In this document: piece by piece, positions 1 to 64,000 of the stretch | Numbering within the stretch: the stretch's first letter is position 1 | How the letters are laid out: the number at the start of each line of letters is the position of its first letter | DNA from: Denitrovibrio acetiphilus DSM 12809 | GTDB lineage: Bacteria > Chrysiogenota > Deferribacteres > Deferribacterales > Geovibrionaceae | Assembly: GCF_000025725.1 (NCBI RefSeq) | Contig: NC_013943.1 | Coordinates: 2,480,001 to 2,544,000, forward strand | Direction: 5' to 3' | DNA length: 64,000 nucleotides | Notes under the pieces: generated by a model | Seen by the model: the letters and a program-made list of their open reading frames with translations, nothing else | Databases searched by the model: none | What the model was told of the DNA's origin: nothing | Made by a program: the position numbers and the translations under genes

Positions 1-452
1 CCTATCGTCCCGGGCTTATGAATTTCTCCGGGCATAATTCCCATCTTACATTCCCCAGGAGTGATAACCCCGGGGCAGTTGGGACCTACAAGCATGGTTC
101 TGGATGAGCTTGTTGTCATCAGTCTTTTAACCATGATCATATCTTTAACAGGGATGCCCTCTGTGATACATACACAAAGGTCGAGATTAGCATCAATAGA
201 TTCTATAACCGCATCAGCAGCATATGCAGGCGGAACATAAACAATGGAAGCATTCGCCCCTGTTTTTCTGATTGCCTCTTCCACTGTGTCAAACACCGGC
301 GTCCCGTCGACTTCGAGACCACCTTTGCCCGGTACAACACCGGCAACAATGTTTGTGCCGTACTCTTTCATCTTCTGTGCATGGAACCTGCCCTGAGAGC
401 CTGTAAGCCCCTGCACCAGAACTTTAGTTCTGTTATTAACAAGTATGCTCAT
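1..452 (-). CDS. sucD: Succinate-CoA ligase (ADP-forming) alpha subunit, partial
   Basis: Partial gene: only the N-terminal ~150 residues lie in the window, and it runs off the left edge. SucD binds CoA and, with SucC, interconverts succinyl-CoA and succinate with substrate-level phosphorylation in the TCA cycle. The N-terminal CoA-binding fold is clear ([12 protein letters not shown] near residue 15, then [12 protein letters not shown] near residue 120). The catalytic phospho-histidine region is outside the window. The ATG follows a GGAG ribosome site and starts 11 bases after the sucC stop, so the two subunits are co-translated from one leftward mRNA. Confidence 0.95.
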
Positions 453-463
453 CTGTGCTCTCC

Positions 464-1678
464 TTATTTAGCCTTGTTTCTGGGTGTTTTCTTTTTGTTT
501 TCAGCTTCTTCAGCAAGTTTTACAGCTTTTTCAGCCGCATCTGCCATAGTGTCGCCGGTAACAATGTTCAGACCGCTCTTACTCGCGCCGTCTTCCAGAA
601 TCTTTTTGCCTTCTTCGACATTCGTTCCATCGAGTCTGACAACGATGTACCTGTCTCCCGGAACTTCTTCAGAGGCCTTAAGTACACCCTGAGCTATGAG
701 GTCACAGCGGACAATACCGCCGAATATATTTACAAAAATCACCTTAACTTTTGGGTCTGTAAGGATAATTTTGAATGCTTCACGTACTTTGTTGACATCT
801 GCACCACCCCCTACATCAAGGAAGTTGGCAGGCTGTCCGCCATATGATTTTATGATGTCCATAGTAGCCATTGCAAGTCCGGCTCCGTTAACCATACAGC
901 CGATATTGCCTTCCATACTGACATAAGAGAGATCAAAGATACTGGCGCGAACTTCTTGCGGCTCGAGCTCACCATAATCTTTCATCTCTTCTATCGCTCT
1001 GTGTCTGAAAAGTGCGTTTTCGTCAACTGACATCTTGGCGTCGAGACAAACTATGTCCCCACTGCCTGTAACAACCAGAGGATTGATTTCAAGCATCATA
1101 CCGTCATGATCAATAAAACACTGGTATAATTTGTTTGTAACATCTGCGAATTTATTGAGGAGTGAAGAATCCAGCCCCATCTTTTTGGCAATTTTTCTTC
1201 CGAGAAACTGCCCCATCCCCGTCACAGGATTAATGCGCTCTTTTATAACTTTTTCCGGTGTTTTCGCAGCTACCTGCTCAATCTCAACACCGCCTTCTGA
1301 GCTTGCTATTATCATGTGCTGCTCAGAATCTCTGTCCACCAGGAAACTCACGTATATTTCCTGTTTAATGTCTGTAGCTTTTTCAACCAGAATCCTGCGG
1401 ACAATTTTGCCCTCATCTCCGGTCTGTTTGGTGACGATCTTCATACCAAGCATGTTGGCTGAAAGATCATAAAGATCGCTGAAGACATCAACAACTTTGA
1501 CGCCACCAGCCTTTCCTCTTCCCCCTGCGTGAACTTGAGCCTTTATCACCCATCGGTCACTGTGAAGTTCTTTAGCTACACGGAGTGCGTCGCTCGCAGT
1601 GGATGCTACACCACCGTCAGGGACGGGAACGCCGTATGTCCTGAGTAGGCCTTTGGCCTGAAATTCATGCAAATTCAT
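464..1678 (-). CDS. sucC: Succinate-CoA ligase beta subunit
   Basis: The beta subunit supplies the ATP-grasp domain and the nucleotide-binding part of the cytoplasmic SucCD enzyme. The protein is 404 aa. It starts [12 protein letters not shown], typical of SucC, has an ATP-grasp lysine region near [14 protein letters not shown] (about residues 46-60), and ends in the flavodoxin-like ligase domain with [12 protein letters not shown] near residue 320. It is slightly longer than the usual ~390 aa because of a lysine-rich tail ([10 protein letters not shown]), which is not conserved in the family. GGAAGGTG precedes the ATG. The gene sits 133 bases after mdh and directly before sucD. Confidence 0.97.
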
Positions 1679-1811
1679 GGCTCACCTTCCTTCAAATTTC
1701 TTCCAGAATCAATACCCGTATATACACCGAATATCCTTAGTCTACAAGACTTTTTGCAGTAAGTGAGCCATGATCACAATCTTTGTACTAATCGTGAACT
1801 TGCATTAACTA

Positions 1812-2792
1812 TTATTTAAGGAAGCTAAGTCTCTTAAGATCTTCAACAAGACCTTTAACTGAGTTAACAGATACATCAAACATGCCCTGCTCCTCATCAT
1901 TGAGATCAACTTCTATAATTTTTTCTATACCGTCTTTACCGAGTACACAAGGTACGCCAACATAGTATCCGCTTACACCATACTCACCGTTAAGCTGAGC
2001 ACAAACAGCAAGAACTCTTTTCTGGTCGCGCAGAACAGCTTCAGCCATCTGAATAGCAGAAGAAGCAGGAGAGTAGAAAGCTGAACCCTTTTTAAGGAGT
2101 GCAACAACTTCGCCGCCCGCCTTTTTAGTGCGCTCAACCATAGCATCCATAACTTCTTTAGCTTTTGCAGCGTTGCCGTATTTTTTCTCAAGCTGCTCCA
2201 TAACAGGCACACCGTTCACATTTGCATAACGCACAAGAGGAACCATAGTGTCGCCGTGACCGCCGAGAACCATAGCATTAACATCTTTAACAGACACGCC
2301 AAGTTCCCAAGCTATGAATGTAGCGAAACGTGATGAATCGAGTACACCTGCCTGACCGTAAACTCTGCTTGCAGGAATACCGGAAACTTCCTGAAGGAGT
2401 GTCACCATAGCATCAAGCGGGTTAGAAATAACTATTACGTGAGCTTCGGGGCAATATTTACCGATGTTCTCACCGACAGTTTTGATGATGTTAGCGTTTG
2501 TTGTGAGGAGGTCATCCCTGCTCATACCAGGTTTTCTTGGAAGTCCTGCTGTAACGATAACTACATCAGCGCCTTCAAGACAAGCGTAGTCGTTAGAACC
2601 TTCAAGCTTAACATCGAATCCGTCAACGCGTGAAGCTTCAACGATATCGAGCTGTTTCCCCTGTGGAAGGTCTTCAACGATATCAAACATAACTACATCG
2701 CCAAGCTCTTTAAGAGCTGCAAGCTGGGAAAGAACACCACCGATGTTACCACCGCCGACAAGGGCGATCTTTGGTCTTGTGAATTTAGACAT
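1812..2792 (-). CDS. mdh: Malate dehydrogenase (LDH-like type)
   Basis: NAD-dependent malate dehydrogenase, 326 aa, which oxidises malate to oxaloacetate in the TCA cycle. The Rossmann glycine motif GGGNIGG is near residue 14 and is followed by the NAD-selecting acidic residue (FDIVE). Substrate-binding arginines lie in [11 protein letters not shown] (about residues 85-95); the R in the first position indicates malate rather than lactate specificity. The catalytic histidine is in [10 protein letters not shown] near residue 180. The gene is preceded by a GAGGAG ribosome site and a strong hairpin, and lies 68 bases downstream of icd in the same orientation. Confidence 0.97.
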
Positions 2793-2813
2793 TTATATTC
2801 TCCTCAGTTTATT

Positions 2814-2841
2814 AAGCCGCCGAAACATACTCCGACGGCTT
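2814..2841 (-). terminator. Hairpin between icd and mdh
   Basis: A 9-bp stem (AAGCCGTCG paired with CGGCGGCTT, one G-U) with a 10-base loop lies between the icd stop and the mdh ribosome site. On the minus strand it is followed by TAATAAA, not a U-run. It may be a partial terminator or an mRNA-processing/stabilising hairpin that sets the icd:mdh ratio. The structure is read from sequence; the function is inferred. Confidence 0.45.
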
Positions 2842-2860
2842 CATTATTTCGATTATGCTA

Positions 2861-5131
<2,271 letters not shown>

Positions 5132-5191
5132 CTATGAAATACAGTGCTAACCTTTAGCATCACGTAATTATAATGGCATTTCGTTTTCTAC

Positions 5192-5210
5192 ACTGTATAC
5201 AGTATACACA
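5192..5210. promoter_or_regulatory. Operator-like palindrome upstream of icd
   Basis: Half-sites ACTGTAT and ATACACA are separated by 5 bases (ACAGT). The site overlaps the -10 of the predicted icd promoter by two bases and covers the region around its start point, about 100 bases before the icd ATG. The same architecture recurs upstream of acnB (12273-12291) and fumA (17307-17325). Position and similarity are seen in the sequence; repressor binding is inferred. Confidence 0.6.
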
Positions 5211-5236
5211 TATACTTTCAACACACCATTTGTCAA
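5209..5236 (-). promoter_or_regulatory. Predicted sigma70 promoter of icd operon
   Basis: On the minus strand a perfect TTGACA (5236-5231) is followed after 16 bases by TATATG (5214-5209). The leader to the icd ATG would be about 110 bases. The palindrome at 5192-5210 lies on and just downstream of the -10, the layout expected for repression. Confidence 0.5.
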
Positions 5237-5239
5237 GCA

Positions 5240-5660
5240 TTATCAGGCCTGACAGTGGTAAAACAATATTTACTTTTTATTTCCTCAAGAGCCACAATCC
5301 TTTGCAGACAAGGATTATTTTTTATTGTTTTAGTGTAATATCAGCTACGCCTCAGCACTAAATCCGGCAAGCATAATATTGCATTATAACAACTATACAT
5401 TTTTAAAATACCGTTCAACCTTACCTCCATAACGCAAAAGCTTTACGAGCATATGTAAACCTAAACCGATAAACATCATTTTCATTTAAACATTTTATTT
5501 GTCTCTTTATGTATATAGGTTTAAAAACAGACTTACACTCCTGAACTTCATGACAGTAGAATGCATTATTATACATTATTCATAGATTTTCCAGTTTACG
5601 TTTAATTATATATTAAAATTATCTCATTCAGGCATTTCTCATTCAAAATTAGTGTTTCAT
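5240..5660. other. AT-rich intergenic DNA without a visible gene
   Basis: This is most of the long divergent gap between icd and the caspase operon. It is very AT-rich and has short ORFs only, without ribosome sites or family resemblance. I see no tRNA, riboswitch or mobile element remnant here. The only structured part of the gap is the candidate small RNA immediately to the right. Confidence 0.5.
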
Positions 5661-5667
5661 ATCGAAC

Positions 5668-5697
5668 AAAAAAAAATAATGTGTTTTCCACATTATT
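5668..5697 (-). terminator. Rho-independent terminator, minus strand
   Basis: A 9-bp perfect stem with a 5-base loop is followed by a T7 tract on the minus strand. No annotated leftward gene lies between it and the caspase gene start at 5901, so it implies a non-coding leftward transcript. On the plus strand the hairpin lacks a U-run. Confidence 0.6.
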
Positions 5698-5785
5698 CAT
5701 ATACAACTATTATAAACTAATAATTATTCAGACGTAACTTTCAGGCTGAACAAAGTCACGTTTGCTGCAAGTTCACAAATATATG
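5668..5785 (-). ncRNA. Candidate small RNA with intrinsic terminator
   Basis: On the minus strand a 10-bp hairpin (5761-5732, ACGTGACTTT with AAAGTTACGT, 10-base loop) is followed by a terminator hairpin (5697-5675, AATAATGTG with CACATTATT) and a run of seven further T residues (5674-5668). In the first hairpin the fifth pair is G-U on the minus strand but an A-C mismatch on the plus strand, which favours a minus-strand RNA. A weak promoter (TTTAAC, 18 bases, TATATT) would start a transcript of roughly 110-120 bases near 5785. No ORF is present. The 5' end is a guess. Confidence 0.35.
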
Positions 5786-5900
5786 TTTTTATTAAATATT
5801 AGTTAAATCACAAATGATACTGGTAATATTTACTAAATACTGAATTGATTTGCATCTTATGATAGTATACTATTATGATACTAAATGTGAAGGTTTGTCT

Positions 5901-7460
5901 ATGTTTCAAAAAACAGCTCCGGTATTTCTCTTCATATTCTATGCACTTTTCTTAACCACTCCATCCTCTTATGCGGACCAGCGTGCAATATCTTTCACAA
6001 AGGATGCTGCTAAAGAAGAAAAACGTATAGCAGTCCTTATAGGAAATTCGAACTACAACTCTGCCCCCCTCAAAAACCCTGTAAACGACACTAGATCATT
6101 ATCTTCAACCCTGCGCAGCCTTGGTTTCAAAGTACACGATTATTATGATCTGAGCAGAGACGATATAAAAAGAGTGAGCGGTCTACTCTCTGAGAAACAA
6201 AACTCAGGCGGCACAGCACTCTTCTACTACGCCGGACACGGCATACAGTCTGCAGGAAACAACTATATGATCCCAGTGAATGCAGATATTAAAACCGAAT
6301 CAGACCTTGAGTTTGAAGCGGTAAGCCTTGACATGGTTTTTGCAAAGATGGAACAGGCTGGAAACAGAGTTAATATTGTAATTCTTGACGCATGCCGGAA
6401 CAATCCGTTCTCACGCAGCTACCGAACACAGATACAAGGACTTGCAACAGTCAGCGCCCCCGCAGGAAGCTTTATTGCATATGCCACTTCACCAGGCAAG
6501 GTAGCGGCAGACGGAGAAGGAGATAACAGTATTTTTACCAGTTCACTAATAAATGTACTTGAAAAGACTCAGGGCATTCCCATTGAGCAGATATTCAAAT
6601 TTGTCCGGTCAGAAGTCAGACAGGCAACCGGAGGCGAACAAATCCCATGGACGTCTTCAAGTATGGAGGGGGATTTTTTCTTCACCCATTCAACAGTACC
6701 AAAAGTTAATATTCAGTTAGCTTCACCTGCACGCCCCCAGAAAGTCAGAACATCATCCAACCGCCTGAATTTTTTTACTGATAATTATACAGGAATAAAA
6801 CTCGCCAAAATTTCTGCAGGATGCTTCATGATGGGCAGTTCATCATACGAAAAAAACGTACAGGCTGATGAAATTCCGCTGCACAGGGTATGCCTTGGCG
6901 AGTTCTATATTGGAACACATGAAGTAACACAGGGGCAGTGGACAAAAGTTATGGGGATCAATCCCTCAGCTTTTCAGGACTGCGGAGCAGACTGTCCGGT
7001 TGAGAATATCTCGTGGAACGACACTCAGGCATTTATCACCAAACTTAATAAGATAACCGGTAAAAACTTCAGACTACCCACTGAGGCAGAGTGGGAGTTT
7101 GCCGCAAAAGAACGTGGACAGATGCCGACCACCCCGCAGTCAATTGAAAAACTTGCATGGTACAAAAACAATGCAGAGAATAAAACACACAAAACCGGTG
7201 GCAAAGCTCCAAATTCACTGGGACTTTACGATACACTAGGTAATGTTCAAGAGTGGTGCTCAGACAACTACGAATTCGGCTATTACAGTTTTTCACCCCT
7301 TAACAATCCTCAGGGGGCTGAAGCAAGCCCCAGAAAAGTTTTACGCGGAGGCTCATGGGTTGGAGACAACAGTAAAGTCAGACTGACCAACCGCAGAGCT
7401 ATTAATGCTGACGGAACAGGTCCATACATAGGTTTCAGGCTGGTCATGACCGATAATTAA
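5901..7460 (+). CDS. Secreted caspase-like (C14) protein with C-terminal SUMF1/FGE-type domain
   Basis: 519 aa. I use the ATG at 5901 because it directly begins a signal peptide (hydrophobic residues 7-20, likely cleavage after SSYA at 25); an in-frame ATG 17 codons upstream would bury it. Residues ~40-240 are a peptidase C14 p20 domain with the His in YYAGHG (H113) and Cys in LDACRNNPF (C165), so the dyad is intact. Residues ~300-519 are a formylglycine-generating/SUMF1-like fold (GCFMMGS, GTHEVTQGQW, RLPTEAEWEFAA, GNVQEWCSD, RGGSW, GFRLV). The C-terminal region lacks the paired cysteines of active FGE, so it is probably a binding domain. It heads an operon with three lipoproteins, suggesting a periplasmic/envelope role. 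Confidence 0.88.
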   Translation: MFQKTAPVFLFIFYALFLTTPSSYADQRAISFTKDAAKEEKRIAVLIGNSNYNSAPLKNPVNDTRSLSSTLRSLGFKVHDYYDLSRDDIKRVSGLLSEKQNSGGTALFYYAGHGIQSAGNNYMIPVNADIKTESDLEFEAVSLDMVFAKMEQAGNRVNIVILDACRNNPFSRSYRTQIQGLATVSAPAGSFIAYATSPGKVAADGEGDNSIFTSSLINVLEKTQGIPIEQIFKFVRSEVRQATGGEQIPWTSSSMEGDFFFTHSTVPKVNIQLASPARPQKVRTSSNRLNFFTDNYTGIKLAKISAGCFMMGSSSYEKNVQADEIPLHRVCLGEFYIGTHEVTQGQWTKVMGINPSAFQDCGADCPVENISWNDTQAFITKLNKITGKNFRLPTEAEWEFAAKERGQMPTTPQSIEKLAWYKNNAENKTHKTGGKAPNSLGLYDTLGNVQEWCSDNYEFGYYSFSPLNNPQGAEASPRKVLRGGSWVGDNSKVRLTNRRAINADGTGPYIGFRLVMTDN

Positions 7461-7497
7461 ATTTCATGTCTATTTTTATAATAAGGAGGGAACTATT

Positions 7498-7917
7498 TTG
7501 AAAAAATTAATTATGCTATTAGCTTTTGCGGTATTCATCATCTCAGGATGTGCCTCTACAAACAAAAGACCTTTTGTGGAAATCACAGATATTCCACAGG
7601 GGAGAGGCGTGGTTTACATATACATGCCACAAAAAAAGAATCTGCTTCAAACAGCAGAGGTCAGAGTCGATAATTCCGAAGCCATAGGTACATATGTAGG
7701 CAATATACTCAAGGGCACTTATATACCTTATATCGCACCTCTCGGCGAGAACCTGTTCAAAATAGGAAATAAGGCAATCAGCCTGAACGTTATAGAAAAT
7801 GAAGCAAGCTTTATAAAGATTGAGTCATATAAAGTCTTCTTCAAAATGAACATTAAGCTGGCAGAAATAGACCCGTCTGCCGGATTTGTGCACATAAGAA
7901 CAACTCAGCAGAGATAA
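7498..7917 (+). CDS. DUF2846-like lipoprotein
   Basis: 139 aa with a TTG start set by a strong AAGGAGGG site seven bases upstream. The signal peptide ends in the lipobox ISGC (Cys about residue 18), so the mature protein should be lipid-anchored. After it comes a beta-rich domain with GRGVVYIYMPQ near residue 40, resembling the DUF2846 family of small periplasmic proteins. That family has no known function. The gene lies 37 bases after the caspase/SUMF1 gene and 16 before the next small lipoprotein, so co-transcription is likely. Confidence 0.75.
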   Translation: MKKLIMLLAFAVFIISGCASTNKRPFVEITDIPQGRGVVYIYMPQKKNLLQTAEVRVDNSEAIGTYVGNILKGTYIPYIAPLGENLFKIGNKAISLNVIENEASFIKIESYKVFFKMNIKLAEIDPSAGFVHIRTTQQR

Positions 7918-7933
7918 ATTAGGAGTAAAAACT

Positions 7934-8059
7934 ATGAAAAGATTACTGTTGCTGGCCATAGCACTGACAATTCTGGCCGTGGGGTGCGGCCCTGTAAAGC
8001 AGACTGTCCCGACAAGGACAACAATAACCAAATACACTGTAGATACAGACTGTAAATAG
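7934..8059 (+). CDS. 41-aa lipoprotein
   Basis: A very short gene of 41 codons. The ATG follows TTAGGAG. The protein has a lysine/arginine N-terminus, a hydrophobic stretch and lipobox LAVGC (Cys at residue 18), then about 23 polar residues rich in Thr ending TDCK. It resembles small entericidin-like lipoproteins only in layout. It lies between two other lipoprotein genes with 15-16-base gaps and so belongs to the caspase operon. Function unknown. Confidence 0.65.
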   Translation: MKRLLLLAIALTILAVGCGPVKQTVPTRTTITKYTVDTDCK

Positions 8060-8073
8060 GTCGGGAGAAAATT

Positions 8074-8826
8074 ATGAAAAAAATACTAATTCTAATTACA
8101 ATTGTTTCTGCTATCTTTATAGCGGGATGTGCACCTTCTGCCGTCAACTATACAAATATCAGCTCAATGGATCTGCCGGTAAAAAAATACCCTTCAAGAG
8201 AGAATCTTTCCGATCTCTCACTCGCTATAGCAAAACCTGAGGTCACAATTTCTTTCAAAGCATCAAACTCGCTGAAACTCGCTCTGCGAAAAAGAATAGC
8301 GCAGGATGCATACATTCTCGCCTGTCACCTAACCCAAGAGATGAGAAAGATACTAGTAGCAAAAGGGTTTACCATAACAGATACATTTGACAACCTTAAT
8401 GCAATGACATTTACCCAGAAACGGAACACCAGTGCGCTTTTCACGGCTTTCATCAGTATCGAAATAAATGAAGAAACACTGTCAGACCTGGTGGACTATG
8501 TGCCACAACTTGCTCACGGCGTTATCAGTTCAAAAGCAAAACTTCAGATTGCAACCATTGAGCCATTGTCAGGTGAGATTGTCTGGCTAAAAAATGTTCC
8601 TGTACAAGACAGCGACATCCAACTCCAGTATCCCTACTGGGCAAGCATGAATGCGTCTGAAACACAGATACCTGTGGAACTTTCCGGAACAGTTAACTCT
8701 ATTGATGATATTTTCAAACAGACAAACGAAAAGATAACTCAGGCAGTAGACTCATTTGTAAGCGTTGATGAATTCATGTTTCTCAACACTGATATTAAAA
8801 AACTCAAAAAGATCAAACGCTATTAG
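8074..8826 (+). CDS. HpaA/NLBH-like lipoprotein
   Basis: 250 aa with signal peptide and lipobox IAGC (Cys about residue 19). From residue ~95 it resembles the neuraminyllactose-binding hemagglutinin family (HpaA of Helicobacter). Shared features are a GFTITDTFDNL block followed by MTFTQKR, an IEPLSGEIVW block near residue 170, and a lysine-rich C-terminal helix. Family assignment is from remembered motif order, not a search. It is the last gene of the caspase/lipoprotein operon, preceded by GGGAG, and is followed by hairpins at 8840-8938. A surface or periplasmic-facing lipoprotein is likely; adhesion activity should not be assumed. Confidence 0.65.
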   Translation: MKKILILITIVSAIFIAGCAPSAVNYTNISSMDLPVKKYPSRENLSDLSLAIAKPEVTISFKASNSLKLALRKRIAQDAYILACHLTQEMRKILVAKGFTITDTFDNLNAMTFTQKRNTSALFTAFISIEINEETLSDLVDYVPQLAHGVISSKAKLQIATIEPLSGEIVWLKNVPVQDSDIQLQYPYWASMNASETQIPVELSGTVNSIDDIFKQTNEKITQAVDSFVSVDEFMFLNTDIKKLKKIKRY

Positions 8827-8911
8827 GCTAACTGCAAAAAAATCAGATCTGAAAAAGCTTCGTTCTGCCTGTTTTATACAGCTAAAGCTTCCGATTCAGA
8901 TTTCAACCATA

Positions 8912-8938
8912 AGGCTGCTCTTTTTTTCAGGGCAGCCT
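8912..8938 (+). terminator. Hairpin downstream of lipoprotein operon
   Basis: AGGCTGCTC pairs with GGGCAGCCT (one G-U) around a T-rich 9-base loop. It lies between the rightward lipoprotein operon and the leftward hemerythrin-like gene. An imperfect longer hairpin (8840-8900) precedes it. The following bases (GTTTCAG) are only weakly U-rich, so efficiency is uncertain. Confidence 0.45.
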
Positions 8939-8957
8939 GTTTCAGTTATGCATAAAA

Positions 8958-9362
8958 TTATACGGAACTAAGCCTTTCATAGAGCGGATAAAGCTGTATC
9001 TCCTCTTTCCTTATGCGCATTCTCAGGCTGGAGATAATCCTTCCCAGCTCTTTAGCGTATTCCATATCTATCTCGGCAGTCCCTGCTCTGTTTATAAAAT
9101 CTATGACAGTTGCAGAAAGACCTTTCATCTCAGAAGAAAACTCATCAACGATTTTAGATGAATAAGCTTCACCTGCGGACAGTTTTTTAAGCTCAGGGTA
9201 AAGCCTGCTGTCCTCTTTGCGCAGATGTTCGGTCAGGAGCATTTTACCTTCCATCAGCTTACTGCGCCCGGCATCTGTTGCTAACCCAAGCTTCTGAGCA
9301 TCCAGCATTATATTCAGTAGTTTTTCGTGATCATTTTTCAGCTCTTTTACCAAATCACTCAT
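8958..9362 (-). CDS. Hemerythrin-like (HHE) protein with reduced ligand set
   Basis: 134 aa from an ATG preceded by AGAGGTG; a longer in-frame reading would start 36 codons upstream inside the acnB terminator and is rejected. The four-helix HHE pattern is recognisable: NDHEKL near residue 11, LTEHLRKEDSRLYPEL near 43-58 and RIRKEEIQLYPLYE near 120. Only two histidines (about 12 and 46) exist in the whole protein; the last helix has Arg where HHE proteins carry His. A classical diiron, oxygen-binding site needs about five, so function may be structural or regulatory. It is a single gene between acnB and the lipoprotein operon. Confidence 0.7.
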   Translation of the reverse strand: MSDLVKELKNDHEKLLNIMLDAQKLGLATDAGRSKLMEGKMLLTEHLRKEDSRLYPELKKLSAGEAYSSKIVDEFSSEMKGLSATVIDFINRAGTAEIDMEYAKELGRIISSLRMRIRKEEIQLYPLYERLSSV

Positions 9363-9445
9363 TCGAACACCTCTGTTATCTATTTTAAATAGGGTACACC
9401 GGGTGCCCTGCAAGACTGCTTGACCTGCATCAATTACACGACAAA

Positions 9446-9477
9446 AAAAGGGCTGAACCTTTCGGAACAACCCTTTT
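9446..9477 (-). terminator. Intrinsic terminator of acnB
   Basis: Reading leftward from the acnB stop, AAAAGGGTTG pairs with CAGCCCTTTT (10 bp, one G-U), capped by an inner CC-GAAA-GG and followed by more T residues. It is near-symmetric, so it could also act on rightward transcripts. Confidence 0.8.
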
Positions 9478-9595
9478 ATATTTCATCTGTTGTCATTGCT
9501 AAGCCCTGAAACACTTGTAGCAATAGCCCCTTAACCAGAGACTGCCTCTTCGAATCAGGCTTTCAAGCAGTGACGTTTTTTCTCTTTATACTCGA

Positions 9596-12148
9596 CTAAA
9601 ATGCCACTGTTTCGATATATGAAAGCTCAAAGTCTCCCATCTTATCGAATTCAAGATATTTATATATCTCTTCTTTGTTCGGTGTCACTTTCTTTTCAAA
9701 AAGCTCAAAATACTTCTCTTTAGTAGGAAGTTCACCACAAAGGGCTGTAATAGCTGTCAGTTCAGCAGAGCCGAGAAATACCTGTGACTCGTCGCCTATA
9801 CGGTTAGGGAAGTTTCTTGTTGATGTTGAAAGCACGAAAGCTTTAGGTGCAACACGTCCCTGATTACCCATACACAGTGAACATCCGGGAATTTCTGTTC
9901 TGGCGCCAACGCTGGAGAAGATACTGTAGTAGCCTTCTTCCATGAGCTGCATTTCATCCATTCTGGTAGGAGGTGTCATCCACATGCGTGTTTTAGGGTA
10001 AGCTTCGCCTTCCCATATTTTACCTGCTGCGCGGAAATGACCGATATTTGTCATACATGAACCGATGAATGTCTCATCAATCTTTGTACCTGCGATATCT
10101 GAAAGAAGCTTAACATCATCCGGATCGTTAGGACATGCAAGAATAGGCTCTGTGATTTCAGCGAGATCAATCTCTATTACTGCAGCGTATTCAGCATTTT
10201 CATCTCTTTCGAGAAGTTTAGGGTTAGCGAGCCATGCTTCACAATCTTCTATACGTTTTTTAAGTGTCTCGGCGTGCTGATAGCCGGCCTCGATCATCTT
10301 TTTCATGAGAGCGATGTTAGACTTAAGATAGTTCGCAACGGACTCTTCTGAAAGCTTGATAGTTCCGCCGGCCGCTGAACGCTCAGCAGTTGCGTCTGTA
10401 AGCTCGAAAGCCTGCTCAACAGTGAGGTTTGGAAGACCTTCCATTTCAAGTATGCGTCCGTTGAAGATATTCTTTTTATTTTTCTTAGGAACTGTAAGCA
10501 GCCCCTGTTTGATAGCCCAGTAAGGGATGGCGTTCACAGCATCGCGAAGTGTGATACCGGGGTTGAAATCGCCTTTAAATTTAACAAGTACAGACTCAGG
10601 AACGTCAAGAGGCATAAAGCCCAGCGCGCCGGCGAAAGCAACAAGACCGGAACCGGCAGGGAGAGAAAGCCCCATCGGAAATCTTGTGTGAGAGTCGCCG
10701 CCCGTACCAAGTGTATCAGGAAGAAGAAGTCTGTTCAGCCATGAATGGATAACACCGTCTCCGGGGCGCAGAGAAACGCCTTTACGCTCCGAAACGAACT
10801 GAGGCAGTGATTTATGCATATCAACATCAGCTTTTTTAGGGTAAGCCGCTGTGTGGCAGAATGACTGCATAAACATAGGCGACTGAAACTCAAGACAGGC
10901 AAGCTCTTTGATCTCATCTCTGGTCATTGGCCCTGTGGTATCCTGAGAACCGACAGTTGTCATCTTAGGCTCACATGCAGTCCCTGGGAGAACACCGTCA
11001 ACCCCCGCAGCTTTTCCGATTATCTTCTGGGCAAGTGTATACCCCTGATCGGCTTTTGGTGTCGGGTTAACAGCTTTTTTGAATACATCAGATTCACCAA
11101 GCCCCAGTGCCTTGCGGGCATTGTTGGTAAGTGTGCGTCCGATGATAAGGTTAAGGCGTCCACCGGCTCTGTATTCATCTTTTATAGTGGAAGGTTTCAG
11201 CTCGAATGTTGAAAGAACTTTTCCTGATTCGTCTGTAATCTCGCCTTTTTCAGTATTAATAATAACAACATCGCCGGTATTAAGTTCGTCAACGTTGCAT
11301 ATGATAGGGAGACCGCCTGAATCTTCTGTCGTATTGAAGAAAATAGGAGCGATAACAGAACCTATAATGGTGCCGCCGTTTCTCTTATTAGGCACGAACG
11401 GAATGTCTGAGCCTATTCTCCACATTACAGAGTTACAAGCTGACTTACGTGATGAACCAGTACCGACAACGTCACCCACGAAAGCAACTTCAAAGCCTTC
11501 AGCTTTGTATTTCTCCATAACCTCATTTCCGTCAGGAAAGCCTGTCTCACCCATGGCAAGAGCGTGGAGAGGGATATCAGGACGGCTCCATGCGTGTTTA
11601 GCAGGAGAAAAGTCATCAGTGTTTGTCTCACCTGCGACTTTATATATTTTAACTTTATATTCTTTTCTAAGCTCAGGTTTATTTGTGAACCACTCAGCGT
11701 CAGCCCAGGACTTAAGAACAGCCATAGCATTTGCATTGGTTTTAGCGAGAGCAACAATTTCATCAAAAGCGTTATAAACAAGAATAGTTTTTTTCAGTGC
11801 TTCCGCTGCATCATCGCCAAGCTCTTTATCTGTGAGAAGCTCTACAAGGTATTTAACATTATATCCGCCAAGCATAGTTCCGAGAAGAAATACAGCACGC
11901 TCTCTGCTTATGAGTGAGCAGGCTGTTTCCCCCTTCGCTACTTTACCGAGCCAGTCAGCTTTAACCTCAGAGGCGGGGTCAACACCTGGCGCAACTCTGT
12001 TTTCGATAAGGTCAACAAGCTCTGCTGTGGGCTTCTGTTCAAGCAGTTTGCAGACTTCAGCAGTAAATTCGGCAGTGAGAGGAAGTGCAGGTATGCCCAT
12101 TTTGGCTCTGTCTTCCACTTGTTTCAGATAGTCCTGCATCATTGTCAT
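9596..12148 (-). CDS. acnB: Bifunctional aconitate hydratase 2 / 2-methylisocitrate dehydratase
   Basis: About 850 aa, the length and domain order of AcnB: N-terminal HEAT-like domain, swivel domain, then the [4Fe-4S] domains. It isomerises citrate to isocitrate in the TCA cycle. Cluster cysteines are visible in GSCMTNIGH (about residue 703) and [13 protein letters not shown] (about residues 762-774). Several ATGs sit together; I choose 12148, six bases after AGGAG, because the ATG at 12154 abuts the ribosome site. The gene is monocistronic, with a TTGACA promoter and the shared TCA palindrome upstream and a strong terminator downstream. Confidence 0.97.
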
Positions 12149-12272
12149 GATCATCTCCTATTAAAATGGTTATTTATCCGTGACCGGACAGCCACTTAGT
12201 CACATGCCGCCAGGTCTGTTTTATTCTTTTCTACAGCATAAAGGGCGCAATACACCCTAAGCTCAGCTTTAG

Positions 12273-12291
12273 ATTGTATTCTGTATACAAT
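12273..12291. promoter_or_regulatory. Operator-like palindrome upstream of acnB
   Basis: ATTGTAT and ATACAAT are perfect inverted half-sites separated by TCTGT. The site covers the predicted acnB -10 element, 125 bases before the start codon. It matches sites at icd and fumA in half-site sequence, 5-base spacing and a spacer ending in GT. Confidence 0.65.
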
Positions 12292-12311
12292 ATTGTCCAT
12301 CCTTTTGTCAA
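12282..12311 (-). promoter_or_regulatory. Predicted sigma70 promoter of acnB
   Basis: Minus strand TTGACA (12311-12306), an 18-base spacer, and TATACA (12287-12282). The -10 lies inside the palindrome 12273-12291. Confidence 0.5.
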
Positions 12312-12329
12312 AATGTTTTAGAACATTTT
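12310..12329. promoter_or_regulatory. Second inverted repeat upstream of acnB
   Basis: AAAATGTT and AACATTTT form a perfect 8-bp inverted repeat with a 4-base spacer (TTAG). It lies immediately upstream of, and overlaps by two bases, the acnB -35 element. It could be an activator site or a weak hairpin. I see no other copy in the window. Confidence 0.35.
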
Positions 12330-12518
12330 TATAGTTGTGATTATATTTATTTCCATAGCTCACGTTATATCATTAGTTCAAAATTATAATCTGGCGAGTA
12401 ATGTCCATATATCTGCTTGTGAGTGATTATTAAACGAATAACAAGATTTGCGGTATTATTTTATACGAGTATTTAAAACAGAGATCATAAATACATAAAA
12501 GACAGGAGAAAAGACTGT
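12330..12518. other. Intergenic region between acnB promoter and cyclase gene, nothing recognised
   Basis: AT-rich spacer of about 190 bases between the acnB control region and the stop of the leftward cyclase gene. No ORF, RNA or clear terminator hairpin was recognised. Confidence 0.4.
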
Positions 12519-13151
12519 TCATCCCATCATTGCAAAGGCACGTACAGGAGAGCCGTCACCATATTCTATACGCAGAGGGATACAGTTCAAAACAAACTCC
12601 TTCCCCTCAAGCAGATGAAGATTAGTCAGGTTCTCGACAATAATCATATTGCGGTTAAGAAATATTTTATGGTTCTCAAAGGTCACAGTATCAACCGGAT
12701 CAACGGAAATCATATCCACAGCCACACCTTTAACACCACTCGCAGCAAGAACGCCCGCAGCATCAGCTTCCAGCACAGGATAATTTTCAAAATAGCTCTG
12801 TTCACCCCATTTACTGCTCCATCCGGAAAAGAGCACAGCAAAATGCGCTCCCCTCAGCTCTTTCTCGTAACTGCGGATGTATGAAGCGGAAACAGTATCC
12901 ATCCCCCGAACATCGATCATTACTGCATGTCCGGCAAAATCGCTGATATCAAAATCTGACAAAGACCTCCGCCCGTCAAGGATATGAGATGGTGCGTCCA
13001 TATGTGTTCCGGTGTGGGAAAATATAGTTATAAGCCTCTCTTCAAAGCCTTCTGAGGCTATCGTAGTTTCAACTTTTATCTCCGGCGAAAGAGTTCCGGG
13101 GTAAACCGGCATCCCCTCTTTGATCATATGTGTAAGGTCTATCATTTCCAT
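12519..13151 (-). CDS. Cyclase family protein (kynurenine formamidase-like metal hydrolase)
   Basis: 210 aa, full length for the cyclase family (PF04199) that includes kynurenine formamidase KynB. The metal-binding motif HTGTHMDAPSHI is at about residues 46-57, with further family signatures GWSSKWG and SVDPVDT. Such enzymes hydrolyse N-formylkynurenine or related amides/lactones; no tryptophan-degradation genes are nearby, so the substrate is unknown. There is no strong ribosome site at either ATG (13151 or two codons later). It is transcribed away from the divergent HTH regulator at 13260. Confidence 0.8.
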   Translation of the reverse strand: MEMIDLTHMIKEGMPVYPGTLSPEIKVETTIASEGFEERLITIFSHTGTHMDAPSHILDGRRSLSDFDISDFAGHAVMIDVRGMDTVSASYIRSYEKELRGAHFAVLFSGWSSKWGEQSYFENYPVLEADAAGVLAASGVKGVAVDMISVDPVDTVTFENHKIFLNRNMIIVENLTNLHLLEGKEFVLNCIPLRIEYGDGSPVRAFAMMG

Positions 13152-13259
13152 ATTAGCTATTTACCACAGATTGACGAGCATGGGGAGATTTTTCTGAAAC
13201 TATTTGACATTGCCCACATAAAGGACTATTTTGGACAAAATTAGACAGGAATCTACAGC

Positions 13260-13925
13260 ATGGACACACTATTTCTCACAGTAAAAGATATGTCTGTTAA
13301 GCTTGGCGTGTCCGAAAAGACCGTCTACCGCATGATAAATGACAACAAAATACCCTATGGTATCAAAATTGGCGGACAATGGCGTTTTAACCGGGAAAAG
13401 ATAGAAAAATGGGTCAGCGGTCAGAGCACCGAGGACAACACACCGGCAGACAGCAGCATAACGGTTTCTGAGATAATTTGCGACAGTACCATAATGTATC
13501 GTCTCTGTGGAGCAAACAGGGACGAAATACTGAATCAGATTTTGACTATATTAGGCAGGTTCACTACAGAAGAGAAGATAAACATCAAGAAGAATCTTCT
13601 GTTCAAAGAGTCCATAATATCCTCCTCTTTAAGCGGGGTGGCGGTCATGGTTGCCGATTATGACCAACAGGTAAACCACAGTAAAACAGTCTTTGCTGTG
13701 GCATACCTTGACACCCCGCTGGACTTTAAAGCCATCGACGGCAAGAAGACAGATATCGCGATACTCATCATTCCTGCTAATAAAACTGAGCAGTTGATAC
13801 TGACAACAAGACTGAATGGGCTTCTTAACAGTGATGAATTTGTGAAAACGCTTAGATCAGCTCCTACAAGAAGCACGCTGATTCAACGTATACGCGAATT
13901 TGAAAACAAACTTTTTATTAAATAA
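13260..13925 (+). CDS. Excisionase-type HTH regulator with EIIA-like domain
   Basis: 221 aa. Residues ~5-55 are a MerR/excisionase-like DNA-binding domain (LTVKDMSVKLGVSEKTVYRMI then GGQWRFNREKIEKW). Residues ~70-215 resemble the type 2 PTS EIIA/PtsN fold (LDTPLDFKAIDGKKTDIAIL; LLNSDEFVKTLRSA). The segment equivalent to the EIIA active site, normally GxAxPHxR, reads GVAVMVADYD, so the phospho-accepting His is absent. It probably works as a ligand- or protein-sensing regulator, not a phosphocarrier. It lies 14 bases upstream of the SulP gene in the same direction and most likely controls it. Confidence 0.75.
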   Translation: MDTLFLTVKDMSVKLGVSEKTVYRMINDNKIPYGIKIGGQWRFNREKIEKWVSGQSTEDNTPADSSITVSEIICDSTIMYRLCGANRDEILNQILTILGRFTTEEKINIKKNLLFKESIISSSLSGVAVMVADYDQQVNHSKTVFAVAYLDTPLDFKAIDGKKTDIAILIIPANKTEQLILTTRLNGLLNSDEFVKTLRSAPTRSTLIQRIREFENKLFIK

Positions 13926-13939
13926 TTACAGGTGAATCA

Positions 13940-15553
13940 ATGCCACACAATATCTCTAAATCAGCCAGACTAACCGGAGACATATACGGCGGTCTCACTG
14001 CTGCGGTGATAGCTCTCCCCCTTGCCCTCGCATTCGGTGTTGCCAGTGGTGCAGGTGCAGAAGCAGGGCTTTACGGCGCAATCATACTCGGTTTCGTGGC
14101 GTCTGCCTTCGGTGGGACTCCGGTTCAGATATCCGGGCCGACGGGACCTATGACAGTTGTCGTAGCATCTGCAATTGCTCTATTCGCCGGAGATTTTCAT
14201 TCGGTAGTGACAGTTATATTCCTTGGCGGTATCTTTCAGATAGCACTTGGCTTTCTAAAAGTCGGTAAATTAGTAAGATTCATCCCCTACCCTGTCATAT
14301 CAGGTTTCATGACAGGTATCGGTGTAATTATTATTCTACTTCAGCTCCACCCGTTAGCAGGTGCATCCGGCTACAGTTCGCCGATAATGGCTATAAAACA
14401 CATAGGCACACTCTTTACGAATTTTCATAATGCAGACCTTGCCCTTGGCGCACTGACCCTTATCATCGTATTTTTCTTCCCGAAAAAGCTATCCTCAAAA
14501 ATCCCTTCACCTCTGGCAGCGCTTATAGTCTGTACAGTGCTGTCCGTGGCGATGGGGCTTGATGTTCATACAATCGGACATATTCCGACCGCACTCCCGA
14601 AGCTGCATATGCCTTTTCTGGACATGAGCAACATAACTTTTGTCGTGGGTACAGCTCTTTCCCTTGCTGTTCTCGGGTCAATCGACAGTTTGCTTACGTC
14701 CCTTGTTTCGGACTCTCTTACCAAAACAAATCACCAGCCAAACCGCGAACTTATGGCGCAGGGGTTAGGTAACTCTCTGGCAGCCCTCTTCGGCGGAATC
14801 CCCGGTGCAGGGGCGACCATGCGGACAGTTGTTAACGTTAAGGCAGGCGGTTCTACTCGTTTTTCCGGCATGCTCCATGCCGTAGTGCTGGCTTTGATAC
14901 TTCTTGTATTCGGCTCCAAAGCAGAACTGATCCCCATGGCTGTTTTATCCGGTATATTAATCAAAGTTGGATTCGATATTGTAGACTACAGATTTCTGAA
15001 AATACTGAAAAAAGCACCAAAACACGACATAATAGTAATGTTTGCTGTTCTTGCTCTCACCGTCCTTGTGGATCTTATCGTTGCTGTCGGGGTCGGGATA
15101 GTGCTCGCATCCATACTGCTGACATACAGAATAGCCCAGCAGACCAACTCACAGATACATGAAATACCTGTTACTCTTCACGACAGTGAACTTGGGCGGG
15201 AGATACAGGAAAGTACAAAATTCTCTGTTCGTGTTATTGATATCAACGGACCATTCTTCTTCGGTTCCACCAGCCAGATAGTCGGCAGGATAGGTTCATT
15301 TCTCGGCACAGAGATCGTAATATTCAACTGTATCAACGTCCCTTTCATAGACTACTCAGCGGTTTTTGCACTGTCCGAAAAGATACTAAAGCTGAAATCT
15401 TTCAACACAAAACCAATGCTCGTGTTTAATAAAGATATCGCAAAACAGCTTGAAAAATATGGTATTCCGGAGCTGTTACCTGATAAGAAGATTTTCAATA
15501 ACCTTGATGAAGCGATAAAACACATTCGTCAAACACAGACTTTCGCCTCATAA
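13940..15553 (+). CDS. SulP/SLC26-family anion transporter with STAS domain
   Basis: 537 aa. The first ~400 residues contain 10-14 hydrophobic segments of a SulP permease, including the N-terminal GDIYGGLTAAVIALPLALAF signature and a FGGTPVQISGPTGPMTVV block near residue 55. The last ~120 residues form a STAS domain. Such proteins carry sulfate, bicarbonate or dicarboxylates; the sequence alone does not fix the substrate. Several bicarbonate-type SulP proteins share the QISGPTGPMT motif. It is co-directional with the HTH/EIIA-like regulator. Confidence 0.88.
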   Translation: MPHNISKSARLTGDIYGGLTAAVIALPLALAFGVASGAGAEAGLYGAIILGFVASAFGGTPVQISGPTGPMTVVVASAIALFAGDFHSVVTVIFLGGIFQIALGFLKVGKLVRFIPYPVISGFMTGIGVIIILLQLHPLAGASGYSSPIMAIKHIGTLFTNFHNADLALGALTLIIVFFFPKKLSSKIPSPLAALIVCTVLSVAMGLDVHTIGHIPTALPKLHMPFLDMSNITFVVGTALSLAVLGSIDSLLTSLVSDSLTKTNHQPNRELMAQGLGNSLAALFGGIPGAGATMRTVVNVKAGGSTRFSGMLHAVVLALILLVFGSKAELIPMAVLSGILIKVGFDIVDYRFLKILKKAPKHDIIVMFAVLALTVLVDLIVAVGVGIVLASILLTYRIAQQTNSQIHEIPVTLHDSELGREIQESTKFSVRVIDINGPFFFGSTSQIVGRIGSFLGTEIVIFNCINVPFIDYSAVFALSEKILKLKSFNTKPMLVFNKDIAKQLEKYGIPELLPDKKIFNNLDEAIKHIRQTQTFAS

Positions 15554-15567
15554 TGGCTCCCCGCCTC

Positions 15568-15645
15568 GTCATTGCGAGCGAAGCGACGCAATCTGACATC
15601 ACCAAACTTAAAAGATTGCTTCAACCCTTCGAGTTTCGCAATGAC
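15568..15645. repeat. Dispersed palindromic repeat (GTCATTGCGAG family), copy A
   Basis: A 78-bp imperfect palindrome. It starts GTCATTGCGAG and ends CTCGAG-like then CGCAATGAC, with an inner pair GCAATCT/AGATTGC. It lies between convergent SulP and fumC. The same element appears twice at the right end of the window. This family of palindromes is widespread in several phyla. A terminator-like or MITE-like role is possible. Confidence 0.75.
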
Positions 15646-15657
15646 GTATATTTCTCT

Positions 15658-15684
15658 GTCATTGCGAGGGGAGCGACACAATGG
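15658..15684. repeat. Partial GTCATTGCGAG repeat
   Basis: Only the left arm (GTCATTGCGAGGGGAGCGAC and a few bases) is present, 12 bases after the full copy and ending 12 bases before the fumC stop. It is a truncated or decayed copy. Confidence 0.6.
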
Positions 15685-15695
15685 CTCATATGTCT

Positions 15696-17087
15696 CTAGC
15701 TTTTCGACCCGGTCATATCCTCAGGAACAACATACTTATCAAACTCAGCTTCTGTCAGATAGCCAAGCTTAACCGCGGTCTCCCTGAGGGTAGAGTTTTC
15801 TGCAAATGCTGTTTTTGCTATCTTTGCCGCCTTGTCATATCCTATGTGAGGATTCAGTGCGGTTACAAGCATGAGCGAATTCCTAAGATAGTGGTCTATC
15901 TGTTCGCGGTTTGGTTTTATCCCGACAGCACAGTTTTCACGGAAAGAATCCATTGCATCACCAAGAAGTTTTGCTGATTGCAGGAAATTATATATTATCA
16001 CAGGTTTAAAAACATTCAGTTCAAAGTTCCCCTGACTCGCTGCAAAACCTATTGCCGCATCGTTCCCAAAAACCTGACAAGCAACCATTGTTACAGCCTC
16101 TGACTGTGTGGGATTAACCTTCCCCGGCATAATGGAGCTGCCCGGCTCATTGGCAGGTATCTCCAGCTCGCCTATCCCGCATCTGGGACCGGAGGCAAGC
16201 CAGCGAATGTCATTAGCTATTTTCATCATATTAGCTGCGAGAGCTTTCAACGCTCCGGACGCAAATGTAAGTGCATCATGTGATGTCAGAGATTGAAATT
16301 TATTCCCTGCTGACTGAAAACGCTTACCTGTGAACCTCGTGACCTCTTCTGACACCATGACAGACAATTTCGGGTGAGCGTTCAACCCTGTACCGACGGC
16401 TGTCCCCCCTATGGCAAGCTCGCGCACATGCTCAAGAGATTCTCTGATCTGCCGTATGTTTGTCTCAAGCATTGCCACATAACCGGAAAATTCCTGTCCG
16501 AGCGTAAGCGGTGTAGCGTCCTGAAGGTGAGTACGCCCTATTTTAACAATGCTGTTAAACTCTTCCATCTTACTATGGAGAACATCCTTAAGGCTTTCAA
16601 TCGACGGCACAAGCTCATCCTCAACAACCGTGACAGCAGCAATGTGCATAGCCGTAGGGAAAGTATCGTTAGAGCTTTGCGACATATTCACATGGTCATT
16701 CGGATGTATCTCTTTATCTTCACGAAAGTTTTTACCCAATATCTCCGTAGCTCTGCTGGCTATCACCTCATTCATATTCATATTTGTCTGCGTTCCGCTC
16801 CCTGTCTGCCATACGGCGAGGGGGAACTGATCTGCAAGCTTATTCTTAAGTATCTCATCACAAGCTTTTATAATGGCATTTGCTTTCTCATCATGAAGTT
16901 TACCCAGCTTATTATTAACCACTGCCACAGAGCGCTTAAGCACTGCAAATGCATGTATGAGACTCACAGGCATCTTCTCCCAGCCTATTTTGAAGTTCTG
17001 AAGGCTTCGCTGTGTCTGAGCAGCCCAGTAAGCATCCTCCGGAACCTGAATCTCGCCCATAGTATCCTTTTCGATTCTGAATTTCAT
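15696..17087 (-). CDS. fumC: Fumarate hydratase class II
   Basis: 463 aa, normal for the iron-independent, oxygen-stable class II fumarase tetramer that hydrates fumarate to malate. The family signature [15 protein letters not shown] is near residue 317. The substrate-binding [13 protein letters not shown] is near residue 98, and the catalytic His-containing block [20 protein letters not shown] is near residue 185. A GGAGAA site precedes the ATG. It is divergent from the class I pair fumAB, so the 294-base spacer with the TCA palindrome may serve both. It ends against palindromic repeats shared with SulP. Confidence 0.97.
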
Positions 17088-17306
17088 AATCAGCTTCTCC
17101 TATTCGATTATTACAGAAGGCGAGCAGCACAAGGCTTCACCCCTGTAACGATTTTATAACTTTCAAAATTATATTACATATTCAATTCAACAGACTAATC
17201 TTAATGTTATCAGCCATATCAAAATTATACCCCCTTAGCCTTTTTATGCCATACAAATTTATACTTTGTTAATTTTAAACCACCGTTCAACTCTTACTTG
17301 TATTTT

Positions 17307-17325
17307 TCTGTATATTGTATACAAT
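17307..17325. promoter_or_regulatory. Operator-like palindrome upstream of fumAB
   Basis: TCTGTAT and ATACAAT are separated by ATTGT; the right part is also a perfect 12-bp palindrome, ATTGTATACAAT. It lies 57 bases upstream of the fumA ATG and about 220 bases upstream of divergent fumC. It matches sites at icd and acnB. A possible -10 TATAAT (17355-17360) lies downstream without a convincing -35. Confidence 0.6.
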
Positions 17326-17381
17326 CATATGGTTAAGAATAAATATATTCAGAATATAATAACCTTATATGCGAGGTGGCT

Positions 17382-18248
17382 ATGGAACTCAAAGATGCAA
17401 TGCTTGAGCTGATCCGCAGAGCAACCACAGACCTTTCACCGGATGTGGAGAATGCGATTCAGCAGGCGTACGACAGAGAGGACGAAGGGACACCGGCAAA
17501 AAGCGTTTTCGGAACCATCCGTGAAAATATCGCACTTGCCAGAGAAGCTTCAACTCCTATTTGTCAGGACACAGGTTCTGTCATAATCTACATTGACTTT
17601 CCTGTAGGCGAACCGGAAACCAAATATAAAGAAGCGGCTGAATGGGCTGCTGCTGAGGCTACAAAGCTCCAGTATCTCCGCCCTAACGCTGTTGACCCTA
17701 TCACAGGCAAGAATTCCGGCAATAACGTTGGAACAAATGCCCCTTACCTCCACTTTCACCAATGGGATAAGGACGAAACCAGAGTTAGGCTCATGCTTAA
17801 AGGCGGCGGCTCTGAAAATGTGGGCGCTCAATACAAGCTCCCGGACTCTGTTCTTCACGCCGGACGTGACCTGAAAGGTGTTAAGAAAGTTGTGATCGAT
17901 GCCGTACAAAAAGCACAGGGACAAGGCTGCGCACCAGGCGTTGTTGGTATAGGAATCGGCGGAGACAGAGTAACATCCTACGCACTTTCCAAAGAGCAGT
18001 TCTTCCGTAAACTCGGTGAGAAAAGCACAAACCCTGACCTTGCCAAACTTGAAGAGGAACTCTACGAAGACCTTAATAAACTCGGCATCGGACCAATGGG
18101 ATTCGGCGGAAAAACTACCTGCCTTGGCGTTTTCGCAGGGGTTCAGCACAGACACCCGGCTACATTCTATGTAGCAATTTCATATACCTGCTGGGCATAC
18201 AGAAGAAAGCAAATGACAATCAAAGGAAGTGAGGTGACATATGATTAA
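17382..18248 (+). CDS. Fumarate hydratase class I, alpha subunit
   Basis: 288 aa N-terminal-type subunit of the heterodimeric [4Fe-4S] fumarase (tartrate/fumarate dehydratase family). Cluster cysteines are in PICQDTGS (about residue 60), GQGCAPGVVGIGIGGD (about 187) and TTCLGVF (about 247). I prefer the ATG at 17382, five bases after GAGGTG; a GTG two codons earlier overlaps that site. The stop overlaps the start of the beta-subunit gene, giving translational coupling. The enzyme is oxygen-labile, in keeping with an anaerobe, and duplicates the FumC activity encoded next door. Confidence 0.93.
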   Translation: MELKDAMLELIRRATTDLSPDVENAIQQAYDREDEGTPAKSVFGTIRENIALAREASTPICQDTGSVIIYIDFPVGEPETKYKEAAEWAAAEATKLQYLRPNAVDPITGKNSGNNVGTNAPYLHFHQWDKDETRVRLMLKGGGSENVGAQYKLPDSVLHAGRDLKGVKKVVIDAVQKAQGQGCAPGVVGIGIGGDRVTSYALSKEQFFRKLGEKSTNPDLAKLEEELYEDLNKLGIGPMGFGGKTTCLGVFAGVQHRHPATFYVAISYTCWAYRRKQMTIKGSEVTYD

Positions 18249-18822
18249 GCTCACTACACCTATCAGTGAAGAGAAAGCACGTTCACTTAAGGTGGGCGAC
18301 GAGGTTCTCCTTACAGGAACCATCGTAACAGCAAGAGATGCTGCACATAAACTGATGATAGAAGAAAGACCGGATTTTATCCGTGAACACCTGAAAGACG
18401 GTGTAATATACCACTGCGGCCCTGTTGTCAAACAGGCGGAAAACGGTGAATACAGCTTTGTAGCAGCAGGCCCGACCACCTCTTCCCGTGAAGAACCCTA
18501 TCAGGCAGCAGTCTGCGAGGAATACTCTGTACGTGCCGTTATCGGCAAAGGCGGTATGGGACCAAAAACAGCAGAAGGGCTTAAAAAAGTCGGCGCAGTT
18601 TACCTGCATGCTGTTGGCGGCGCAGGATCGCTTATTGGTAAAATGGTTAAAAAAGTTCATACAGTATACAAGCTTGAAGAATTCGGGACACCGGAAGCCT
18701 TCTGGGTTTGTGAGGTTGAAGATTTCCCTTGCGTTGTTACCATGGACAGCCACGGAGGCTCCCTGCATAAAGATATTGCAGCAGCCTCACAGAAAGTTGC
18801 CGACGGACTCATCGGTCAGTAG
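18241..18822 (+). CDS. Fumarate hydratase class I, beta subunit
   Basis: 193 aa, matching the swivelling C-terminal domain (FumA C-terminus/TtdB-like) of class I fumarases. Family features include GDEVLLTGTIVTARDAAHK near residue 20 and GPTTSSRE near residue 79, where the substrate carboxylate is bound, and GKGGMGPKT near 101. It overlaps the alpha-subunit gene by 8 bases and would form the heterodimer with it. The gene ends before two short direct repeats and a strong bidirectional terminator. Confidence 0.93.
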   Translation: MIKLTTPISEEKARSLKVGDEVLLTGTIVTARDAAHKLMIEERPDFIREHLKDGVIYHCGPVVKQAENGEYSFVAAGPTTSSREEPYQAAVCEEYSVRAVIGKGGMGPKTAEGLKKVGAVYLHAVGGAGSLIGKMVKKVHTVYKLEEFGTPEAFWVCEVEDFPCVVTMDSHGGSLHKDIAAASQKVADGLIGQ

Positions 18823-18845
18823 GTCAGCACCTACCGACGGGACAC
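18823..18845 (+). repeat. Short direct repeat, copy 1
   Basis: GTCAGCACCTACCGACGGGA followed by CAC. A near-identical copy (one change, GACGGG to GGCGGG) is at 18932-18954. Both are followed within a few bases by ACTGT. A looser relative (GGCGGGGCACGACACTGT) follows rng near 29919-29937. Confidence 0.6.
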
Positions 18846-18931
18846 TATACTGTGAACACAGACAGTGCGTCAAAGTATTACCGCTCCCTCTGGTCGTTTG
18901 TTGTGCTTTATGAGATTGCAAGCAATCAGTA

Positions 18932-18954
18932 GTCAGCACCTACCGGCGGGACAC
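18932..18954 (+). repeat. Short direct repeat, copy 2
   Basis: Second copy of the 23-bp repeat in the fumarase downstream region, 109 bases after the first. Between them is no ORF; the remaining part of the gap to the usp gene holds only the terminator at 19011-19042. Confidence 0.6.
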
Positions 18955-19010
18955 CACTGTACACGCACACAAAATATTCTATCTCCAGACATCTGGATTT
19001 AAACAAAAAT

Positions 19011-19042
19011 AAAAGGGGAGCTCTTTTGAGTTCCCCTTTTTT
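19011..19042. terminator. Bidirectional intrinsic terminator between fumB-type gene and usp
   Basis: AAAAGGGGA-G-CTC pairs with GAG-T-TCCCCTTTT (13 bp including one G-U) around a TTTT loop, with T residues continuing on the right and A residues on the left. It serves convergent transcription of the class I fumarase pair and the usp gene. Confidence 0.85.
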
Positions 19043-19145
19043 GATATTCGTGTCAGATTGTTATCGTAGAAAAATCTGTCAGACACTTCTGCATTTCCCA
19101 TATGTCCGTAACAGCTAGACAAATGAGTACGCTCTCCACAGGTAC

Positions 19146-19601
19146 TTAATCGCTGTTCGGACAATGTACCGTGAGCACAGGACAAGAAGCAGAACGGACA
19201 ACCTTCTCTGCTGTGGAGCCGAAAATAACATGTTCCAGCCCGGTGCGTCCGTGGGTTCCAAGTACGATCATATCAACATTCTTTTCATTAGCAAATTTGA
19301 TAATTTCATCGTCGGCAATCCCTTTAACCATTGCGGTTGAGTACTCTATCCCTTCCAGGGCATTAGTCTCTTCTATAAACTCTTCCATCTTAGCTTTTGC
19401 GCCGTCTTCCATATCTTTTGAAAGATTCTTCACAGTGAGTTGAGGAAGATAAAATGATACCATCTGGGATTCGTCAAGGAGCACATGGAGCATAATAAGC
19501 TCCGCATTGAATTTCTTTGCCATCTCCGCAGCATAGAGCAGTGCACATGCAGATGGATCAGAGAAATCAGTAGGGTATAAAATTTTAGTTACATTAACCA
19601 T
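19146..19601 (-). CDS. Universal stress protein (UspA family)
   Basis: 151 aa single-domain Usp. The N-terminal KILYPTDFSDPSACAL strand-loop and the ATP-binding motif G-2x-G-9x-G-S/T (GTHGRTGLEHVIFGST, about residues 117-132) are intact, so it is the nucleotide-binding type. The ATG is preceded by AAGGAGG. It lies 57 bases downstream of the response-regulator gene in the same direction. The stress signal cannot be read from the sequence. Confidence 0.92.
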   Translation of the reverse strand: MVNVTKILYPTDFSDPSACALLYAAEMAKKFNAELIMLHVLLDESQMVSFYLPQLTVKNLSKDMEDGAKAKMEEFIEETNALEGIEYSTAMVKGIADDEIIKFANEKNVDMIVLGTHGRTGLEHVIFGSTAEKVVRSASCPVLTVHCPNSD

Positions 19602-19658
19602 ATAAAGCCTCCTTATGGAGTAATTTACGACAGTTTAAACAAAAAGTCTTTAATTATA

Positions 19659-20027
19659 TTATATACGGTTTTCTAAAATTTTTCTGCAAAGATCGAGAAG
19701 TTTATCGACATCATAAGGCTTATAGAGAACATCAATAGCGCCCATTTGATAAGCGCTTAGCATGTTTTCTATATTATCGTAACCGGTAAGGACTATGACA
19801 GGTATTTCGCGGTCAAGGCTACTTAGAGAGTAAAGAAACTGTATACCGTCAGAAACAGGCATAACAAGATCTGTAACAATTAGGTGATATTCATTATCTT
19901 TAACTTTATCCAGAGCAAAAAGCCCATTGCTGACAGAATCAACCTGATACCCTTCGGATGTAAATATATCCTTCAGAGCGGACTGCTCCATCTCGTTATC
20001 TTCTGCCAATAAAATTCTGTATGCCAT
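19659..20027 (-). CDS. Stand-alone response regulator receiver protein
   Basis: 122 aa consisting of a receiver domain only. All key residues are present: acidic pair E9/D10, phospho-acceptor D53 (IVTDLVMP), T81 and K103 (YKP). No output domain and no partner kinase are nearby, so it is CheY/Spo0F-like in layout and probably acts by protein contact. It begins 6 bases after tatD and ends the long coupled operon starting at the MOSC/MoaB gene. Confidence 0.9.
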   Translation of the reverse strand: MAYRILLAEDNEMEQSALKDIFTSEGYQVDSVSNGLFALDKVKDNEYHLIVTDLVMPVSDGIQFLYSLSSLDREIPVIVLTGYDNIENMLSAYQMGAIDVLYKPYDVDKLLDLCRKILENRI

Positions 20028-20033
20028 TGTTTA

Positions 20034-20873
20034 TTACCCAAATAGTTGTGTGTAATTCTTTTCTAATTGTACAGCAAAATCATAAAGATTCACATCAATT
20101 ATATCACAAATCTGCTTAGCAGTATAAACGACATGTGCGGGCTCGTTGGTTCTGCCTCTGTAGGGCTCTGGTGAAAGGTAAGGACAATCAGTTTCGATCA
20201 GCAGTCTGTCAAGTGGGACATACTGTACAGTATCACGCAGATGATCAGAGCTGTTATATGTCACGGGACCTGCATAGGATATATAAAAGCCGTTATCCAG
20301 CGCCCACTTCTGTAGCCCTCTGTCCCCGCTGAAACAGTGTATCACACCATTTCGTTCACGCCCTCTGACAACTGCCGACATAACATCGACACAGTCCTTG
20401 TCAGACTCTCTGTTATGTATGACTACAGGCTTATTAAGTCCTACAGCCATATCAAGAAATGTAGCAAAGACCTCTCTCTGCCTGTCATGAGCAGAATGAT
20501 TGCGGTAATAATCCAGCCCTATCTCGCCAACAGCAACAGCTTTCGGGTCACTTAGTATCTCTTCGAACCTGCCGAGCTGGCATATGTTAAACTCTTCCGC
20601 ATCGTGCGGGTGGACACCTGCGGTGAAAAATATTTTTTCACTTTTCCTGCTTGTCAGCAGAGCCTGTTCGCTGTCTTTCAGGTCTATACCCACCGTAACC
20701 ATCCGGTGTACGCCCCTCTCAGCCGCTCTTTCTGAAACATCATCAAGTTCGTCTGCCAAAGGGCTGAAATGTATATGGCAATGAGTATCTGTGAATCTGG
20801 CTCCCGCTTCCACCGCTTCTTTCAGGCTGGCGAGAAACTCCTGATCTTTCAGGCTGCCCCTCTTTTTTATCAT
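20034..20873 (-). CDS. tatD: TatD family metal-dependent deoxyribonuclease
   Basis: 279 aa. After about 27 extra N-terminal residues comes the TatD fold, with TDTHCHIHF (metal ligands near residue 29-34), VAVGEIGLDYYR near residue 118, VIHNRESDKD near 154 and ETDCPYLSPEPYRGR near 230. TatD proteins are Mg/Zn-dependent 3'-5' nucleases or hydrolases. The start overlaps the metG stop (ATGA). The metG-tatD neighbourhood is common in bacteria. The N-terminal extension is unusual but is supported by the start overlap. Confidence 0.9.
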   Translation of the reverse strand: MIKKRGSLKDQEFLASLKEAVEAGARFTDTHCHIHFSPLADELDDVSERAAERGVHRMVTVGIDLKDSEQALLTSRKSEKIFFTAGVHPHDAEEFNICQLGRFEEILSDPKAVAVGEIGLDYYRNHSAHDRQREVFATFLDMAVGLNKPVVIHNRESDKDCVDVMSAVVRGRERNGVIHCFSGDRGLQKWALDNGFYISYAGPVTYNSSDHLRDTVQYVPLDRLLIETDCPYLSPEPYRGRTNEPAHVVYTAKQICDIIDVNLYDFAVQLEKNYTQLFG

Positions 20874-22804
20874 TTAATATCTGTGCCCGGTTCAACAGAG
20901 TCCGGAAGTTCCAGAACTTTATGTTTTTTGCCGTCAGATGTGGCAGACAGAATCATCCCTTCGGACATGATCCCCATAAGTTTTGCGGGCTTAAGGTTAG
21001 CAACGAGAACAACTGTCTTACCAACCATATCCTCAGGTTTGTAACTTTTGGCGATACCACTCACAACCTGACGTTTTTCAGTGCCGAGGTCAACCTGAAG
21101 CTTAAGAAGCTTATCAGACTTTTCGACCTTCTCGCACTCAATGACTTTAGCAGCCTTAAGAGACATTTTTTCAAAATGGGCAAAATCTATCTCTTCAACT
21201 CTCAGTTTCCCTTTTTCGTCCTGCTTCTTGCTGTCGGCTTCTAATTTAAGCTCATCCAACATAACTTTCTCGTCTATGCGGGGAAAAAGCTGTTCAGCTT
21301 CGCCGAGTTTATGACCAGCTTCGAAAGTGCGGATTTTGCGAAGTTCTTCCACATCAGATTTTTCAAGTTCCTGAGCTGTGCCAAGTTGACGGCGCATCTT
21401 AACCGCTGTTTCAGGCATAAAAGGATAAAGCAGCAGTGACACTAACCTTATTCCGTCTAGTACAGAGTAAAGAACAGAACCAAGTCTGCCCTTTCTGGTC
21501 TCATCTTTGGCAAGAGCCCACGGCGCAGTTTCGTCTATGTATTTATTAAGCGCACTAACCAGCTCCCATGTTGTCATGAGTGCTTTATTAAACGCCATGT
21601 TTGTAATGTGTTCGTCAACCTCTCTGAAAACACGCTCAATAGTTTCCTCAAGAGGTTTATCCTCGTCCCCTGCTTCAGTATATGCAGGGACAACACCGTC
21701 AAAATACCTGTTAACCATCCCCATTGTGCGGTTCAGCAGATTACCCAGGTCATTCGCAAGATCGCCGTTAATGCGGTGAATAAGAGCTTTGAAAGAGAAG
21801 TCTCCATCCAGCCCGAAAGGTACCTCACGGAGCAGGAAGTAGCGTATAGAATCCACACCGAACTTATCCACAAGCCATGCAGGGTCTATGGCGTTACCAA
21901 GAGATTTTGACATCTTCTGACCTTCCACAGTCCACCATCCATGGGCAAAAACGCTCTTAGGCAGAGGAAGCCCTGCACTCATAAGCATTGTCGGCCAGTA
22001 AACAGTGTGAAATCTGAGGATATCTTTCCCCACAACATGATAATCCGCAGGCCAGAATTTCTGAAAATCAGCGTCGTCTTCACCATAGCCGAGAGCTGCG
22101 ATATAATTTGTCAGCGCATCTATCCAGACATATATTACATGCTCTGGTGCATCAGGAACGGGTATCCCCCATTTGAATGTAACACGGGAGACCGACAGGT
22201 CACGGAGACCGTCTTTTATGAATGATATTATCTCGTTACGTCTTGATTCCGGACGCACGAAATCTTTATTATCTTCGATATGTTTCAGAAGCTGGTCAGC
22301 GTATTTGCTCATACGGAAGAAATAGCTGGGCTCTTTCAGCTTCGCAGTTTCACGACCGCAGGAAGGACAGCAGTTGCCGTCCAGAAGTTGAGTTTCAGTG
22401 AGGTATGTTTCGCATGGAGTGCAATACCACCCTTCATAATGATCAAGATATATGTCACCGTTTTCTTTCATCTTGTCAAATATTTTGCGCACTGCTTTTT
22501 TATGTAGCTCATCAGTGGTTCTGATGAATTTATCATTAGAAATATTTAATATCTTCCAGAGACCTGCAAACCTCTGCACAACTTCATCAGCAAGAGCTTT
22601 AGGTGTGATACCCCTCTTCTGTGCAGCCTGCTCGATCTTCTGACCGTGTTCGTCTGTTCCGGTGAGAAAGCAAACGTCAAAACCGCAAAGCCTTTTGTAC
22701 CTGCTGATCGTGTCACATGCGACCGTCGTATATGCGTGCCCTATGTGCGGGACGTCATTTACATAATAGATCGGTGTGGTCACATAAAAGGTTTTGCCTG
22801 TCAT
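20870..22804 (-). CDS. metG: Methionyl-tRNA synthetase
   Basis: 644 aa class I aminoacyl-tRNA synthetase. The HIGH motif is intact (DVPHIGHAYTT near residue 16), the KMSKS loop is GQKMSKSLGN near residue 297, and a four-cysteine zinc knuckle (CTPC and CPSC) lies near 128-148. The last ~110 residues form a C-terminal tRNA-binding EMAP/Trbp-like domain that dimerises the enzyme. It overlaps yaaT upstream and tatD downstream by 4 bases each. Confidence 0.97.
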   Translation of the reverse strand: MTGKTFYVTTPIYYVNDVPHIGHAYTTVACDTISRYKRLCGFDVCFLTGTDEHGQKIEQAAQKRGITPKALADEVVQRFAGLWKILNISNDKFIRTTDELHKKAVRKIFDKMKENGDIYLDHYEGWYCTPCETYLTETQLLDGNCCPSCGRETAKLKEPSYFFRMSKYADQLLKHIEDNKDFVRPESRRNEIISFIKDGLRDLSVSRVTFKWGIPVPDAPEHVIYVWIDALTNYIAALGYGEDDADFQKFWPADYHVVGKDILRFHTVYWPTMLMSAGLPLPKSVFAHGWWTVEGQKMSKSLGNAIDPAWLVDKFGVDSIRYFLLREVPFGLDGDFSFKALIHRINGDLANDLGNLLNRTMGMVNRYFDGVVPAYTEAGDEDKPLEETIERVFREVDEHITNMAFNKALMTTWELVSALNKYIDETAPWALAKDETRKGRLGSVLYSVLDGIRLVSLLLYPFMPETAVKMRRQLGTAQELEKSDVEELRKIRTFEAGHKLGEAEQLFPRIDEKVMLDELKLEADSKKQDEKGKLRVEEIDFAHFEKMSLKAAKVIECEKVEKSDKLLKLQVDLGTEKRQVVSGIAKSYKPEDMVGKTVVLVANLKPAKLMGIMSEGMILSATSDGKKHKVLELPDSVEPGTDIK

Positions 22805-23547
22805 ATCTCGCCTCCGGAATTATCATCAACAAGGTCTTCAAGTCTTATATTTTCATCGTCGGTATACTGTTCTCTCGGGCAATGTCCGCACGGCAGTTCG
22901 CCGCCTTCGTAAACATCTTTCTCATACATCAGACAGCACATCAGCCTGCCGCAAACCCCCGAAATTTTTGTAGGGTTGAGTATAAGGTTCTGATCTTTTG
23001 CCATTTTTATAGATATGTTGTCAAACTTTCTCAGGAAAGTCGAACAACAAAATTCTTTTCCGCAAAGCCCGAACCCGCCTATCATTTTCGTTGCATCACG
23101 AACACCGACCTGACGCATCTCTATGCGTGTGCGGAAAACTCTGGCGAGATCACGCACAAGGGCTCTGAAGTCAATGCGTCCGTCAGCAGTGAAAAAGAAT
23201 GTAAGCTTGCTGCGGTCAAGAGTATATTCAGCTTTAAGAAGCTTCATATCAAGCTTATGCTCGACAACAAATTCTTTACATTTTTTGAATGCATCCGGCT
23301 CTTCCAGACTATTCTTTTCTTTATTCGCAAGGTCTTCTTCAGTAGCAAGCCTTATAACGTTTTTCATCTCCGCTTTCGGCTCAACTTCTATTTCACGGTC
23401 GGAGTAGATAACATTTGCGATGTCTTCCCCTTTCTCCGTTTCAACTATAACCTTATCGCCAAATTTTGACTCCACTCCGCATGAGAGGAAGTCATATATC
23501 TTGCCCGCAGGCTTGAAAGCTACTCCCGTAGCATTAACTTTTTTCAC
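22801..23547 (-). CDS. PSP1 domain protein (YaaT/RicT-like)
   Basis: 248 aa PSP1-domain protein. The cysteine-rich signature is complete: GFGLCGKEFCCSTFL near residue 157 and VCGRLMCCLMYE near 195, as in RicT/YaaT, which in Bacillus joins a [4Fe-4S]-bearing complex affecting RNA processing. It also has a C-terminal CGHC pair. It sits in the conserved tmk-holB-yaaT-metG-tatD order seen across many bacteria, overlapping holB by 14 bases. The molecular role in this lineage is unknown. Confidence 0.88.
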   Translation of the reverse strand: MKKVNATGVAFKPAGKIYDFLSCGVESKFGDKVIVETEKGEDIANVIYSDREIEVEPKAEMKNVIRLATEEDLANKEKNSLEEPDAFKKCKEFVVEHKLDMKLLKAEYTLDRSKLTFFFTADGRIDFRALVRDLARVFRTRIEMRQVGVRDATKMIGGFGLCGKEFCCSTFLRKFDNISIKMAKDQNLILNPTKISGVCGRLMCCLMYEKDVYEGGELPCGHCPREQYTDDENIRLEDLVDDNSGGEI

Positions 23548-24406
23548 AAAGTACCTCAGTTGTTTTTATGAACAGATCCATCCTGAACATGTCTAAACTG
23601 ACATTATACTCAAGCCGCCTCAAAATTTCCAGCAAATAGTTAGAAAAGTCCAGTAGAGTTTCATCTTCAGATTCTTTATATTTTACAAGCATATAGGCAT
23701 ACATTGATGCACAATACGCACGTATCTTCTCTTTTGTGTCCAGCCCATGTATCTCAGCAAATAGTGAATTTTTGTCTCTGTCCGGAGCAAACCGACCTGT
23801 CTCTTCTGCATTATCCAGCAGAAACATGGCGTAGCTGACAGAGCCTGATGCCTGTGCAGCGATTTCAGGCAGCATATCGTTCATCACTCCCTGAGATAAA
23901 AGCACTTTTTCAACTTCTTCATTAGTAAGGTTCGAAAAACGCATGTTTATGCATCTGGAACGTATCGTCGGCAGAACCTGTTCATACTTATCAGTAATCA
24001 GAAAAAAATGAGTATCAGCAGGGGGTTCTTCCAGAGTTTTAAGAATGGCGTTCGCCGCTTCCTTCGTAAACGTATGAGCATTATCTATAATATACACTTT
24101 CTTACGGGCTGACAGCGGGCTCATGAATGCATCGCCGGCTATCCGTCTGGCGACTTCTATCTTAACCGGAGACTCTTCCAGGACATGTATGTCGGGGTGA
24201 TCAGAGGCAGCAGCGACCTTACAATGTCTGCACTGGCAGGGTTCCATAAAAACCTGCTCAGCACAGATAACAGCTCTTGCAAGCTCACGAGCAAACATCT
24301 TCTTCCCGCTCCCTTCACGCCCGCTGAATATATATGCGTGATGCAGTTTGTCTCCGGTCAGGATATTCCTGAAAATATCCTTCTCTTTACCGTGTCCGAT
24401 TATCAT
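23534..24406 (-). CDS. holB: DNA polymerase III delta' subunit
   Basis: 290 aa clamp-loader subunit. The N-terminal AAA+ region has a P-loop-like GREGSGKKMFAREL near residue 30, a cysteine cluster for zinc (CAEQ, CQCRHC near residues 48-63) and the sensor-like block VYIIDNAHTFTKEAANAILK near 105. TLEEPPADTHFFLIT follows, then LPTIRSRC, the SRC motif of clamp loaders. The start overlaps the tmk stop by 4 bases. Divergence from the longer holB of enterics is normal. Confidence 0.92.
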   Translation of the reverse strand: MIIGHGKEKDIFRNILTGDKLHHAYIFSGREGSGKKMFARELARAVICAEQVFMEPCQCRHCKVAAASDHPDIHVLEESPVKIEVARRIAGDAFMSPLSARKKVYIIDNAHTFTKEAANAILKTLEEPPADTHFFLITDKYEQVLPTIRSRCINMRFSNLTNEEVEKVLLSQGVMNDMLPEIAAQASGSVSYAMFLLDNAEETGRFAPDRDKNSLFAEIHGLDTKEKIRAYCASMYAYMLVKYKESEDETLLDFSNYLLEILRRLEYNVSLDMFRMDLFIKTTEVLCEKS

Positions 24407-25038
24407 ACGAAATTATCCAGAATATGCATAACATCATTCAGAACAGCCTGTGGAGACTGTGCTCCGTTAATCCGCCATACATTCTCAAATTTACCTGCAT
24501 ACCAGTCAAAACCGTCTGCAACTTTTTTAAAGAATTCCAGCCCCAGCGCTTCGAATTTCCCTTCTTCGTCAACTTTTTTATCGCGCACCAGCCTGCTCAT
24601 CGCTCTTTCCAGAGCAGTCTCAGGGTCTATTTCTATTATAAACGTTATATCAGGCATCCGCCTGATGCTGTATCCTGTGAGATAGTCAAGCAGATCCTTG
24701 TCCAGACCTCTTCCGAATATCTGATATGCATAAGTTGAAGACACAAATCTGTCCGAGATAACATCAAAACCTTTTTCAAGCACAGGGATAACCAGCTTAG
24801 TCTGGTGCTCGAGTCTGTCCGCACAGTAAAGCATGAGCTCTGACTGCGGCTCCAGATCGTACTTTTTGCTAACCAGCAACTGGCGTATAAGGAGACCTGC
24901 ATCTGTTCCGCCGGGCTCCCTTGTCAGCTTGACATTCCGCCCCAGCTTATCCAGCTTCTCCGCCATTCCTGCTGAGAGAGTGGATTTACCGCAGCCGTCA
25001 ATGCCGTCAACCGCTATGAAAAGGTTATAGTCTTTCAA
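24403..25038 (-). CDS. tmk: Thymidylate kinase
   Basis: 211 aa when started at the TTG that overlaps the preceding stop (TTGA). A longer reading adds 14 residues inside the upstream gene and lacks support. The P-loop is VDGIDGCGKSTL, and the DR(F/Y) motif DRFVSSTYAYQIFGRG lies near residue 91. It phosphorylates dTMP to dTDP in the cytoplasm. The C-terminal half is a little unusual in having a KVDEEGKFEALGLEFF segment, but this matches the family's lid/helix region. Confidence 0.92.
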   Translation of the reverse strand: MKDYNLFIAVDGIDGCGKSTLSAGMAEKLDKLGRNVKLTREPGGTDAGLLIRQLLVSKKYDLEPQSELMLYCADRLEHQTKLVIPVLEKGFDVISDRFVSSTYAYQIFGRGLDKDLLDYLTGYSIRRMPDITFIIEIDPETALERAMSRLVRDKKVDEEGKFEALGLEFFKKVADGFDWYAGKFENVWRINGAQSPQAVLNDVMHILDNFV

Positions 25039-25961
25039 CGTGCGCAGTCCTCTTTGCTCCCTTGCAGTTTTTCTATACAATGGGGTATTGTTTTCAGAAT
25101 AACCTGAAGGTTCTCAATTGCACCTTTAGGGCTGCCAGGGACGTTGACTATCATAGTGTTCTTTCTGGCTCCCACAACAGCACGGCTTATCATAGCCCTG
25201 TCAGTAACCTTCATGCTTTCAGCACGCATAGCTTCTTCGAAACCGGGTATGCGTTTATCTATCACGTTCAAGGTTGCATCCGGAGCTATATCCCTTGGTG
25301 AAACACCAGTGGAGCCGTTAGTCACAACCAGATCATACTTCTGCAGATCAGCATAATATTTAAGAGTTTCTTCAAGTTTTGCCTGTTCATCCGCCAGAAT
25401 CTCTGTTCTGGTGAATGCAACATTGAGATTGTCTTCAAGGAGCTTCACAACAGCAGGTCCTGTCTCGTCAACACGTTCCCCTTTGCTCCCTTTATCGCTG
25501 AGGGTAATGACAGCAACAGAAAAGCCTGTCTTTCTGGTCAGTGTCACTTCATCGCCAACAGATATCTTATCATTACCGCGAACAACAGCAAAAATCCCTT
25601 CTCTCGGCATAACACAATCACCCGCAGCATAAAAAACCGCACATCTGTGGTGACATGTTTTCCCAAGCTGACTAATTATAAGGTCAACGCCGTTAACAGT
25701 GACGACGTCGCCAACACTTATAGATGTAAGTTCGATCCCTTCAGTAGTGATGTTTTCAGCGAAATCCCCACTGTCGACATCAAGACCCTGATCTTTCATC
25801 TTCTGTATACTTTCTGTAGCAAGCAGACTCACCTGCCTGTGCCACTTCCCTGCATGCGCATCCCCTTCGATACCGAAATCATTTACCAGCTTAACGGACT
25901 CAACAGGGGTCTTCTGAACACCTTTTGTCTCGCTGATATTAAGGCTTTGAATCTTACTCAT
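25035..25961 (-). CDS. MOSC domain fused to MoaB/MogA molybdopterin-adenylylation domain
   Basis: 308 aa two-domain protein. Residues ~1-140 are a MOSC domain (GIEGDAHAGKWHRQVSLL near 31-48, GDFAENITTEG, ISQLGKTCHHRCA with the conserved Cys near 106). Residues ~150-300 are MoaB/MogA (VAVITLSDKGSKGERVDETG and NGSTGVSPRDIAPDA). The pair would adenylylate molybdopterin and handle sulfur/metal transfer in Moco maturation. I choose the ATG at 25961, seven bases after GAAGGTG. It is the first gene of the tmk-holB-yaaT-metG-tatD chain. A ModE-like regulator is encoded at 47.4 kb. Confidence 0.9.
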   Translation of the reverse strand: MSKIQSLNISETKGVQKTPVESVKLVNDFGIEGDAHAGKWHRQVSLLATESIQKMKDQGLDVDSGDFAENITTEGIELTSISVGDVVTVNGVDLIISQLGKTCHHRCAVFYAAGDCVMPREGIFAVVRGNDKISVGDEVTLTRKTGFSVAVITLSDKGSKGERVDETGPAVVKLLEDNLNVAFTRTEILADEQAKLEETLKYYADLQKYDLVVTNGSTGVSPRDIAPDATLNVIDKRIPGFEEAMRAESMKVTDRAMISRAVVGARKNTMIVNVPGSPKGAIENLQVILKTIPHCIEKLQGSKEDCAR

Positions 25962-26105
25962 AATAAACACCTTCGTATGTGCTGCCGCTTCCGGCAGATA
26001 ATTTTGTTTAATATAGTACAGCTTTGGTACTCTTTTGTCTTGAAAAAATAGAAGAAATGGAGAACATTGTCAATATAAGGCATCTAATGATTATAGGAGA
26101 TGAAC

Positions 26106-26309
26106 ATGAAAGAGAAAGTTTTTAACGTTGACGGCATGTCATGTAACCACTGTGTAATGGCTGTTAAAGAAGCTGTGGAAGACATGGAGGGCGTGTCAGG
26201 CTGTGATGTTAATCTCGAACAGGGTACAGCGAAAGTTACATTTTCCGAAGATGTTATAGAAAGCGACATCGTGGAAGCAATAGAAGAAGAGGGATTTAAA
26301 GTTTCATGA
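26106..26309 (+). CDS. Heavy-metal-associated (HMA/CopZ-like) protein
   Basis: 67 aa single HMA domain with the metal-binding loop GMSCNHC (Cys about residues 13 and 16), as in CopZ-type copper chaperones and MerP-like proteins. The ATG at 26106 is six bases after AGGAG; an ATG two codons earlier abuts the site. The gene overlaps the following cysteine synthase gene by 4 bases, an uncommon pairing. No copper ATPase is nearby. Confidence 0.9.
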   Translation: MKEKVFNVDGMSCNHCVMAVKEAVEDMEGVSGCDVNLEQGTAKVTFSEDVIESDIVEAIEEEGFKVS

Positions 26310-27253
26310 AAATTTTTGAAAACAACTCGCTGACTATCGGCGAAACTCCCCTTGTACGCCTTAACAGCATACAGGGGAAATATAAAAACAATATCTTTGC
26401 GAAGGTAGAAGGTCGTAACCCAGCTTATTCTGTAAAATGCAGGGTTGCCGCAGGCATTATTAAACAAGGCATCGAGTCTGGAAAACTCAAAGAAGGGATG
26501 ACTATCATCGAGGCAACCAGCGGAAATACAGGCATAGGCTTGTCATACGCAGGAGCCGCCCTCGGGTTTAAAGTTGCCATCATTATGCCCGACACAATGA
26601 CAATGGAACGAAGAATGATGATGCAGGCATTCGGCACAGAACTGATACTGACAGACGGCAAACTCGGCATGAAAGGTGCTGTAGCTCTTGCTGATGAAAT
26701 GGTTGCGAAAGAACCTGAAAAATACTTTCTCGCGAACCAGTTCCGTAATCCTGCCAACCCGCTGATACATGAAGCAACAACAGGTCCTGAAATATTCAGA
26801 GACACTGACGGTAAAGTCGATGTATTCGTGTCCGGCGTGGGGACAGGCGGTACTATCACTGGTGTGAGCAGGTATCTCAAAAATGAAAAAGGGCTGAATA
26901 TACTTACAGTCGCAGCAGAGCCTGTTAAAAGCCCTGTTATAAGTCAGTTTATCGAAAAACAGCCTCTACAGCCCGGTCCTCACACCATTCAGGGTATAGG
27001 AGCAGGCTTCATCCCTGAAACACTTGACGTTTCGCTTATAGACGATGTGGAGCAGATAGATGATGAAAACGCAAAAGAGTACGCAAGAAGACTCGCCCGT
27101 GAGGAAGGGATCATATCCGGTGTTTCCTCAGGCGCTGCTGTGTGTGCTGCAATTCAGGCTATTGAAAAATATAAACTGGAAGGGAAAAATATCGTTGTGA
27201 TACTTCCGGACAGTGGCGAGAGATATCTCTCCTCCGGATTGTTCCAGGTATAA
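26306..27253 (+). CDS. PLP-dependent cysteine synthase (CysK/CysM type)
   Basis: 315 aa fold-type II PLP enzyme that makes cysteine from O-acetylserine and sulfide. The PLP lysine is in NPAYSVKCRVAAG (about residue 42). The substrate loop ATSGNTGIG lies near 70, the phosphate-binding GVGTGGTITG near 178, and the terminal PDSGERYLSS is conserved. The NPAYSVKCR variant places it between classical CysK (NPxxSVKDR) and CysM. It is translationally coupled to the HMA protein. The serine acetyltransferase that would supply its substrate is at 54.6 kb. Confidence 0.92.
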   Translation: MKIFENNSLTIGETPLVRLNSIQGKYKNNIFAKVEGRNPAYSVKCRVAAGIIKQGIESGKLKEGMTIIEATSGNTGIGLSYAGAALGFKVAIIMPDTMTMERRMMMQAFGTELILTDGKLGMKGAVALADEMVAKEPEKYFLANQFRNPANPLIHEATTGPEIFRDTDGKVDVFVSGVGTGGTITGVSRYLKNEKGLNILTVAAEPVKSPVISQFIEKQPLQPGPHTIQGIGAGFIPETLDVSLIDDVEQIDDENAKEYARRLAREEGIISGVSSGAAVCAAIQAIEKYKLEGKNIVVILPDSGERYLSSGLFQV

Positions 27254-27293
27254 AAATGTATAGCGGGATGCCTTGTCCCGGCAAGTTATATAT

Positions 27294-27321
27294 AGTCCCT
27301 CTTAAATATTTAAGGGGGACT
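27294..27321 (+). terminator. Terminator of the HMA-cysteine synthase operon
   Basis: AGTCCCTCTTAAAT pairs with ATTTAAGGGGGACT (14 bp, one G-U), followed by TTTAAAT. A smaller CGGGA/TCCCG hairpin lies just before it (27264-27280). Confidence 0.65.
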
Positions 27322-27347
27322 TTAAATCTGACCTTCTCACTTCTTTA

Positions 27348-27377
27348 TTGACTTATACGCTCAATACTCCATAATAA
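27348..27377 (+). promoter_or_regulatory. Predicted promoter of the ybaB-recR-rng operon
   Basis: TTGACT (27348-27353) followed after 17-18 bases by ATAATA/TAATAA. It predicts a leader of about 75 bases that contains the hairpin at 27407-27424. Confidence 0.45.
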
Positions 27378-27406
27378 ATAGTTATTGCGTTTAACATGAT
27401 ATCAAT

Positions 27407-27424
27407 GCGGGTTCGCCCGCTTTT
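27407..27424 (+). terminator. UUCG-tetraloop terminator in the ybaB leader
   Basis: GCGGG-TTCG-CCCGC followed by TTTT, 34 bases upstream of ybaB. It lies downstream of the predicted promoter, so it may act as an attenuator; otherwise it is a second terminator for the upstream operon. Confidence 0.6.
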
Positions 27425-27457
27425 ATACAAGAATATAAATAATATACGGAGAATTTT

Positions 27458-27772
27458 ATGAACATTCAACAAATGATGAAACAAGCTCAGAAGATGCAGA
27501 AAAAGATGGAGGAAGTTCAGGAGGAGGCTTCAAAAGAGATAGTCGAAGCAACTTCCGGAGGCGGTATGGTTACCGTTCAGGTCAGCGGCAAACAGGAAAT
27601 TGTCAGCATCAAAATTGAAAAAGATGTTGTTGACCCTGAGGACGTTGATATGCTTCAGGATCTTGTCCTCGCTGCTGTTAACGAAGGGCTTAAGAAATCT
27701 CAGGAAGTGGTTCAGGAAAAGATGTCCGCTGTCACAGGCGGCATGGGTCTGAACATCCCCGGACTGTTCTAA
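27458..27772 (+). CDS. YbaB/EbfC nucleoid-associated protein
   Basis: 104 aa, the usual length of YbaB/EbfC proteins, which dimerise and bind DNA with little sequence preference. It starts [17 protein letters not shown], a Met/Gln/Lys-rich helix typical of the family, then has [20 protein letters not shown] and a glycine/methionine-rich end. ACGGAG precedes the ATG. It is 12 bases upstream of recR, the classical ybaB-recR pair. Confidence 0.94.
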
Positions 27773-27784
27773 GTACAAACCAAA

Positions 27785-28378
27785 ATGAAAAACAGGATCT
27801 TTGAGCGCTGCGTTGGCGAGCTCTCAAGGCTCCCCGGTATAGGCAGAAAGACCGCCGCAAGGCTTGCCCTGCATATACTGAAAGCTGACAGCGAACAGGT
27901 GAAATCCCTCGCAGAAAGCCTTGTGGAGCTTAAGGAGAAGACCGTCTTCTGTAAAATATGCGGAAATATGTCCGAGACAGAAGTCTGCCATATATGCACT
28001 GACGGCTACCGTAACAGGAGCCAGATATGCGTTGTGGAAGAGGCGAAGGATATCTATGTGCTGGAAGCAACAGGCTTCTTCAGAGGGCTTTATCACGTCC
28101 TCGGTGGGCGCATATCCCCCCTCGACGGCATAGGACCGGAAGACCTTCACATTGAAGAACTGCTGAAAAGAGCAAAAGCTGAAGATGTTTCTGAGATTAT
28201 ACTCGCTACCAACCCCGACATCGAAGGGGAAACCACAGCCATATACCTCTCAAAACTACTCAAAAAACAGAACCTGAAAGTGACCAAAATAGCCAGCGGA
28301 GTGCCGATAGGTACAAATCTGGAATACACCGACGAGATAACATTGCTTAAAGCGATGGAACAGAGAAAAGATTTTTAA
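27785..28378 (+). CDS. recR: Recombination protein RecR
   Basis: 197 aa, full length. It has an N-terminal helix-hairpin-helix (LPGIGRKTAARLALHIL near residue 14), a four-cysteine zinc finger (CKICGN...CHIC near residues 57-71) and a Toprim domain (ICVVEEAKDIYVLEATG then YHVLGGRISPLDGIGPEDL). RecR acts with RecF/RecO to load RecA at gaps. One base separates it from rng downstream, an unusual but coherent operon with ybaB. Confidence 0.97.
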   Translation: MKNRIFERCVGELSRLPGIGRKTAARLALHILKADSEQVKSLAESLVELKEKTVFCKICGNMSETEVCHICTDGYRNRSQICVVEEAKDIYVLEATGFFRGLYHVLGGRISPLDGIGPEDLHIEELLKRAKAEDVSEIILATNPDIEGETTAIYLSKLLKKQNLKVTKIASGVPIGTNLEYTDEITLLKAMEQRKDF

Positions 28379-28379
28379 A

Positions 28380-29903
28380 ATGTCAAAAGAAATAATAGTC
28401 AATTCGACTTTAAACGAAGTACGGGTAGCCATACTTGAAAACGGCAATCCGGCAGAAATATATGTTGAGCGTGCACACAGTAAAAACGTTGCAGGGAATA
28501 TCTATAAAGGACGTGTGATAAAGGTTTTACCCGGAATCCAGTCAGCTTTTGTTGATGTTGGTCTGCCAAAGGCGGCTTTTCTGCCCGCTGCCGATGTATA
28601 TGTGGAAAACGGAGAGCGTGTCAGCTTTCTAGAAAACAACATCGACAGCGAAAGAACAGTCACGGACATTGACCAGATGACCGAAGACGAACAGAAAAAT
28701 ATCCCACCCATCGAAGACATGCTTAAAGAAGGGCAGGAGATAGTTGTACAGGTCGCCAAAGAAGCGATAGGTCAGAAGGGTGCAAGGCTCACAACACACC
28801 TTACAGTCCCGGGCAGGTATATAGTCCTGATGCCCGGATATGAACACGTCGGAGTCTCCAGAAAGATAGAAGACGAACAGGAACGTGACCGTCTGCGTGA
28901 CGTGCTGAAGGCTATTAAATCCCCTAATATGGGGCTGATAGCAAGAACTGTAACAGCCGGACACGACGAGGAAGAACTCCGTGCGGATGTGGATTACCTT
29001 TCACGCCTGTGGAGCAAAATAAAAGACAAGATGTCAGGTAAATCACCATGCCTTATTTACGAGGATCACGGACTTGTTTTCCGTATACTTCGTGACGCGG
29101 CAACGTCTGACGTCAGCCGTATAGTAATAGACAACAAAGCTGAATTTCTAAAAATCAAATCCTTTCTCCGTGAGTTTCTTCCGGATATGAATATGGAAGT
29201 CAGCCTGTTTACAAACGATATCCCGATATTCGACTACTACAACATAGAGATAGAGATCGGACGCATTCTGGACAAAAAAGTCTGGCTGAAATCCGGCGGA
29301 TACATAATCATTGATCAGGCAGAAGCACTAACTGTAGTTGACGTAAACACCGGAAAATTTGTCGGGAAGAGGAATTTCGAAGACACTATTCTGAAAACCA
29401 ACCTTGAAGCGTCAAAAGAGATAGCCTGGCAGCTTAAGCTTAGAAATATCGGCGGGATAATCATCGTTGACTTCATAGATATGGCAAAAGAAGAAAACCA
29501 GCAGAAAGTAATGAAGGCTCTGGAACATGAGATGAAATCCGACCGTGCTAAAGCGTCTGTGGTGAATATATCACCTCTCGGACTGGTGGAGATCACACGT
29601 AAACGTGTTCAGGAGAGCCTGAGCCGTGTCCTTTCGGAAGCTTGCCCCTACTGCGAAGGGCGAGGACTGGTTAAGAGCAAACTGACCATATGTTACGACA
29701 TCCTCAGAGAAGTCAGACGCATTGCTCCCTTCTTCCGCAACAGAAGGATCGTCATAGAGGCTCACCCTGATGTTGTTGACATTATCCTCGACGACGAAAA
29801 GGGCAGTCTCGGCGAGATAGAGCTTATGATGAGCGTAAATGTTGAGGTTAACGCCAACCACACACTGCACATACACGACTATGAAGTTACCCCCCTCGAC
29901 TAG
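28380..29903 (+). CDS. rng: Ribonuclease G/E family endoribonuclease
   Basis: 507 aa, close to RNase G length and lacking the long RNase E tail. It has an N-terminal S1 domain (NIYKGRVIKVLPGIQSAFVD near residue 39), an RNase H-like and DNase I-like catalytic core with Asp residues in VVDVNTGKFVG (about 320) and IIIVDFIDM (about 362), and a Zn-link CPYCEGRG (about 425) used for dimerisation. It cleaves single-stranded AU-rich RNA and matures rRNA. It follows recR by one base. Confidence 0.96.
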   Translation: MSKEIIVNSTLNEVRVAILENGNPAEIYVERAHSKNVAGNIYKGRVIKVLPGIQSAFVDVGLPKAAFLPAADVYVENGERVSFLENNIDSERTVTDIDQMTEDEQKNIPPIEDMLKEGQEIVVQVAKEAIGQKGARLTTHLTVPGRYIVLMPGYEHVGVSRKIEDEQERDRLRDVLKAIKSPNMGLIARTVTAGHDEEELRADVDYLSRLWSKIKDKMSGKSPCLIYEDHGLVFRILRDAATSDVSRIVIDNKAEFLKIKSFLREFLPDMNMEVSLFTNDIPIFDYYNIEIEIGRILDKKVWLKSGGYIIIDQAEALTVVDVNTGKFVGKRNFEDTILKTNLEASKEIAWQLKLRNIGGIIIVDFIDMAKEENQQKVMKALEHEMKSDRAKASVVNISPLGLVEITRKRVQESLSRVLSEACPYCEGRGLVKSKLTICYDILREVRRIAPFFRNRRIVIEAHPDVVDIILDDEKGSLGEIELMMSVNVEVNANHTLHIHDYEVTPLD

Positions 29904-29956
29904 CAGGATTGCATCTTGCGGCGGGGCACGACACTGTAAATTAAGAGAGATAACAT

Positions 29957-30550
29957 ATGTATAACCGTAAGGACGCTTTCTATAAAAAAGCGAAACTGGA
30001 GGGGTTCAAATCCAGAGCTGCCTACAAGCTCATAGAACTCAATAAGAAACACGCCCTGTTCAGAAGCGGCGATGCCGTTCTGGATGTAGGCTGTGCACCG
30101 GGTGGCTGGATTCAGGTTGTTCTTCAGCAAAAGAAATGTACCGTTGTCGGTGTTGACCTGCTGGAAGTGCTGAACCTTACAGACACACGTTTCACATTTA
30201 TTCAGGGTGATATAACAGAACAGGAAACAGTAGACAAGGTTCTTGATGCCTGCGACGGCTACGACTGCGTGATCTCAGACGCCGCCCCCAACACTTCCGG
30301 TTCTAAACTGCTCGACCACGTAAACTCTGTTGACCTTGTCAGGCTGATATTCTATTTTGCCAAGACAGTTCTGAAAAAAGGGGGCAACTTCGCCTGCAAA
30401 GTTTTTGAAGGTGAAGATAGAGATGCTCTCGTGAAAGAGATTAAAAAAGATTTTGACTTCTGCAAAATGCTCCGCCCAGAGGCGACACGTAAGAACTCTT
30501 TTGAAATGTATATAGTTTTCAAAGGATTTAAAGGAAACAATGAACAGTAA
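29957..30550 (+). CDS. rlmE: 23S rRNA (uridine-2552-2'-O)-methyltransferase
   Basis: 197 aa RlmE/FtsJ type. It contains RKDAFYKKAKLEGFKSRAAY near residue 4, the SAM-binding LDVGCAPGGWIQV near 38 and the catalytic K-D-K-E set (K in SRAAYK, D in ISDAAPN near 107, K in FACKVFEGED near 147 and E near 178). It methylates U2552 of 23S rRNA late in 50S assembly. The stop overlaps the larB start. Confidence 0.95.
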   Translation: MYNRKDAFYKKAKLEGFKSRAAYKLIELNKKHALFRSGDAVLDVGCAPGGWIQVVLQQKKCTVVGVDLLEVLNLTDTRFTFIQGDITEQETVDKVLDACDGYDCVISDAAPNTSGSKLLDHVNSVDLVRLIFYFAKTVLKKGGNFACKVFEGEDRDALVKEIKKDFDFCKMLRPEATRKNSFEMYIVFKGFKGNNEQ

Positions 30551-31292
30551 AGATGTTGAAAAAATTCTTAAACTCGTAAAAAGCGGTGAGGTTGACATAG
30601 CATCCGCCGCATCCAGAATAAGCACTCATCTTGACTTCAGCGACGTCAAGCCGGATACTTCCCGCAAAGAGAGGCTCGGCTTTGACGAAGTGATCTACGG
30701 CAGAAGCAAATCTATTGAACAGATTGAAAACATAGCATTGAAATATATTGAAAACGAGCTTAACTTTGTATGTACGGGGCTGGACTCCGGCAAAATGGAT
30801 GCGCTTCTAAGAGAGTTTCCGCATTTTCAGGCAAACAGGCAAGCGGGCATTCTTAGACACATCATTTCCGCTGCGCCCCGCAAAGAAGGAAAAGTAGCGG
30901 TCATAACCGCAGGTACATCCGACATAAAAGTTGCCTCTGAGGCAGCAGAGATTCTGGACATATGCGGTATCGACGCTGACATACACGCCGACATCGGTGT
31001 TGCCGGGATACACCGTTTTTTCAGCGTGAGAGAACAAATATCTGATGCAAAAGTGATAATTGTCATCGCAGGGATGGAAGGAGCTCTTCCGTCCATAACC
31101 GGAGGGATGTTCCCTCACCCTGTCATAGCGGTGCCGACCTCAACTGGATACGGTGCGGCTTTGGAAGGGTTTACAGCACTTTTCTCTATGCTGGCAAGCT
31201 GTGCAAATGGGATCACGGTTGTTAACATAGACAATGGTTTTGGAGCTGCAATGGCCGCTGTCCGCATCATAAATGCACTTCAGGAGAATTAA
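30540..31292 (+). CDS. larB: LarB, nickel-pincer cofactor biosynthesis protein
   Basis: 250 aa. LarB carboxylates and hydrolyses nicotinate adenine dinucleotide in making the nickel-pincer nucleotide of lactate racemase-like enzymes. Family signatures are present: RLGFDEVIYGRSKS near residue 42, an ITAGTSDIKVASEA block near 121, and the PurE-like C-terminal domain (GMEGALPSITGGMFPHPVIA and PTSTGYGAA). It overlaps rlmE by 11 bases. No larA, larC or larE is visible in the window. Confidence 0.9.
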   Translation: MNSKDVEKILKLVKSGEVDIASAASRISTHLDFSDVKPDTSRKERLGFDEVIYGRSKSIEQIENIALKYIENELNFVCTGLDSGKMDALLREFPHFQANRQAGILRHIISAAPRKEGKVAVITAGTSDIKVASEAAEILDICGIDADIHADIGVAGIHRFFSVREQISDAKVIIVIAGMEGALPSITGGMFPHPVIAVPTSTGYGAALEGFTALFSMLASCANGITVVNIDNGFGAAMAAVRIINALQEN

Positions 31293-31293
31293 C

Positions 31294-31917
31294 ATGCAGC
31301 TCACACAGGCAATCACACAACGACGCTCTATCAACTATTTTGATCCTGAAAGAAAAATAGACGAAAAAACAGTGACAGACATACTGAACCTTGCAGCCCT
31401 TGCACCATCCAGTATGAACCTTCAGCCATGGAAAGTGATCACCGTTTTGTCTGACGAAAAGAAGGCTGTTTTACGTTCCGTTTCATACGGTCAACCCAAG
31501 GTAACAGAGGCTTCTGCGGTTTTTATCCTCCTTGCCGATAAAACATATGCTGAGAAAAACATAAATACAGTACTTGAAAGTATGATAGAACTGGGCTATA
31601 TGGATAAAGAATCAGCAGCGGAAAAGGCTAAAACCGTTCCAAATTCTCAAGGAGCACCGGACTCATTTTTGCGGGAAAAAAACGCTGTCCTGAATACTGC
31701 TCTTTTCGGAATGAACCTGATGTATGCTTGTGCCGTATATGGGATCGAAACTCACCCTATGGGCGGTTTCGAACCGGAAAAGCTGAGGAAAGAATTCGAC
31801 ATCGCAGACAACCTTGTCCCTGTGATGCTGGTAGCTGCAGGATACCTGAAACCAGGAACCAAACTTTTACCGAGAGTAAAAAGGTTGTCATCCGCAGACT
31901 TTAACCATATATTATAG
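31294..31917 (+). CDS. Nitroreductase-family FMN oxidoreductase
   Basis: 207 aa from the ATG at 31294, which follows CAGGAG; an upstream in-frame ATG lies inside larB. It has the nitroreductase RRSINYF start, the FMN-binding APSSMNLQPWKVI near residue 40, and a VYGIETHPMGGF block near 150. Such enzymes use NAD(P)H to reduce nitro or quinone compounds; the physiological substrate is not evident. It is last in the ybaB-recR-rng-rlmE-larB run. Confidence 0.9.
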   Translation: MQLTQAITQRRSINYFDPERKIDEKTVTDILNLAALAPSSMNLQPWKVITVLSDEKKAVLRSVSYGQPKVTEASAVFILLADKTYAEKNINTVLESMIELGYMDKESAAEKAKTVPNSQGAPDSFLREKNAVLNTALFGMNLMYACAVYGIETHPMGGFEPEKLRKEFDIADNLVPVMLVAAGYLKPGTKLLPRVKRLSSADFNHIL

Positions 31918-31971
31918 AAAATTCATTTTTTAATTTTTATTACTAGGCGAGCCACTTTTTATTTTTGACTG

Positions 31972-32006
31972 ATGAACCATAGTGTATAATTAACATATTG
32001 GTTCAT
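31972..32006 (+). promoter_or_regulatory. Promoter with flanking inverted repeat upstream of DUF134 gene
   Basis: ATGAACCA (31972-31979) and TGGTTCAT (31999-32006) are perfect inverted repeats, 19 bases apart, and enclose a consensus -10 TATAAT (31985-31990). The -35 is poor (TTGACT is 14 bases away, which is too close). The arrangement suggests autoregulation by the DUF134 HTH protein or another repressor. Confidence 0.5.
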
Positions 32007-32035
32007 TGAATGAGGCTTTGCCAGAGGAGAAAACC

Positions 32036-32413
32036 ATGCCAAGACCGTCAAAACCGAGGATTATCGGTGTTAAACCGGAAATTTCGAATTTCAAACCCAG
32101 AGGAATCCCTTCAAAAAAGCTTAAATCTGTGAATCTTGCTCTTGATGAGTTCGAAGCAATAAGACTCGCTGACTATGAAGGTCTCTCCCATGAGGATGCT
32201 TCTGTCCTGATGAATATATCAAGACCAACGTTCTCACGTCTTGTGGAAAAAGCCAGAGTCAACATTGCTAACTTTCTGGTGGAAGGCGCTGAGCTTATTA
32301 TCGAGGGGGGGAATGTCGAATACAGAGACTGTGGATGCAGTAACTGTAAAGAAGGACTTCCCGCAAGCCGTATGGAACGAAGAAACCATATGTGCCCAAC
32401 AACCAGTAAATAA
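32036..32413 (+). CDS. DUF134 HTH protein
   Basis: 125 aa from the ATG after AGAGGAG. It begins MPRPSKPR, the characteristic start of DUF134 proteins, and carries a sigma-region-4-like helix-turn-helix around residues 40-80 (LALDEFEAIRLADYEGLSHE then ISRPTFSRLVEKAR). The tail has a small Cys cluster (DCGCSNC). The family is common in anaerobes, often near metal or Fe-S genes. It is probably a DNA-binding regulator; a perfect inverted repeat surrounds its own -10. The cysteines suggest metal or redox sensing, which is inference. Confidence 0.85.
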   Translation: MPRPSKPRIIGVKPEISNFKPRGIPSKKLKSVNLALDEFEAIRLADYEGLSHEDASVLMNISRPTFSRLVEKARVNIANFLVEGAELIIEGGNVEYRDCGCSNCKEGLPASRMERRNHMCPTTSK

Positions 32414-32436
32414 AGCTAAGGAGACGTAGATATCCT

Positions 32437-33150
32437 ATGAATGACAGTGTGCAGAATTATTATAACGAGCTGGCTTCATCAGACTCAAACAGACATTATA
32501 AAGGCATTCCCGTTCTAGCCAGTGATGGGATACATCAATATATAACTGATCTTTCAAAAGGATATCTTAAAGAGGGAGCATCCGTTTTAGACATAGGATG
32601 CGGACAAGGTGCCCTCTCTCTCAGGCTTGCTGACAACAACTATAACGTTAATGCGTGCGACAGCTACGACCTGTGTAAATGCAAAGACCGCATTAATTTT
32701 ATCAACTCTATGATCGAAGATCTGAACACGGATGTTCAATTTGACGGTCTGTTTGCTGTGGAAGTCATCGAACATGTCGAAAACGTTTTTCAGTTTCTAG
32801 AGATAGCCAAAGGGCTGCTGAAAGACGATGGATATATTTTTATCACAACGCCTAATATTGAAACTTTCACGAGTAAAATACGTTTCCTTCTGACAGGGGA
32901 ACATGCACTTTTTGCTGAACATAACCAAAAGCAGGACGGGCACATTAACCCGGTTCATCACTTCCAGATTGCTTATGCCTGTGAAAAATACGGACTGAAA
33001 ATAGTTGAATCAACTTCCATACTTAAAGAGAGATTCCCGAAAAACCTCTTTAAACAAATGCTGTACGGCTTAATGTATATACCGGTTCTCTTCTCTAAAC
33101 ATAAGAACGACAAAGGTAAGATAAAAGTCTATGTGCTTGAAAAAGCCTAG
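32437..33150 (+). CDS. Class I SAM-dependent methyltransferase (UbiG-like)
   Basis: 237 aa Rossmann-fold methyltransferase. Motif I is VLDIGCGQGALSLRLA near residue 48, the post-I acidic residue is NACDSYD, and FAVEVIEHVENVFQFLE follows near 106, as in UbiG/COQ3-like enzymes. No quinone genes lie alongside, so the acceptor substrate is unknown. It lies 23 bases after the DUF134 gene and converges on rsmI with one base between stops. Confidence 0.8.
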   Translation: MNDSVQNYYNELASSDSNRHYKGIPVLASDGIHQYITDLSKGYLKEGASVLDIGCGQGALSLRLADNNYNVNACDSYDLCKCKDRINFINSMIEDLNTDVQFDGLFAVEVIEHVENVFQFLEIAKGLLKDDGYIFITTPNIETFTSKIRFLLTGEHALFAEHNQKQDGHINPVHHFQIAYACEKYGLKIVESTSILKERFPKNLFKQMLYGLMYIPVLFSKHKNDKGKIKVYVLEKA

Positions 33151-33151
33151 C

Positions 33152-33832
33152 TTAATCCTCTTTGAACCTCTTCTTTGATATAACCAGCACAAAAGGTGCT
33201 TTCACACCTTCCGGAACTGAAGCGAGAATTTCCGCTGCTGTTCCCCGGTAGGTTACCTCATCCGGCATGCCCAGATTCATTGAAAGGCTCATCTTTTTAT
33301 CTATAAACGAAACTTCATCCAGAAGCTGATGCAGAACATATGGTCGTTCCAGAAGCACAACAGTATCTCTGCAATTATAGACACGGTCAAAAAACTTCTT
33401 CCTCTGATCATTTTCTTTCGGAGGAAATCCCATAAAGTAGAAACTTTCCGAGAAATATCCGCTGACAGAGAGTGCAGCCGTTATGGATGACGGACCGGGT
33501 ATAGATACAACCTGATACCCTGCGTTCCATGCCATATTTATAAAATCATACCCCGGATCTGCAACACATGGTGTCCCTGCATCAGAGATAAGAAGAACAT
33601 TTTCATATTCGGCACTCACTTCAACAAGAAACTCTTTCTCACGCTTCAAGGAGTGCTCGTTCAGAAACATCTGTTCAGCACTGCGAACATCTGCTCCCGC
33701 AACAAAACGACCGAGATTGCGTCTGTCTTCCCCTATAATGAGTCCGCATTTCGCTGCGATCTCTTTCAGATGGGGCGGAATATTTGAATAATCGCCGGTA
33801 ATATCAGTTCCGGCTACATATATTGTCGGCAT
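33152..33832 (-). CDS. Tetrapyrrole-methylase-fold methyltransferase, RsmI-like
   Basis: 226 aa. The fold matches the RsmI branch: ISDAGTPCVADPGYDF near residue 83, IPGPSSITAALSVSG near 113 and FMGFPPKEND near 132. The N-terminus (YVAGTDITGDYSNIPPHLK) replaces the canonical ATPIGNLED-type sequence, and the C-terminal extension of the ~285 aa E. coli RsmI is missing. RsmI 2'-O-methylates C1402 of 16S rRNA. This may be a short lineage-specific version or a related enzyme. It is the last gene of the ribF-rimO-bamD-serS operon. Confidence 0.72.
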   Translation of the reverse strand: MPTIYVAGTDITGDYSNIPPHLKEIAAKCGLIIGEDRRNLGRFVAGADVRSAEQMFLNEHSLKREKEFLVEVSAEYENVLLISDAGTPCVADPGYDFINMAWNAGYQVVSIPGPSSITAALSVSGYFSESFYFMGFPPKENDQRKKFFDRVYNCRDTVVLLERPYVLHQLLDEVSFIDKKMSLSMNLGMPDEVTYRGTAAEILASVPEGVKAPFVLVISKKRFKED

Positions 33833-33833
33833 A

Positions 33834-35102
33834 TTAATCTATCACCTCAAGTCCGTTCAGGTATGGTCTGAGAGCTTCCGGTACAGTTACAGTGCCATCT
33901 TCGTTCTGATAGTTTTCGAGTATGGCGAGGAAAGTCCGCCCGACAGCAAGCCCTGACCCGTTAAGTGTATGTGCAAATTCAACTTTTTTATCCCCTTTCC
34001 TGCGGAAACGTATGGAAGCACGTCTCGCCTGAAAGTCCATAAATGTTGAACATGATGAAATTTCTCTATAGCCGCCCTGAGAAGGAAGCCATACTTCAAT
34101 ATCAAATGTTTTAGCTGATGAAAACCCAAGGTCGCCGCTGCAAAGGGTCATAATACGGTATGGGATATTCAGTTTCTGAAGTATCATCTCCGCTGACTCA
34201 AGGAGTTCCATAAGCTCTGTATCGGAGTCTTCCGGTTTAACAACCTTAACCAGTTCCACTTTATTGAACTGATGCTGGCGGATAAGCCCTCTCACATCTT
34301 TTCCGTGTGAGCCTGCCTCACGCCTGAAACATGCAGAATATGAACAGTGCTTCACAGGGAGCATCTCTTCATCAAGTATTTCCTGAGAGTAAAGGTTTGT
34401 AACAGAGACTTCCGCAGTAGGAATAAGATACAGTCCGTCTTTCTCACATTTGAACGCATCTTCTTCGAATTTAGGAAGCTGTCCTGTCCCTTTCATCGCT
34501 TCAGCGTTAACAAGGTATGGCGCCAGTACCTCTTTATATCCCCTCTCTGCATGGGCATCCAGCATGAAGTTTATAAGAGCTCTTTCCAGCTTAGCTCCCA
34601 GTCCCATATAAGCAGAGAAGCGTGACTGGGCAATCTTAACACCACGTTCAAAATCAACGAGACCAAGCCCTTCGGCAATATCCCAGTGAGGTTTAGCCTC
34701 GAAAGAATATTTCTTCGGCTCCCCCCATGAACGAAATAATACATTATCATTTTCGTCAGCGCCAACAGGCACTTCGTCTTTAATTAAATTAGGTATAGTG
34801 AGAAGCATGTCAGTCATCTGTTCCTGAGCTTCCGTAAGTTCAGCGTCTATAGCAGATATCCTGTCACCTGCATTACGCATTTTTGCCTGAATCTCCGATA
34901 TATCACCGCCGGCTCTCTTAATCGCGCCGATCTCTTTGCTAACTTTATTGCGCTCAGCTTTCAAAACGTCATTCTCAGCCTGAAGACTTTTACGTTTCTC
35001 ATCCAGAGATATCAGCAGATCGAAATCGAACTGCGCCCCTCTGTCTGCCGTCTTCTTTTTAACTTCGTCAATATTAGCAATGATATATTTGATATCAAGC
35101 AT
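33834..35102 (-). CDS. serS: Seryl-tRNA synthetase
   Basis: 422 aa class II synthetase. The N-terminal ~100 residues form the charged, coiled-coil tRNA-binding arm. Class II motif 2 is visible as CFRREAGSHGKDVRGLIRQ near residue 259, the substrate-binding TAEVSVTNLYSQ near 230, and motif 3 as NGSGLAVGRTFLAILE near 388. It charges tRNA-Ser (and tRNA-Sec where present). Its start codon abuts the bamD stop, so translation is coupled. Confidence 0.97.
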   Translation of the reverse strand: MLDIKYIIANIDEVKKKTADRGAQFDFDLLISLDEKRKSLQAENDVLKAERNKVSKEIGAIKRAGGDISEIQAKMRNAGDRISAIDAELTEAQEQMTDMLLTIPNLIKDEVPVGADENDNVLFRSWGEPKKYSFEAKPHWDIAEGLGLVDFERGVKIAQSRFSAYMGLGAKLERALINFMLDAHAERGYKEVLAPYLVNAEAMKGTGQLPKFEEDAFKCEKDGLYLIPTAEVSVTNLYSQEILDEEMLPVKHCSYSACFRREAGSHGKDVRGLIRQHQFNKVELVKVVKPEDSDTELMELLESAEMILQKLNIPYRIMTLCSGDLGFSSAKTFDIEVWLPSQGGYREISSCSTFMDFQARRASIRFRRKGDKKVEFAHTLNGSGLAVGRTFLAILENYQNEDGTVTVPEALRPYLNGLEVID

Positions 35103-35882
35103 TTACTTCTCCCCTTTCTCTTCCATTTGCGTGGTTATATTCGCAAGAAGGCTTGTGAGCTCTCTTACCACGTCAACCACATATTTTGAATTCGGACGTT
35201 CGTCTATAAGTTTTCTATAGTATTTCACAGCCTCAGCTTCTCGTCCCTTTTTATCTGCGAGCCAGTTGGCATACATGTATAGAGCCTCATCGTACGAGGC
35301 TGTATCAGAATAATTGCTTATAAGATATTTAAGCCGTCCTTCCGCCGAGTCAGGCTCTTTTATCCTGAAGTAAAACTTAGCCACATAAAGCTCACGTTCG
35401 GCAAGCATACTGCGAAGCTCAACGATTTTTTTATTCAGTTCAAACTCTCTGGCGAACGCAGGAGACTTGTCACGAAGCTTTGTAAAAGCATTAAGCGCAC
35501 CCTCAGCGGCCGACATGTCTCGGTCGATAGTGTCTATCTGAGCGTAATGTGAAAGCCCAAGGCGAAGCATAGCGGTGTTTGCATCCTCTGTCTCGCCGTA
35601 TATCTCAAGAAACAGCTCATAGGCAGGTATTGCTTCAACATATTTTTTATCAAGAAAATATGAGTCCGCAAGGAAAAGCTGCGCTTTGGCAGCCATTTCA
35701 GGTGTTTCGGCTTCCATCAGAGTATTTTCAAAATAGGTAACAGCTTTCTCGTAATTTCCCTTTTTAAAGTATGTCATACCAGTCTTCATACTCTCTTCTG
35801 CTGTCATCTGATTTGGTGCTTTCTTTGCACAGCCGGCAAATGTGAGTACGCAGATCATAATCAGTAAAACGGTCTTTCTCAT
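35103..35882 (-). CDS. bamD: Outer-membrane assembly lipoprotein BamD
   Basis: 259 aa lipoprotein with a short signal peptide and lipobox LTFAGC (Cys about residue 18). At least four TPR-like repeats follow (MKTGMTYFKKGNYEKAVTYF near residue 32, AAKAQLFLADSYFLDKKYVEAIP near 65, and more to residue 240). The length, N-terminal TPRs and FLEIYGETEDANTAMLRLG segment match BamD, the essential BAM subunit that delivers outer-membrane proteins. It confirms a diderm cell. It lies between rimO and serS, which are unrelated in function. Confidence 0.85.
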   Translation of the reverse strand: MRKTVLLIMICVLTFAGCAKKAPNQMTAEESMKTGMTYFKKGNYEKAVTYFENTLMEAETPEMAAKAQLFLADSYFLDKKYVEAIPAYELFLEIYGETEDANTAMLRLGLSHYAQIDTIDRDMSAAEGALNAFTKLRDKSPAFAREFELNKKIVELRSMLAERELYVAKFYFRIKEPDSAEGRLKYLISNYSDTASYDEALYMYANWLADKKGREAEAVKYYRKLIDERPNSKYVVDVVRELTSLLANITTQMEEKGEK

Positions 35883-35885
35883 GTA

Positions 35886-37193
35886 TCACCCTAGTTTTTC
35901 GATAATCTCGCAATATATATCGGGATATATTATTCTTTTAATTCTGCATCGATAAGGCCCATAGCCATCGGTGGCAACGCCGTCAATGAAATAAGCTTTT
36001 CCGTCTATCTCCGGAGCCTGAAAGAGCGCTCTCCCCTGAAGGATAAGCTCTGACTGGTCGCTCTCCCCTTCAACGAAACAGATTATGTCGTTTTTTTTGA
36101 GCATTTTCAAGCGGTTGTTGGTATTTGTTTTCTGTATCTTCTGTAGAGCTCTGATACGCCTGTTGGTCTCACGTTTCCCGACGCTCGCACCAAGCTCATA
36201 TGCAGAGGTCCCCTTCTCTCTGTAATAAGGGAAAAAACCTGCGAAGTCCGGCTTATGCCTTGTCAGAAACTTCTCAAGCTCAGCAAAGTCCCCTTCAGTC
36301 TCCCCCGGAAAGCCGACTATCATAGTGGTTCTGATAAAGCTTTCAGGGTCAGCCTTTCTTATGCTGTCGTAAACATCGTCTATAATACTGCTGTCTGACT
36401 TCCTCTTCATCGCTTTAAGCATTTTATCGCTGTAGTGCTGAACAGGAATATCAAAATAGCTGAGTATCTTTTTGCTTCCGCATATTACATCAATAAGTTC
36501 CTGAGTCACCCCATCAGGGTTCAGGTACATTATTCGTATTTTAAAATCACCTTCGATACCTTCCAGCTTTTTAAGAAGCTCCGGCATAGAAGGTTTTCCG
36601 TAGATATCCTTTCCGTACTTAGTATTATCCTGAGAGATGACGATCAGCTCTTTTACACCGCCGTCCACAAGGCTCTCCGCCTCTTTAACGATATCTTCCA
36701 TCTTTCTGCTGACAAGCCCGCCCCGTATCCCCGGGATAGCACAATAGCTGCATCTGTTGTCGCACCCTTCGGACACTTTCAGATATGCGAAGTAATGCTC
36801 GTTTGCAAGTATCCTTGCGTCGCCGTAGTCAGGCACAGCACTGTCATCTTCAAGCAGATACCCCACCACTTTCTGAAGATCTCCGACTCCGGTAAAATAA
36901 TCCACCTCAGGAAACTCAGTCTTCATCTCATCAGAATATCTCTCGCTCATACAGCCTGTTACAATAAGCTTCGCTCCGGCTTTACGCCGTTCTCCCATCT
37001 CCAGAATATTATCAATAGCTTCCGCTACGGCTGGCTCTATGAACCCGCACGTATTCACTATGATCGCATCTGATTCTTCGGGTATATTTGTTATCTGAAA
37101 GCCTGCTTTCTCAATAGCGCCCATCAGGTATTCAAGATCAACCTGATTCTTTGAACATCCCAGACTTATAAACGAAACTTTATTATTTCTCAA
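35886..37193 (-). CDS. rimO: Ribosomal protein uS12 methylthiotransferase RimO
   Basis: 435 aa from a TTG start (37193) preceded by AGGGTG and overlapping the ribF stop; a GTG 10 codons earlier gives a poor N-terminus. The order is an N-terminal UPF0004 domain with VSFISLGCSKNQVD (first cluster Cys), then radical SAM CDNRCSYCAIPGIRGG (CxxxCxxC near residue 138), then a TRAM domain. It methylthiolates Asp88 of ribosomal protein S12. RimO rather than MiaB is indicated by SLGCSKNQVD and the CAIPxIRG context. Confidence 0.94.
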   Translation of the reverse strand: MRNNKVSFISLGCSKNQVDLEYLMGAIEKAGFQITNIPEESDAIIVNTCGFIEPAVAEAIDNILEMGERRKAGAKLIVTGCMSERYSDEMKTEFPEVDYFTGVGDLQKVVGYLLEDDSAVPDYGDARILANEHYFAYLKVSEGCDNRCSYCAIPGIRGGLVSRKMEDIVKEAESLVDGGVKELIVISQDNTKYGKDIYGKPSMPELLKKLEGIEGDFKIRIMYLNPDGVTQELIDVICGSKKILSYFDIPVQHYSDKMLKAMKRKSDSSIIDDVYDSIRKADPESFIRTTMIVGFPGETEGDFAELEKFLTRHKPDFAGFFPYYREKGTSAYELGASVGKRETNRRIRALQKIQKTNTNNRLKMLKKNDIICFVEGESDQSELILQGRALFQAPEIDGKAYFIDGVATDGYGPYRCRIKRIIYPDIYCEIIEKLG

Positions 37194-38100
37194 AGAGCAC
37201 CCTGATATTTTTACAGTCTTCACTGATATTCTTGATTAATTCATCAACATTACTGAACTTACTGTCTTTGCGTATGAAATTAACTACTTCCACATCAATA
37301 ACTTTGCCATAAAGGTTTTCTGAAAAGTCAAAGACGTTAACCTCAACACGTCTATTGCCTGCATCGGCTACAGTTGGTCTGTCGCCTATATACAAAGCAC
37401 CGATATGCTGTTTTCCGTCAATATGCACTATGCTTGAATAGATGCCATTGGCGGGAATAAGTTCGTTTTGAACATTTATGTTTGCTGTCGGAAAACCAAT
37501 TTTAGTGGCGAGCCCGTCACCTCTGACGACTTCCCCCCGCATAACATAGTTTCTCCCGAGGAGCTTTGCAGCTGTTTCCGGTTTACCTTCCTTCAGAAAT
37601 TTTCTGATGTTCGTGCTGGAAGCTGTAACGCCATCCACAACAACTTTGGATACGCGCAAAGCAGTAAACCCGAGCTTCTCACCCATAATCTGCAAAAACT
37701 CGTATGACCCCTGTCTGTTTCGACCAAAGCGGTAGTCATAGCCGACGACGATAAAACTCGCCATCATTTTTTTTATAAGGAATTCCCTTACAAACACCGA
37801 AGGATCTATACTGGCAATCTCTTTGTTAAAACTCAGCAAAAAGAGTTTATCAACGCCGAGTTTTTCAAATTCTTCCGCCTTCATCTCTGTTGTCTGGAGC
37901 AGATCGACATCTGCGCCAAAGAACCTCATCGGGTGGGGATCAAAGGTTACAAGTCCGCTTTCAAAACCCCGGTCTTTCGCAAGCTCGACTATACGGCGCA
38001 CAATAGAAGCGTGTCCGAGATGCACACCGTCAAAGTTTCCGATGCTGATCACCATATTTTTTTCTGCCTGAAATTGCGTCAGGTCTCTTATGATTTCCAT
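37183..38100 (-). CDS. ribF: Bifunctional riboflavin kinase / FAD synthetase
   Basis: 305 aa. The N-terminal nucleotidyltransferase domain has ISIGNFDGVHLGHASIV near residue 19 and VTFDPHP near 51. The C-terminal flavokinase domain has GRNYVMRGEVVRGDGLATKI near 185 and GFPTANI near 205. It makes FMN and FAD. It is the first gene of the ribF-rimO-bamD-serS-rsmI operon. Its upstream region was the site of IS insertion (left target duplicate at 38225), about 125 bases from its ATG, so its promoter may be affected too. Confidence 0.95.
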   Translation of the reverse strand: MEIIRDLTQFQAEKNMVISIGNFDGVHLGHASIVRRIVELAKDRGFESGLVTFDPHPMRFFGADVDLLQTTEMKAEEFEKLGVDKLFLLSFNKEIASIDPSVFVREFLIKKMMASFIVVGYDYRFGRNRQGSYEFLQIMGEKLGFTALRVSKVVVDGVTASSTNIRKFLKEGKPETAAKLLGRNYVMRGEVVRGDGLATKIGFPTANINVQNELIPANGIYSSIVHIDGKQHIGALYIGDRPTVADAGNRRVEVNVFDFSENLYGKVIDVEVVNFIRKDSKFSNVDELIKNISEDCKNIRVLFEK

Positions 38101-38187
38101 TGAGGTTAAAATATGCCAGATACAGATGATAAATCAACATATTTTATAAGATATATAATATTACTTCGGGGATATGCAGAAATTCAA

Positions 38188-38217
38188 TTGACAAAGACCG
38201 GATGCAATATATATAAA
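38188..38217 (+). promoter_or_regulatory. Consensus sigma70 promoter facing the IS
   Basis: TTGACA (38188-38193) with TATATA after 16 bases or TATAAA after 18 (38212-38217), pointing right. The predicted start falls at about 38225, where the left copy of the IS target duplication begins. Without the IS it would sit about 80 bases upstream of the arsR-like ATG, so it is probably the original promoter of the efflux operon. Confidence 0.65.
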
Positions 38218-38224
38218 TATACAG

Positions 38225-39764
38225 ATAATAACTCAAGTTTCGCATCTTTGAAATAGTAAATTTTGGATAGAATGCCTTACCATTTCTTGAATCCCAGTTA
38301 ATTTATCCATAAAAAATGCGAATGTTTCTTTTGCACCATCAATTATCGATAATAGTTGGTTTATGAATTTTTCCATAAACGCCAGAATGTTCAGTTCTTC
38401 AACTTCATAACGTAAACCCTCATACAGACTGCCTTTGTGACGGAAATCACCATTTATCCGTTCCATATAGCTCAGAATGATAAACCTAACGAGTGACAGT
38501 GTCAGGAAGCAAATGTTAGCCTCAAAGCTTCTGGATTGATTTTTCCCAAAGAAGAGCTTGCTCTTAGCTTCTTTAAACAGTACTTCCACCGCCCATCGTT
38601 GCCCATAGGTTTCAATTATTTTTGCCGATGTCAAAGAGGTATCCGTTGACAGCAGAATAATAGGCTTCTTCGATTTACTTTTCTCTGATGGCTGACAGAA
38701 GACAAGCTTAACAAGAGTTTCACCGAAAAAAGCATTAGTGGATGATACAAATACCCTGTCTTTACCAATAGTAACTGTTTCTTTCTTTAAAGCTGGAACA
38801 ACGCATTCCCATAAGCGTTTGGTTGAGTATACCTTGCCATTTAATACAACAGTTAATGTCGGTGTAGTTTTAAGCATGGCAATCACGTCATAGCCTATCT
38901 CATGAAAGATTGATGAAACAAGCTTCGGCGTACAGTACCAGCTGTCAAACAGAACCGCTCCTGCATCCAGCCCTTTCTGTTTCGCCCGTTTGAGCATTTC
39001 TTTTACCAGTGTTGGTTTGTCTTTTACTGCTTCCTGTCTACGATGCCACGCCAGCATCCGCTTATCCATTTCAGTCTCTGTCGATTGGTTGAATACTTTT
39101 CTGCTGCTCCGCTGCAAAGCAAAATCTACAGGAACAAATGACGAACGATCACTCCAGCCAAGTACAACAGCACTGAAGCCTTTCACGCTTTTACCTTTGC
39201 TATGGTCAAACACCCAGGAGACTTCTTCAATCTTCTTACCGGCTTTCGGAATCACTGTGTCATCAATGACAAGAACACGCTGTTGCCAGCTGCTGAATGA
39301 TTTAAAATGCTTGATCACCCTTAACGATATATCCATCATAAAACGTCGCCAATTGATACTTGTACGTGTACTTAAACGATAAAAAACATCTTTACCGCCT
39401 AAATCGAATAAGCTATTCCGGCAGTGGGAAACAAAATGGTGAACGCTTTTGCCGAGAAACGTCAGAAAAACCAAGGCAATAAGAACAGAAAACGGTTCAA
39501 CGCCCTGATTCTTTGAGATACCGCACCTATAGGCAATTGTACGCAGCTGCAGAGCCCTTATTACTCGGAATATCTCAAATTCTTTCCATAATGCCGCTTG
39601 AACTTCGGTTTGTATTGATTTATTCTCAAACATAGAAAAAGTCTCCTAGATGTAATTGTTCTTCGAAAATCAATATACCATTTATGTGAGACTTTTTCTA
39701 TTATTATATTAACTATAACAATAAGTTAGCGCAAAGATACGAGATGCGAAACTTGAGATAATAA
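38225..39764. mobile_element. Intact IS4-family insertion sequence with 7-bp target duplication
   Basis: The element spans 38232-39757 (1526 bp). Its terminal inverted repeats are perfect over 16 bp: CTCAAGTTTCGCATCT at the left end and its complement at 39742-39757. The flanking ATAATAA at 38225-38231 and 39758-39764 is the target duplication, which shows transposition into this site. One transposase gene fills the element. The perfect repeats and intact gene indicate a recent insertion. Confidence 0.92.
38233..39633 (-). CDS. IS4-family transposase
   Basis: 466 aa DDE transposase. The first Asp is in LVIDDTVIPKAGKK (about residue 122) and the second in VLFDSWYCTPK (about 229). The Glu lies in the IS4 signature Y-(2)R-(3)E-(6)K, read as YGQRWAVEVLFKEAK near residue 345. 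An N-terminal hydrophobic/HTH-like stretch is typical. A TAGGAG site precedes the ATG, and the stop codon lies inside the left terminal repeat. The reading frame is complete, so the element is potentially active. Confidence 0.95.
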   Translation of the reverse strand: MFENKSIQTEVQAALWKEFEIFRVIRALQLRTIAYRCGISKNQGVEPFSVLIALVFLTFLGKSVHHFVSHCRNSLFDLGGKDVFYRLSTRTSINWRRFMMDISLRVIKHFKSFSSWQQRVLVIDDTVIPKAGKKIEEVSWVFDHSKGKSVKGFSAVVLGWSDRSSFVPVDFALQRSSRKVFNQSTETEMDKRMLAWHRRQEAVKDKPTLVKEMLKRAKQKGLDAGAVLFDSWYCTPKLVSSIFHEIGYDVIAMLKTTPTLTVVLNGKVYSTKRLWECVVPALKKETVTIGKDRVFVSSTNAFFGETLVKLVFCQPSEKSKSKKPIILLSTDTSLTSAKIIETYGQRWAVEVLFKEAKSKLFFGKNQSRSFEANICFLTLSLVRFIILSYMERINGDFRHKGSLYEGLRYEVEELNILAFMEKFINQLLSIIDGAKETFAFFMDKLTGIQEMVRHSIQNLLFQRCET

Positions 39765-39806
39765 ATCAAAAATTATCCAATTTTATTCATTTGAAGGAGC
39801 ATACTT

Positions 39807-40106
39807 ATGGAAGAATGGTTTAATACCTATTCAGAAAAACTGAAAGCACTCGGTCACCCGATCAGACTGAAACTTGTTATAGGGCTTATGGGAAAAGAGT
39901 GCAACGTAACAAAAATCTGCAAAGGGCTGGAAATACCTCAGGCAACAACCAGCCAGCACCTTGCGATACTCAAAAACAAAGGTATCATCGTAGGCAAAAG
40001 AACAGGAACCAGCATTTGCTACAGCCTTTGCGACGACGGTGTCAAAGAGATGATAAAAGAGCTTATGCATAAAACAGGAGCAAAATCACCTTGCGACGAA
40101 TCCTGA
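39807..40106 (+). CDS. ArsR-family transcriptional regulator
   Basis: 99 aa winged HTH protein. The core is ALGHPIRLKLVIGLMGKECN near residue 13, followed by a recognition helix PQATTSQHLAILKNKGIIV near residue 48 and the beta-wing GKRTGTSICYSL. Cysteines in KECNVTKIC resemble the position of the metal-binding ELCVC motif of ArsR, so metal or thiol sensing is possible. An AAGGAG site precedes the ATG. It overlaps tolC by 16 bases and probably represses the efflux operon. The IS ends 49 bases upstream. Confidence 0.88.
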   Translation: MEEWFNTYSEKLKALGHPIRLKLVIGLMGKECNVTKICKGLEIPQATTSQHLAILKNKGIIVGKRTGTSICYSLCDDGVKEMIKELMHKTGAKSPCDES

Positions 40107-41398
40107 TAGCAATCCCCCTGATGCTGCTCACCGCCTATGCCGGAGCCAGACCAATGAACTTCGACGAAGCAAAAAGGGCAGCACTGGAAAACTCTTATAT
40201 AATAAAGTCCTATGAGGAGAAAGAGAAAGCTGCCTCATACCGTCATATGGAAGCTGTGGGGAATTACCTGCCGAAGGTAACATTAACCCAGACATATTCC
40301 AGAACCGACGAGCCGGCAAATGCCGCTTTCAGCTCTATGGCGCAAGGACGTTTTGACAATAATTATTTCCAAAACAAACTCCCTGATCCTGACTATGTCA
40401 CAAACCACCAGAGCAAAATACAGATAATGCAGCCGATATTCATGAGAGGGCAGATAGTGTTCGGTATCAGACAGGCAGAAGAGGCATATGCCGCAAGCCG
40501 TTTTGAAACCGAACGGGTAAAACAGAGAACACTGTTTAATCTGCACAGAGCATTTTATGGACTGGCGCTGGCGGAGAAAGCTCTGGATGTTGTAAAGCAT
40601 TCATACGACCGCACTAAAAGATATTACAACACCGCGCAGGATTTCTATGAAAACGGGCTGATCGTCCAAAGTGACCTTCTGGTCTCTGAGAGCTATCTAC
40701 TCATGAATGAGCAGGCTGTCAAAGATGCAGAAAAACAGCACGCCGTGGCAATGAGTCAGCTTCAGAGACTGCTTGCTACAGACGACCCCATAGAAATAAT
40801 CTGGACAGACCCTCATCTCAGTTTCAAAGAAGACATAGACTCCTACATAAAGACCGGTCTGGAGAACAGGCAGGATCTTTCTGCAATGAAAAGATACTCC
40901 TCTGTCACAAAACTCGAAAGCACCAAGGCGAAAGCTGCATTCCTGCCGTCTGTTTCAGTATTTGCAGACTATCAGCGAAACGATGATGAGATGTTCGGCG
41001 ACAACGGCGACGGCTACACTTTCGGTGCGCAGATGGAGCTGAACCTCTTCAACGGATTTTCAGACTATAATAAAACAAGAGAAACAAAAAGCGCTCATTA
41101 CGCCATGCTGCACGAAATTGCAGATAAGAGACTGGCGATCAAATCTGAAATCAAAAACTCATTCTACGGAGTAATCGCCGCATCAAAGCAGATCGAAGCA
41201 TCCCAAAAACGTGTGGAGGCTGCACAGAAAGCGCTGGAGATCACTGAGAACAGATTTAATGAAGGATTGAGCAAAGTTACAGAGCTTCTCGACCGCGAGG
41301 TAGACCTGAAACAGGCGGAACTCTCCCTATATATGTCTGAATATCAGCAGATAGTTGAAAAGGCAGGGCTTCAGCTTGCCTCAGGAACACTTGATTAG
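40091..41398 (+). CDS. TolC-like outer membrane efflux protein
   Basis: 435 aa starting at TTG, ten bases after AGGAG, with signal peptide MRRILIAIPLMLLTAYAGA. Two outer-membrane-efflux repeats rich in long amphipathic helices follow (for example KRAALENSYIIKSYEEKEK near residue 27 and ALEITENRFNEGLSKVTEL near 390). It would form the outer-membrane exit duct of the pump encoded downstream. A 224-base spacer with two strong hairpins separates it from the membrane-fusion gene. Confidence 0.9.
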   Translation: MRRILIAIPLMLLTAYAGARPMNFDEAKRAALENSYIIKSYEEKEKAASYRHMEAVGNYLPKVTLTQTYSRTDEPANAAFSSMAQGRFDNNYFQNKLPDPDYVTNHQSKIQIMQPIFMRGQIVFGIRQAEEAYAASRFETERVKQRTLFNLHRAFYGLALAEKALDVVKHSYDRTKRYYNTAQDFYENGLIVQSDLLVSESYLLMNEQAVKDAEKQHAVAMSQLQRLLATDDPIEIIWTDPHLSFKEDIDSYIKTGLENRQDLSAMKRYSSVTKLESTKAKAAFLPSVSVFADYQRNDDEMFGDNGDGYTFGAQMELNLFNGFSDYNKTRETKSAHYAMLHEIADKRLAIKSEIKNSFYGVIAASKQIEASQKRVEAAQKALEITENRFNEGLSKVTELLDREVDLKQAELSLYMSEYQQIVEKAGLQLASGTLD

Positions 41399-41420
41399 CA
41401 AAACTTTATGACTTACCAAT

Positions 41421-41450
41421 GGGCAGATGCACATATGTGTGATTCTGCCC
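41421..41450 (+). terminator. Hairpin after tolC
   Basis: GGGCAGA and a CACAT/ATGTG inner stem close to TTCTGCCC. It is strong but followed by GCTGTTTATG, not a U-run, so it may be a processing or partial-termination hairpin between tolC and the pump genes. Confidence 0.45.
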
Positions 41451-41499
41451 GCTGTTTATGTATTCATCTTTCTATGTCTATAGTATAATTCAGACAGAG

Positions 41500-41534
41500 C
41501 AGATGTTTGTATATGCGCTATATACAAACATCTG
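41500..41534. promoter_or_regulatory. Perfect 15-bp inverted repeat upstream of pump genes
   Basis: CAGATGTTTGTATAT is followed by a 5-base loop GCGCT and its exact complement. It lies 89 bases before the membrane-fusion gene; a TATAAT (41484-41489) lies just upstream. It could be an operator (half-sites TTTGTAT/ATACAAA) or an RNA hairpin. It is not followed by a U-run. Confidence 0.5.
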
Positions 41535-41622
41535 GTAATGGTTTGAATACATTGTTTTTTTACTTGAATATTTCAAATTAGTTTTTAATATATGAATATA
41601 TAGATAAATAAGAGGTAGTAAT

Positions 41623-42801
41623 ATGCTTCGTTTTGTTTTAATTTCTCTTCTCGCCGGAACTATACTCACGGCATGCGGTAAAGAGGACAAAAAACCGGAA
41701 ACTGTTGACACACCCAGAACAGTAACCGTACAGACTATGACAGTTTCAAATTCAGATACAGCGTCTTCACGCAGTTTCACAGCCACCGTATCAAGCGAAA
41801 AAACAGCATTTATCATCCCTAAGGTTGTCGGCTATGTAGAGCAGATACCTGTTAATCCCGGGCAAAAAATTCAAAAAGGCGACCTGCTTGTCTCTATTAA
41901 AAGCGGTGAACTGGAAGATAAATACAATTTTGCAAAATCAGCAGTCAGAGAATCAGAAAATGCTCTGAAACAATCAGAGATAGGCCTAAAAATGGCAGAA
42001 GGTCAATACAAACAGGCTCAGTCACAGTTTGAACTTGCTAAAAAGACTTACGACAGATTCAGCAATCTGATAAAGAACAACAGCGTCAGCAGACAGGAGT
42101 TTGACCAGGTGGAGGCGAATTACGACCTCGCACGTCAGGCTCTGAATATATCCGAAGAAAATGTCAGTCTCGCCCGTGAAAAAGTTGAGCAGGTCAAACT
42201 GAAAGAACAACAGGCAAGAAGCATGCTCAGTGAGGTTCAGACCTACCTTTCCTATACACAGATAAAAGCCCCTTTTGACGGTGTTGTACTGGAAAAGAAT
42301 ATGGATGCCGGCAACCTCGCGTCCCCCGGTAACCCCATCATGAAAATAGGAAATTCATCCACAGTGGTTTACACATATATCAGCCAGTCACTGATAAACG
42401 AGATCCAGCCCGGCACTGAAGCTGTGATCAGCATTGAATCTATGAATGCCGAATACGAAAGTGAAGTTCTCGAAATCAGTCCGGAGATAGACGTTTTCAC
42501 AGGGAATTTCAAAGTGAAGCTCATGGGGTGCGATAAGCTTTACCCGGGTATGTTTGCAAGAGTGCGTTTCGCCACCGGTTCAGAACAGGTGATAACAATA
42601 CCTGACTCCGCACTGGTTAAGCGGGGGCAGCTATCAATAGTTTTTGTAGACGATAACGGTAAGGCGGATATGCGGGTTGTCAAAACAGGTAGAGAGCTTG
42701 CGGGAACAGTCGAGATCATATCCGGTCTGGAAATAGGAGAAACCATCGTAACACGCAACGCCAAGCTCCTTAAGTCCGGCGACATATTAGAGGCTGAATA
42801 A
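41623..42801 (+). CDS. RND periplasmic adaptor (membrane fusion) lipoprotein
   Basis: 392 aa with lipobox LTAC (Cys about residue 18), as in AcrA/MexA-type adaptors. Barrel-sandwich (lipoyl) halves flank a long alpha-hairpin: VGYVEQIPVNPGQKIQKGDLL near residue 70 and YTQIKAPFDGVVLEKNMDAG near 208. The hairpin between them (about 95-195) is Gln/Glu/Lys-rich. A membrane-proximal domain ends the protein (GLEIGETIVTRNAKLLKSGD). One base separates it from the RND gene. Confidence 0.93.
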   Translation: MLRFVLISLLAGTILTACGKEDKKPETVDTPRTVTVQTMTVSNSDTASSRSFTATVSSEKTAFIIPKVVGYVEQIPVNPGQKIQKGDLLVSIKSGELEDKYNFAKSAVRESENALKQSEIGLKMAEGQYKQAQSQFELAKKTYDRFSNLIKNNSVSRQEFDQVEANYDLARQALNISEENVSLAREKVEQVKLKEQQARSMLSEVQTYLSYTQIKAPFDGVVLEKNMDAGNLASPGNPIMKIGNSSTVVYTYISQSLINEIQPGTEAVISIESMNAEYESEVLEISPEIDVFTGNFKVKLMGCDKLYPGMFARVRFATGSEQVITIPDSALVKRGQLSIVFVDDNGKADMRVVKTGRELAGTVEIISGLEIGETIVTRNAKLLKSGDILEAE

Positions 42802-42802
42802 G

Positions 42803-45800
42803 ATGAGCACAGATAAAGAGAAGAAAAATCTTGCGGAGAAGATAGCCTCGGGCTTTATCACTTCAAAGATAACTCCTCTGCTTGTTATAGCGACAATATT
42901 CATAGGTCTGGTCTCCATTGTGATGACCCCAAAAGAGGAAGAACCCCAGATAGTTGTTCCTATGGTGGACATCTTTGTCCCCTACCCGGGCGCCACTGCG
43001 GGAGATGTCGAGAAATCCGTCTCCGAGCCTCTGGAACAGATCATATGGGAAATCCCGGGTGTCGAATACGTTTACAGTACAAGCATGAACGATATGGGTA
43101 TGGTTGTTGTACGCTTCAAAGTCGGCGAAGACACTGTTGAATCCATAACAAAGCTTAAAGACAAAATAGACTTCAATATGCAGAGGATGCCATACGGAGT
43201 TCAGCCCCCTGTCATACAGACCCGCGCTATCGATGACGTGCCTCAGATAGCATTCACACTTTGGTCAAAAAACTATGACGCATACCAGCTGAGGCGTATC
43301 GCAGCGGAAACAGAAAAACGCTTAAAAGAAGTTGAAAACGTATCTAAGACAAGCATAATCGGAGGGTATAAACGCATTCTCCGCATTGAACCAAACATAG
43401 AAAAACTGAAAGCATACAACCTCGACCTTTTCCGGCTCATGAAAGCTGTCGCAAGCTCCAACACCTCACTGAACACTGGGGACATCACAAGCGGAAACAA
43501 GGTCTATTACATATCTGCCGGCGGATTTTACTCCGACGCCGCAAGTGTCAGGTCTATGGTGGTGGGCGCCCACGACGGCAAAGCTGTTTACCTGAAAGAT
43601 GTCGCAGAAGTATATGACGGACCGGAAATCCCCGAACACCACCTTATGATGGGATTCCCTAAAGACGAATCACTAGAGAGATATCAGGCGGTTACAATAT
43701 CAATATCCAAACGTAAAGGGAGTGATTCTGTTGTGGTGTCTGACGCTGTGATGTCTAAGATGAGCGAGCTTAAAGGTTATGTTATCCCAAAAGATGTAGA
43801 TGTAACAGTCACCCGTGACTACGGAGAGACAGCATATAAGAAAGTTATGATGCTCATAGAGCACCTTGTCGGTGCCATAATAGCTGTTATACTCGTTATG
43901 ACTCTCACAATGGGCTGGCGTGCCGGTGTCGTCGTTTTTGTGGCACTGCCTGTTACATTTGCTCTGACCTTCTTTGTCTATTTCATGTTTGACTACACTC
44001 TGAACCGTGTAACACTCTTTGCCCTGATATTCGTAGCGGGGCTTGTGGTGGACGATGCGATTATTGTTGTGGAAAACATGGAACGGCACTTCAAAATGGG
44101 CGGGAAAAATCTTTTGCAAAGGGCTATCAAAGCGGTGGGCGAAGTCGGAAACCCAACTATACTGGCGACAATAACAGTAATTGTTGCGATATTCCCTATG
44201 GCATTTGTCCGCGGACTGATGGGGCCTTACATGAAGCCTATGCCCATCGGTGCATCCCTCGCAATGATATTCTCACTCTTTGTGGCTCTTATGATAACAC
44301 CTTGGCTCTCTTACAAGCTGCTCGCAGGACATGCGGCAAAGCATGCAGGTGATACAGTCAATGAAGAAGAATATATAAAACAGACAAAGCTTTATAAGAT
44401 TTATAATTCTGTTTTCGGAACTCTTATAGATAACTGGAAAAAGCGGCTGACACTCATTATCGTACTTCTGGTGCTTTTTTTCGGAGCTTTTATCTTCATC
44501 CCTACCAAGCTTGTTGTGATGAAAATGCTCCCCTTCGACAATAAAAACGAAATACAGATAGTAATAGACACGCCTGAGGGAACTCCGCTTGAAAAAACAA
44601 CGCTGGTGGCTACTGAAGTTGGTAAATACCTTAGCACCCTTGACGAAGTCAAAGACTACCAGATATATTCCGGCATTTCTTCCCCTTATAATTTTAACGG
44701 TCTTGTGCGTCACTATTTTCTCAGAAGCGGCCATAATGTCGCTGATGTTCAGGTGAATCTGGTTGATAAATCACAGCGCAAGCTGAAAAGCCACGACCTT
44801 GCAAAAATCATACGCGAACCTATTCAGAAAATAGGCGACAGATTCAATGCAAACATAAAGATAGCAGAAGTTCCCCCCGGTCCTCCTGTCCTTTCGACAC
44901 TCGTGGCAGAAGTCTACGGACCGGATGAAAAAAGCCGGAGCGAAGTTGCAGCTATGGTTATGAACATATTCAGAAACACTGAAGGCGTTGTGGACATAGA
45001 TACCTACGAAGAGGACAATATGATCCAGCTTGACCTGCAGGTTGACAAGCAGAAGGCCGCAGTAATGGGCATCTCGTCCGAAATGGTCTCTAAAACGCTC
45101 TATATCGCATTACAGGGGATGAAGGCAGGTGTTCTCCACACTGAAGAAGACAGAGAACCTGTCGACATAATAATCCAGCTGCCGGAAGAACGGCGTAACA
45201 TGCTCGAGACACTCTCGGAAATCAACCTTGTGTCCATGAGCGGACGGTCAGTTTCACTTGGTGAGCTGGTAACTATCAGGGAAAAGATAAAAGCTAAGTC
45301 CATCTATCATAAAAACATGAAACCTGTTGTATATATCACTGCCGATGTCGCAGGCAAGGTTGAAAGCCCCGTTTATCTGATTCTGGAGATGAAAAAGAAG
45401 ATAGAGAATATCAAATGGCAGGGTATCGGCGTCAAGCAATACTGGATAGACGCACCTTCAAACAATGATGTCCCCGCTGTGAAGTGGGACGGCGAATGGC
45501 AGATAACCTATGAGGTTTTCCGTGATCTTGGTCTTGCTTTCGCTGCTGTGCTGGTGCTTATGTATTTTGTGCTTGTAGGATGGTTCAAATCCTTCATAAC
45601 ACCACTCATAATGATGGTTCCTATACCATTGTCGCTGTTGGGGATTATCCCCGGGCACTTTATATTTGGCAAGTTTTTCACTGCCACCAGCATGATAGGC
45701 TTCATAGCACTTGCGGGTATTATGGTGCGAAACGCTGTTCTCCTCATAGATTTTATCGAACACGGACTCAAAAACGGTAAAAGCCTGCGTGACGCAGTCA

Positions 45801-46024
45801 TTGAATCAGGTGCCATAAGGACTCGTCCTGTAGTGCTTACAACCATCGCTGTTGTGGCAGGCGCTCTCTTTATGCTTCCCGACCCTATCTTTGCAGGTCT
45901 GGGAGTTTCTCTCATCACCGGTGCGGTGGTGTCAACAATACTGACTCTGCTTATAATCCCGCTCTTATATTATTTTCATCATGAGTTCTGGGACGACAGG
46001 CTGAACAAAGGAGATAAAGCATGA
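42803..46024 (+). CDS. RND-family efflux pump inner-membrane transporter
   Basis: 1073 aa, the full HAE1/AcrB-like length with about 12 transmembrane segments and two large periplasmic loops. The proton-relay aspartates in TM4 are present (GLVVDDAIIVVENMERH near residue 415). The N-terminal TM1 is followed by the P-(Y)PGATAGDVEKSV porter motif near residue 55. A substrate cannot be predicted reliably; the sequence lies closer to organic-substrate pumps than to CusA-type metal exporters, since no methionine relay is evident. It overlaps the next gene by ATGA. Confidence 0.93.
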   Translation: MSTDKEKKNLAEKIASGFITSKITPLLVIATIFIGLVSIVMTPKEEEPQIVVPMVDIFVPYPGATAGDVEKSVSEPLEQIIWEIPGVEYVYSTSMNDMGMVVVRFKVGEDTVESITKLKDKIDFNMQRMPYGVQPPVIQTRAIDDVPQIAFTLWSKNYDAYQLRRIAAETEKRLKEVENVSKTSIIGGYKRILRIEPNIEKLKAYNLDLFRLMKAVASSNTSLNTGDITSGNKVYYISAGGFYSDAASVRSMVVGAHDGKAVYLKDVAEVYDGPEIPEHHLMMGFPKDESLERYQAVTISISKRKGSDSVVVSDAVMSKMSELKGYVIPKDVDVTVTRDYGETAYKKVMMLIEHLVGAIIAVILVMTLTMGWRAGVVVFVALPVTFALTFFVYFMFDYTLNRVTLFALIFVAGLVVDDAIIVVENMERHFKMGGKNLLQRAIKAVGEVGNPTILATITVIVAIFPMAFVRGLMGPYMKPMPIGASLAMIFSLFVALMITPWLSYKLLAGHAAKHAGDTVNEEEYIKQTKLYKIYNSVFGTLIDNWKKRLTLIIVLLVLFFGAFIFIPTKLVVMKMLPFDNKNEIQIVIDTPEGTPLEKTTLVATEVGKYLSTLDEVKDYQIYSGISSPYNFNGLVRHYFLRSGHNVADVQVNLVDKSQRKLKSHDLAKIIREPIQKIGDRFNANIKIAEVPPGPPVLSTLVAEVYGPDEKSRSEVAAMVMNIFRNTEGVVDIDTYEEDNMIQLDLQVDKQKAAVMGISSEMVSKTLYIALQGMKAGVLHTEEDREPVDIIIQLPEERRNMLETLSEINLVSMSGRSVSLGELVTIREKIKAKSIYHKNMKPVVYITADVAGKVESPVYLILEMKKKIENIKWQGIGVKQYWIDAPSNNDVPAVKWDGEWQITYEVFRDLGLAFAAVLVLMYFVLVGWFKSFITPLIMMVPIPLSLLGIIPGHFIFGKFFTATSMIGFIALAGIMVRNAVLLIDFIEHGLKNGKSLRDAVIESGAIRTRPVVLTTIAVVAGALFMLPDPIFAGLGVSLITGAVVSTILTLLIIPLLYYFHHEFWDDRLNKGDKA

Positions 46025-46209
46025 CAATTAAAGACATTTTAAGACTGGTACCGGGGATTTTCATCCTCTTTAGTGTCCTTATGGGAATGTATGTAAACCA
46101 GTGGTGGTTTGCTCTGACAATATTTGTCGGACTGAACCTCATCCAGTCAGCTTTCACCAAATGGTGTCTGCTGGAAAGCATACTCCGTAAACTGGGTGTA
46201 CCTGAATAG
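46021..46209 (+). CDS. DUF2892 small membrane protein
   Basis: 62 aa with two hydrophobic segments (LVPGIFILFSVLMGMYV and WFALTIFVGLNLIQSAF) and a C-terminal KWCLLESILRKLG. It is the DUF2892 module also found at the end of rhodanese-like YgaP proteins. It starts inside the RND stop codon and so is translated with the pump. Such small genes often accompany rhodanese or efflux genes. Function unknown. Confidence 0.85.
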   Translation: MTIKDILRLVPGIFILFSVLMGMYVNQWWFALTIFVGLNLIQSAFTKWCLLESILRKLGVPE

Positions 46210-46219
46210 ACTAACAATC

Positions 46220-46250
46220 ATGCCCCTTTGGATGCAAACCAGAGGGGCAT
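46220..46250 (+). terminator. Hairpin terminator after the efflux operon
   Basis: ATGCCCCTTTGG pairs with CCAGAGGGGCAT (12 bp, one G-U) around a 7-base loop. The following sequence (AATGCTCATTTCG) has few U residues, so it may be Rho-assisted. Confidence 0.6.
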
Positions 46251-46295
46251 AATGCTCATTTCGTCACACAAAAGCAGTATAAAAAATCCTCTCGC

Positions 46296-47354
46296 ATGTC
46301 TCTGCGTTATAAGCTATTATACTGCATGAGCATTTTCAAACTTGATATGAACTATAAAAATCTGCTGGTGATAGCCGGGGTTGCACTTGTACTCCTGCTC
46401 ATGTACCGTATCCAGTCCATAATCTCTATCTTTGCAGTGTCGTTCTTTATCGCTTACCTCCTCGACCCGGCGATAGACAAGCTCGAAACATGGAAAATAC
46501 CACGTGCTGCCGGTATCCTTATTTTCATGGTTCTGCTGACAATAATCCTTGTGTGCGCCATGCTTTACGTTGTACCTTACCTCTACTACGAGATAAACTA
46601 TCTTGCGAATATGGTTCCGGACATAGTCAACTCTGTTACAAACACTGCTCAGAACTTTGCTGAACGGATGAACATATATGTCTCTCTCGAAGGGATAAAA
46701 AATCAGCTTGCACCAAAGGCAGGCGCCATAGCAAAACAAACTCTGGCTGCTGCTCTGGGGATTCTCTCATCCGCATCTACAGCAGTTTCCAGCATTGTAA
46801 ATATTGCAATAATACCCATTCTTGTATTTTATTTCCTCAAGGACTTCGACAGAATAAACACAAAAATATTCGATGCGCTGAACAGGAAATATGACAATGA
46901 CATTAAAAGATATATAACTGAATTTGACAAAATACTCTCTGCATATTTCAGAGGACAGCTAATCGTTGCAGCGATACTAGGCGTGCTTTACACCATCATA
47001 CTCCTTGTCGTCGGGATAAAACCTGCTGTGTTGATAGGGATAGTGTCAGGGGTTCTCAGTGTCGTACCGTATCTTGGTTTCATCATAGGCTTTGCCGCAT
47101 CCCTGATCCTTGCTTTTGTACAGTTTCAGGATATACTGCACCCGCTGATGGTGTTTATAGGCTTTGCCGTTGTACAGGCAATAGAGGGTAATCTCATCAC
47201 ACCAAAGATAGTCGGAGAGTCACTTGGGCTTCACCCCACAGCAGTTATATTCGCACTTCTCGCGGGTGGTTCTCTGTTCGGCATAGGGGGCATGATAATC
47301 GCTCTGCCTGTTGCTGCATTTATTAAAATATTATTATCGGAGCAATTCGCGTGA
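46296..47354 (+). CDS. AI-2E family transporter
   Basis: 352 aa membrane protein of the AI-2E/PerM/TqsA family, with about 7-8 hydrophobic segments. It has the family's SFFIAYLLDPAIDKLE near residue 55, FDKILSAYFRGQLIVAAILG near 210 and LHPTAVIFALLAGGSLFG near 310. Members export autoinducer-2 or ions (Na+/H+ in some); substrate is not evident. No clear ribosome site precedes the first ATG; ATGs 11 and 18 codons downstream are alternatives. The stop overlaps the ModE start. Confidence 0.82.
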   Translation: MSLRYKLLYCMSIFKLDMNYKNLLVIAGVALVLLLMYRIQSIISIFAVSFFIAYLLDPAIDKLETWKIPRAAGILIFMVLLTIILVCAMLYVVPYLYYEINYLANMVPDIVNSVTNTAQNFAERMNIYVSLEGIKNQLAPKAGAIAKQTLAAALGILSSASTAVSSIVNIAIIPILVFYFLKDFDRINTKIFDALNRKYDNDIKRYITEFDKILSAYFRGQLIVAAILGVLYTIILLVVGIKPAVLIGIVSGVLSVVPYLGFIIGFAASLILAFVQFQDILHPLMVFIGFAVVQAIEGNLITPKIVGESLGLHPTAVIFALLAGGSLFGIGGMIIALPVAAFIKILLSEQFA

Positions 47355-48049
47355 AAGTAGAAGGTAAACTCTGGATCGATATTAACGGACTCGGAACAGC
47401 GGGACAGCTGCGCATAAGACTTCTGGAACTGATAGACGAAATGGGTTCCATCAAAAAAGCAGCAGAAAGCATAGGGATGAGCTACAAGGGCGCATGGGAC
47501 AACATAAACTCCCTGAACGGTATATTCGGGCAGAATCTGGTCGAGCGTAAAACCGGAGGCAGAGGAGGCGGTGGGACAAGACTCACAGATCAGGGGCTGA
47601 ACCTCGTAAAAACATATAACCACTACAGCCGCATCCACGAACTATACCTGACAGACATTTCGCAGATGAACTGCCTTGACGCCGAAATCACTGATCTTTC
47701 CCATGACGACTACGCTGAAGCACAAACCACTCATGGGGATATGATCGCCTGCGTCACTCTTGATGCTGATATCGGACAGGGAGATCAGGTTAACCTTTTT
47801 ATAAAGCCCTCCGACATCATACTGTTAAACAGCGGTGATTTCGAAGCAAGTGCAAGAAATCTGCTCAAAACTAAAGTGAAGAGTATTTCGGATAGCGAAG
47901 GAAAGTCGGATATTGTTCTTGTATCAGAGAACGGTACTCCGCTGTCTGTTGTAGTCACAACTGCTAGTGCTCATAAAATGAAGCTGAAAAAGGGCTCGGA
48001 CGTTTACGCCCTTTTCAAAACCGCATCTGTGCTCGCAACATTAAGATGA
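47351..48049 (+). CDS. ModE-like molybdate-responsive regulator
   Basis: 232 aa starting at GTG within the previous stop (GTGA). The N-terminal LysR/ModE-type HTH carries GSIKKAAESIGMSYKGAWDN near residue 32 and the VERKTGGRGGGGTRLTDQG wing near 65. The C-terminal part is a MOP-type TOBE domain (ACVTLDADIGQGDQVNLF near 138) that binds molybdate or tungstate; a second MOP unit is shortened. No modABC transporter is alongside, but a MOSC-MoaB protein at 25 kb shows molybdenum cofactor synthesis. Confidence 0.88.
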   Translation: MKVEGKLWIDINGLGTAGQLRIRLLELIDEMGSIKKAAESIGMSYKGAWDNINSLNGIFGQNLVERKTGGRGGGGTRLTDQGLNLVKTYNHYSRIHELYLTDISQMNCLDAEITDLSHDDYAEAQTTHGDMIACVTLDADIGQGDQVNLFIKPSDIILLNSGDFEASARNLLKTKVKSISDSEGKSDIVLVSENGTPLSVVVTTASAHKMKLKKGSDVYALFKTASVLATLR

Positions 48050-48097
48050 ATTTTACAATTCTGCTTTTTTGATATTTTATCCTTTCGGAGATGAATC

Positions 48098-49165
48098 ATG
48101 AAGATACTTGTAACCGGAACAGCCGGTTTCATCGGACACCACACAGCATTAAAGCTTGCATTGCGCGGCGACGATGTTATCGGGCTCGACAATATAAATG
48201 ACTACTATGACGTGCGTGTAAAATACGGCAGGCTTAAAAACAGCGGAATCATTAAAAACATAGCTGACGGTGAATTTTTCCCTTATGCAGAACCTGTCAG
48301 ATCCTCTGTCTATCCCACATACAGATTCGTTAAAATAAACCTCGAAGACAGAGAGAATATAACAAAGCTCTTTGAAACTGAGAAATTCGATGCCGTGTGC
48401 CACCTCGCCGCACAGGCAGGGGTAAGATATTCTATAGACAACCCTCATGCATACATTAAGAGTAATATAGACGGCTTTATGAACATACTGGAATCATGCA
48501 GACACACAGGTGTAAAAAACCTCTGCTTCGCATCAAGCAGCTCTGTTTACGGGCTTAATAAAGAAATTCCATTTAAGACCAGCCATAGTGTTGACCACCC
48601 GATATCACTTTATGCCGCCACAAAAAAATCGAATGAAATGATGGCACACACTTACAGCCACCTTTTCGACATACACACCACAGGATTGCGCTTCTTCACA
48701 GTTTACGGACCATGGGGCAGACCTGATATGGCTCTGTTCATCTTCACTAAAGCAGCACTGGAAGGAAAACCAATCAACGTTTTTAATAATGGAGAAATGT
48801 TCCGTGACTTCACATATATCGACGATATTGTGGAAGGTGTTGTCCGTGTTCTGGATAACCCTGCAAAACCTGATGCTGACTTCAACGGTACAGACCCGTC
48901 TACATCATCAGCACCTTACAAAATATACAACATAGGCAACAGCGTGCCGGTGAACCTGATGGACTTTATAAAAGCTATTGAAGCAAAACTTGGAAAAACC
49001 ATAGAGAAAAACATGATGCCGATACAACCAGGGGACCTGCACACCACATACGCAGATGCAAGCGACCTTACCCTTCATACGGGCTATAAGCCGTCCACAA
49101 GCATAGAAGACGGCGTGGGCAGGTTTATTGACTGGTATCTGGATTTTTACGATATAAAGTTATAA
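48098..49165 (+). CDS. NAD-dependent epimerase (UDP-glucuronate 4-epimerase-like)
   Basis: 355 aa extended short-chain dehydrogenase. The NAD motif is TGTAGFIGHH near residue 6; catalytic Ser in FASSSSVYG near 146 and YxxxK in SLYAATKKSNE near 172. The block TGLRFFTVYGPWGRPDMALF near 200 is characteristic of UDP-glucuronate 4-epimerases of capsule/LPS pathways. It probably supplies UDP-galacturonate for surface polysaccharide. It converges with pcrA, the two stops overlapping by 6 bases. Confidence 0.88.
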   Translation: MKILVTGTAGFIGHHTALKLALRGDDVIGLDNINDYYDVRVKYGRLKNSGIIKNIADGEFFPYAEPVRSSVYPTYRFVKINLEDRENITKLFETEKFDAVCHLAAQAGVRYSIDNPHAYIKSNIDGFMNILESCRHTGVKNLCFASSSSVYGLNKEIPFKTSHSVDHPISLYAATKKSNEMMAHTYSHLFDIHTTGLRFFTVYGPWGRPDMALFIFTKAALEGKPINVFNNGEMFRDFTYIDDIVEGVVRVLDNPAKPDADFNGTDPSTSSAPYKIYNIGNSVPVNLMDFIKAIEAKLGKTIEKNMMPIQPGDLHTTYADASDLTLHTGYKPSTSIEDGVGRFIDWYLDFYDIKL

Positions 49166-51271
49166 CGCTTTCAGAAATGTCACGCGTATCTTTTTAAGTC
49201 CTGAAGTCTTAAAAAAAACATCTGCATTAGCACTGTCACCGGTTCCGGAAATTGCAACAACCATCCCTTCGCCAAACTTGTCATGGCTGACCTTGCTTCC
49301 GTTCTTAATCCCGTTCACTTCGACAACCTTCTTCTGATAAGTTGGTCTGGAAGCTTTCGGAAGGGGCATATCAGACCTTGATCTGCTGAAGCCCACTATC
49401 CCCATCTCGTCCAGAAATACCGAACGTGATTGAGGCATATATTTACCGTAAACCATTCTTGTACTGGCATATGTCATATGCAGATTCTGCTTGGCACGGG
49501 TCACACCCACATAGCAAAGTCTCCGCTCCTCTTCCAGTTCGTCAGGTTCTTCCAGACTGCCGTGCAGGGGGAACAAGCCGTTTTCAAGCCCTGTGAGAAA
49601 TACCGACTCAAATTCCAGCCCTTTTGCCGAGTGTATTGTCATAAGCTGAACACAGCTGTCGGCAGGTTCATCAGAAGATGTCGCTATCGCTGTAGCCGCC
49701 AGAAAATCTGTTATCATAGCGTCACTGTTGCTGTTCTCAAAAGACACGGCGGCGTTATAAAGTTCTTCGATGTTGCTTATGCGTCTCTCAGCTTCCTGCT
49801 CGTCTTCATACCGTTTAACATATCCGCTGTAGTCTGTCATATCCATAACAGTCTTAACCATTTCGCTGACTTTCAGACATGCGGCAAGTTCGTTGAATAT
49901 CTTTAGATACCCTCGAAACGATTCCTTCTGTGCACCGCGAAGCTGATCGTTCATAGCGTAGACTGCTTCCAGAATACTTATTCCGTTACCGGATGCATAG
50001 TCCGTTATTTTGTTTATAGTAGTGTCGCCAATGCCTCTCGGAGGAGCTTTTACGCTTCGCCGGAAAGAAACAGAATCATAAGGGTTATCGAACAGCCTTA
50101 AATAGCTCAGGATATCCTTTATCTCGCGTCTCTGATAGAAACCGACACTGCCGATAACTTTATAAGCAACGCCTTGTCTGTTCAGAAGAACTTCGAAATT
50201 ACGCGACTGTCCGTTTGTGCGGTAGAGGATTGCGATCTCACTCCCCTTTACACCCTCTTCGAGATATTTATTAACCTGATCAATAACAAACTCCGCCTCG
50301 TCTGTCTCTCTGGAAACAGGAAGAACCTGTACGAGCCCCCCTTCATCACGGGCAGCCACAAGGTCTTTCCCTTTACGAAGTTTATTATTTCTTATAAGTT
50401 TATTTGCAGCCTGAAGAATCTGGGGACGGCTGCGGTAGTTCTCAAGCAGTCTGATAATCTTTGTTCCTTTAAAAATAGTGTCAAACTCCAGAATATTTCT
50501 GATGTCCGCACCACGCCATCCGTAAATTGACTGGTCATCATCCCCCACAACACACAGGTTCCCGTCAAGCCCTGCAAGCAGGTGTAGAAACAGAAACTGA
50601 ATATCGTTAGTATCCTGATACTCATCCACTAGTATGTAGCGGAAAAGCTCTTTGTAGTAGCCAACAGTATCCGGATGATTTTTAAACATTCTTATAGTCA
50701 GAGCCAGCATATCGTCAAAGTCCACGAGTTTCTGATCTTTCAGTCTCTGCTGGTAAGCAGCAAAAACATCAGCAAACATGTGAAGAAGCTCCTCCGGTTT
50801 TTTACCGTCAACATATGGACGGGTGTTTTTATAGGTGGAGATAGTGTTCATGTATTTCTTTGGCGGATATTTTTTATGATCGATATTAAGGTTTTTAATG
50901 ATATCACGGATGGTCGCCAGTCTGTCGTCCTGGTCGAGTATGCCGAACCCTGGTTCAAGCCCTGCCTTTTCAGGATCACGGCGGAGAAGCCGGAGGCATA
51001 TGGAGTGAAAAGTCCCTATCCATATATCAGCATCTTCGTAGTCAACAAGCTTGAGAATACGTTCCTTCATCTCTCCTGCCGCTTTGTTTGTAAAAGTTAC
51101 GGCAAGGATGTTCCTCGAAGGCACCCTCATGTTGTTTATAAGGTGCGCTATGCGGTAAGTGATAACACGGGTTTTCCCTGTCCCCGCCCCCGCCAGAACC
51201 AGCAAAGGTCCCTCTGTAGTGGTAACTGCTTCGTATTGCGCTTTATTCAGTTCATCTTTATAATCAGGCAT
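49160..51271 (-). CDS. UvrD/PcrA-type DNA helicase
   Basis: 703 aa superfamily 1A helicase. Walker A is LAGAGTGKTRVITY near residue 30, Walker B/motif II is LVDEYQDTND near 214, motif III is VVGDDDQSIYGWRGADIRN near 238, and motif VI VGVTRAKQNLHM is near 570. The C-terminal GSKVSHDKFGEGMVVAI is the Tudor-like domain of PcrA. It works in nucleotide excision repair and replication-fork maintenance. The start overlaps the ClC/CBS reading frame by 8 bases, so it is probably transcribed with it. Confidence 0.95.
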   Translation of the reverse strand: MPDYKDELNKAQYEAVTTTEGPLLVLAGAGTGKTRVITYRIAHLINNMRVPSRNILAVTFTNKAAGEMKERILKLVDYEDADIWIGTFHSICLRLLRRDPEKAGLEPGFGILDQDDRLATIRDIIKNLNIDHKKYPPKKYMNTISTYKNTRPYVDGKKPEELLHMFADVFAAYQQRLKDQKLVDFDDMLALTIRMFKNHPDTVGYYKELFRYILVDEYQDTNDIQFLFLHLLAGLDGNLCVVGDDDQSIYGWRGADIRNILEFDTIFKGTKIIRLLENYRSRPQILQAANKLIRNNKLRKGKDLVAARDEGGLVQVLPVSRETDEAEFVIDQVNKYLEEGVKGSEIAILYRTNGQSRNFEVLLNRQGVAYKVIGSVGFYQRREIKDILSYLRLFDNPYDSVSFRRSVKAPPRGIGDTTINKITDYASGNGISILEAVYAMNDQLRGAQKESFRGYLKIFNELAACLKVSEMVKTVMDMTDYSGYVKRYEDEQEAERRISNIEELYNAAVSFENSNSDAMITDFLAATAIATSSDEPADSCVQLMTIHSAKGLEFESVFLTGLENGLFPLHGSLEEPDELEEERRLCYVGVTRAKQNLHMTYASTRMVYGKYMPQSRSVFLDEMGIVGFSRSRSDMPLPKASRPTYQKKVVEVNGIKNGSKVSHDKFGEGMVVAISGTGDSANADVFFKTSGLKKIRVTFLKAL

Positions 51272-51632
51272 CTTTCACTCTCATACTTGCTACTGTTTTA
51301 TTGTACTGCATTATTATGTCGCCCCTTCTGAGAAGTCCACGCAGAATGAGCTTTCCATCCTGCTCTTTCACAACAGGAAGAGCCCCGAGGTCTTTTATAC
51401 CCAACCGCTCTGTGGCAGTCAGCAGTGTATCATCCTCTTTCACATAAATAATCTTGTCTCTGGTGCATATCTCGCCTGCGACAACTATATCCTCCAGCCC
51501 CTCTTCAAATATGATCTCACGGATGTTGTCCAGAGAGAGCATCCCGACAAGATAGCTGTCGTTGTCGAGCACAGGAAAATATGTATGGTTAGCCAGCTTG
51601 ACGCTTTCGAGAATCTGCCTGAACGACGTATC
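51264..51632 (-). pseudogene. CBS-domain tail of the ClC channel, cut off by an in-frame TAG
   Basis: This is the same reading frame as the upstream ClC gene, continuing directly after its TAG (51633-51635). The first codons after the stop encode DTSFRQILESVKLANHTYFP, a normal CBS-domain beginning, then VLDNDSYLVGML and a second CBS unit (CTRDKIIYVKEDDTLLTATE) to residue ~123. No ribosome site exists near the stop; an internal ATG at 51572 would give only a partial first CBS. It is therefore the detached regulatory tail of the channel, by nonsense mutation or readthrough. Confidence 0.85.
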
Positions 51633-53018
51633 CTATCTGAATGTCGTCACCTGTCCGAGCATTACATCACCCACACGCAGTTTTTCGAGCACAGACGCCT
51701 CTGCGCCCTTCCTTATGTGTACTCCCTGCTTTGAGAGCACCCATGTAAATATAGATTCCTTCTCCAGCCAGCCTGCAAATATATTTGCAACAATTGCTGT
51801 CAGCATCAGGGGCAGGATAACTGTGTAGCTCTGCGTAATCTCAAAAATGATCAGTATAGCCGTAAGAGGGGCACGTATTGTAGCAGCCAGCATAGCACTC
51901 ATTGCCACCAGACCGTATGCACCCGAACCACCTGTCATAGTAGGGAAAAGCAGATTAACTATCCAGCCGAAAAAACCGCCGGTAGCTGCACCTATATACA
52001 ATGAAGGAACAAAAAGACCACCGGAACCGCCGGAACCAAGTGTAAGGGATGTTGCGATAATTTTAAGAAAAACAAGTAGAATTAGCATAAAGCCGGCATT
52101 ATGACTAAGGATAGAATCTATGGTATCATATCCAACACCCATAACATCACGCGAGAGCAGCGCAACACACCCCATAAGGAGACCACCCAGCGCAGGCTTT
52201 GACCAGCTCGGTATTGTCAGCTCTTCGAACTTTTCTTCAAATTTATAATATACTCTTATGAAAATAATTCCTATAACAGCACAAAGCATCCCAAGTAAAG
52301 TATAAAGAGGCAGCTCAAAAATACTGTGAAGGACATATTCAGGAGCATCAAATGTAACATGATCCCCCAGATATGCACGGGAAACCACTGTGGCTATCAC
52401 AGATGAAATAATTATCGGGCTGAATGTTTTCAGTCCGAACTCGCCGAGCAGAACCTCAGCAGCAAACATCGCACCGCCTATTGGCGCATTAAAGGTTGCC
52501 GCAAGACCGCCGGCAGCACCACAGGCAATGACAGTCTTCATTCTTGCAGAAGAAAAGCTGAAAACCTTTCCTATACCTGAACCAATCGCAGCACCAATCT
52601 GCACAATAGGCCCCTCACGTCCGGCAGAACCACCGGAACCAAGAGTGATAGCGGAAGAAAATACTTTTATCACGGCTATAAGAGGCGAAATACTTCTGTT
52701 CAAAGCGATAGCCTTCATAACATCCGGCACGCCATGCCCTTTGGCGAACTTAAACATAATAGAAATGCCCCCGACCATAAGACCACCAATGGCAGGGACA
52801 AGAATTATTTTATAAAATGGAGTATTATTAAGAGCTTCAAGAACATATTCGCTCTTGGTTCCGTAAAAAAGATTCTGAAAGAAACTGATCAGATAACGGA
52901 ATATAATGTTTCCGAAACCAGCGCAAGCACCAACAATTACTGCTATAAGCACCATATATAAATCATCATGTCGTTTGAGAAATGCGTTAATTCGATTTTT
53001 GGCGTTGTATATTTCCAT
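51633..53018 (-). CDS. ClC-type chloride channel/antiporter, truncated before its CBS domains
   Basis: 461 aa from the ATG at 53018; a TTG 11 codons upstream is an alternative, and neither has a clear ribosome site. About 11-12 hydrophobic helices are visible. The selectivity motif GGSAGREGPIVQIGA (about residue 127) and a second filter GSGGSGGLFVPSLYIGA (about 330) are intact. The transport domain is complete, then the frame meets TAG inside the linker (GQVTTFR-stop). The downstream frame encodes two CBS domains that would normally gate such a channel. Mutation, sequencing error or suppression are all possible. Confidence 0.9.
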   Translation of the reverse strand: MEIYNAKNRINAFLKRHDDLYMVLIAVIVGACAGFGNIIFRYLISFFQNLFYGTKSEYVLEALNNTPFYKIILVPAIGGLMVGGISIMFKFAKGHGVPDVMKAIALNRSISPLIAVIKVFSSAITLGSGGSAGREGPIVQIGAAIGSGIGKVFSFSSARMKTVIACGAAGGLAATFNAPIGGAMFAAEVLLGEFGLKTFSPIIISSVIATVVSRAYLGDHVTFDAPEYVLHSIFELPLYTLLGMLCAVIGIIFIRVYYKFEEKFEELTIPSWSKPALGGLLMGCVALLSRDVMGVGYDTIDSILSHNAGFMLILLVFLKIIATSLTLGSGGSGGLFVPSLYIGAATGGFFGWIVNLLFPTMTGGSGAYGLVAMSAMLAATIRAPLTAILIIFEITQSYTVILPLMLTAIVANIFAGWLEKESIFTWVLSKQGVHIRKGAEASVLEKLRVGDVMLGQVTTFR

Positions 53019-53197
53019 GGCACCACACTGTATTTTTGACGGATGGGTCAAAGAGAATGAAGGTACACACTAATGTACCACAAACCTGCATACTCACAAA
53101 AGGAGAGTTACGGTTTAAACCATTACCCTGTCCATGTCAAGGGAGTATTCAGACATTAGTACACTGCACGCCTCACAAACAGTGCGTACTGTCTAAA

Positions 53198-53746
53198 CTA
53201 TTTTTTTACATTATTAAGCAATGCGATATATGCGCCGTAGGCTGCGATAGAGATACTGTGTACTATCTCCCCGTTAAGGATCATATTCTCCACATCACGC
53301 AGAGAAAATTCCGCCGGCTCTATATCCTCGAAAGGATCCAGAGACAGGTCTGATGTTTTTGTACAGTTTTCAGCAAGATAAAGATAGCATGTATTATCCA
53401 TAAAAGCGGGGTTCGGCGACAGGTCACACAGCTTAGAAAGACTTCCGCAGTAGCCTGTCTCCTCGACAAGCTCTCTGGCTGCCCCTTCTTCCGGCTTTTC
53501 ACCCTTTTCCAGAGCACCGCCTGGGAACTCATACGCCACTGACCGGGTACCCACACGGTACTGTTTTACCAGAACAAACCTGCCCTCTTCTGTGACCGGA
53601 ACGATAACCGCCCAATCTTTCATTGAGACCACTGTGAATGTCCCCACTTCATCATTCTTTTTAAAGTGGAAATCCCTGTGCTCCACCTGAAGCACAGGGT
53701 CTTTATAAACTAATTCTGCACCAACGAGCTTCCAGTTCTTTTCCAT
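53198..53746 (-). CDS. Nudix hydrolase (ADP-ribose pyrophosphatase-like)
   Basis: 182 aa. The Nudix box is complete: GGALEKGEKPEEGAARELVE followed by ETGY (about residues 80-103). The upstream VKQYRVGTRSVAYEFPGG and the overall length match ADP-ribose pyrophosphatases that hydrolyse ADP-ribose to AMP and ribose-5-phosphate. It starts 5 bases after the Sm-like gene and is probably co-transcribed. Confidence 0.9.
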   Translation of the reverse strand: MEKNWKLVGAELVYKDPVLQVEHRDFHFKKNDEVGTFTVVSMKDWAVIVPVTEEGRFVLVKQYRVGTRSVAYEFPGGALEKGEKPEEGAARELVEETGYCGSLSKLCDLSPNPAFMDNTCYLYLAENCTKTSDLSLDPFEDIEPAEFSLRDVENMILNGEIVHSISIAAYGAYIALLNNVKK

Positions 53747-53751
53747 TGTAA

Positions 53752-54093
53752 TTAAAGGATAAGTCCTGATCCGCCTGAACCGCCCTGTGCGTCGCCGCCG
53801 AGTCCGCCCATATTTGTTGCTCTTTTGATGTTTGTTTTTGTTTCAATATATTTATCCGCAAGATCACCCGGGACATCTTTATATTCAAAAAGAACATTAG
53901 TAAGGTTGATTTCCCCCCTGACCTCTTCCTCAAACGGAAAGCCGAAAGGAACGATAGCTATCTGCATGGAGCCAGTCTGTGTAGGCATAACCTGTACCTG
54001 GCATATATTTCTAATGAGACCTGCGGCCTCATCTTTTTCCGCAAGAACCATTTCACCGGAAACCAGCTTAGCGAATACGATGTTGTCACTCAT
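53752..54093 (-). CDS. Small Sm-like-fold protein of unknown function
   Basis: 113 aa. Residues ~1-70 resemble the bacterial/phage Sm-like fold: VFAKLVSGEMVLAEKDE (strand-turn-strand) then ICQVQVMPTQTGSMQIAIVP. The rest is a charged linker and a glycine-rich tail (GGLGGDAQGGSGGSG). RNA or nucleotide binding is possible but unproven. A GGAG-like site precedes the ATG. It pairs with the Nudix gene and is divergent from the ferredoxin gene. Confidence 0.6.
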   Translation of the reverse strand: MSDNIVFAKLVSGEMVLAEKDEAAGLIRNICQVQVMPTQTGSMQIAIVPFGFPFEEEVRGEINLTNVLFEYKDVPGDLADKYIETKTNIKRATNMGGLGGDAQGGSGGSGLIL

Positions 54094-54277
54094 AATAATT
54101 AAATACTCCTCTTATTCATTTTTTCAGCTTGCATTATTAATGTATTACATACATCTTCCTAAATATAGGAAAAAAAATATTAGTTCAATATGTTTCTTTA
54201 ACTGATTGTAAGTACAGTAAATTTGCTACTAACATTATAAATCAGCTTTCACGCATATATTAAAGCGGTTTTTCTTA

Positions 54278-54306
54278 TTGACTTTAGATACATTAGGTTT
54301 TATTAA
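54278..54306 (+). promoter_or_regulatory. Predicted sigma70 promoter of the ferredoxin gene
   Basis: TTGACT (54278-54283), a 17-base spacer, and TATTAA (54301-54306), about 30 bases upstream of the ferredoxin ATG, with a strong GGAGGTG site between. Expression is probably high. The rest of the 54094-54336 gap holds nothing else recognisable. Confidence 0.6.
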
Positions 54307-54504
<198 letters not shown>

Positions 54505-54532
54505 TTAATCCGGCAACAACGAATTTAAATAT

Positions 54533-54560
54533 AGCCCTGTGCTTGCAGGGCTTTATTTTT
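54533..54560 (+). terminator. Intrinsic terminator of ferredoxin gene
   Basis: AGCCCTG, loop TGCTTG, CAGGGCT, then TTTATTTTT. It lies 28 bases after the ferredoxin stop and before cysE. Confidence 0.85.
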
Positions 54561-54589
54561 AAACATAAATACTACAAGGATACTAGGAT

Positions 54590-55252
54590 ATGGGCATTCT
54601 GAAAACATTAAGAGAAGAGATCAGAACAGTCTTTGAAAGAGACCCCGCCGCGCGAAGCAAAGCAGAGGTTGTATTCTGCTACCCTGGCTTTCATGCGATT
54701 CTCTTCTACCGCACAGCCCACTGGTTCTGGGTCAGGAAATTCTATTTTATCGGCAGATTTATTTCGCACCTCGGCAGATTTTTCACCGGTATAGAGATCC
54801 ACCCCGGAGCCATAATAGGCAAAAGATTTTTTATTGACCACGGCATGGGTGTTGTAATAGGTGAAACGGCTGAAATCGGAAACGATGTAACGCTTTATCA
54901 TGGCGTTACCCTCGGCGGAGTCAGCCTTGAAAAGGTAAAACGTCACCCCACCGTAGAAGATAATGTTGTTATAGGTTCCGGCGCGAAGGTTCTCGGTCCC
55001 TTCACTGTCAGGAAAAATGCAAAAATAGGCTCTAACTCTGTTGTAGTCAAAGAAGTTCCGGAAAATGCAACTGTTGTGGGCATCCCCGGCAAAATCGTAA
55101 AAGGCAACGGAGATAAAAAGAGCTTCGACCACAACAAACTCCCCGACCCTGTGGCACGAGCCATCACAGATATGGCAACACGTATGTGCTACATGGAAGC
55201 GGAGATCAATGACCTGAGAAAAAAACTGAAAACATATGAAAATAACGACTAA
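54590..55252 (+). CDS. cysE: Serine O-acetyltransferase
   Basis: 220 aa short-form serine acetyltransferase. After an N-terminal helical part, left-handed beta-helix hexapeptide repeats run from about residue 65 to 165. They include [21 protein letters not shown] and GVTLGG, which carries the acetyl-CoA/serine site. It makes O-acetylserine for the cysteine synthase at 26.3 kb. It overlaps the Rrf2 regulator gene by 17 bases, so cysteine supply is wired to Fe-S cluster regulation. Confidence 0.94.
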
Positions 55253-55667
55253 AAGCAGGTATGCCATACGCTCTATATTCGCACTTGTGCTTATGGGCGG
55301 AGACACAAAACCTGTTGCGCTCACACAGATCGCAGAACATGAGGACATCAGCAGGAAATATCTCGAACAGATATTCATTAAACTGAAAAAGTCAGGTATA
55401 GTAGAAGGCTCTAGAGGGGCGCAGGGAGGATATGTCCTCGCCAGAAACCCTTCGGATATCAGGCTGAAAGAGGTTATCTATGCCATGGACGGCCCTGTGA
55501 ATATATCAGACTGCACGCAGGAAGAGTCCTGTGACAACTTCTCATCATGCGGAATAAACTGGCTTTGGAGCGGACTTAAAAAAACTGTTGACGATTATCT
55601 GGACAATATAACTATACAAGACTTAAAGCGTCAGGCTTTCGGAGGAAAAGATGCCAATTTATCTTGA
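55236..55667 (+). CDS. Rrf2/IscR-family regulator with Fe-S ligand cysteines
   Basis: 143 aa. A winged HTH covers residues ~1-70 ([37 protein letters not shown]). Then a cysteine triad C-x5-C-x5-C lies in [13 protein letters not shown] (about residues 91-103), the same spacing as the [2Fe-2S] ligands of IscR. It therefore probably senses Fe-S cluster status, repressing cysE-iscS when clusters are abundant. It sits between cysE and iscS with overlaps on both sides. Confidence 0.92.
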
Positions 55668-56808
55668 CTACAGTGCAACAACACCAATGGATCCAGCTGT
55701 TTTCGAGGCTATGAGACCTTATTTTGTGGAGAAATATGCCAACCCTTCCAGCATACACTCACTGGGGAGAGCTATTCGCGATGACCTTGAAAAAGCAAGA
55801 GAAACCGTTGCGAAATCTATAGGAGCTGAAGCTCACGAAATCATTTTTACTGCAAGCGGATCAGAATCAGACAACATGGCTATCCGCGGCACAGCAGAGC
55901 TTTTCAGAGACAAAGGGAAGCACATCATCACATCGTCCATAGAGCATAAAGCTGTTCTTGAAAGTTTCAAGCTTCTTGAAAAACAGGGATTCGAAGTAAC
56001 ATACCTTCCTGTGGACACTAACGGCATCGTGCCTCTGGACGCTGTGAAGAACGCCATTCGTAAAGACACTACTCTTATCTCCATCATGCTTGTGAATAAC
56101 GAGATAGGTACTATCCAGCCCGTCAGAGAGATATCCGACATAGCTAAAAAGCAGGGAATTATAGTTCACACAGACGCAGTGCAGGCTATGGGTAAGATGA
56201 AGATAGATGTCGGCGAGCTCGGCGTTGACCTGCTTACTATCTCCGGACACAAACTTTGCGGACCAAAGGGGATCGGCGCTCTTTACATAGACGAAAATCT
56301 CAAAAACGATTTCAAACCTCTCGTTGTGGGCGGTGCACAGGAATACGGTCTTCGTGCAGGAACAGAATCTGTGCCTAACATTATAGGGCTTGCTGAATCC
56401 TGCGCTATCATAATGAAAAATCTGGAAAAAGAAAAAGCTCATATAAAAAGTCTCCGTGACCTGTTTGAGCATAGGCTGATTGAAGAGCTGGGCGATGTTA
56501 ACATAAACGGTGATATTGAAAAACGTGTGTGCTCCATATCGAACATAGCCTTCAGATATGTAGAAGCTGAAGCACTCATGATTTATGCTGAAGATATATG
56601 CTGTTCCACAGGGAGCGCATGTTCTTCTGAAAGTGTTGACGCATCACACGTTCTCTACGCTATAGGCGTTAACCCTGTAGACCTTCACGGTGCTATCAGA
56701 TTCAGCTTCGGCAGATTCAACACAGAAGAGGAGGTCAACAGAGCAGTTGATATTCTCAAAGAAAGTGTCGAAAAACTCCGTGCAATGTCTCCGCTGGTGA
56801 ATAGATAG
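55651..56808 (+). CDS. Cysteine desulfurase (IscS/NifS type)
   Basis: 385 aa fold-type I PLP enzyme. It begins [17 protein letters not shown], has the PLP lysine in SGHKLCGPKG (about residue 202) and HTDAVQAMGK near 175. The catalytic cysteine loop is CSTGSACSS near 315-323, long as in IscS/NifS class I rather than SufS. It takes sulfur from cysteine for Fe-S clusters and other thio-cofactors. GGAGG precedes the ATG inside the regulator gene's end. An iscU/nifU scaffold gene is not next to it. Confidence 0.94.
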   Translation: MPIYLDYSATTPMDPAVFEAMRPYFVEKYANPSSIHSLGRAIRDDLEKARETVAKSIGAEAHEIIFTASGSESDNMAIRGTAELFRDKGKHIITSSIEHKAVLESFKLLEKQGFEVTYLPVDTNGIVPLDAVKNAIRKDTTLISIMLVNNEIGTIQPVREISDIAKKQGIIVHTDAVQAMGKMKIDVGELGVDLLTISGHKLCGPKGIGALYIDENLKNDFKPLVVGGAQEYGLRAGTESVPNIIGLAESCAIIMKNLEKEKAHIKSLRDLFEHRLIEELGDVNINGDIEKRVCSISNIAFRYVEAEALMIYAEDICCSTGSACSSESVDASHVLYAIGVNPVDLHGAIRFSFGRFNTEEEVNRAVDILKESVEKLRAMSPLVNR

Positions 56809-56836
56809 AGCATGATTTGTTCATTTGCGGTGGCTG

Positions 56837-57997
56837 ATGACCGAGGAATATAATAACTATAAGGGGACAGCTTTTAAACTGTCCTCTTTTTTCTTTTTAC
56901 ACTACGCAACCCTTGGGGTTATCTTCCCTTTCATGGGATATTTCTTTAAGGAGTCAGGCTTTTCCGGCACAGAGATCGGGCTTTATATGTCTATCTTTCC
57001 CGCCGCTAAATTCCTTGTAACAAACTTGTGGACACTGATTTTCTCAAAAATTCGTCATAAAAAGATTTATATCGGAACATGCATCTTAATATCCTCAGTG
57101 TCACTGATCCCCCTGATATATACTACAGACAGATTTATTGTTGCAGTGATTATGGTGATATTTGCATCAACAAGGACAGGTGTTATCCCCGTCATGGACA
57201 GCATCGCAATATCAATGGACAGCGTCATTGCCTACGGCAGGCTGAGGCTGTTTGGCTCTGTAGGCTTCATAATAACCTCTATTATCAGCGGGATAATGGT
57301 TGATAACCTTGGGCTGAGCGGGTTTATATGGACTTTCACGGGGGCGGGTATCCTCGCAGCGCTTCCGGCGATTGCTCTTGACTACTCCTCAGAAACATTC
57401 ACACCGACTAAAAGGTCTGAGCGAAAACTCACACCAGAACTGATAATTTTCTTCACCGGTGTGACAGTTTATCTGGCGTCTTACAGTTTTCTTTACAACT
57501 TTTTTAACATAACAGTTTCCGAAGCCGGCTACTCTCAGAGCTGGGCGGGTTATATGTGGGCAATTGGTGTTTTATCTGAAATCTTTTTCCTGTATAATCA
57601 GGATAAAGTATTGAAGCTATTTAATGTTAAAACTCTGATAGCTCTCTCTATGCTTCTTGCCGGAGTCAGATACGTTGTAACCGGATATTCAGATTCACTA
57701 TGGATGCTTGCGCTGTTCTCCACGATGAACGGCTTTGCGTACGGAACATTTCATCTGGGCGTCATGCGGTACATCCGCCTGCATGTTCCCCAGAGACTAA
57801 AGCTGAAAGCGCAGGGGATTTATTCCGGAGTCGGGTTCGGGCTAGGCTCTATAACAGGCTCGGCACTGTCAGGACTGACATACGACATAAGCGGACTTAC
57901 ATCTGTCTGGATGCTCGCATTCGGTCTGAGTACAGCGGGGGCAGTGATCATTTACTTCTTTACAGGCAGAAAGAAGCTGTCAGAATATACGGTATAG
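56837..57997 (+). CDS. MFS transporter (MFS_1-like, HcaT/LacY-like)
   Basis: 386 aa with about 12 hydrophobic helices. The N-terminal FFFLHYATLGVIFPFMGYFF and FKESGFSGTEIGLYMSIFPA segments are typical of the LacY/HcaT/nucleoside-permease branch. I prefer the ATG at 56837; a TTG four codons earlier is the alternative. The substrate is unknown. It follows iscS by 28 bases and precedes an 86-aa gene by 3 bases. Confidence 0.85.
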   Translation: MTEEYNNYKGTAFKLSSFFFLHYATLGVIFPFMGYFFKESGFSGTEIGLYMSIFPAAKFLVTNLWTLIFSKIRHKKIYIGTCILISSVSLIPLIYTTDRFIVAVIMVIFASTRTGVIPVMDSIAISMDSVIAYGRLRLFGSVGFIITSIISGIMVDNLGLSGFIWTFTGAGILAALPAIALDYSSETFTPTKRSERKLTPELIIFFTGVTVYLASYSFLYNFFNITVSEAGYSQSWAGYMWAIGVLSEIFFLYNQDKVLKLFNVKTLIALSMLLAGVRYVVTGYSDSLWMLALFSTMNGFAYGTFHLGVMRYIRLHVPQRLKLKAQGIYSGVGFGLGSITGSALSGLTYDISGLTSVWMLAFGLSTAGAVIIYFFTGRKKLSEYTV

Positions 57998-58000
57998 GAT

Positions 58001-58261
58001 ATGAGCACTAATCAGAAAACAGCAAAGCTTCTCGAAGAGCTGGAGGCGGTTGCCTCTAAACTGGACATAAAATTACGCTATGAAGTAACGAAAGCAAGGG
58101 GCGGTCTCTGCACTGTTGACGGTGAAAAACTGTTTATACTGGACAGGAAATCCAGCAAAGAATATAAACTTCTTATCCTTGCCCGTGCCATAAAAGAATT
58201 CGATCTTTCAGACATCTATCTCAGTCCTAAACTTCGGGAATTCCTCTATGAAGAAATCTGA
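58001..58261 (+). CDS. Conserved hypothetical protein, 86 aa
   Basis: 86 aa, soluble, charged, no signal peptide or membrane segment. It has a central GGLCTVDGEKLFILDR block and ends in YLSPKLREFLYEEI. I do not recognise a characterised family, though short proteins with an RGGLC...FDLxDIY pattern occur in other anaerobic diderms, as far as I recall. It overlaps nth by 14 bases, so translation is coupled to the DNA-repair enzyme. Confidence 0.7.
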   Translation: MSTNQKTAKLLEELEAVASKLDIKLRYEVTKARGGLCTVDGEKLFILDRKSSKEYKLLILARAIKEFDLSDIYLSPKLREFLYEEI

Positions 58262-58907
58262 CATACACGAAGTATATGAAATACTGGAAGATGTTTACAG
58301 GAATATGGACGAACCTTCTGTAACCAAAATATCCAAACAGACCAGACGTGACCCTTTCCGGGTTCTCATAAGCTGTCTAATCTCCCTGCGTACGAAAGAT
58401 GAAGTCACACTCGCCGCATCTAACAGACTCTTTGCAAAAGCAGATACGCCCGAAAAAATGCTGACTATCCCTGCGGACGAGATAGCAAAACTTATATACC
58501 CCGCAGGTTTCTATAAAACAAAATCTAATACAATCACAAATATATGCAGAATACTGCTGGACGAATACGACGGAAAAGTACCGGATGAAATTGACGAACT
58601 CCTCAAACTGAAAGGTGTGGGCAGAAAAACAGCTAATCTTGTTGTTGTGGAGGGGTACGGCAGAGACGCAATATGCGTGGACACACATGTTCACCGGATA
58701 TTCAACCGGCTCGGCTATGTAGCAACCAAAACACCGGACAAAACTGAGATGGAATTACGAAAACATCTTCCAATAAAATACTGGATACGCATCAATGAGA
58801 TACTGGTATCATACGGGAGAGAAATATGTACACCTGTTTCCCCCCATTGTTCATATTGCAGATTGTCAGACATTTGTGATAAAGTTTCCGTAGACCGCCG
58901 GAGGTAG
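58248..58907 (+). CDS. nth: Endonuclease III (DNA glycosylase/AP lyase)
   Basis: 219 aa. The helix-hairpin-helix LKGVGRKTANLVVVEG with catalytic Lys is near residue 122, and the catalytic Asp is in CVDTHVHRIFNRLG near 144. A [4Fe-4S] loop ends the protein (C-x6-C-x2-C-x5-C in CTPVSPHCSYCRLSDIC, about 193-209). It removes oxidised pyrimidines in base excision repair. It is followed after 5 bases by the AsnC-type regulator. Confidence 0.96.
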   Translation: MKKSDIHEVYEILEDVYRNMDEPSVTKISKQTRRDPFRVLISCLISLRTKDEVTLAASNRLFAKADTPEKMLTIPADEIAKLIYPAGFYKTKSNTITNICRILLDEYDGKVPDEIDELLKLKGVGRKTANLVVVEGYGRDAICVDTHVHRIFNRLGYVATKTPDKTEMELRKHLPIKYWIRINEILVSYGREICTPVSPHCSYCRLSDICDKVSVDRRR

Positions 58908-58912
58908 CATAA

Positions 58913-59368
58913 ATGCGTCACCAGATTGATGAAAAAGATAAACAGATTCTGAACCTTTTGATGGATAATGCCCGGATTTCCTATGCAGACATAGCTAAGG
59001 CAGTGGGGATGAAATCACCATCCGTCATCGACAGAATCAAACGTCTGGAGCAGATAGGTGTCATAAAAGGATACAGTGCAGAGATAGACTACAAAATACT
59101 CGGTGATGACATAAATGCATTCATTGGAGTATCCATGGACAACGCAAAACACATTGAAGAATTTGAATCACAGCTCAAAGAGATAGACCCGGACGTTATA
59201 GACTGTAATCACGTCACAGGTGACTATACATTCCTTATCAGTGTTGTCACCAAAAACACCCAGTCCCTCAGCAAACTTATAAAAAAGATACGCAACATAC
59301 CGGGTGTGGATAAGACAAACACTATACTTGTCTTCTCTACCCTTATGAACAGAAAAAGACAGGTATGA
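58913..59368 (+). CDS. Lrp/AsnC-family transcriptional regulator
   Basis: 151 aa. The N-terminal HTH is IDEKDKQILNLLMDNARISY (residues 5-24) followed by ADIAKAVGMKSPSVIDRIKR. The C-terminal RAM domain (about 65-150) would bind an amino acid and form dimers/octamers. GGAGG precedes the ATG. It overlaps the glycosyltransferase gene by 4 bases. Target genes are not evident. Confidence 0.92.
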   Translation: MRHQIDEKDKQILNLLMDNARISYADIAKAVGMKSPSVIDRIKRLEQIGVIKGYSAEIDYKILGDDINAFIGVSMDNAKHIEEFESQLKEIDPDVIDCNHVTGDYTFLISVVTKNTQSLSKLIKKIRNIPGVDKTNTILVFSTLMNRKRQV

Positions 59369-60132
59369 CATTTAGCGTAATAATACCCGTATTCAACAGA
59401 ACCCAAACACTTAAAACAGCCATAGAATCAGTTCTTGCGCAGAGTTTCCGCGACTTTGAAATCATAGTTGTGGACGATGGGTCGGATAAATCTGTCAGCT
59501 CGGCTCTGCGCCCGTACATGCCGATGATCAGATACATCCGCATAGAGAAGAACATGGGCGTAAGCTATGCCCGCAACATAGGGATAAGAGAAGCAAAGGG
59601 GCTCTACACAGCGTTTCTGGACTCTGACGACATATGGCTCCCGGACAAGCTCAGTGCTCAGCATGAAGCCCTCACAGCAACGAAGCTGAAAGTCTGCCAC
59701 ACAAACGAGTTCTGGTTCCGAAAGGACAGGTTTATAAATCAGGGGGCAAAACATAAGAGACACGGCGGCATGATATTTGACAAAGTTCTGGACTTCTGCC
59801 GGATAAGCCCCTCTTCCGTCGTAATCCACAGAGATGTTTTCAAGACATGCGGTGTGTTTGACAGCAACATGCGCACCTGCGAGGACTACGACCTCTGGCT
59901 GAGAATATGCTCAAAATTTGAAGTCTGCTACCTGCCGGAAAAGCATATAATCAAACGTGCAGTAACGAACGATCAGCTCTCGGACAGTATAAAAAATATT
60001 GAATATATCAGGCTTGTCTCACTAGCCCGATTCGTCAAATGCAAGAATATCAAACCAACACTAAAAGTACCTGCCATAAAAGAGATATCACGCAAAGCCC
60101 TAATTACAGCGGGGGGCATTAACAATTTTTAA
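59365..60132 (+). CDS. Family 2 glycosyltransferase
   Basis: 255 aa GT-A fold transferase: SVIIPVFNRTQTLKTAIESV at the N-terminus, VVDDGSD near residue 33 and the metal-binding DSDD near 86, then RTCEDYDLWLR (ED-type catalytic region) near 171. It transfers a sugar to a lipid- or polysaccharide-linked acceptor, likely in envelope glycan synthesis given the nearby MltD, kdsD and kdsA. The acceptor is unknown. Confidence 0.9.
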   Translation: MTFSVIIPVFNRTQTLKTAIESVLAQSFRDFEIIVVDDGSDKSVSSALRPYMPMIRYIRIEKNMGVSYARNIGIREAKGLYTAFLDSDDIWLPDKLSAQHEALTATKLKVCHTNEFWFRKDRFINQGAKHKRHGGMIFDKVLDFCRISPSSVVIHRDVFKTCGVFDSNMRTCEDYDLWLRICSKFEVCYLPEKHIIKRAVTNDQLSDSIKNIEYIRLVSLARFVKCKNIKPTLKVPAIKEISRKALITAGGINNF

Positions 60133-60200
60133 TCGTAAGACACTTGATTTTGAACCATCTTCATGTAAGATGCATCTTTAATTAAAGCAGGATAATAAAA

Positions 60201-61952
60201 ATGAAAAACATATTGATATATATACTACTGGCAGTGTCGCTGGCAGCGTGCCAAACGGAGATAAAAGGTCCCGAAGAGGCGATGATACCATCGGTTCCCG
60301 AAGACTCTTTCACATTCTCACCTTTTGCTCACCCAGAATTCAAACAAAAACTTGATAAAACATTTGATATTTACACCGTGGTTAACACAAGCCATGAGTT
60401 CCGTTTCGGACCCCACGATACAGAATACGGTAAATATGACGTTATAGCTCTTGTTGAAAACAGTCGTTTTGACTATTACGTAAGGCTTTTTACCGGTAAC
60501 TATAGAAAAGTTTTTCAGAAATGGCTGGATAGATCAAATGAGTATGTATATATCCTGCGTGATATACTCCGCCGCGAAGGTGTACCGGAAGAGCTTGTGT
60601 ATCTCCCCTTCACTGAAAGCGGTTTCAACCCTGCAATAAGATCCAGAGCCGGAGCATGCGGAATGTGGCAGTTCATGAAAGGAACCGGAAAAGCCTATGG
60701 TCTGGACACTGATTTCTGGGTTGACGAACGCAATGACTTTGAAAAATCCACTGTTGCCGCAGCCAGACACCTGAAGGACCTCTATGAGTCTCTGGGTGAC
60801 TGGTATCTCGCCATGGCAGCCTACAACGCAGGGCTAGGTAAGGTGCTGAACGCCATAAAACGCTACAATACAAGGGACTACTTTGTCATGAGTCAGCGGA
60901 AATACCGCTACCTTAAACTCGAAACGAAAGACTATGTACCAAAATATATGGCTCTCAGATATCTGGCAAGAAACTATCAGGAATACGGTTTTGACACGCC
61001 GAACGGACAGCCTCAGCTTTTCGACCGAGTAACCCTTTATCGTCAGGCAAACCTTTACGTTCTCGCAAAGATAATAGGCTCTGACATAGATACCCTCAGG
61101 GAGCTGAATCCCGAACTGATGACTCCCATGACTCCGCCTGTGGAAGAGTATTCAATGCGTATCCCATACGGCAAAAAGAAGATTCTTGAAGAAAAACTGG
61201 AACACATCTCTGACGCCGAACTTGCACAATTCCATATAGAATTCGCACGTAAAGGTCACAGCATAGCATCTTATGCAAAAAAATACGGAATGACCGCAAG
61301 TGCACTGAAAGACATAAACGGTCTCAGACATAACATGATACTTCGCGATACTTATCTCTTCATCCCTATCAAGAACGCATATGACGAAGAGCTGAACAGA
61401 ATGTTTGTTCAGGAATTGAAAAGATATAACCCGAAAGTCCATATAGTCAGAAGCGGCGACAACATGTATCAGATAGCTCATAAATACGGAATGTCACTCT
61501 ACGAACTAATGGCAATGAACAGAGATGTCAACCCTAAACGTATACGCCCCGGACAGTCGATCATCGTATCTGACTCTTACTATAACACGAGGACAAACAA
61601 AAAATCCGTACGCACCTATGCCAGCAAAACAAAATCAGGCTCATACGCAAAAATAACACATAAAGTCAGCTACGGTGAAAGCCTCTGGAGCATCGCCAAT
61701 CAATACGGCACTACGATATCTCAGATAAAATCCAGCAATAAACTACGCAGTAACGTTATTCAGCCCGGCAAAGACCTTATTGTCTACAACTACAACTCTT
61801 CTGCCGCTGACGATGGGAAATACACCGTACGCAGAGGGGACAGCCTCTGGGAAATCGCCAGAAAATTCAACACCAGCGTTAACACCATAAAACGTAAAAA
61901 TAACCTGAGAGGAAACAATATACATCCAGGGTCGGTGCTCGTAGTAGATTAA
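60201..61952 (+). CDS. Membrane-bound lytic transglycosylase D with LysM repeats
   Basis: 583 aa lipoprotein (lipobox SLAAC, Cys 17). The SLT domain at about residues 115-235 has the catalytic Glu in LPFTESGFNPAIRSRAG and the GMWQFMKGTGKAYGL and MAAYNAGLGKV motifs. Three LysM peptidoglycan-binding modules follow near 415-460, 480-525 and 538-583 (HIVRSGDNMYQIAHKYGMSL, KVSYGESLWSIANQYGTTI, TVRRGDSLWEIARKFNTSV). It cleaves glycan strands with 1,6-anhydro ends during wall turnover. It has its own promoter region after the glycosyltransferase. Confidence 0.93.
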   Translation: MKNILIYILLAVSLAACQTEIKGPEEAMIPSVPEDSFTFSPFAHPEFKQKLDKTFDIYTVVNTSHEFRFGPHDTEYGKYDVIALVENSRFDYYVRLFTGNYRKVFQKWLDRSNEYVYILRDILRREGVPEELVYLPFTESGFNPAIRSRAGACGMWQFMKGTGKAYGLDTDFWVDERNDFEKSTVAAARHLKDLYESLGDWYLAMAAYNAGLGKVLNAIKRYNTRDYFVMSQRKYRYLKLETKDYVPKYMALRYLARNYQEYGFDTPNGQPQLFDRVTLYRQANLYVLAKIIGSDIDTLRELNPELMTPMTPPVEEYSMRIPYGKKKILEEKLEHISDAELAQFHIEFARKGHSIASYAKKYGMTASALKDINGLRHNMILRDTYLFIPIKNAYDEELNRMFVQELKRYNPKVHIVRSGDNMYQIAHKYGMSLYELMAMNRDVNPKRIRPGQSIIVSDSYYNTRTNKKSVRTYASKTKSGSYAKITHKVSYGESLWSIANQYGTTISQIKSSNKLRSNVIQPGKDLIVYNYNSSAADDGKYTVRRGDSLWEIARKFNTSVNTIKRKNNLRGNNIHPGSVLVVD

Positions 61953-61966
61953 CGCTTAAACAGTTG

Positions 61967-61995
61967 TTGAATTGAGCTAAAATAAATCGTATCAT
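61967..61995 (+). promoter_or_regulatory. Predicted sigma70 promoter of kdsD-kdsA
   Basis: TTGAAT (61967-61972), 17-base spacer, TATCAT (61990-61995), about 50 bases upstream of kdsD. Confidence 0.5.
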
Positions 61996-62043
61996 AAACA
62001 ACACACAATAAATTAGCGTCGTTTTGCTTCAAAGGAGCAGAAA

Positions 62044-62931
62044 TTGAAACATGATCTGATACAACTCGCCAAAAATGTTTTCGAACTGGAGGCAAAGGCA
62101 GTATCATCACTCACCAAAAAGCTCGATGATACATTCATAGAAGTGCTTAACATGATCTTCAACTCAAAAGGGAGACTTGTTATCTGCGGGATGGGTAAAT
62201 CCGGACACATAGGTAAAAAGATTGCGGCAACCCTTGCAAGCACGGGAACACCAAGTTTTTTTATGCACCCGGGCGAGGCTTATCACGGTGACCTCGGTAT
62301 GCTTACCGACTATGATATTATAATGCTTATATCAAATTCAGGCGAAACCGAAGAAATCATAAAACTAATACCAACACTTAAATACAGAAAAATCCCAATG
62401 ATATCAATAACCAGCAATCCCTTGTCTACCCTGAGCAAACTCAGCGATTTTAACCTTGACATAGGGATGCATGATGAAGCCTGCCTGCTTGGTCTGGCTC
62501 CGACAACATCTACAACGTCAACTCTTGCAATGGGCGATGCTCTCGCAGTCTGCCTGATGCAGATGCATGACTTTAAGCCTGAGAATTTTGCGATGTTCCA
62601 CCCCGGCGGAAGTCTTGGGCGCAAACTCCTTACAAAAGTAAAGGACATAATGGTAGACAAAAATCTCCCTATTGTTGCTCCGGAAACAGGATTTGCAGAT
62701 ATCCTGCATGTCATCACCCAATGCAGACTCGGCATATGCATAGTTATGGAAGGCGAAAAACTTCTGGGAATAATAACTGACGGTGACCTGCGTAGAGCAC
62801 TTCTCAGCTCCGAAAGGTCAAGATTTGACTTTCAGGCTAAAGAGATAATGACAACAACTCCTATTACTATTGACGCTGATGAAAATGCAAGCGCAATAGA
62901 AGCCATAATGATAAAGAAAAAAAATAAATGA
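62044..62931 (+). CDS. D-arabinose-5-phosphate isomerase (KdsD/KpsF/GutQ), C-terminus frameshifted
   Basis: Starts at TTG seven bases after AAGGAG. The SIS domain (VICGMGKSGHIGKKIAATLA; ISNSGETEEIIKLI) and first CBS domain are complete. The second CBS is cut by a frame change at an A8 tract (62915-62922), giving an early stop at 62931. The other frame continues in register as KKINELIVTENGSVVGIVQL and ends at 63001; the restored protein is about 318 aa, the normal KdsD length. Seven A residues instead of eight would restore it. It catalyses ribulose-5-P to arabinose-5-P for KDO synthesis, upstream of kdsA. Confidence 0.9.
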   Translation: MKHDLIQLAKNVFELEAKAVSSLTKKLDDTFIEVLNMIFNSKGRLVICGMGKSGHIGKKIAATLASTGTPSFFMHPGEAYHGDLGMLTDYDIIMLISNSGETEEIIKLIPTLKYRKIPMISITSNPLSTLSKLSDFNLDIGMHDEACLLGLAPTTSTTSTLAMGDALAVCLMQMHDFKPENFAMFHPGGSLGRKLLTKVKDIMVDKNLPIVAPETGFADILHVITQCRLGICIVMEGEKLLGIITDGDLRRALLSSERSRFDFQAKEIMTTTPITIDADENASAIEAIMIKKKNK

Positions 62932-63010
62932 GCTTATCGTCACTGAAAACGGTTCTGTTGTCGGTATTGTTCAGCTTTACGACATAGGCAACATAAGCTA
63001 AGAGGTTAAT

Positions 63011-63781
63011 ATGCTTTACGAAAAGATCAAATCAGGTATGTTTGTTATGGCGGGACCGTGTGTTATAGAAAATGAATCCGTAATTATGCAGATAGCAGAA
63101 ACTGTCAAAACAATCAGCGAAGAACTTAAATTTACTTATATATTCAAATCATCCTTTGATAAAGCAAACAGGACATCAATCAGCTCATACAGGGGACCGG
63201 GACTGGACGAAGGGCTCAGACTCCTTCAGAAAATCAAAGATACGTTTCAGCTACCCATAGTAACTGATATCCACGAACCATATCAGGCTGACGCTGCGGC
63301 GGAAGTTGCCGATATACTTCAGATACCTGCGTTTCTGTGCAGGCAGACAGATCTGCTTGTTGCTGCTGCAAAAACAGGCAAAATCATCAATATAAAAAAG
63401 GCGCAGTTCCTTGACGGAAACGATATGCTATACCCTGTGCAGAAAGTTGAGCAGAGCGGGAACAAACAGATCATTCTCACAGAAAGAGGATCTATGTTCG
63501 GCCCGGGCAGGCTTGTTGTTGATTTCACCCAGATAGTTGATATGAAAAAAATCGGCTATCCCGTTGTTATGGATGTCACCCACTCCACACAACGTCCGGG
63601 AGGTGGAGCAACATCCGGCGGAAAACCTGAATATGCTCCTTACATCGCAAAGGCCGCAAAAGCTGTTGGTGTTGACGGATTCTTCTTTGAGGTTCATCCA
63701 GAGCCGAAAGAAGCTCTCTCTGACGGTAGTAACATGGTCAGACTATCAGAGTTCAAAGAACTTCTCGCGAGCACTCTTTAA
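63011..63781 (+). CDS. kdsA: 3-deoxy-8-phosphooctulonate (KDO-8-P) synthase
   Basis: 256 aa, short form. Signature blocks: VMAGPCVIENE near residue 12, FKSSFDKANRTS near 45, LTERGSMFGPGRLVVDF near 155 and DVTHSTQRPGGGATSG near 180. The Cys in AGPCVIE marks the metal-dependent class (the E. coli type has Asn there). It condenses arabinose-5-P with PEP to KDO-8-P for lipid A inner core. It follows kdsD by 9 bases in the corrected frame, with AAGAGG before the ATG. Confidence 0.95.
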   Translation: MLYEKIKSGMFVMAGPCVIENESVIMQIAETVKTISEELKFTYIFKSSFDKANRTSISSYRGPGLDEGLRLLQKIKDTFQLPIVTDIHEPYQADAAAEVADILQIPAFLCRQTDLLVAAAKTGKIINIKKAQFLDGNDMLYPVQKVEQSGNKQIILTERGSMFGPGRLVVDFTQIVDMKKIGYPVVMDVTHSTQRPGGGATSGGKPEYAPYIAKAAKAVGVDGFFFEVHPEPKEALSDGSNMVRLSEFKELLASTL

Positions 63782-63797
63782 TTAACATATAGACCTT

Positions 63798-63885
63798 GTC
63801 ATTGCGAGGAACAACGTGACAAAGCAATCTTATAGCATGGAACGATAATTACAGTAAAAGATTGCTTCACTTCGTTCGCAATGAC
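63798..63885. repeat. GTCATTGCGAG palindromic repeat, copy B
   Basis: An 88-bp palindrome from GTCATTGCGAG to CGCAATGAC, with an inner pair AAGCAATCTT/AAGATTGCTT-like. It lies 17 bases after kdsA and is followed after 9 bases by a nearly identical copy. It may act as a terminator for kdsA as well. Confidence 0.8.
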
Positions 63886-63894
63886 GGGAAGAGT

Positions 63895-63982
63895 GTCATT
63901 GCGAGGAACAACGTGACAAAGCAATCTTATAACATGGAACGATAATTACAGTAAAAGATTGCTTCACTCCGTTCACAATTAC
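63895..63982. repeat. GTCATTGCGAG palindromic repeat, copy C
   Basis: Tandem second copy, also 88 bp, with the same interior (GGAACGATAATTACAGTAAA). Its right arm is decayed (CACAATTAC instead of CGCAATGAC), so it would form a weaker terminal stem. It resembles copy A at 15568 in the arms but not in the interior. Confidence 0.75.
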
Positions 63983-64000
63983 ATAATCCGCGCTAACTAC

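Follow-up and report, generated by a model that had tools for sequence, protein, structure and literature searches.

Four co-directional genes of Denitrovibrio acetiphilus DSM 12809 encode a putatively exported caspase-like protease and three lipoproteins. Their arrangement raises the question of whether the protease and the lipoproteins belong to one envelope system, in which the former processes the latter, or whether the lipoproteins constitute a unit of their own. We analyzed the locus in the window, a stretch of 64,000 nucleotides from a genome that consists of a single contig of 3,222,077 bases. All coordinates of the locus given below are window positions.

Layout of the locus and its chromosomal slot

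The four genes lie on the + strand between the start of the first at 5901 and the end of the last at 8826, and they are separated by gaps of 37, 16 and 14 bp; the positions, strands and spacing of the original prediction proved exact. The features of the locus are as follows.

5901..7460, + strand: caspase-SUMF1 gene, with a C14 domain at aa 41-259 and a SUMF1/FGE-fold domain at aa 303-515
7498..7917, + strand: LP1 gene, 139-aa lipoprotein, lipobox C18
7934..8059, + strand: LP2 gene, 41-aa microlipoprotein, lipobox C18, mature part of 24 aa
8074..8826, + strand: LP3 gene, 250-aa lipoprotein, lipobox C19
8912..8938, + strand: terminator-like hairpin with a 10-pair stem and a T-run in the loop, separating LP3 from a convergent hemerythrin-domain gene

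On the coding strand, from the four genes to the next gene, the hairpin at 8912-8938 is the sole terminator-like element. Because it comes after LP3, it is plausible that the caspase gene and LP1-LP2-LP3 are read as one transcription unit. Structured RNA was sought in the region, and none was found.

The caspase gene and the trio occupy the gap between idh and acnB (5093-9595). Seven relatives from the same family retain the sucC-mdh-idh-acnB neighbourhood (in two of them, idh was not found there), and none of the seven carries the caspase or the lipoproteins at this place. Between idh and acnB, G003 and G011 have about 0.6-0.8 kb, and G005 has 1.9 kb, which includes a Fic-type gene. The distance is 7 kb in two further genomes: G001, where response-regulator genes and pentapeptide-repeat-like lipoprotein genes fill it, and G002, where the genes are different ones (the genes of these cargoes were named by eye). 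Since the slot is near-empty or filled with unrelated cargo in these relatives, the caspase-trio locus is accessory, and the cargo between idh and acnB varies across the family. In the TCA-cycle cluster of the window, a class II fumarase was also seen by eye beside a split class I fumarase of two subunits (15696-18822).

The caspase-SUMF1 protein

The first gene had been described as encoding a C14 protease with a signal peptide and intact His and Cys residues, fused to a SUMF1-type domain. Both domains are certain by Pfam (C14, E 6e-45, 154 bits versus a cut-off of 21.4; SUMF1/FGE-sulfatase, E 4e-41, 142 bits), and the catalytic dyad H113/C165 is present and aligns with that of the MALT1 paracaspase, the best PDB match of the protease part. 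The Sec signal peptide, FLFIFYALFLTTPSSYA followed by DQ, with a cut after SYA (aa 25), was read from the sequence and is putative. D63 and D163 align with acidic residues of MALT1, which we take, from MALT1 structures, to line the basic-P1 pocket and to bind the P1 arginine; from this alignment we infer an Arg/Lys-directed, paracaspase-like protease. The protein shares with MALT1 and the bacterial orthocaspases the C14 fold, the AGHG and D-x-C-R dyad motifs and the equivalent acidic residues, whereas it differs from them in its putative export and in carrying SUMF1 instead of death/Ig domains. A known defence system was considered and rejected, PADLOC giving a generic caspase match only. A second secreted caspase-like protein of 451 aa, with YYAGHG and DSCFSG motifs, is encoded in the same genome (L002:1498-2853); flagellar genes of the fliP-like kind, as named by eye, lie upstream of it.

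That caspase-SUMF1 fusions are known in bacteria had been rightly stated: of 671 prokaryotic metacaspases, 33 carry an FGE-sulfatase domain, N-terminal helices, possibly signal peptides, are frequent among these proteins, and Deferribacteres are one of the metacaspase-rich phyla (PMC3501461). The fusions reported there have the identical two domains in the identical order, so the architecture is not new; the difference lies in the lipoprotein neighbours. The closest full-length homologs that we found are those of genome G073, and no such lipoproteins are encoded near them. This genome gave more than 10 caspase-domain matches, several of them SUMF1-fused and many secreted, in varied neighbourhoods (L005, L086, L087, L092, L093). 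In a family relative, three SUMF1-domain genes stand in tandem (G006:C1:1774989-1778015).

What the SUMF1 domain does was judged from its cysteines and its nearest structures. Its strong Pfam match to the FGE-sulfatase family would fit a formylglycine-type modification of a partner protein, but in alignment with 6MUJ and 2Q17 both FGE copper-binding cysteines are replaced, the segment RGGSWVGDNS...KVR standing where FGE has RGGSYLCHDSYCNRYR. With both catalytic cysteines missing, a modifying enzyme is very improbable, and we read the domain as a non-catalytic binding module. Its best PDB match is the Treponema variable protein TvpA (2y3c), and because TvpA is a DGR variable protein, diversification was tested. 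The domain is C-terminal, as in DGR targets, and could on that account be a hypervariable ligand-binding domain of the TvpA kind; however, the whole genome has no reverse transcriptase (PF00078), and a second copy of the 3' end of the gene, which would be the template, was not found. These two results refute the DGR reading here, and we give it practically no credence. The domain also failed to reach the NCBIfam equivalog cut-off for PorK/GldK of the T9SS (89.8 bits versus 350). According to the PDB matches, it shares the SUMF1/C-type-lectin-like fold with the non-FGE proteins TvpA, PvdO, PorK/GldK and SUMF2, yet it is neither DGR-diversified like TvpA nor a T9SS ring protein like PorK/GldK.

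The three lipoproteins and the HpaA superfamily

The lipoboxes, identified by eye, are IISGC in LP1, LAVGC in LP2 and FIAGC in LP3. The three genes recur together in UBA1873, a Deferribacterales MAG, at 50% (LP1), 48% (LP2) and 53% (LP3) identity, with the same order and strand and with short gaps; there, the trio is divergent from an adjoining nqrA-F-like cluster and has no caspase next to it. Profile searches with LP1 and LP3 yielded no convincing full-length score in the other 49 Deferribacterota genomes, and a contig scan by exact peptide patterns, a method able to find close relatives only, matched UBA1873 alone. The trio is held by two genomes, this one and UBA1873, which amounts to one independent further occurrence, and, of the species searched, only this one showed a caspase gene ahead of the trio. 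A plasmid or virus origin was rejected, for LP3 relatives are absent from plasmids and viral contigs and LP1 relatives are absent from viral contigs. Of the proposed four-gene operon, then, co-conservation holds for LP1-LP2-LP3 and fails for the caspase, which is missing beside the UBA1873 trio and whose G073 homologs come without the lipoproteins. Caspase and trio are thus separable. The real unit is probably a three-lipoprotein module, with the caspase as a lineage-specific partner or neighbour that is probably co-transcribed.

The start of LP1 at the TTG codon 7498 is preceded by a strong Shine-Dalgarno sequence, AAGGAGGG, and is supported by the UBA1873 homolog, which aligns from the identical point. 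LP1 had been called DUF2846-like; this survives as a weak likeness to PF11008, since LP1 scores 13.7 bits and its UBA1873 homolog 16.6 bits, both below the cut-off of 34.3. The protein is predicted to form a seven-stranded Ig-like beta-sandwich, and a fold search with it returned generic beta-sandwich matches only, at E values no better than 3e-3 and with no specific relative. The 41-aa frame proposed as a lipoprotein gene, LP2, is real, for UBA1873 encodes a 40-aa lipoprotein at the equivalent place with the same C-terminal TDCK. LP2 resembles HP0135, a small Helicobacter outer-membrane lipoprotein of 44 aa with homologs reported only in Helicobacter (PMC11768039), in being a microlipoprotein with a conserved C-terminal tail; a sequence relation between the two was not detected, and the tail of LP2, unlike that of HP0135, ends in Cys-Lys.

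LP3 had been termed HpaA-like. Neither LP3 nor its UBA1873 homolog has a Pfam match or reaches the PF05211 cut-off, and the genome itself has 0 PF05211 matches. A profile of these two sequences (A1) nevertheless finds L037 (E 9e-10), a protein encoded in a genome from a different phylum, and a single BLASTP comparison of LP3 with L037 gave E 1e-9. L037 itself clears the PF05211 cut-off with 51 bits, and it matches HpaA (8T8D, E 2e-6) and, less strongly, HP0492; LP3 is thus homologous, via L037, to a bona fide PF05211 member. In HHalign, A1 compared with L037 and two Deferribacterales relatives gave 94%. When L037 was added to the LP3 profile, 8T8D was the one PDB match, a result that is not independent because L037 contributes its own HpaA similarity. 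The Foldseek ranking of the LP3 model (pLDDT 51) is independent of L037: its top 7 of 350,542 chains are all HpaA, HP0410 or HP0492 (E 3e-6 to 8e-4; query TM 0.36-0.45). Intermediate sequence, profile comparison and fold search with a low-confidence model all point to LP3 as a remote HpaA-superfamily homolog that is not a formal PF05211 member, so that the earlier label is right as to remote kinship and not as to Pfam family.

HpaA/NLBH (PF05211; 8T8D, 3BGH, 2I9I) and LP3 are alike as lipoproteins of about 250 aa that are remotely homologous via L037, and the Foldseek ranking of the LP3 model, with its low pLDDT, suggests a common fold class. LP3 differs in falling below Pfam detection, in its Deferribacterota origin, in a helix insertion with a conserved Cys and in traveling with LP1 and LP2. 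A search for the HpaA family in the phylum of L037 matched 0 of 135 other genomes and only G347, the genome of L037 itself; with none of the 135 matching, this phylum is not the Helicobacter phylum. G015 and G022, two genomes of another Deferribacterales family, have HpaA-superfamily lipoprotein genes directly after a lipoprotein phytase gene (L052:1291-2100, L053:1267-2061), with products that score just below the Pfam cut-off, and genome G075 encodes an HpaA-like lipoprotein without a Pfam family (L095:1282-2037; A4 profile, E 8e-10).

A candidate lipoprotein complex and its possible link to the caspase

In E. coli, the +2 residue of a lipoprotein sets its sorting to the inner or the outer membrane. 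The +2 residues of LP1, LP2 and LP3 are A, G and A, which by this rule predict outer-membrane sorting of all three. Besides the lipobox cysteine, LP1 has none, LP2 has C40 in its TDCK tail and LP3 has C84. Both species keep C84, which sits in a stretch inserted into the first long helix and missing from L037 and HpaA. The pattern in the two species suggests a disulfide between LP2 C40 and LP3 C84. The three proteins would be exported, lipidated and directed to the outer membrane by their +2 residues. There, LP3 would form the body of a complex facing either the periplasm or the surface, LP2, with its 24 residues, would serve as a lipid-anchored staple bonded through its C-terminal cysteine to Cys84 of LP3, and LP1 would be the beta-sandwich partner. 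The caspase would act in the periplasm, its protease part cutting after Arg or Lys and its SUMF1-fold domain binding without catalysis; it would be expressed together with the trio without being an obligatory part of it.

Two other accounts of the link between the caspase and the trio were weighed against this. The original prediction had the secreted caspase cleaving or otherwise regulating the downstream lipoproteins. One probable transcription unit, a 37-bp gap free of a terminator, the intact dyad and a putative signal peptide that would bring the protease into the compartment of the lipoproteins are all in keeping with such a protease-substrate system. However, the trio of UBA1873 has no protease beside it, which argues that the trio does not generally need one, secreted caspase-SUMF1 homologs elsewhere lack such lipoproteins, and a conserved cleavage feature was not identified. 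Processing of surface lipoproteins by the caspase is therefore possible but unsupported, and we regard it as improbable. Alternatively, an accessory slot may have gathered the caspase gene and the trio independently, the two sharing a transcript and having no functional link. The variability of the slot in close relatives, with its unrelated cargo, and the occurrence of caspase and trio apart from each other elsewhere favor this account, while the 37-bp spacing, the strong Shine-Dalgarno sequence of LP1 and the lack of a terminator between the genes suggest an organized operon. Chance neighbourhood is accordingly an unlikely explanation, though one to be taken more seriously than proteolysis of the trio.

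Taken together, we lean toward a conserved LP1-LP2-LP3 envelope module that, in this lineage, has the caspase-SUMF1 gene at its head and sits in the variable idh-acnB slot, a reading to which we give about even weight for and against. The fuller proposal is that free-living non-Helicobacteraceae possess a three-lipoprotein outer-membrane complex not described before, with LP2 disulfide-stapled to LP3 and, in one lineage, under the control of a periplasmic paracaspase; we put it forward as speculative and rather doubtful.

Denitrovibrio is an anaerobe, with an oil-recovery model column as its source. HpaA, in turn, is a vaccine-candidate adhesin, and a 2024 structure paper (PMC10936181) assigns its family to Helicobacteraceae exclusively and gives it a part in host adhesion. 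HpaA homologs in Denitrovibrio and in other genomes outside the Helicobacter phylum imply a role that is older and does not depend on a host, and LP3-type homologs, being non-pathogen models with defined partner lipoproteins, would offer a way to find it.
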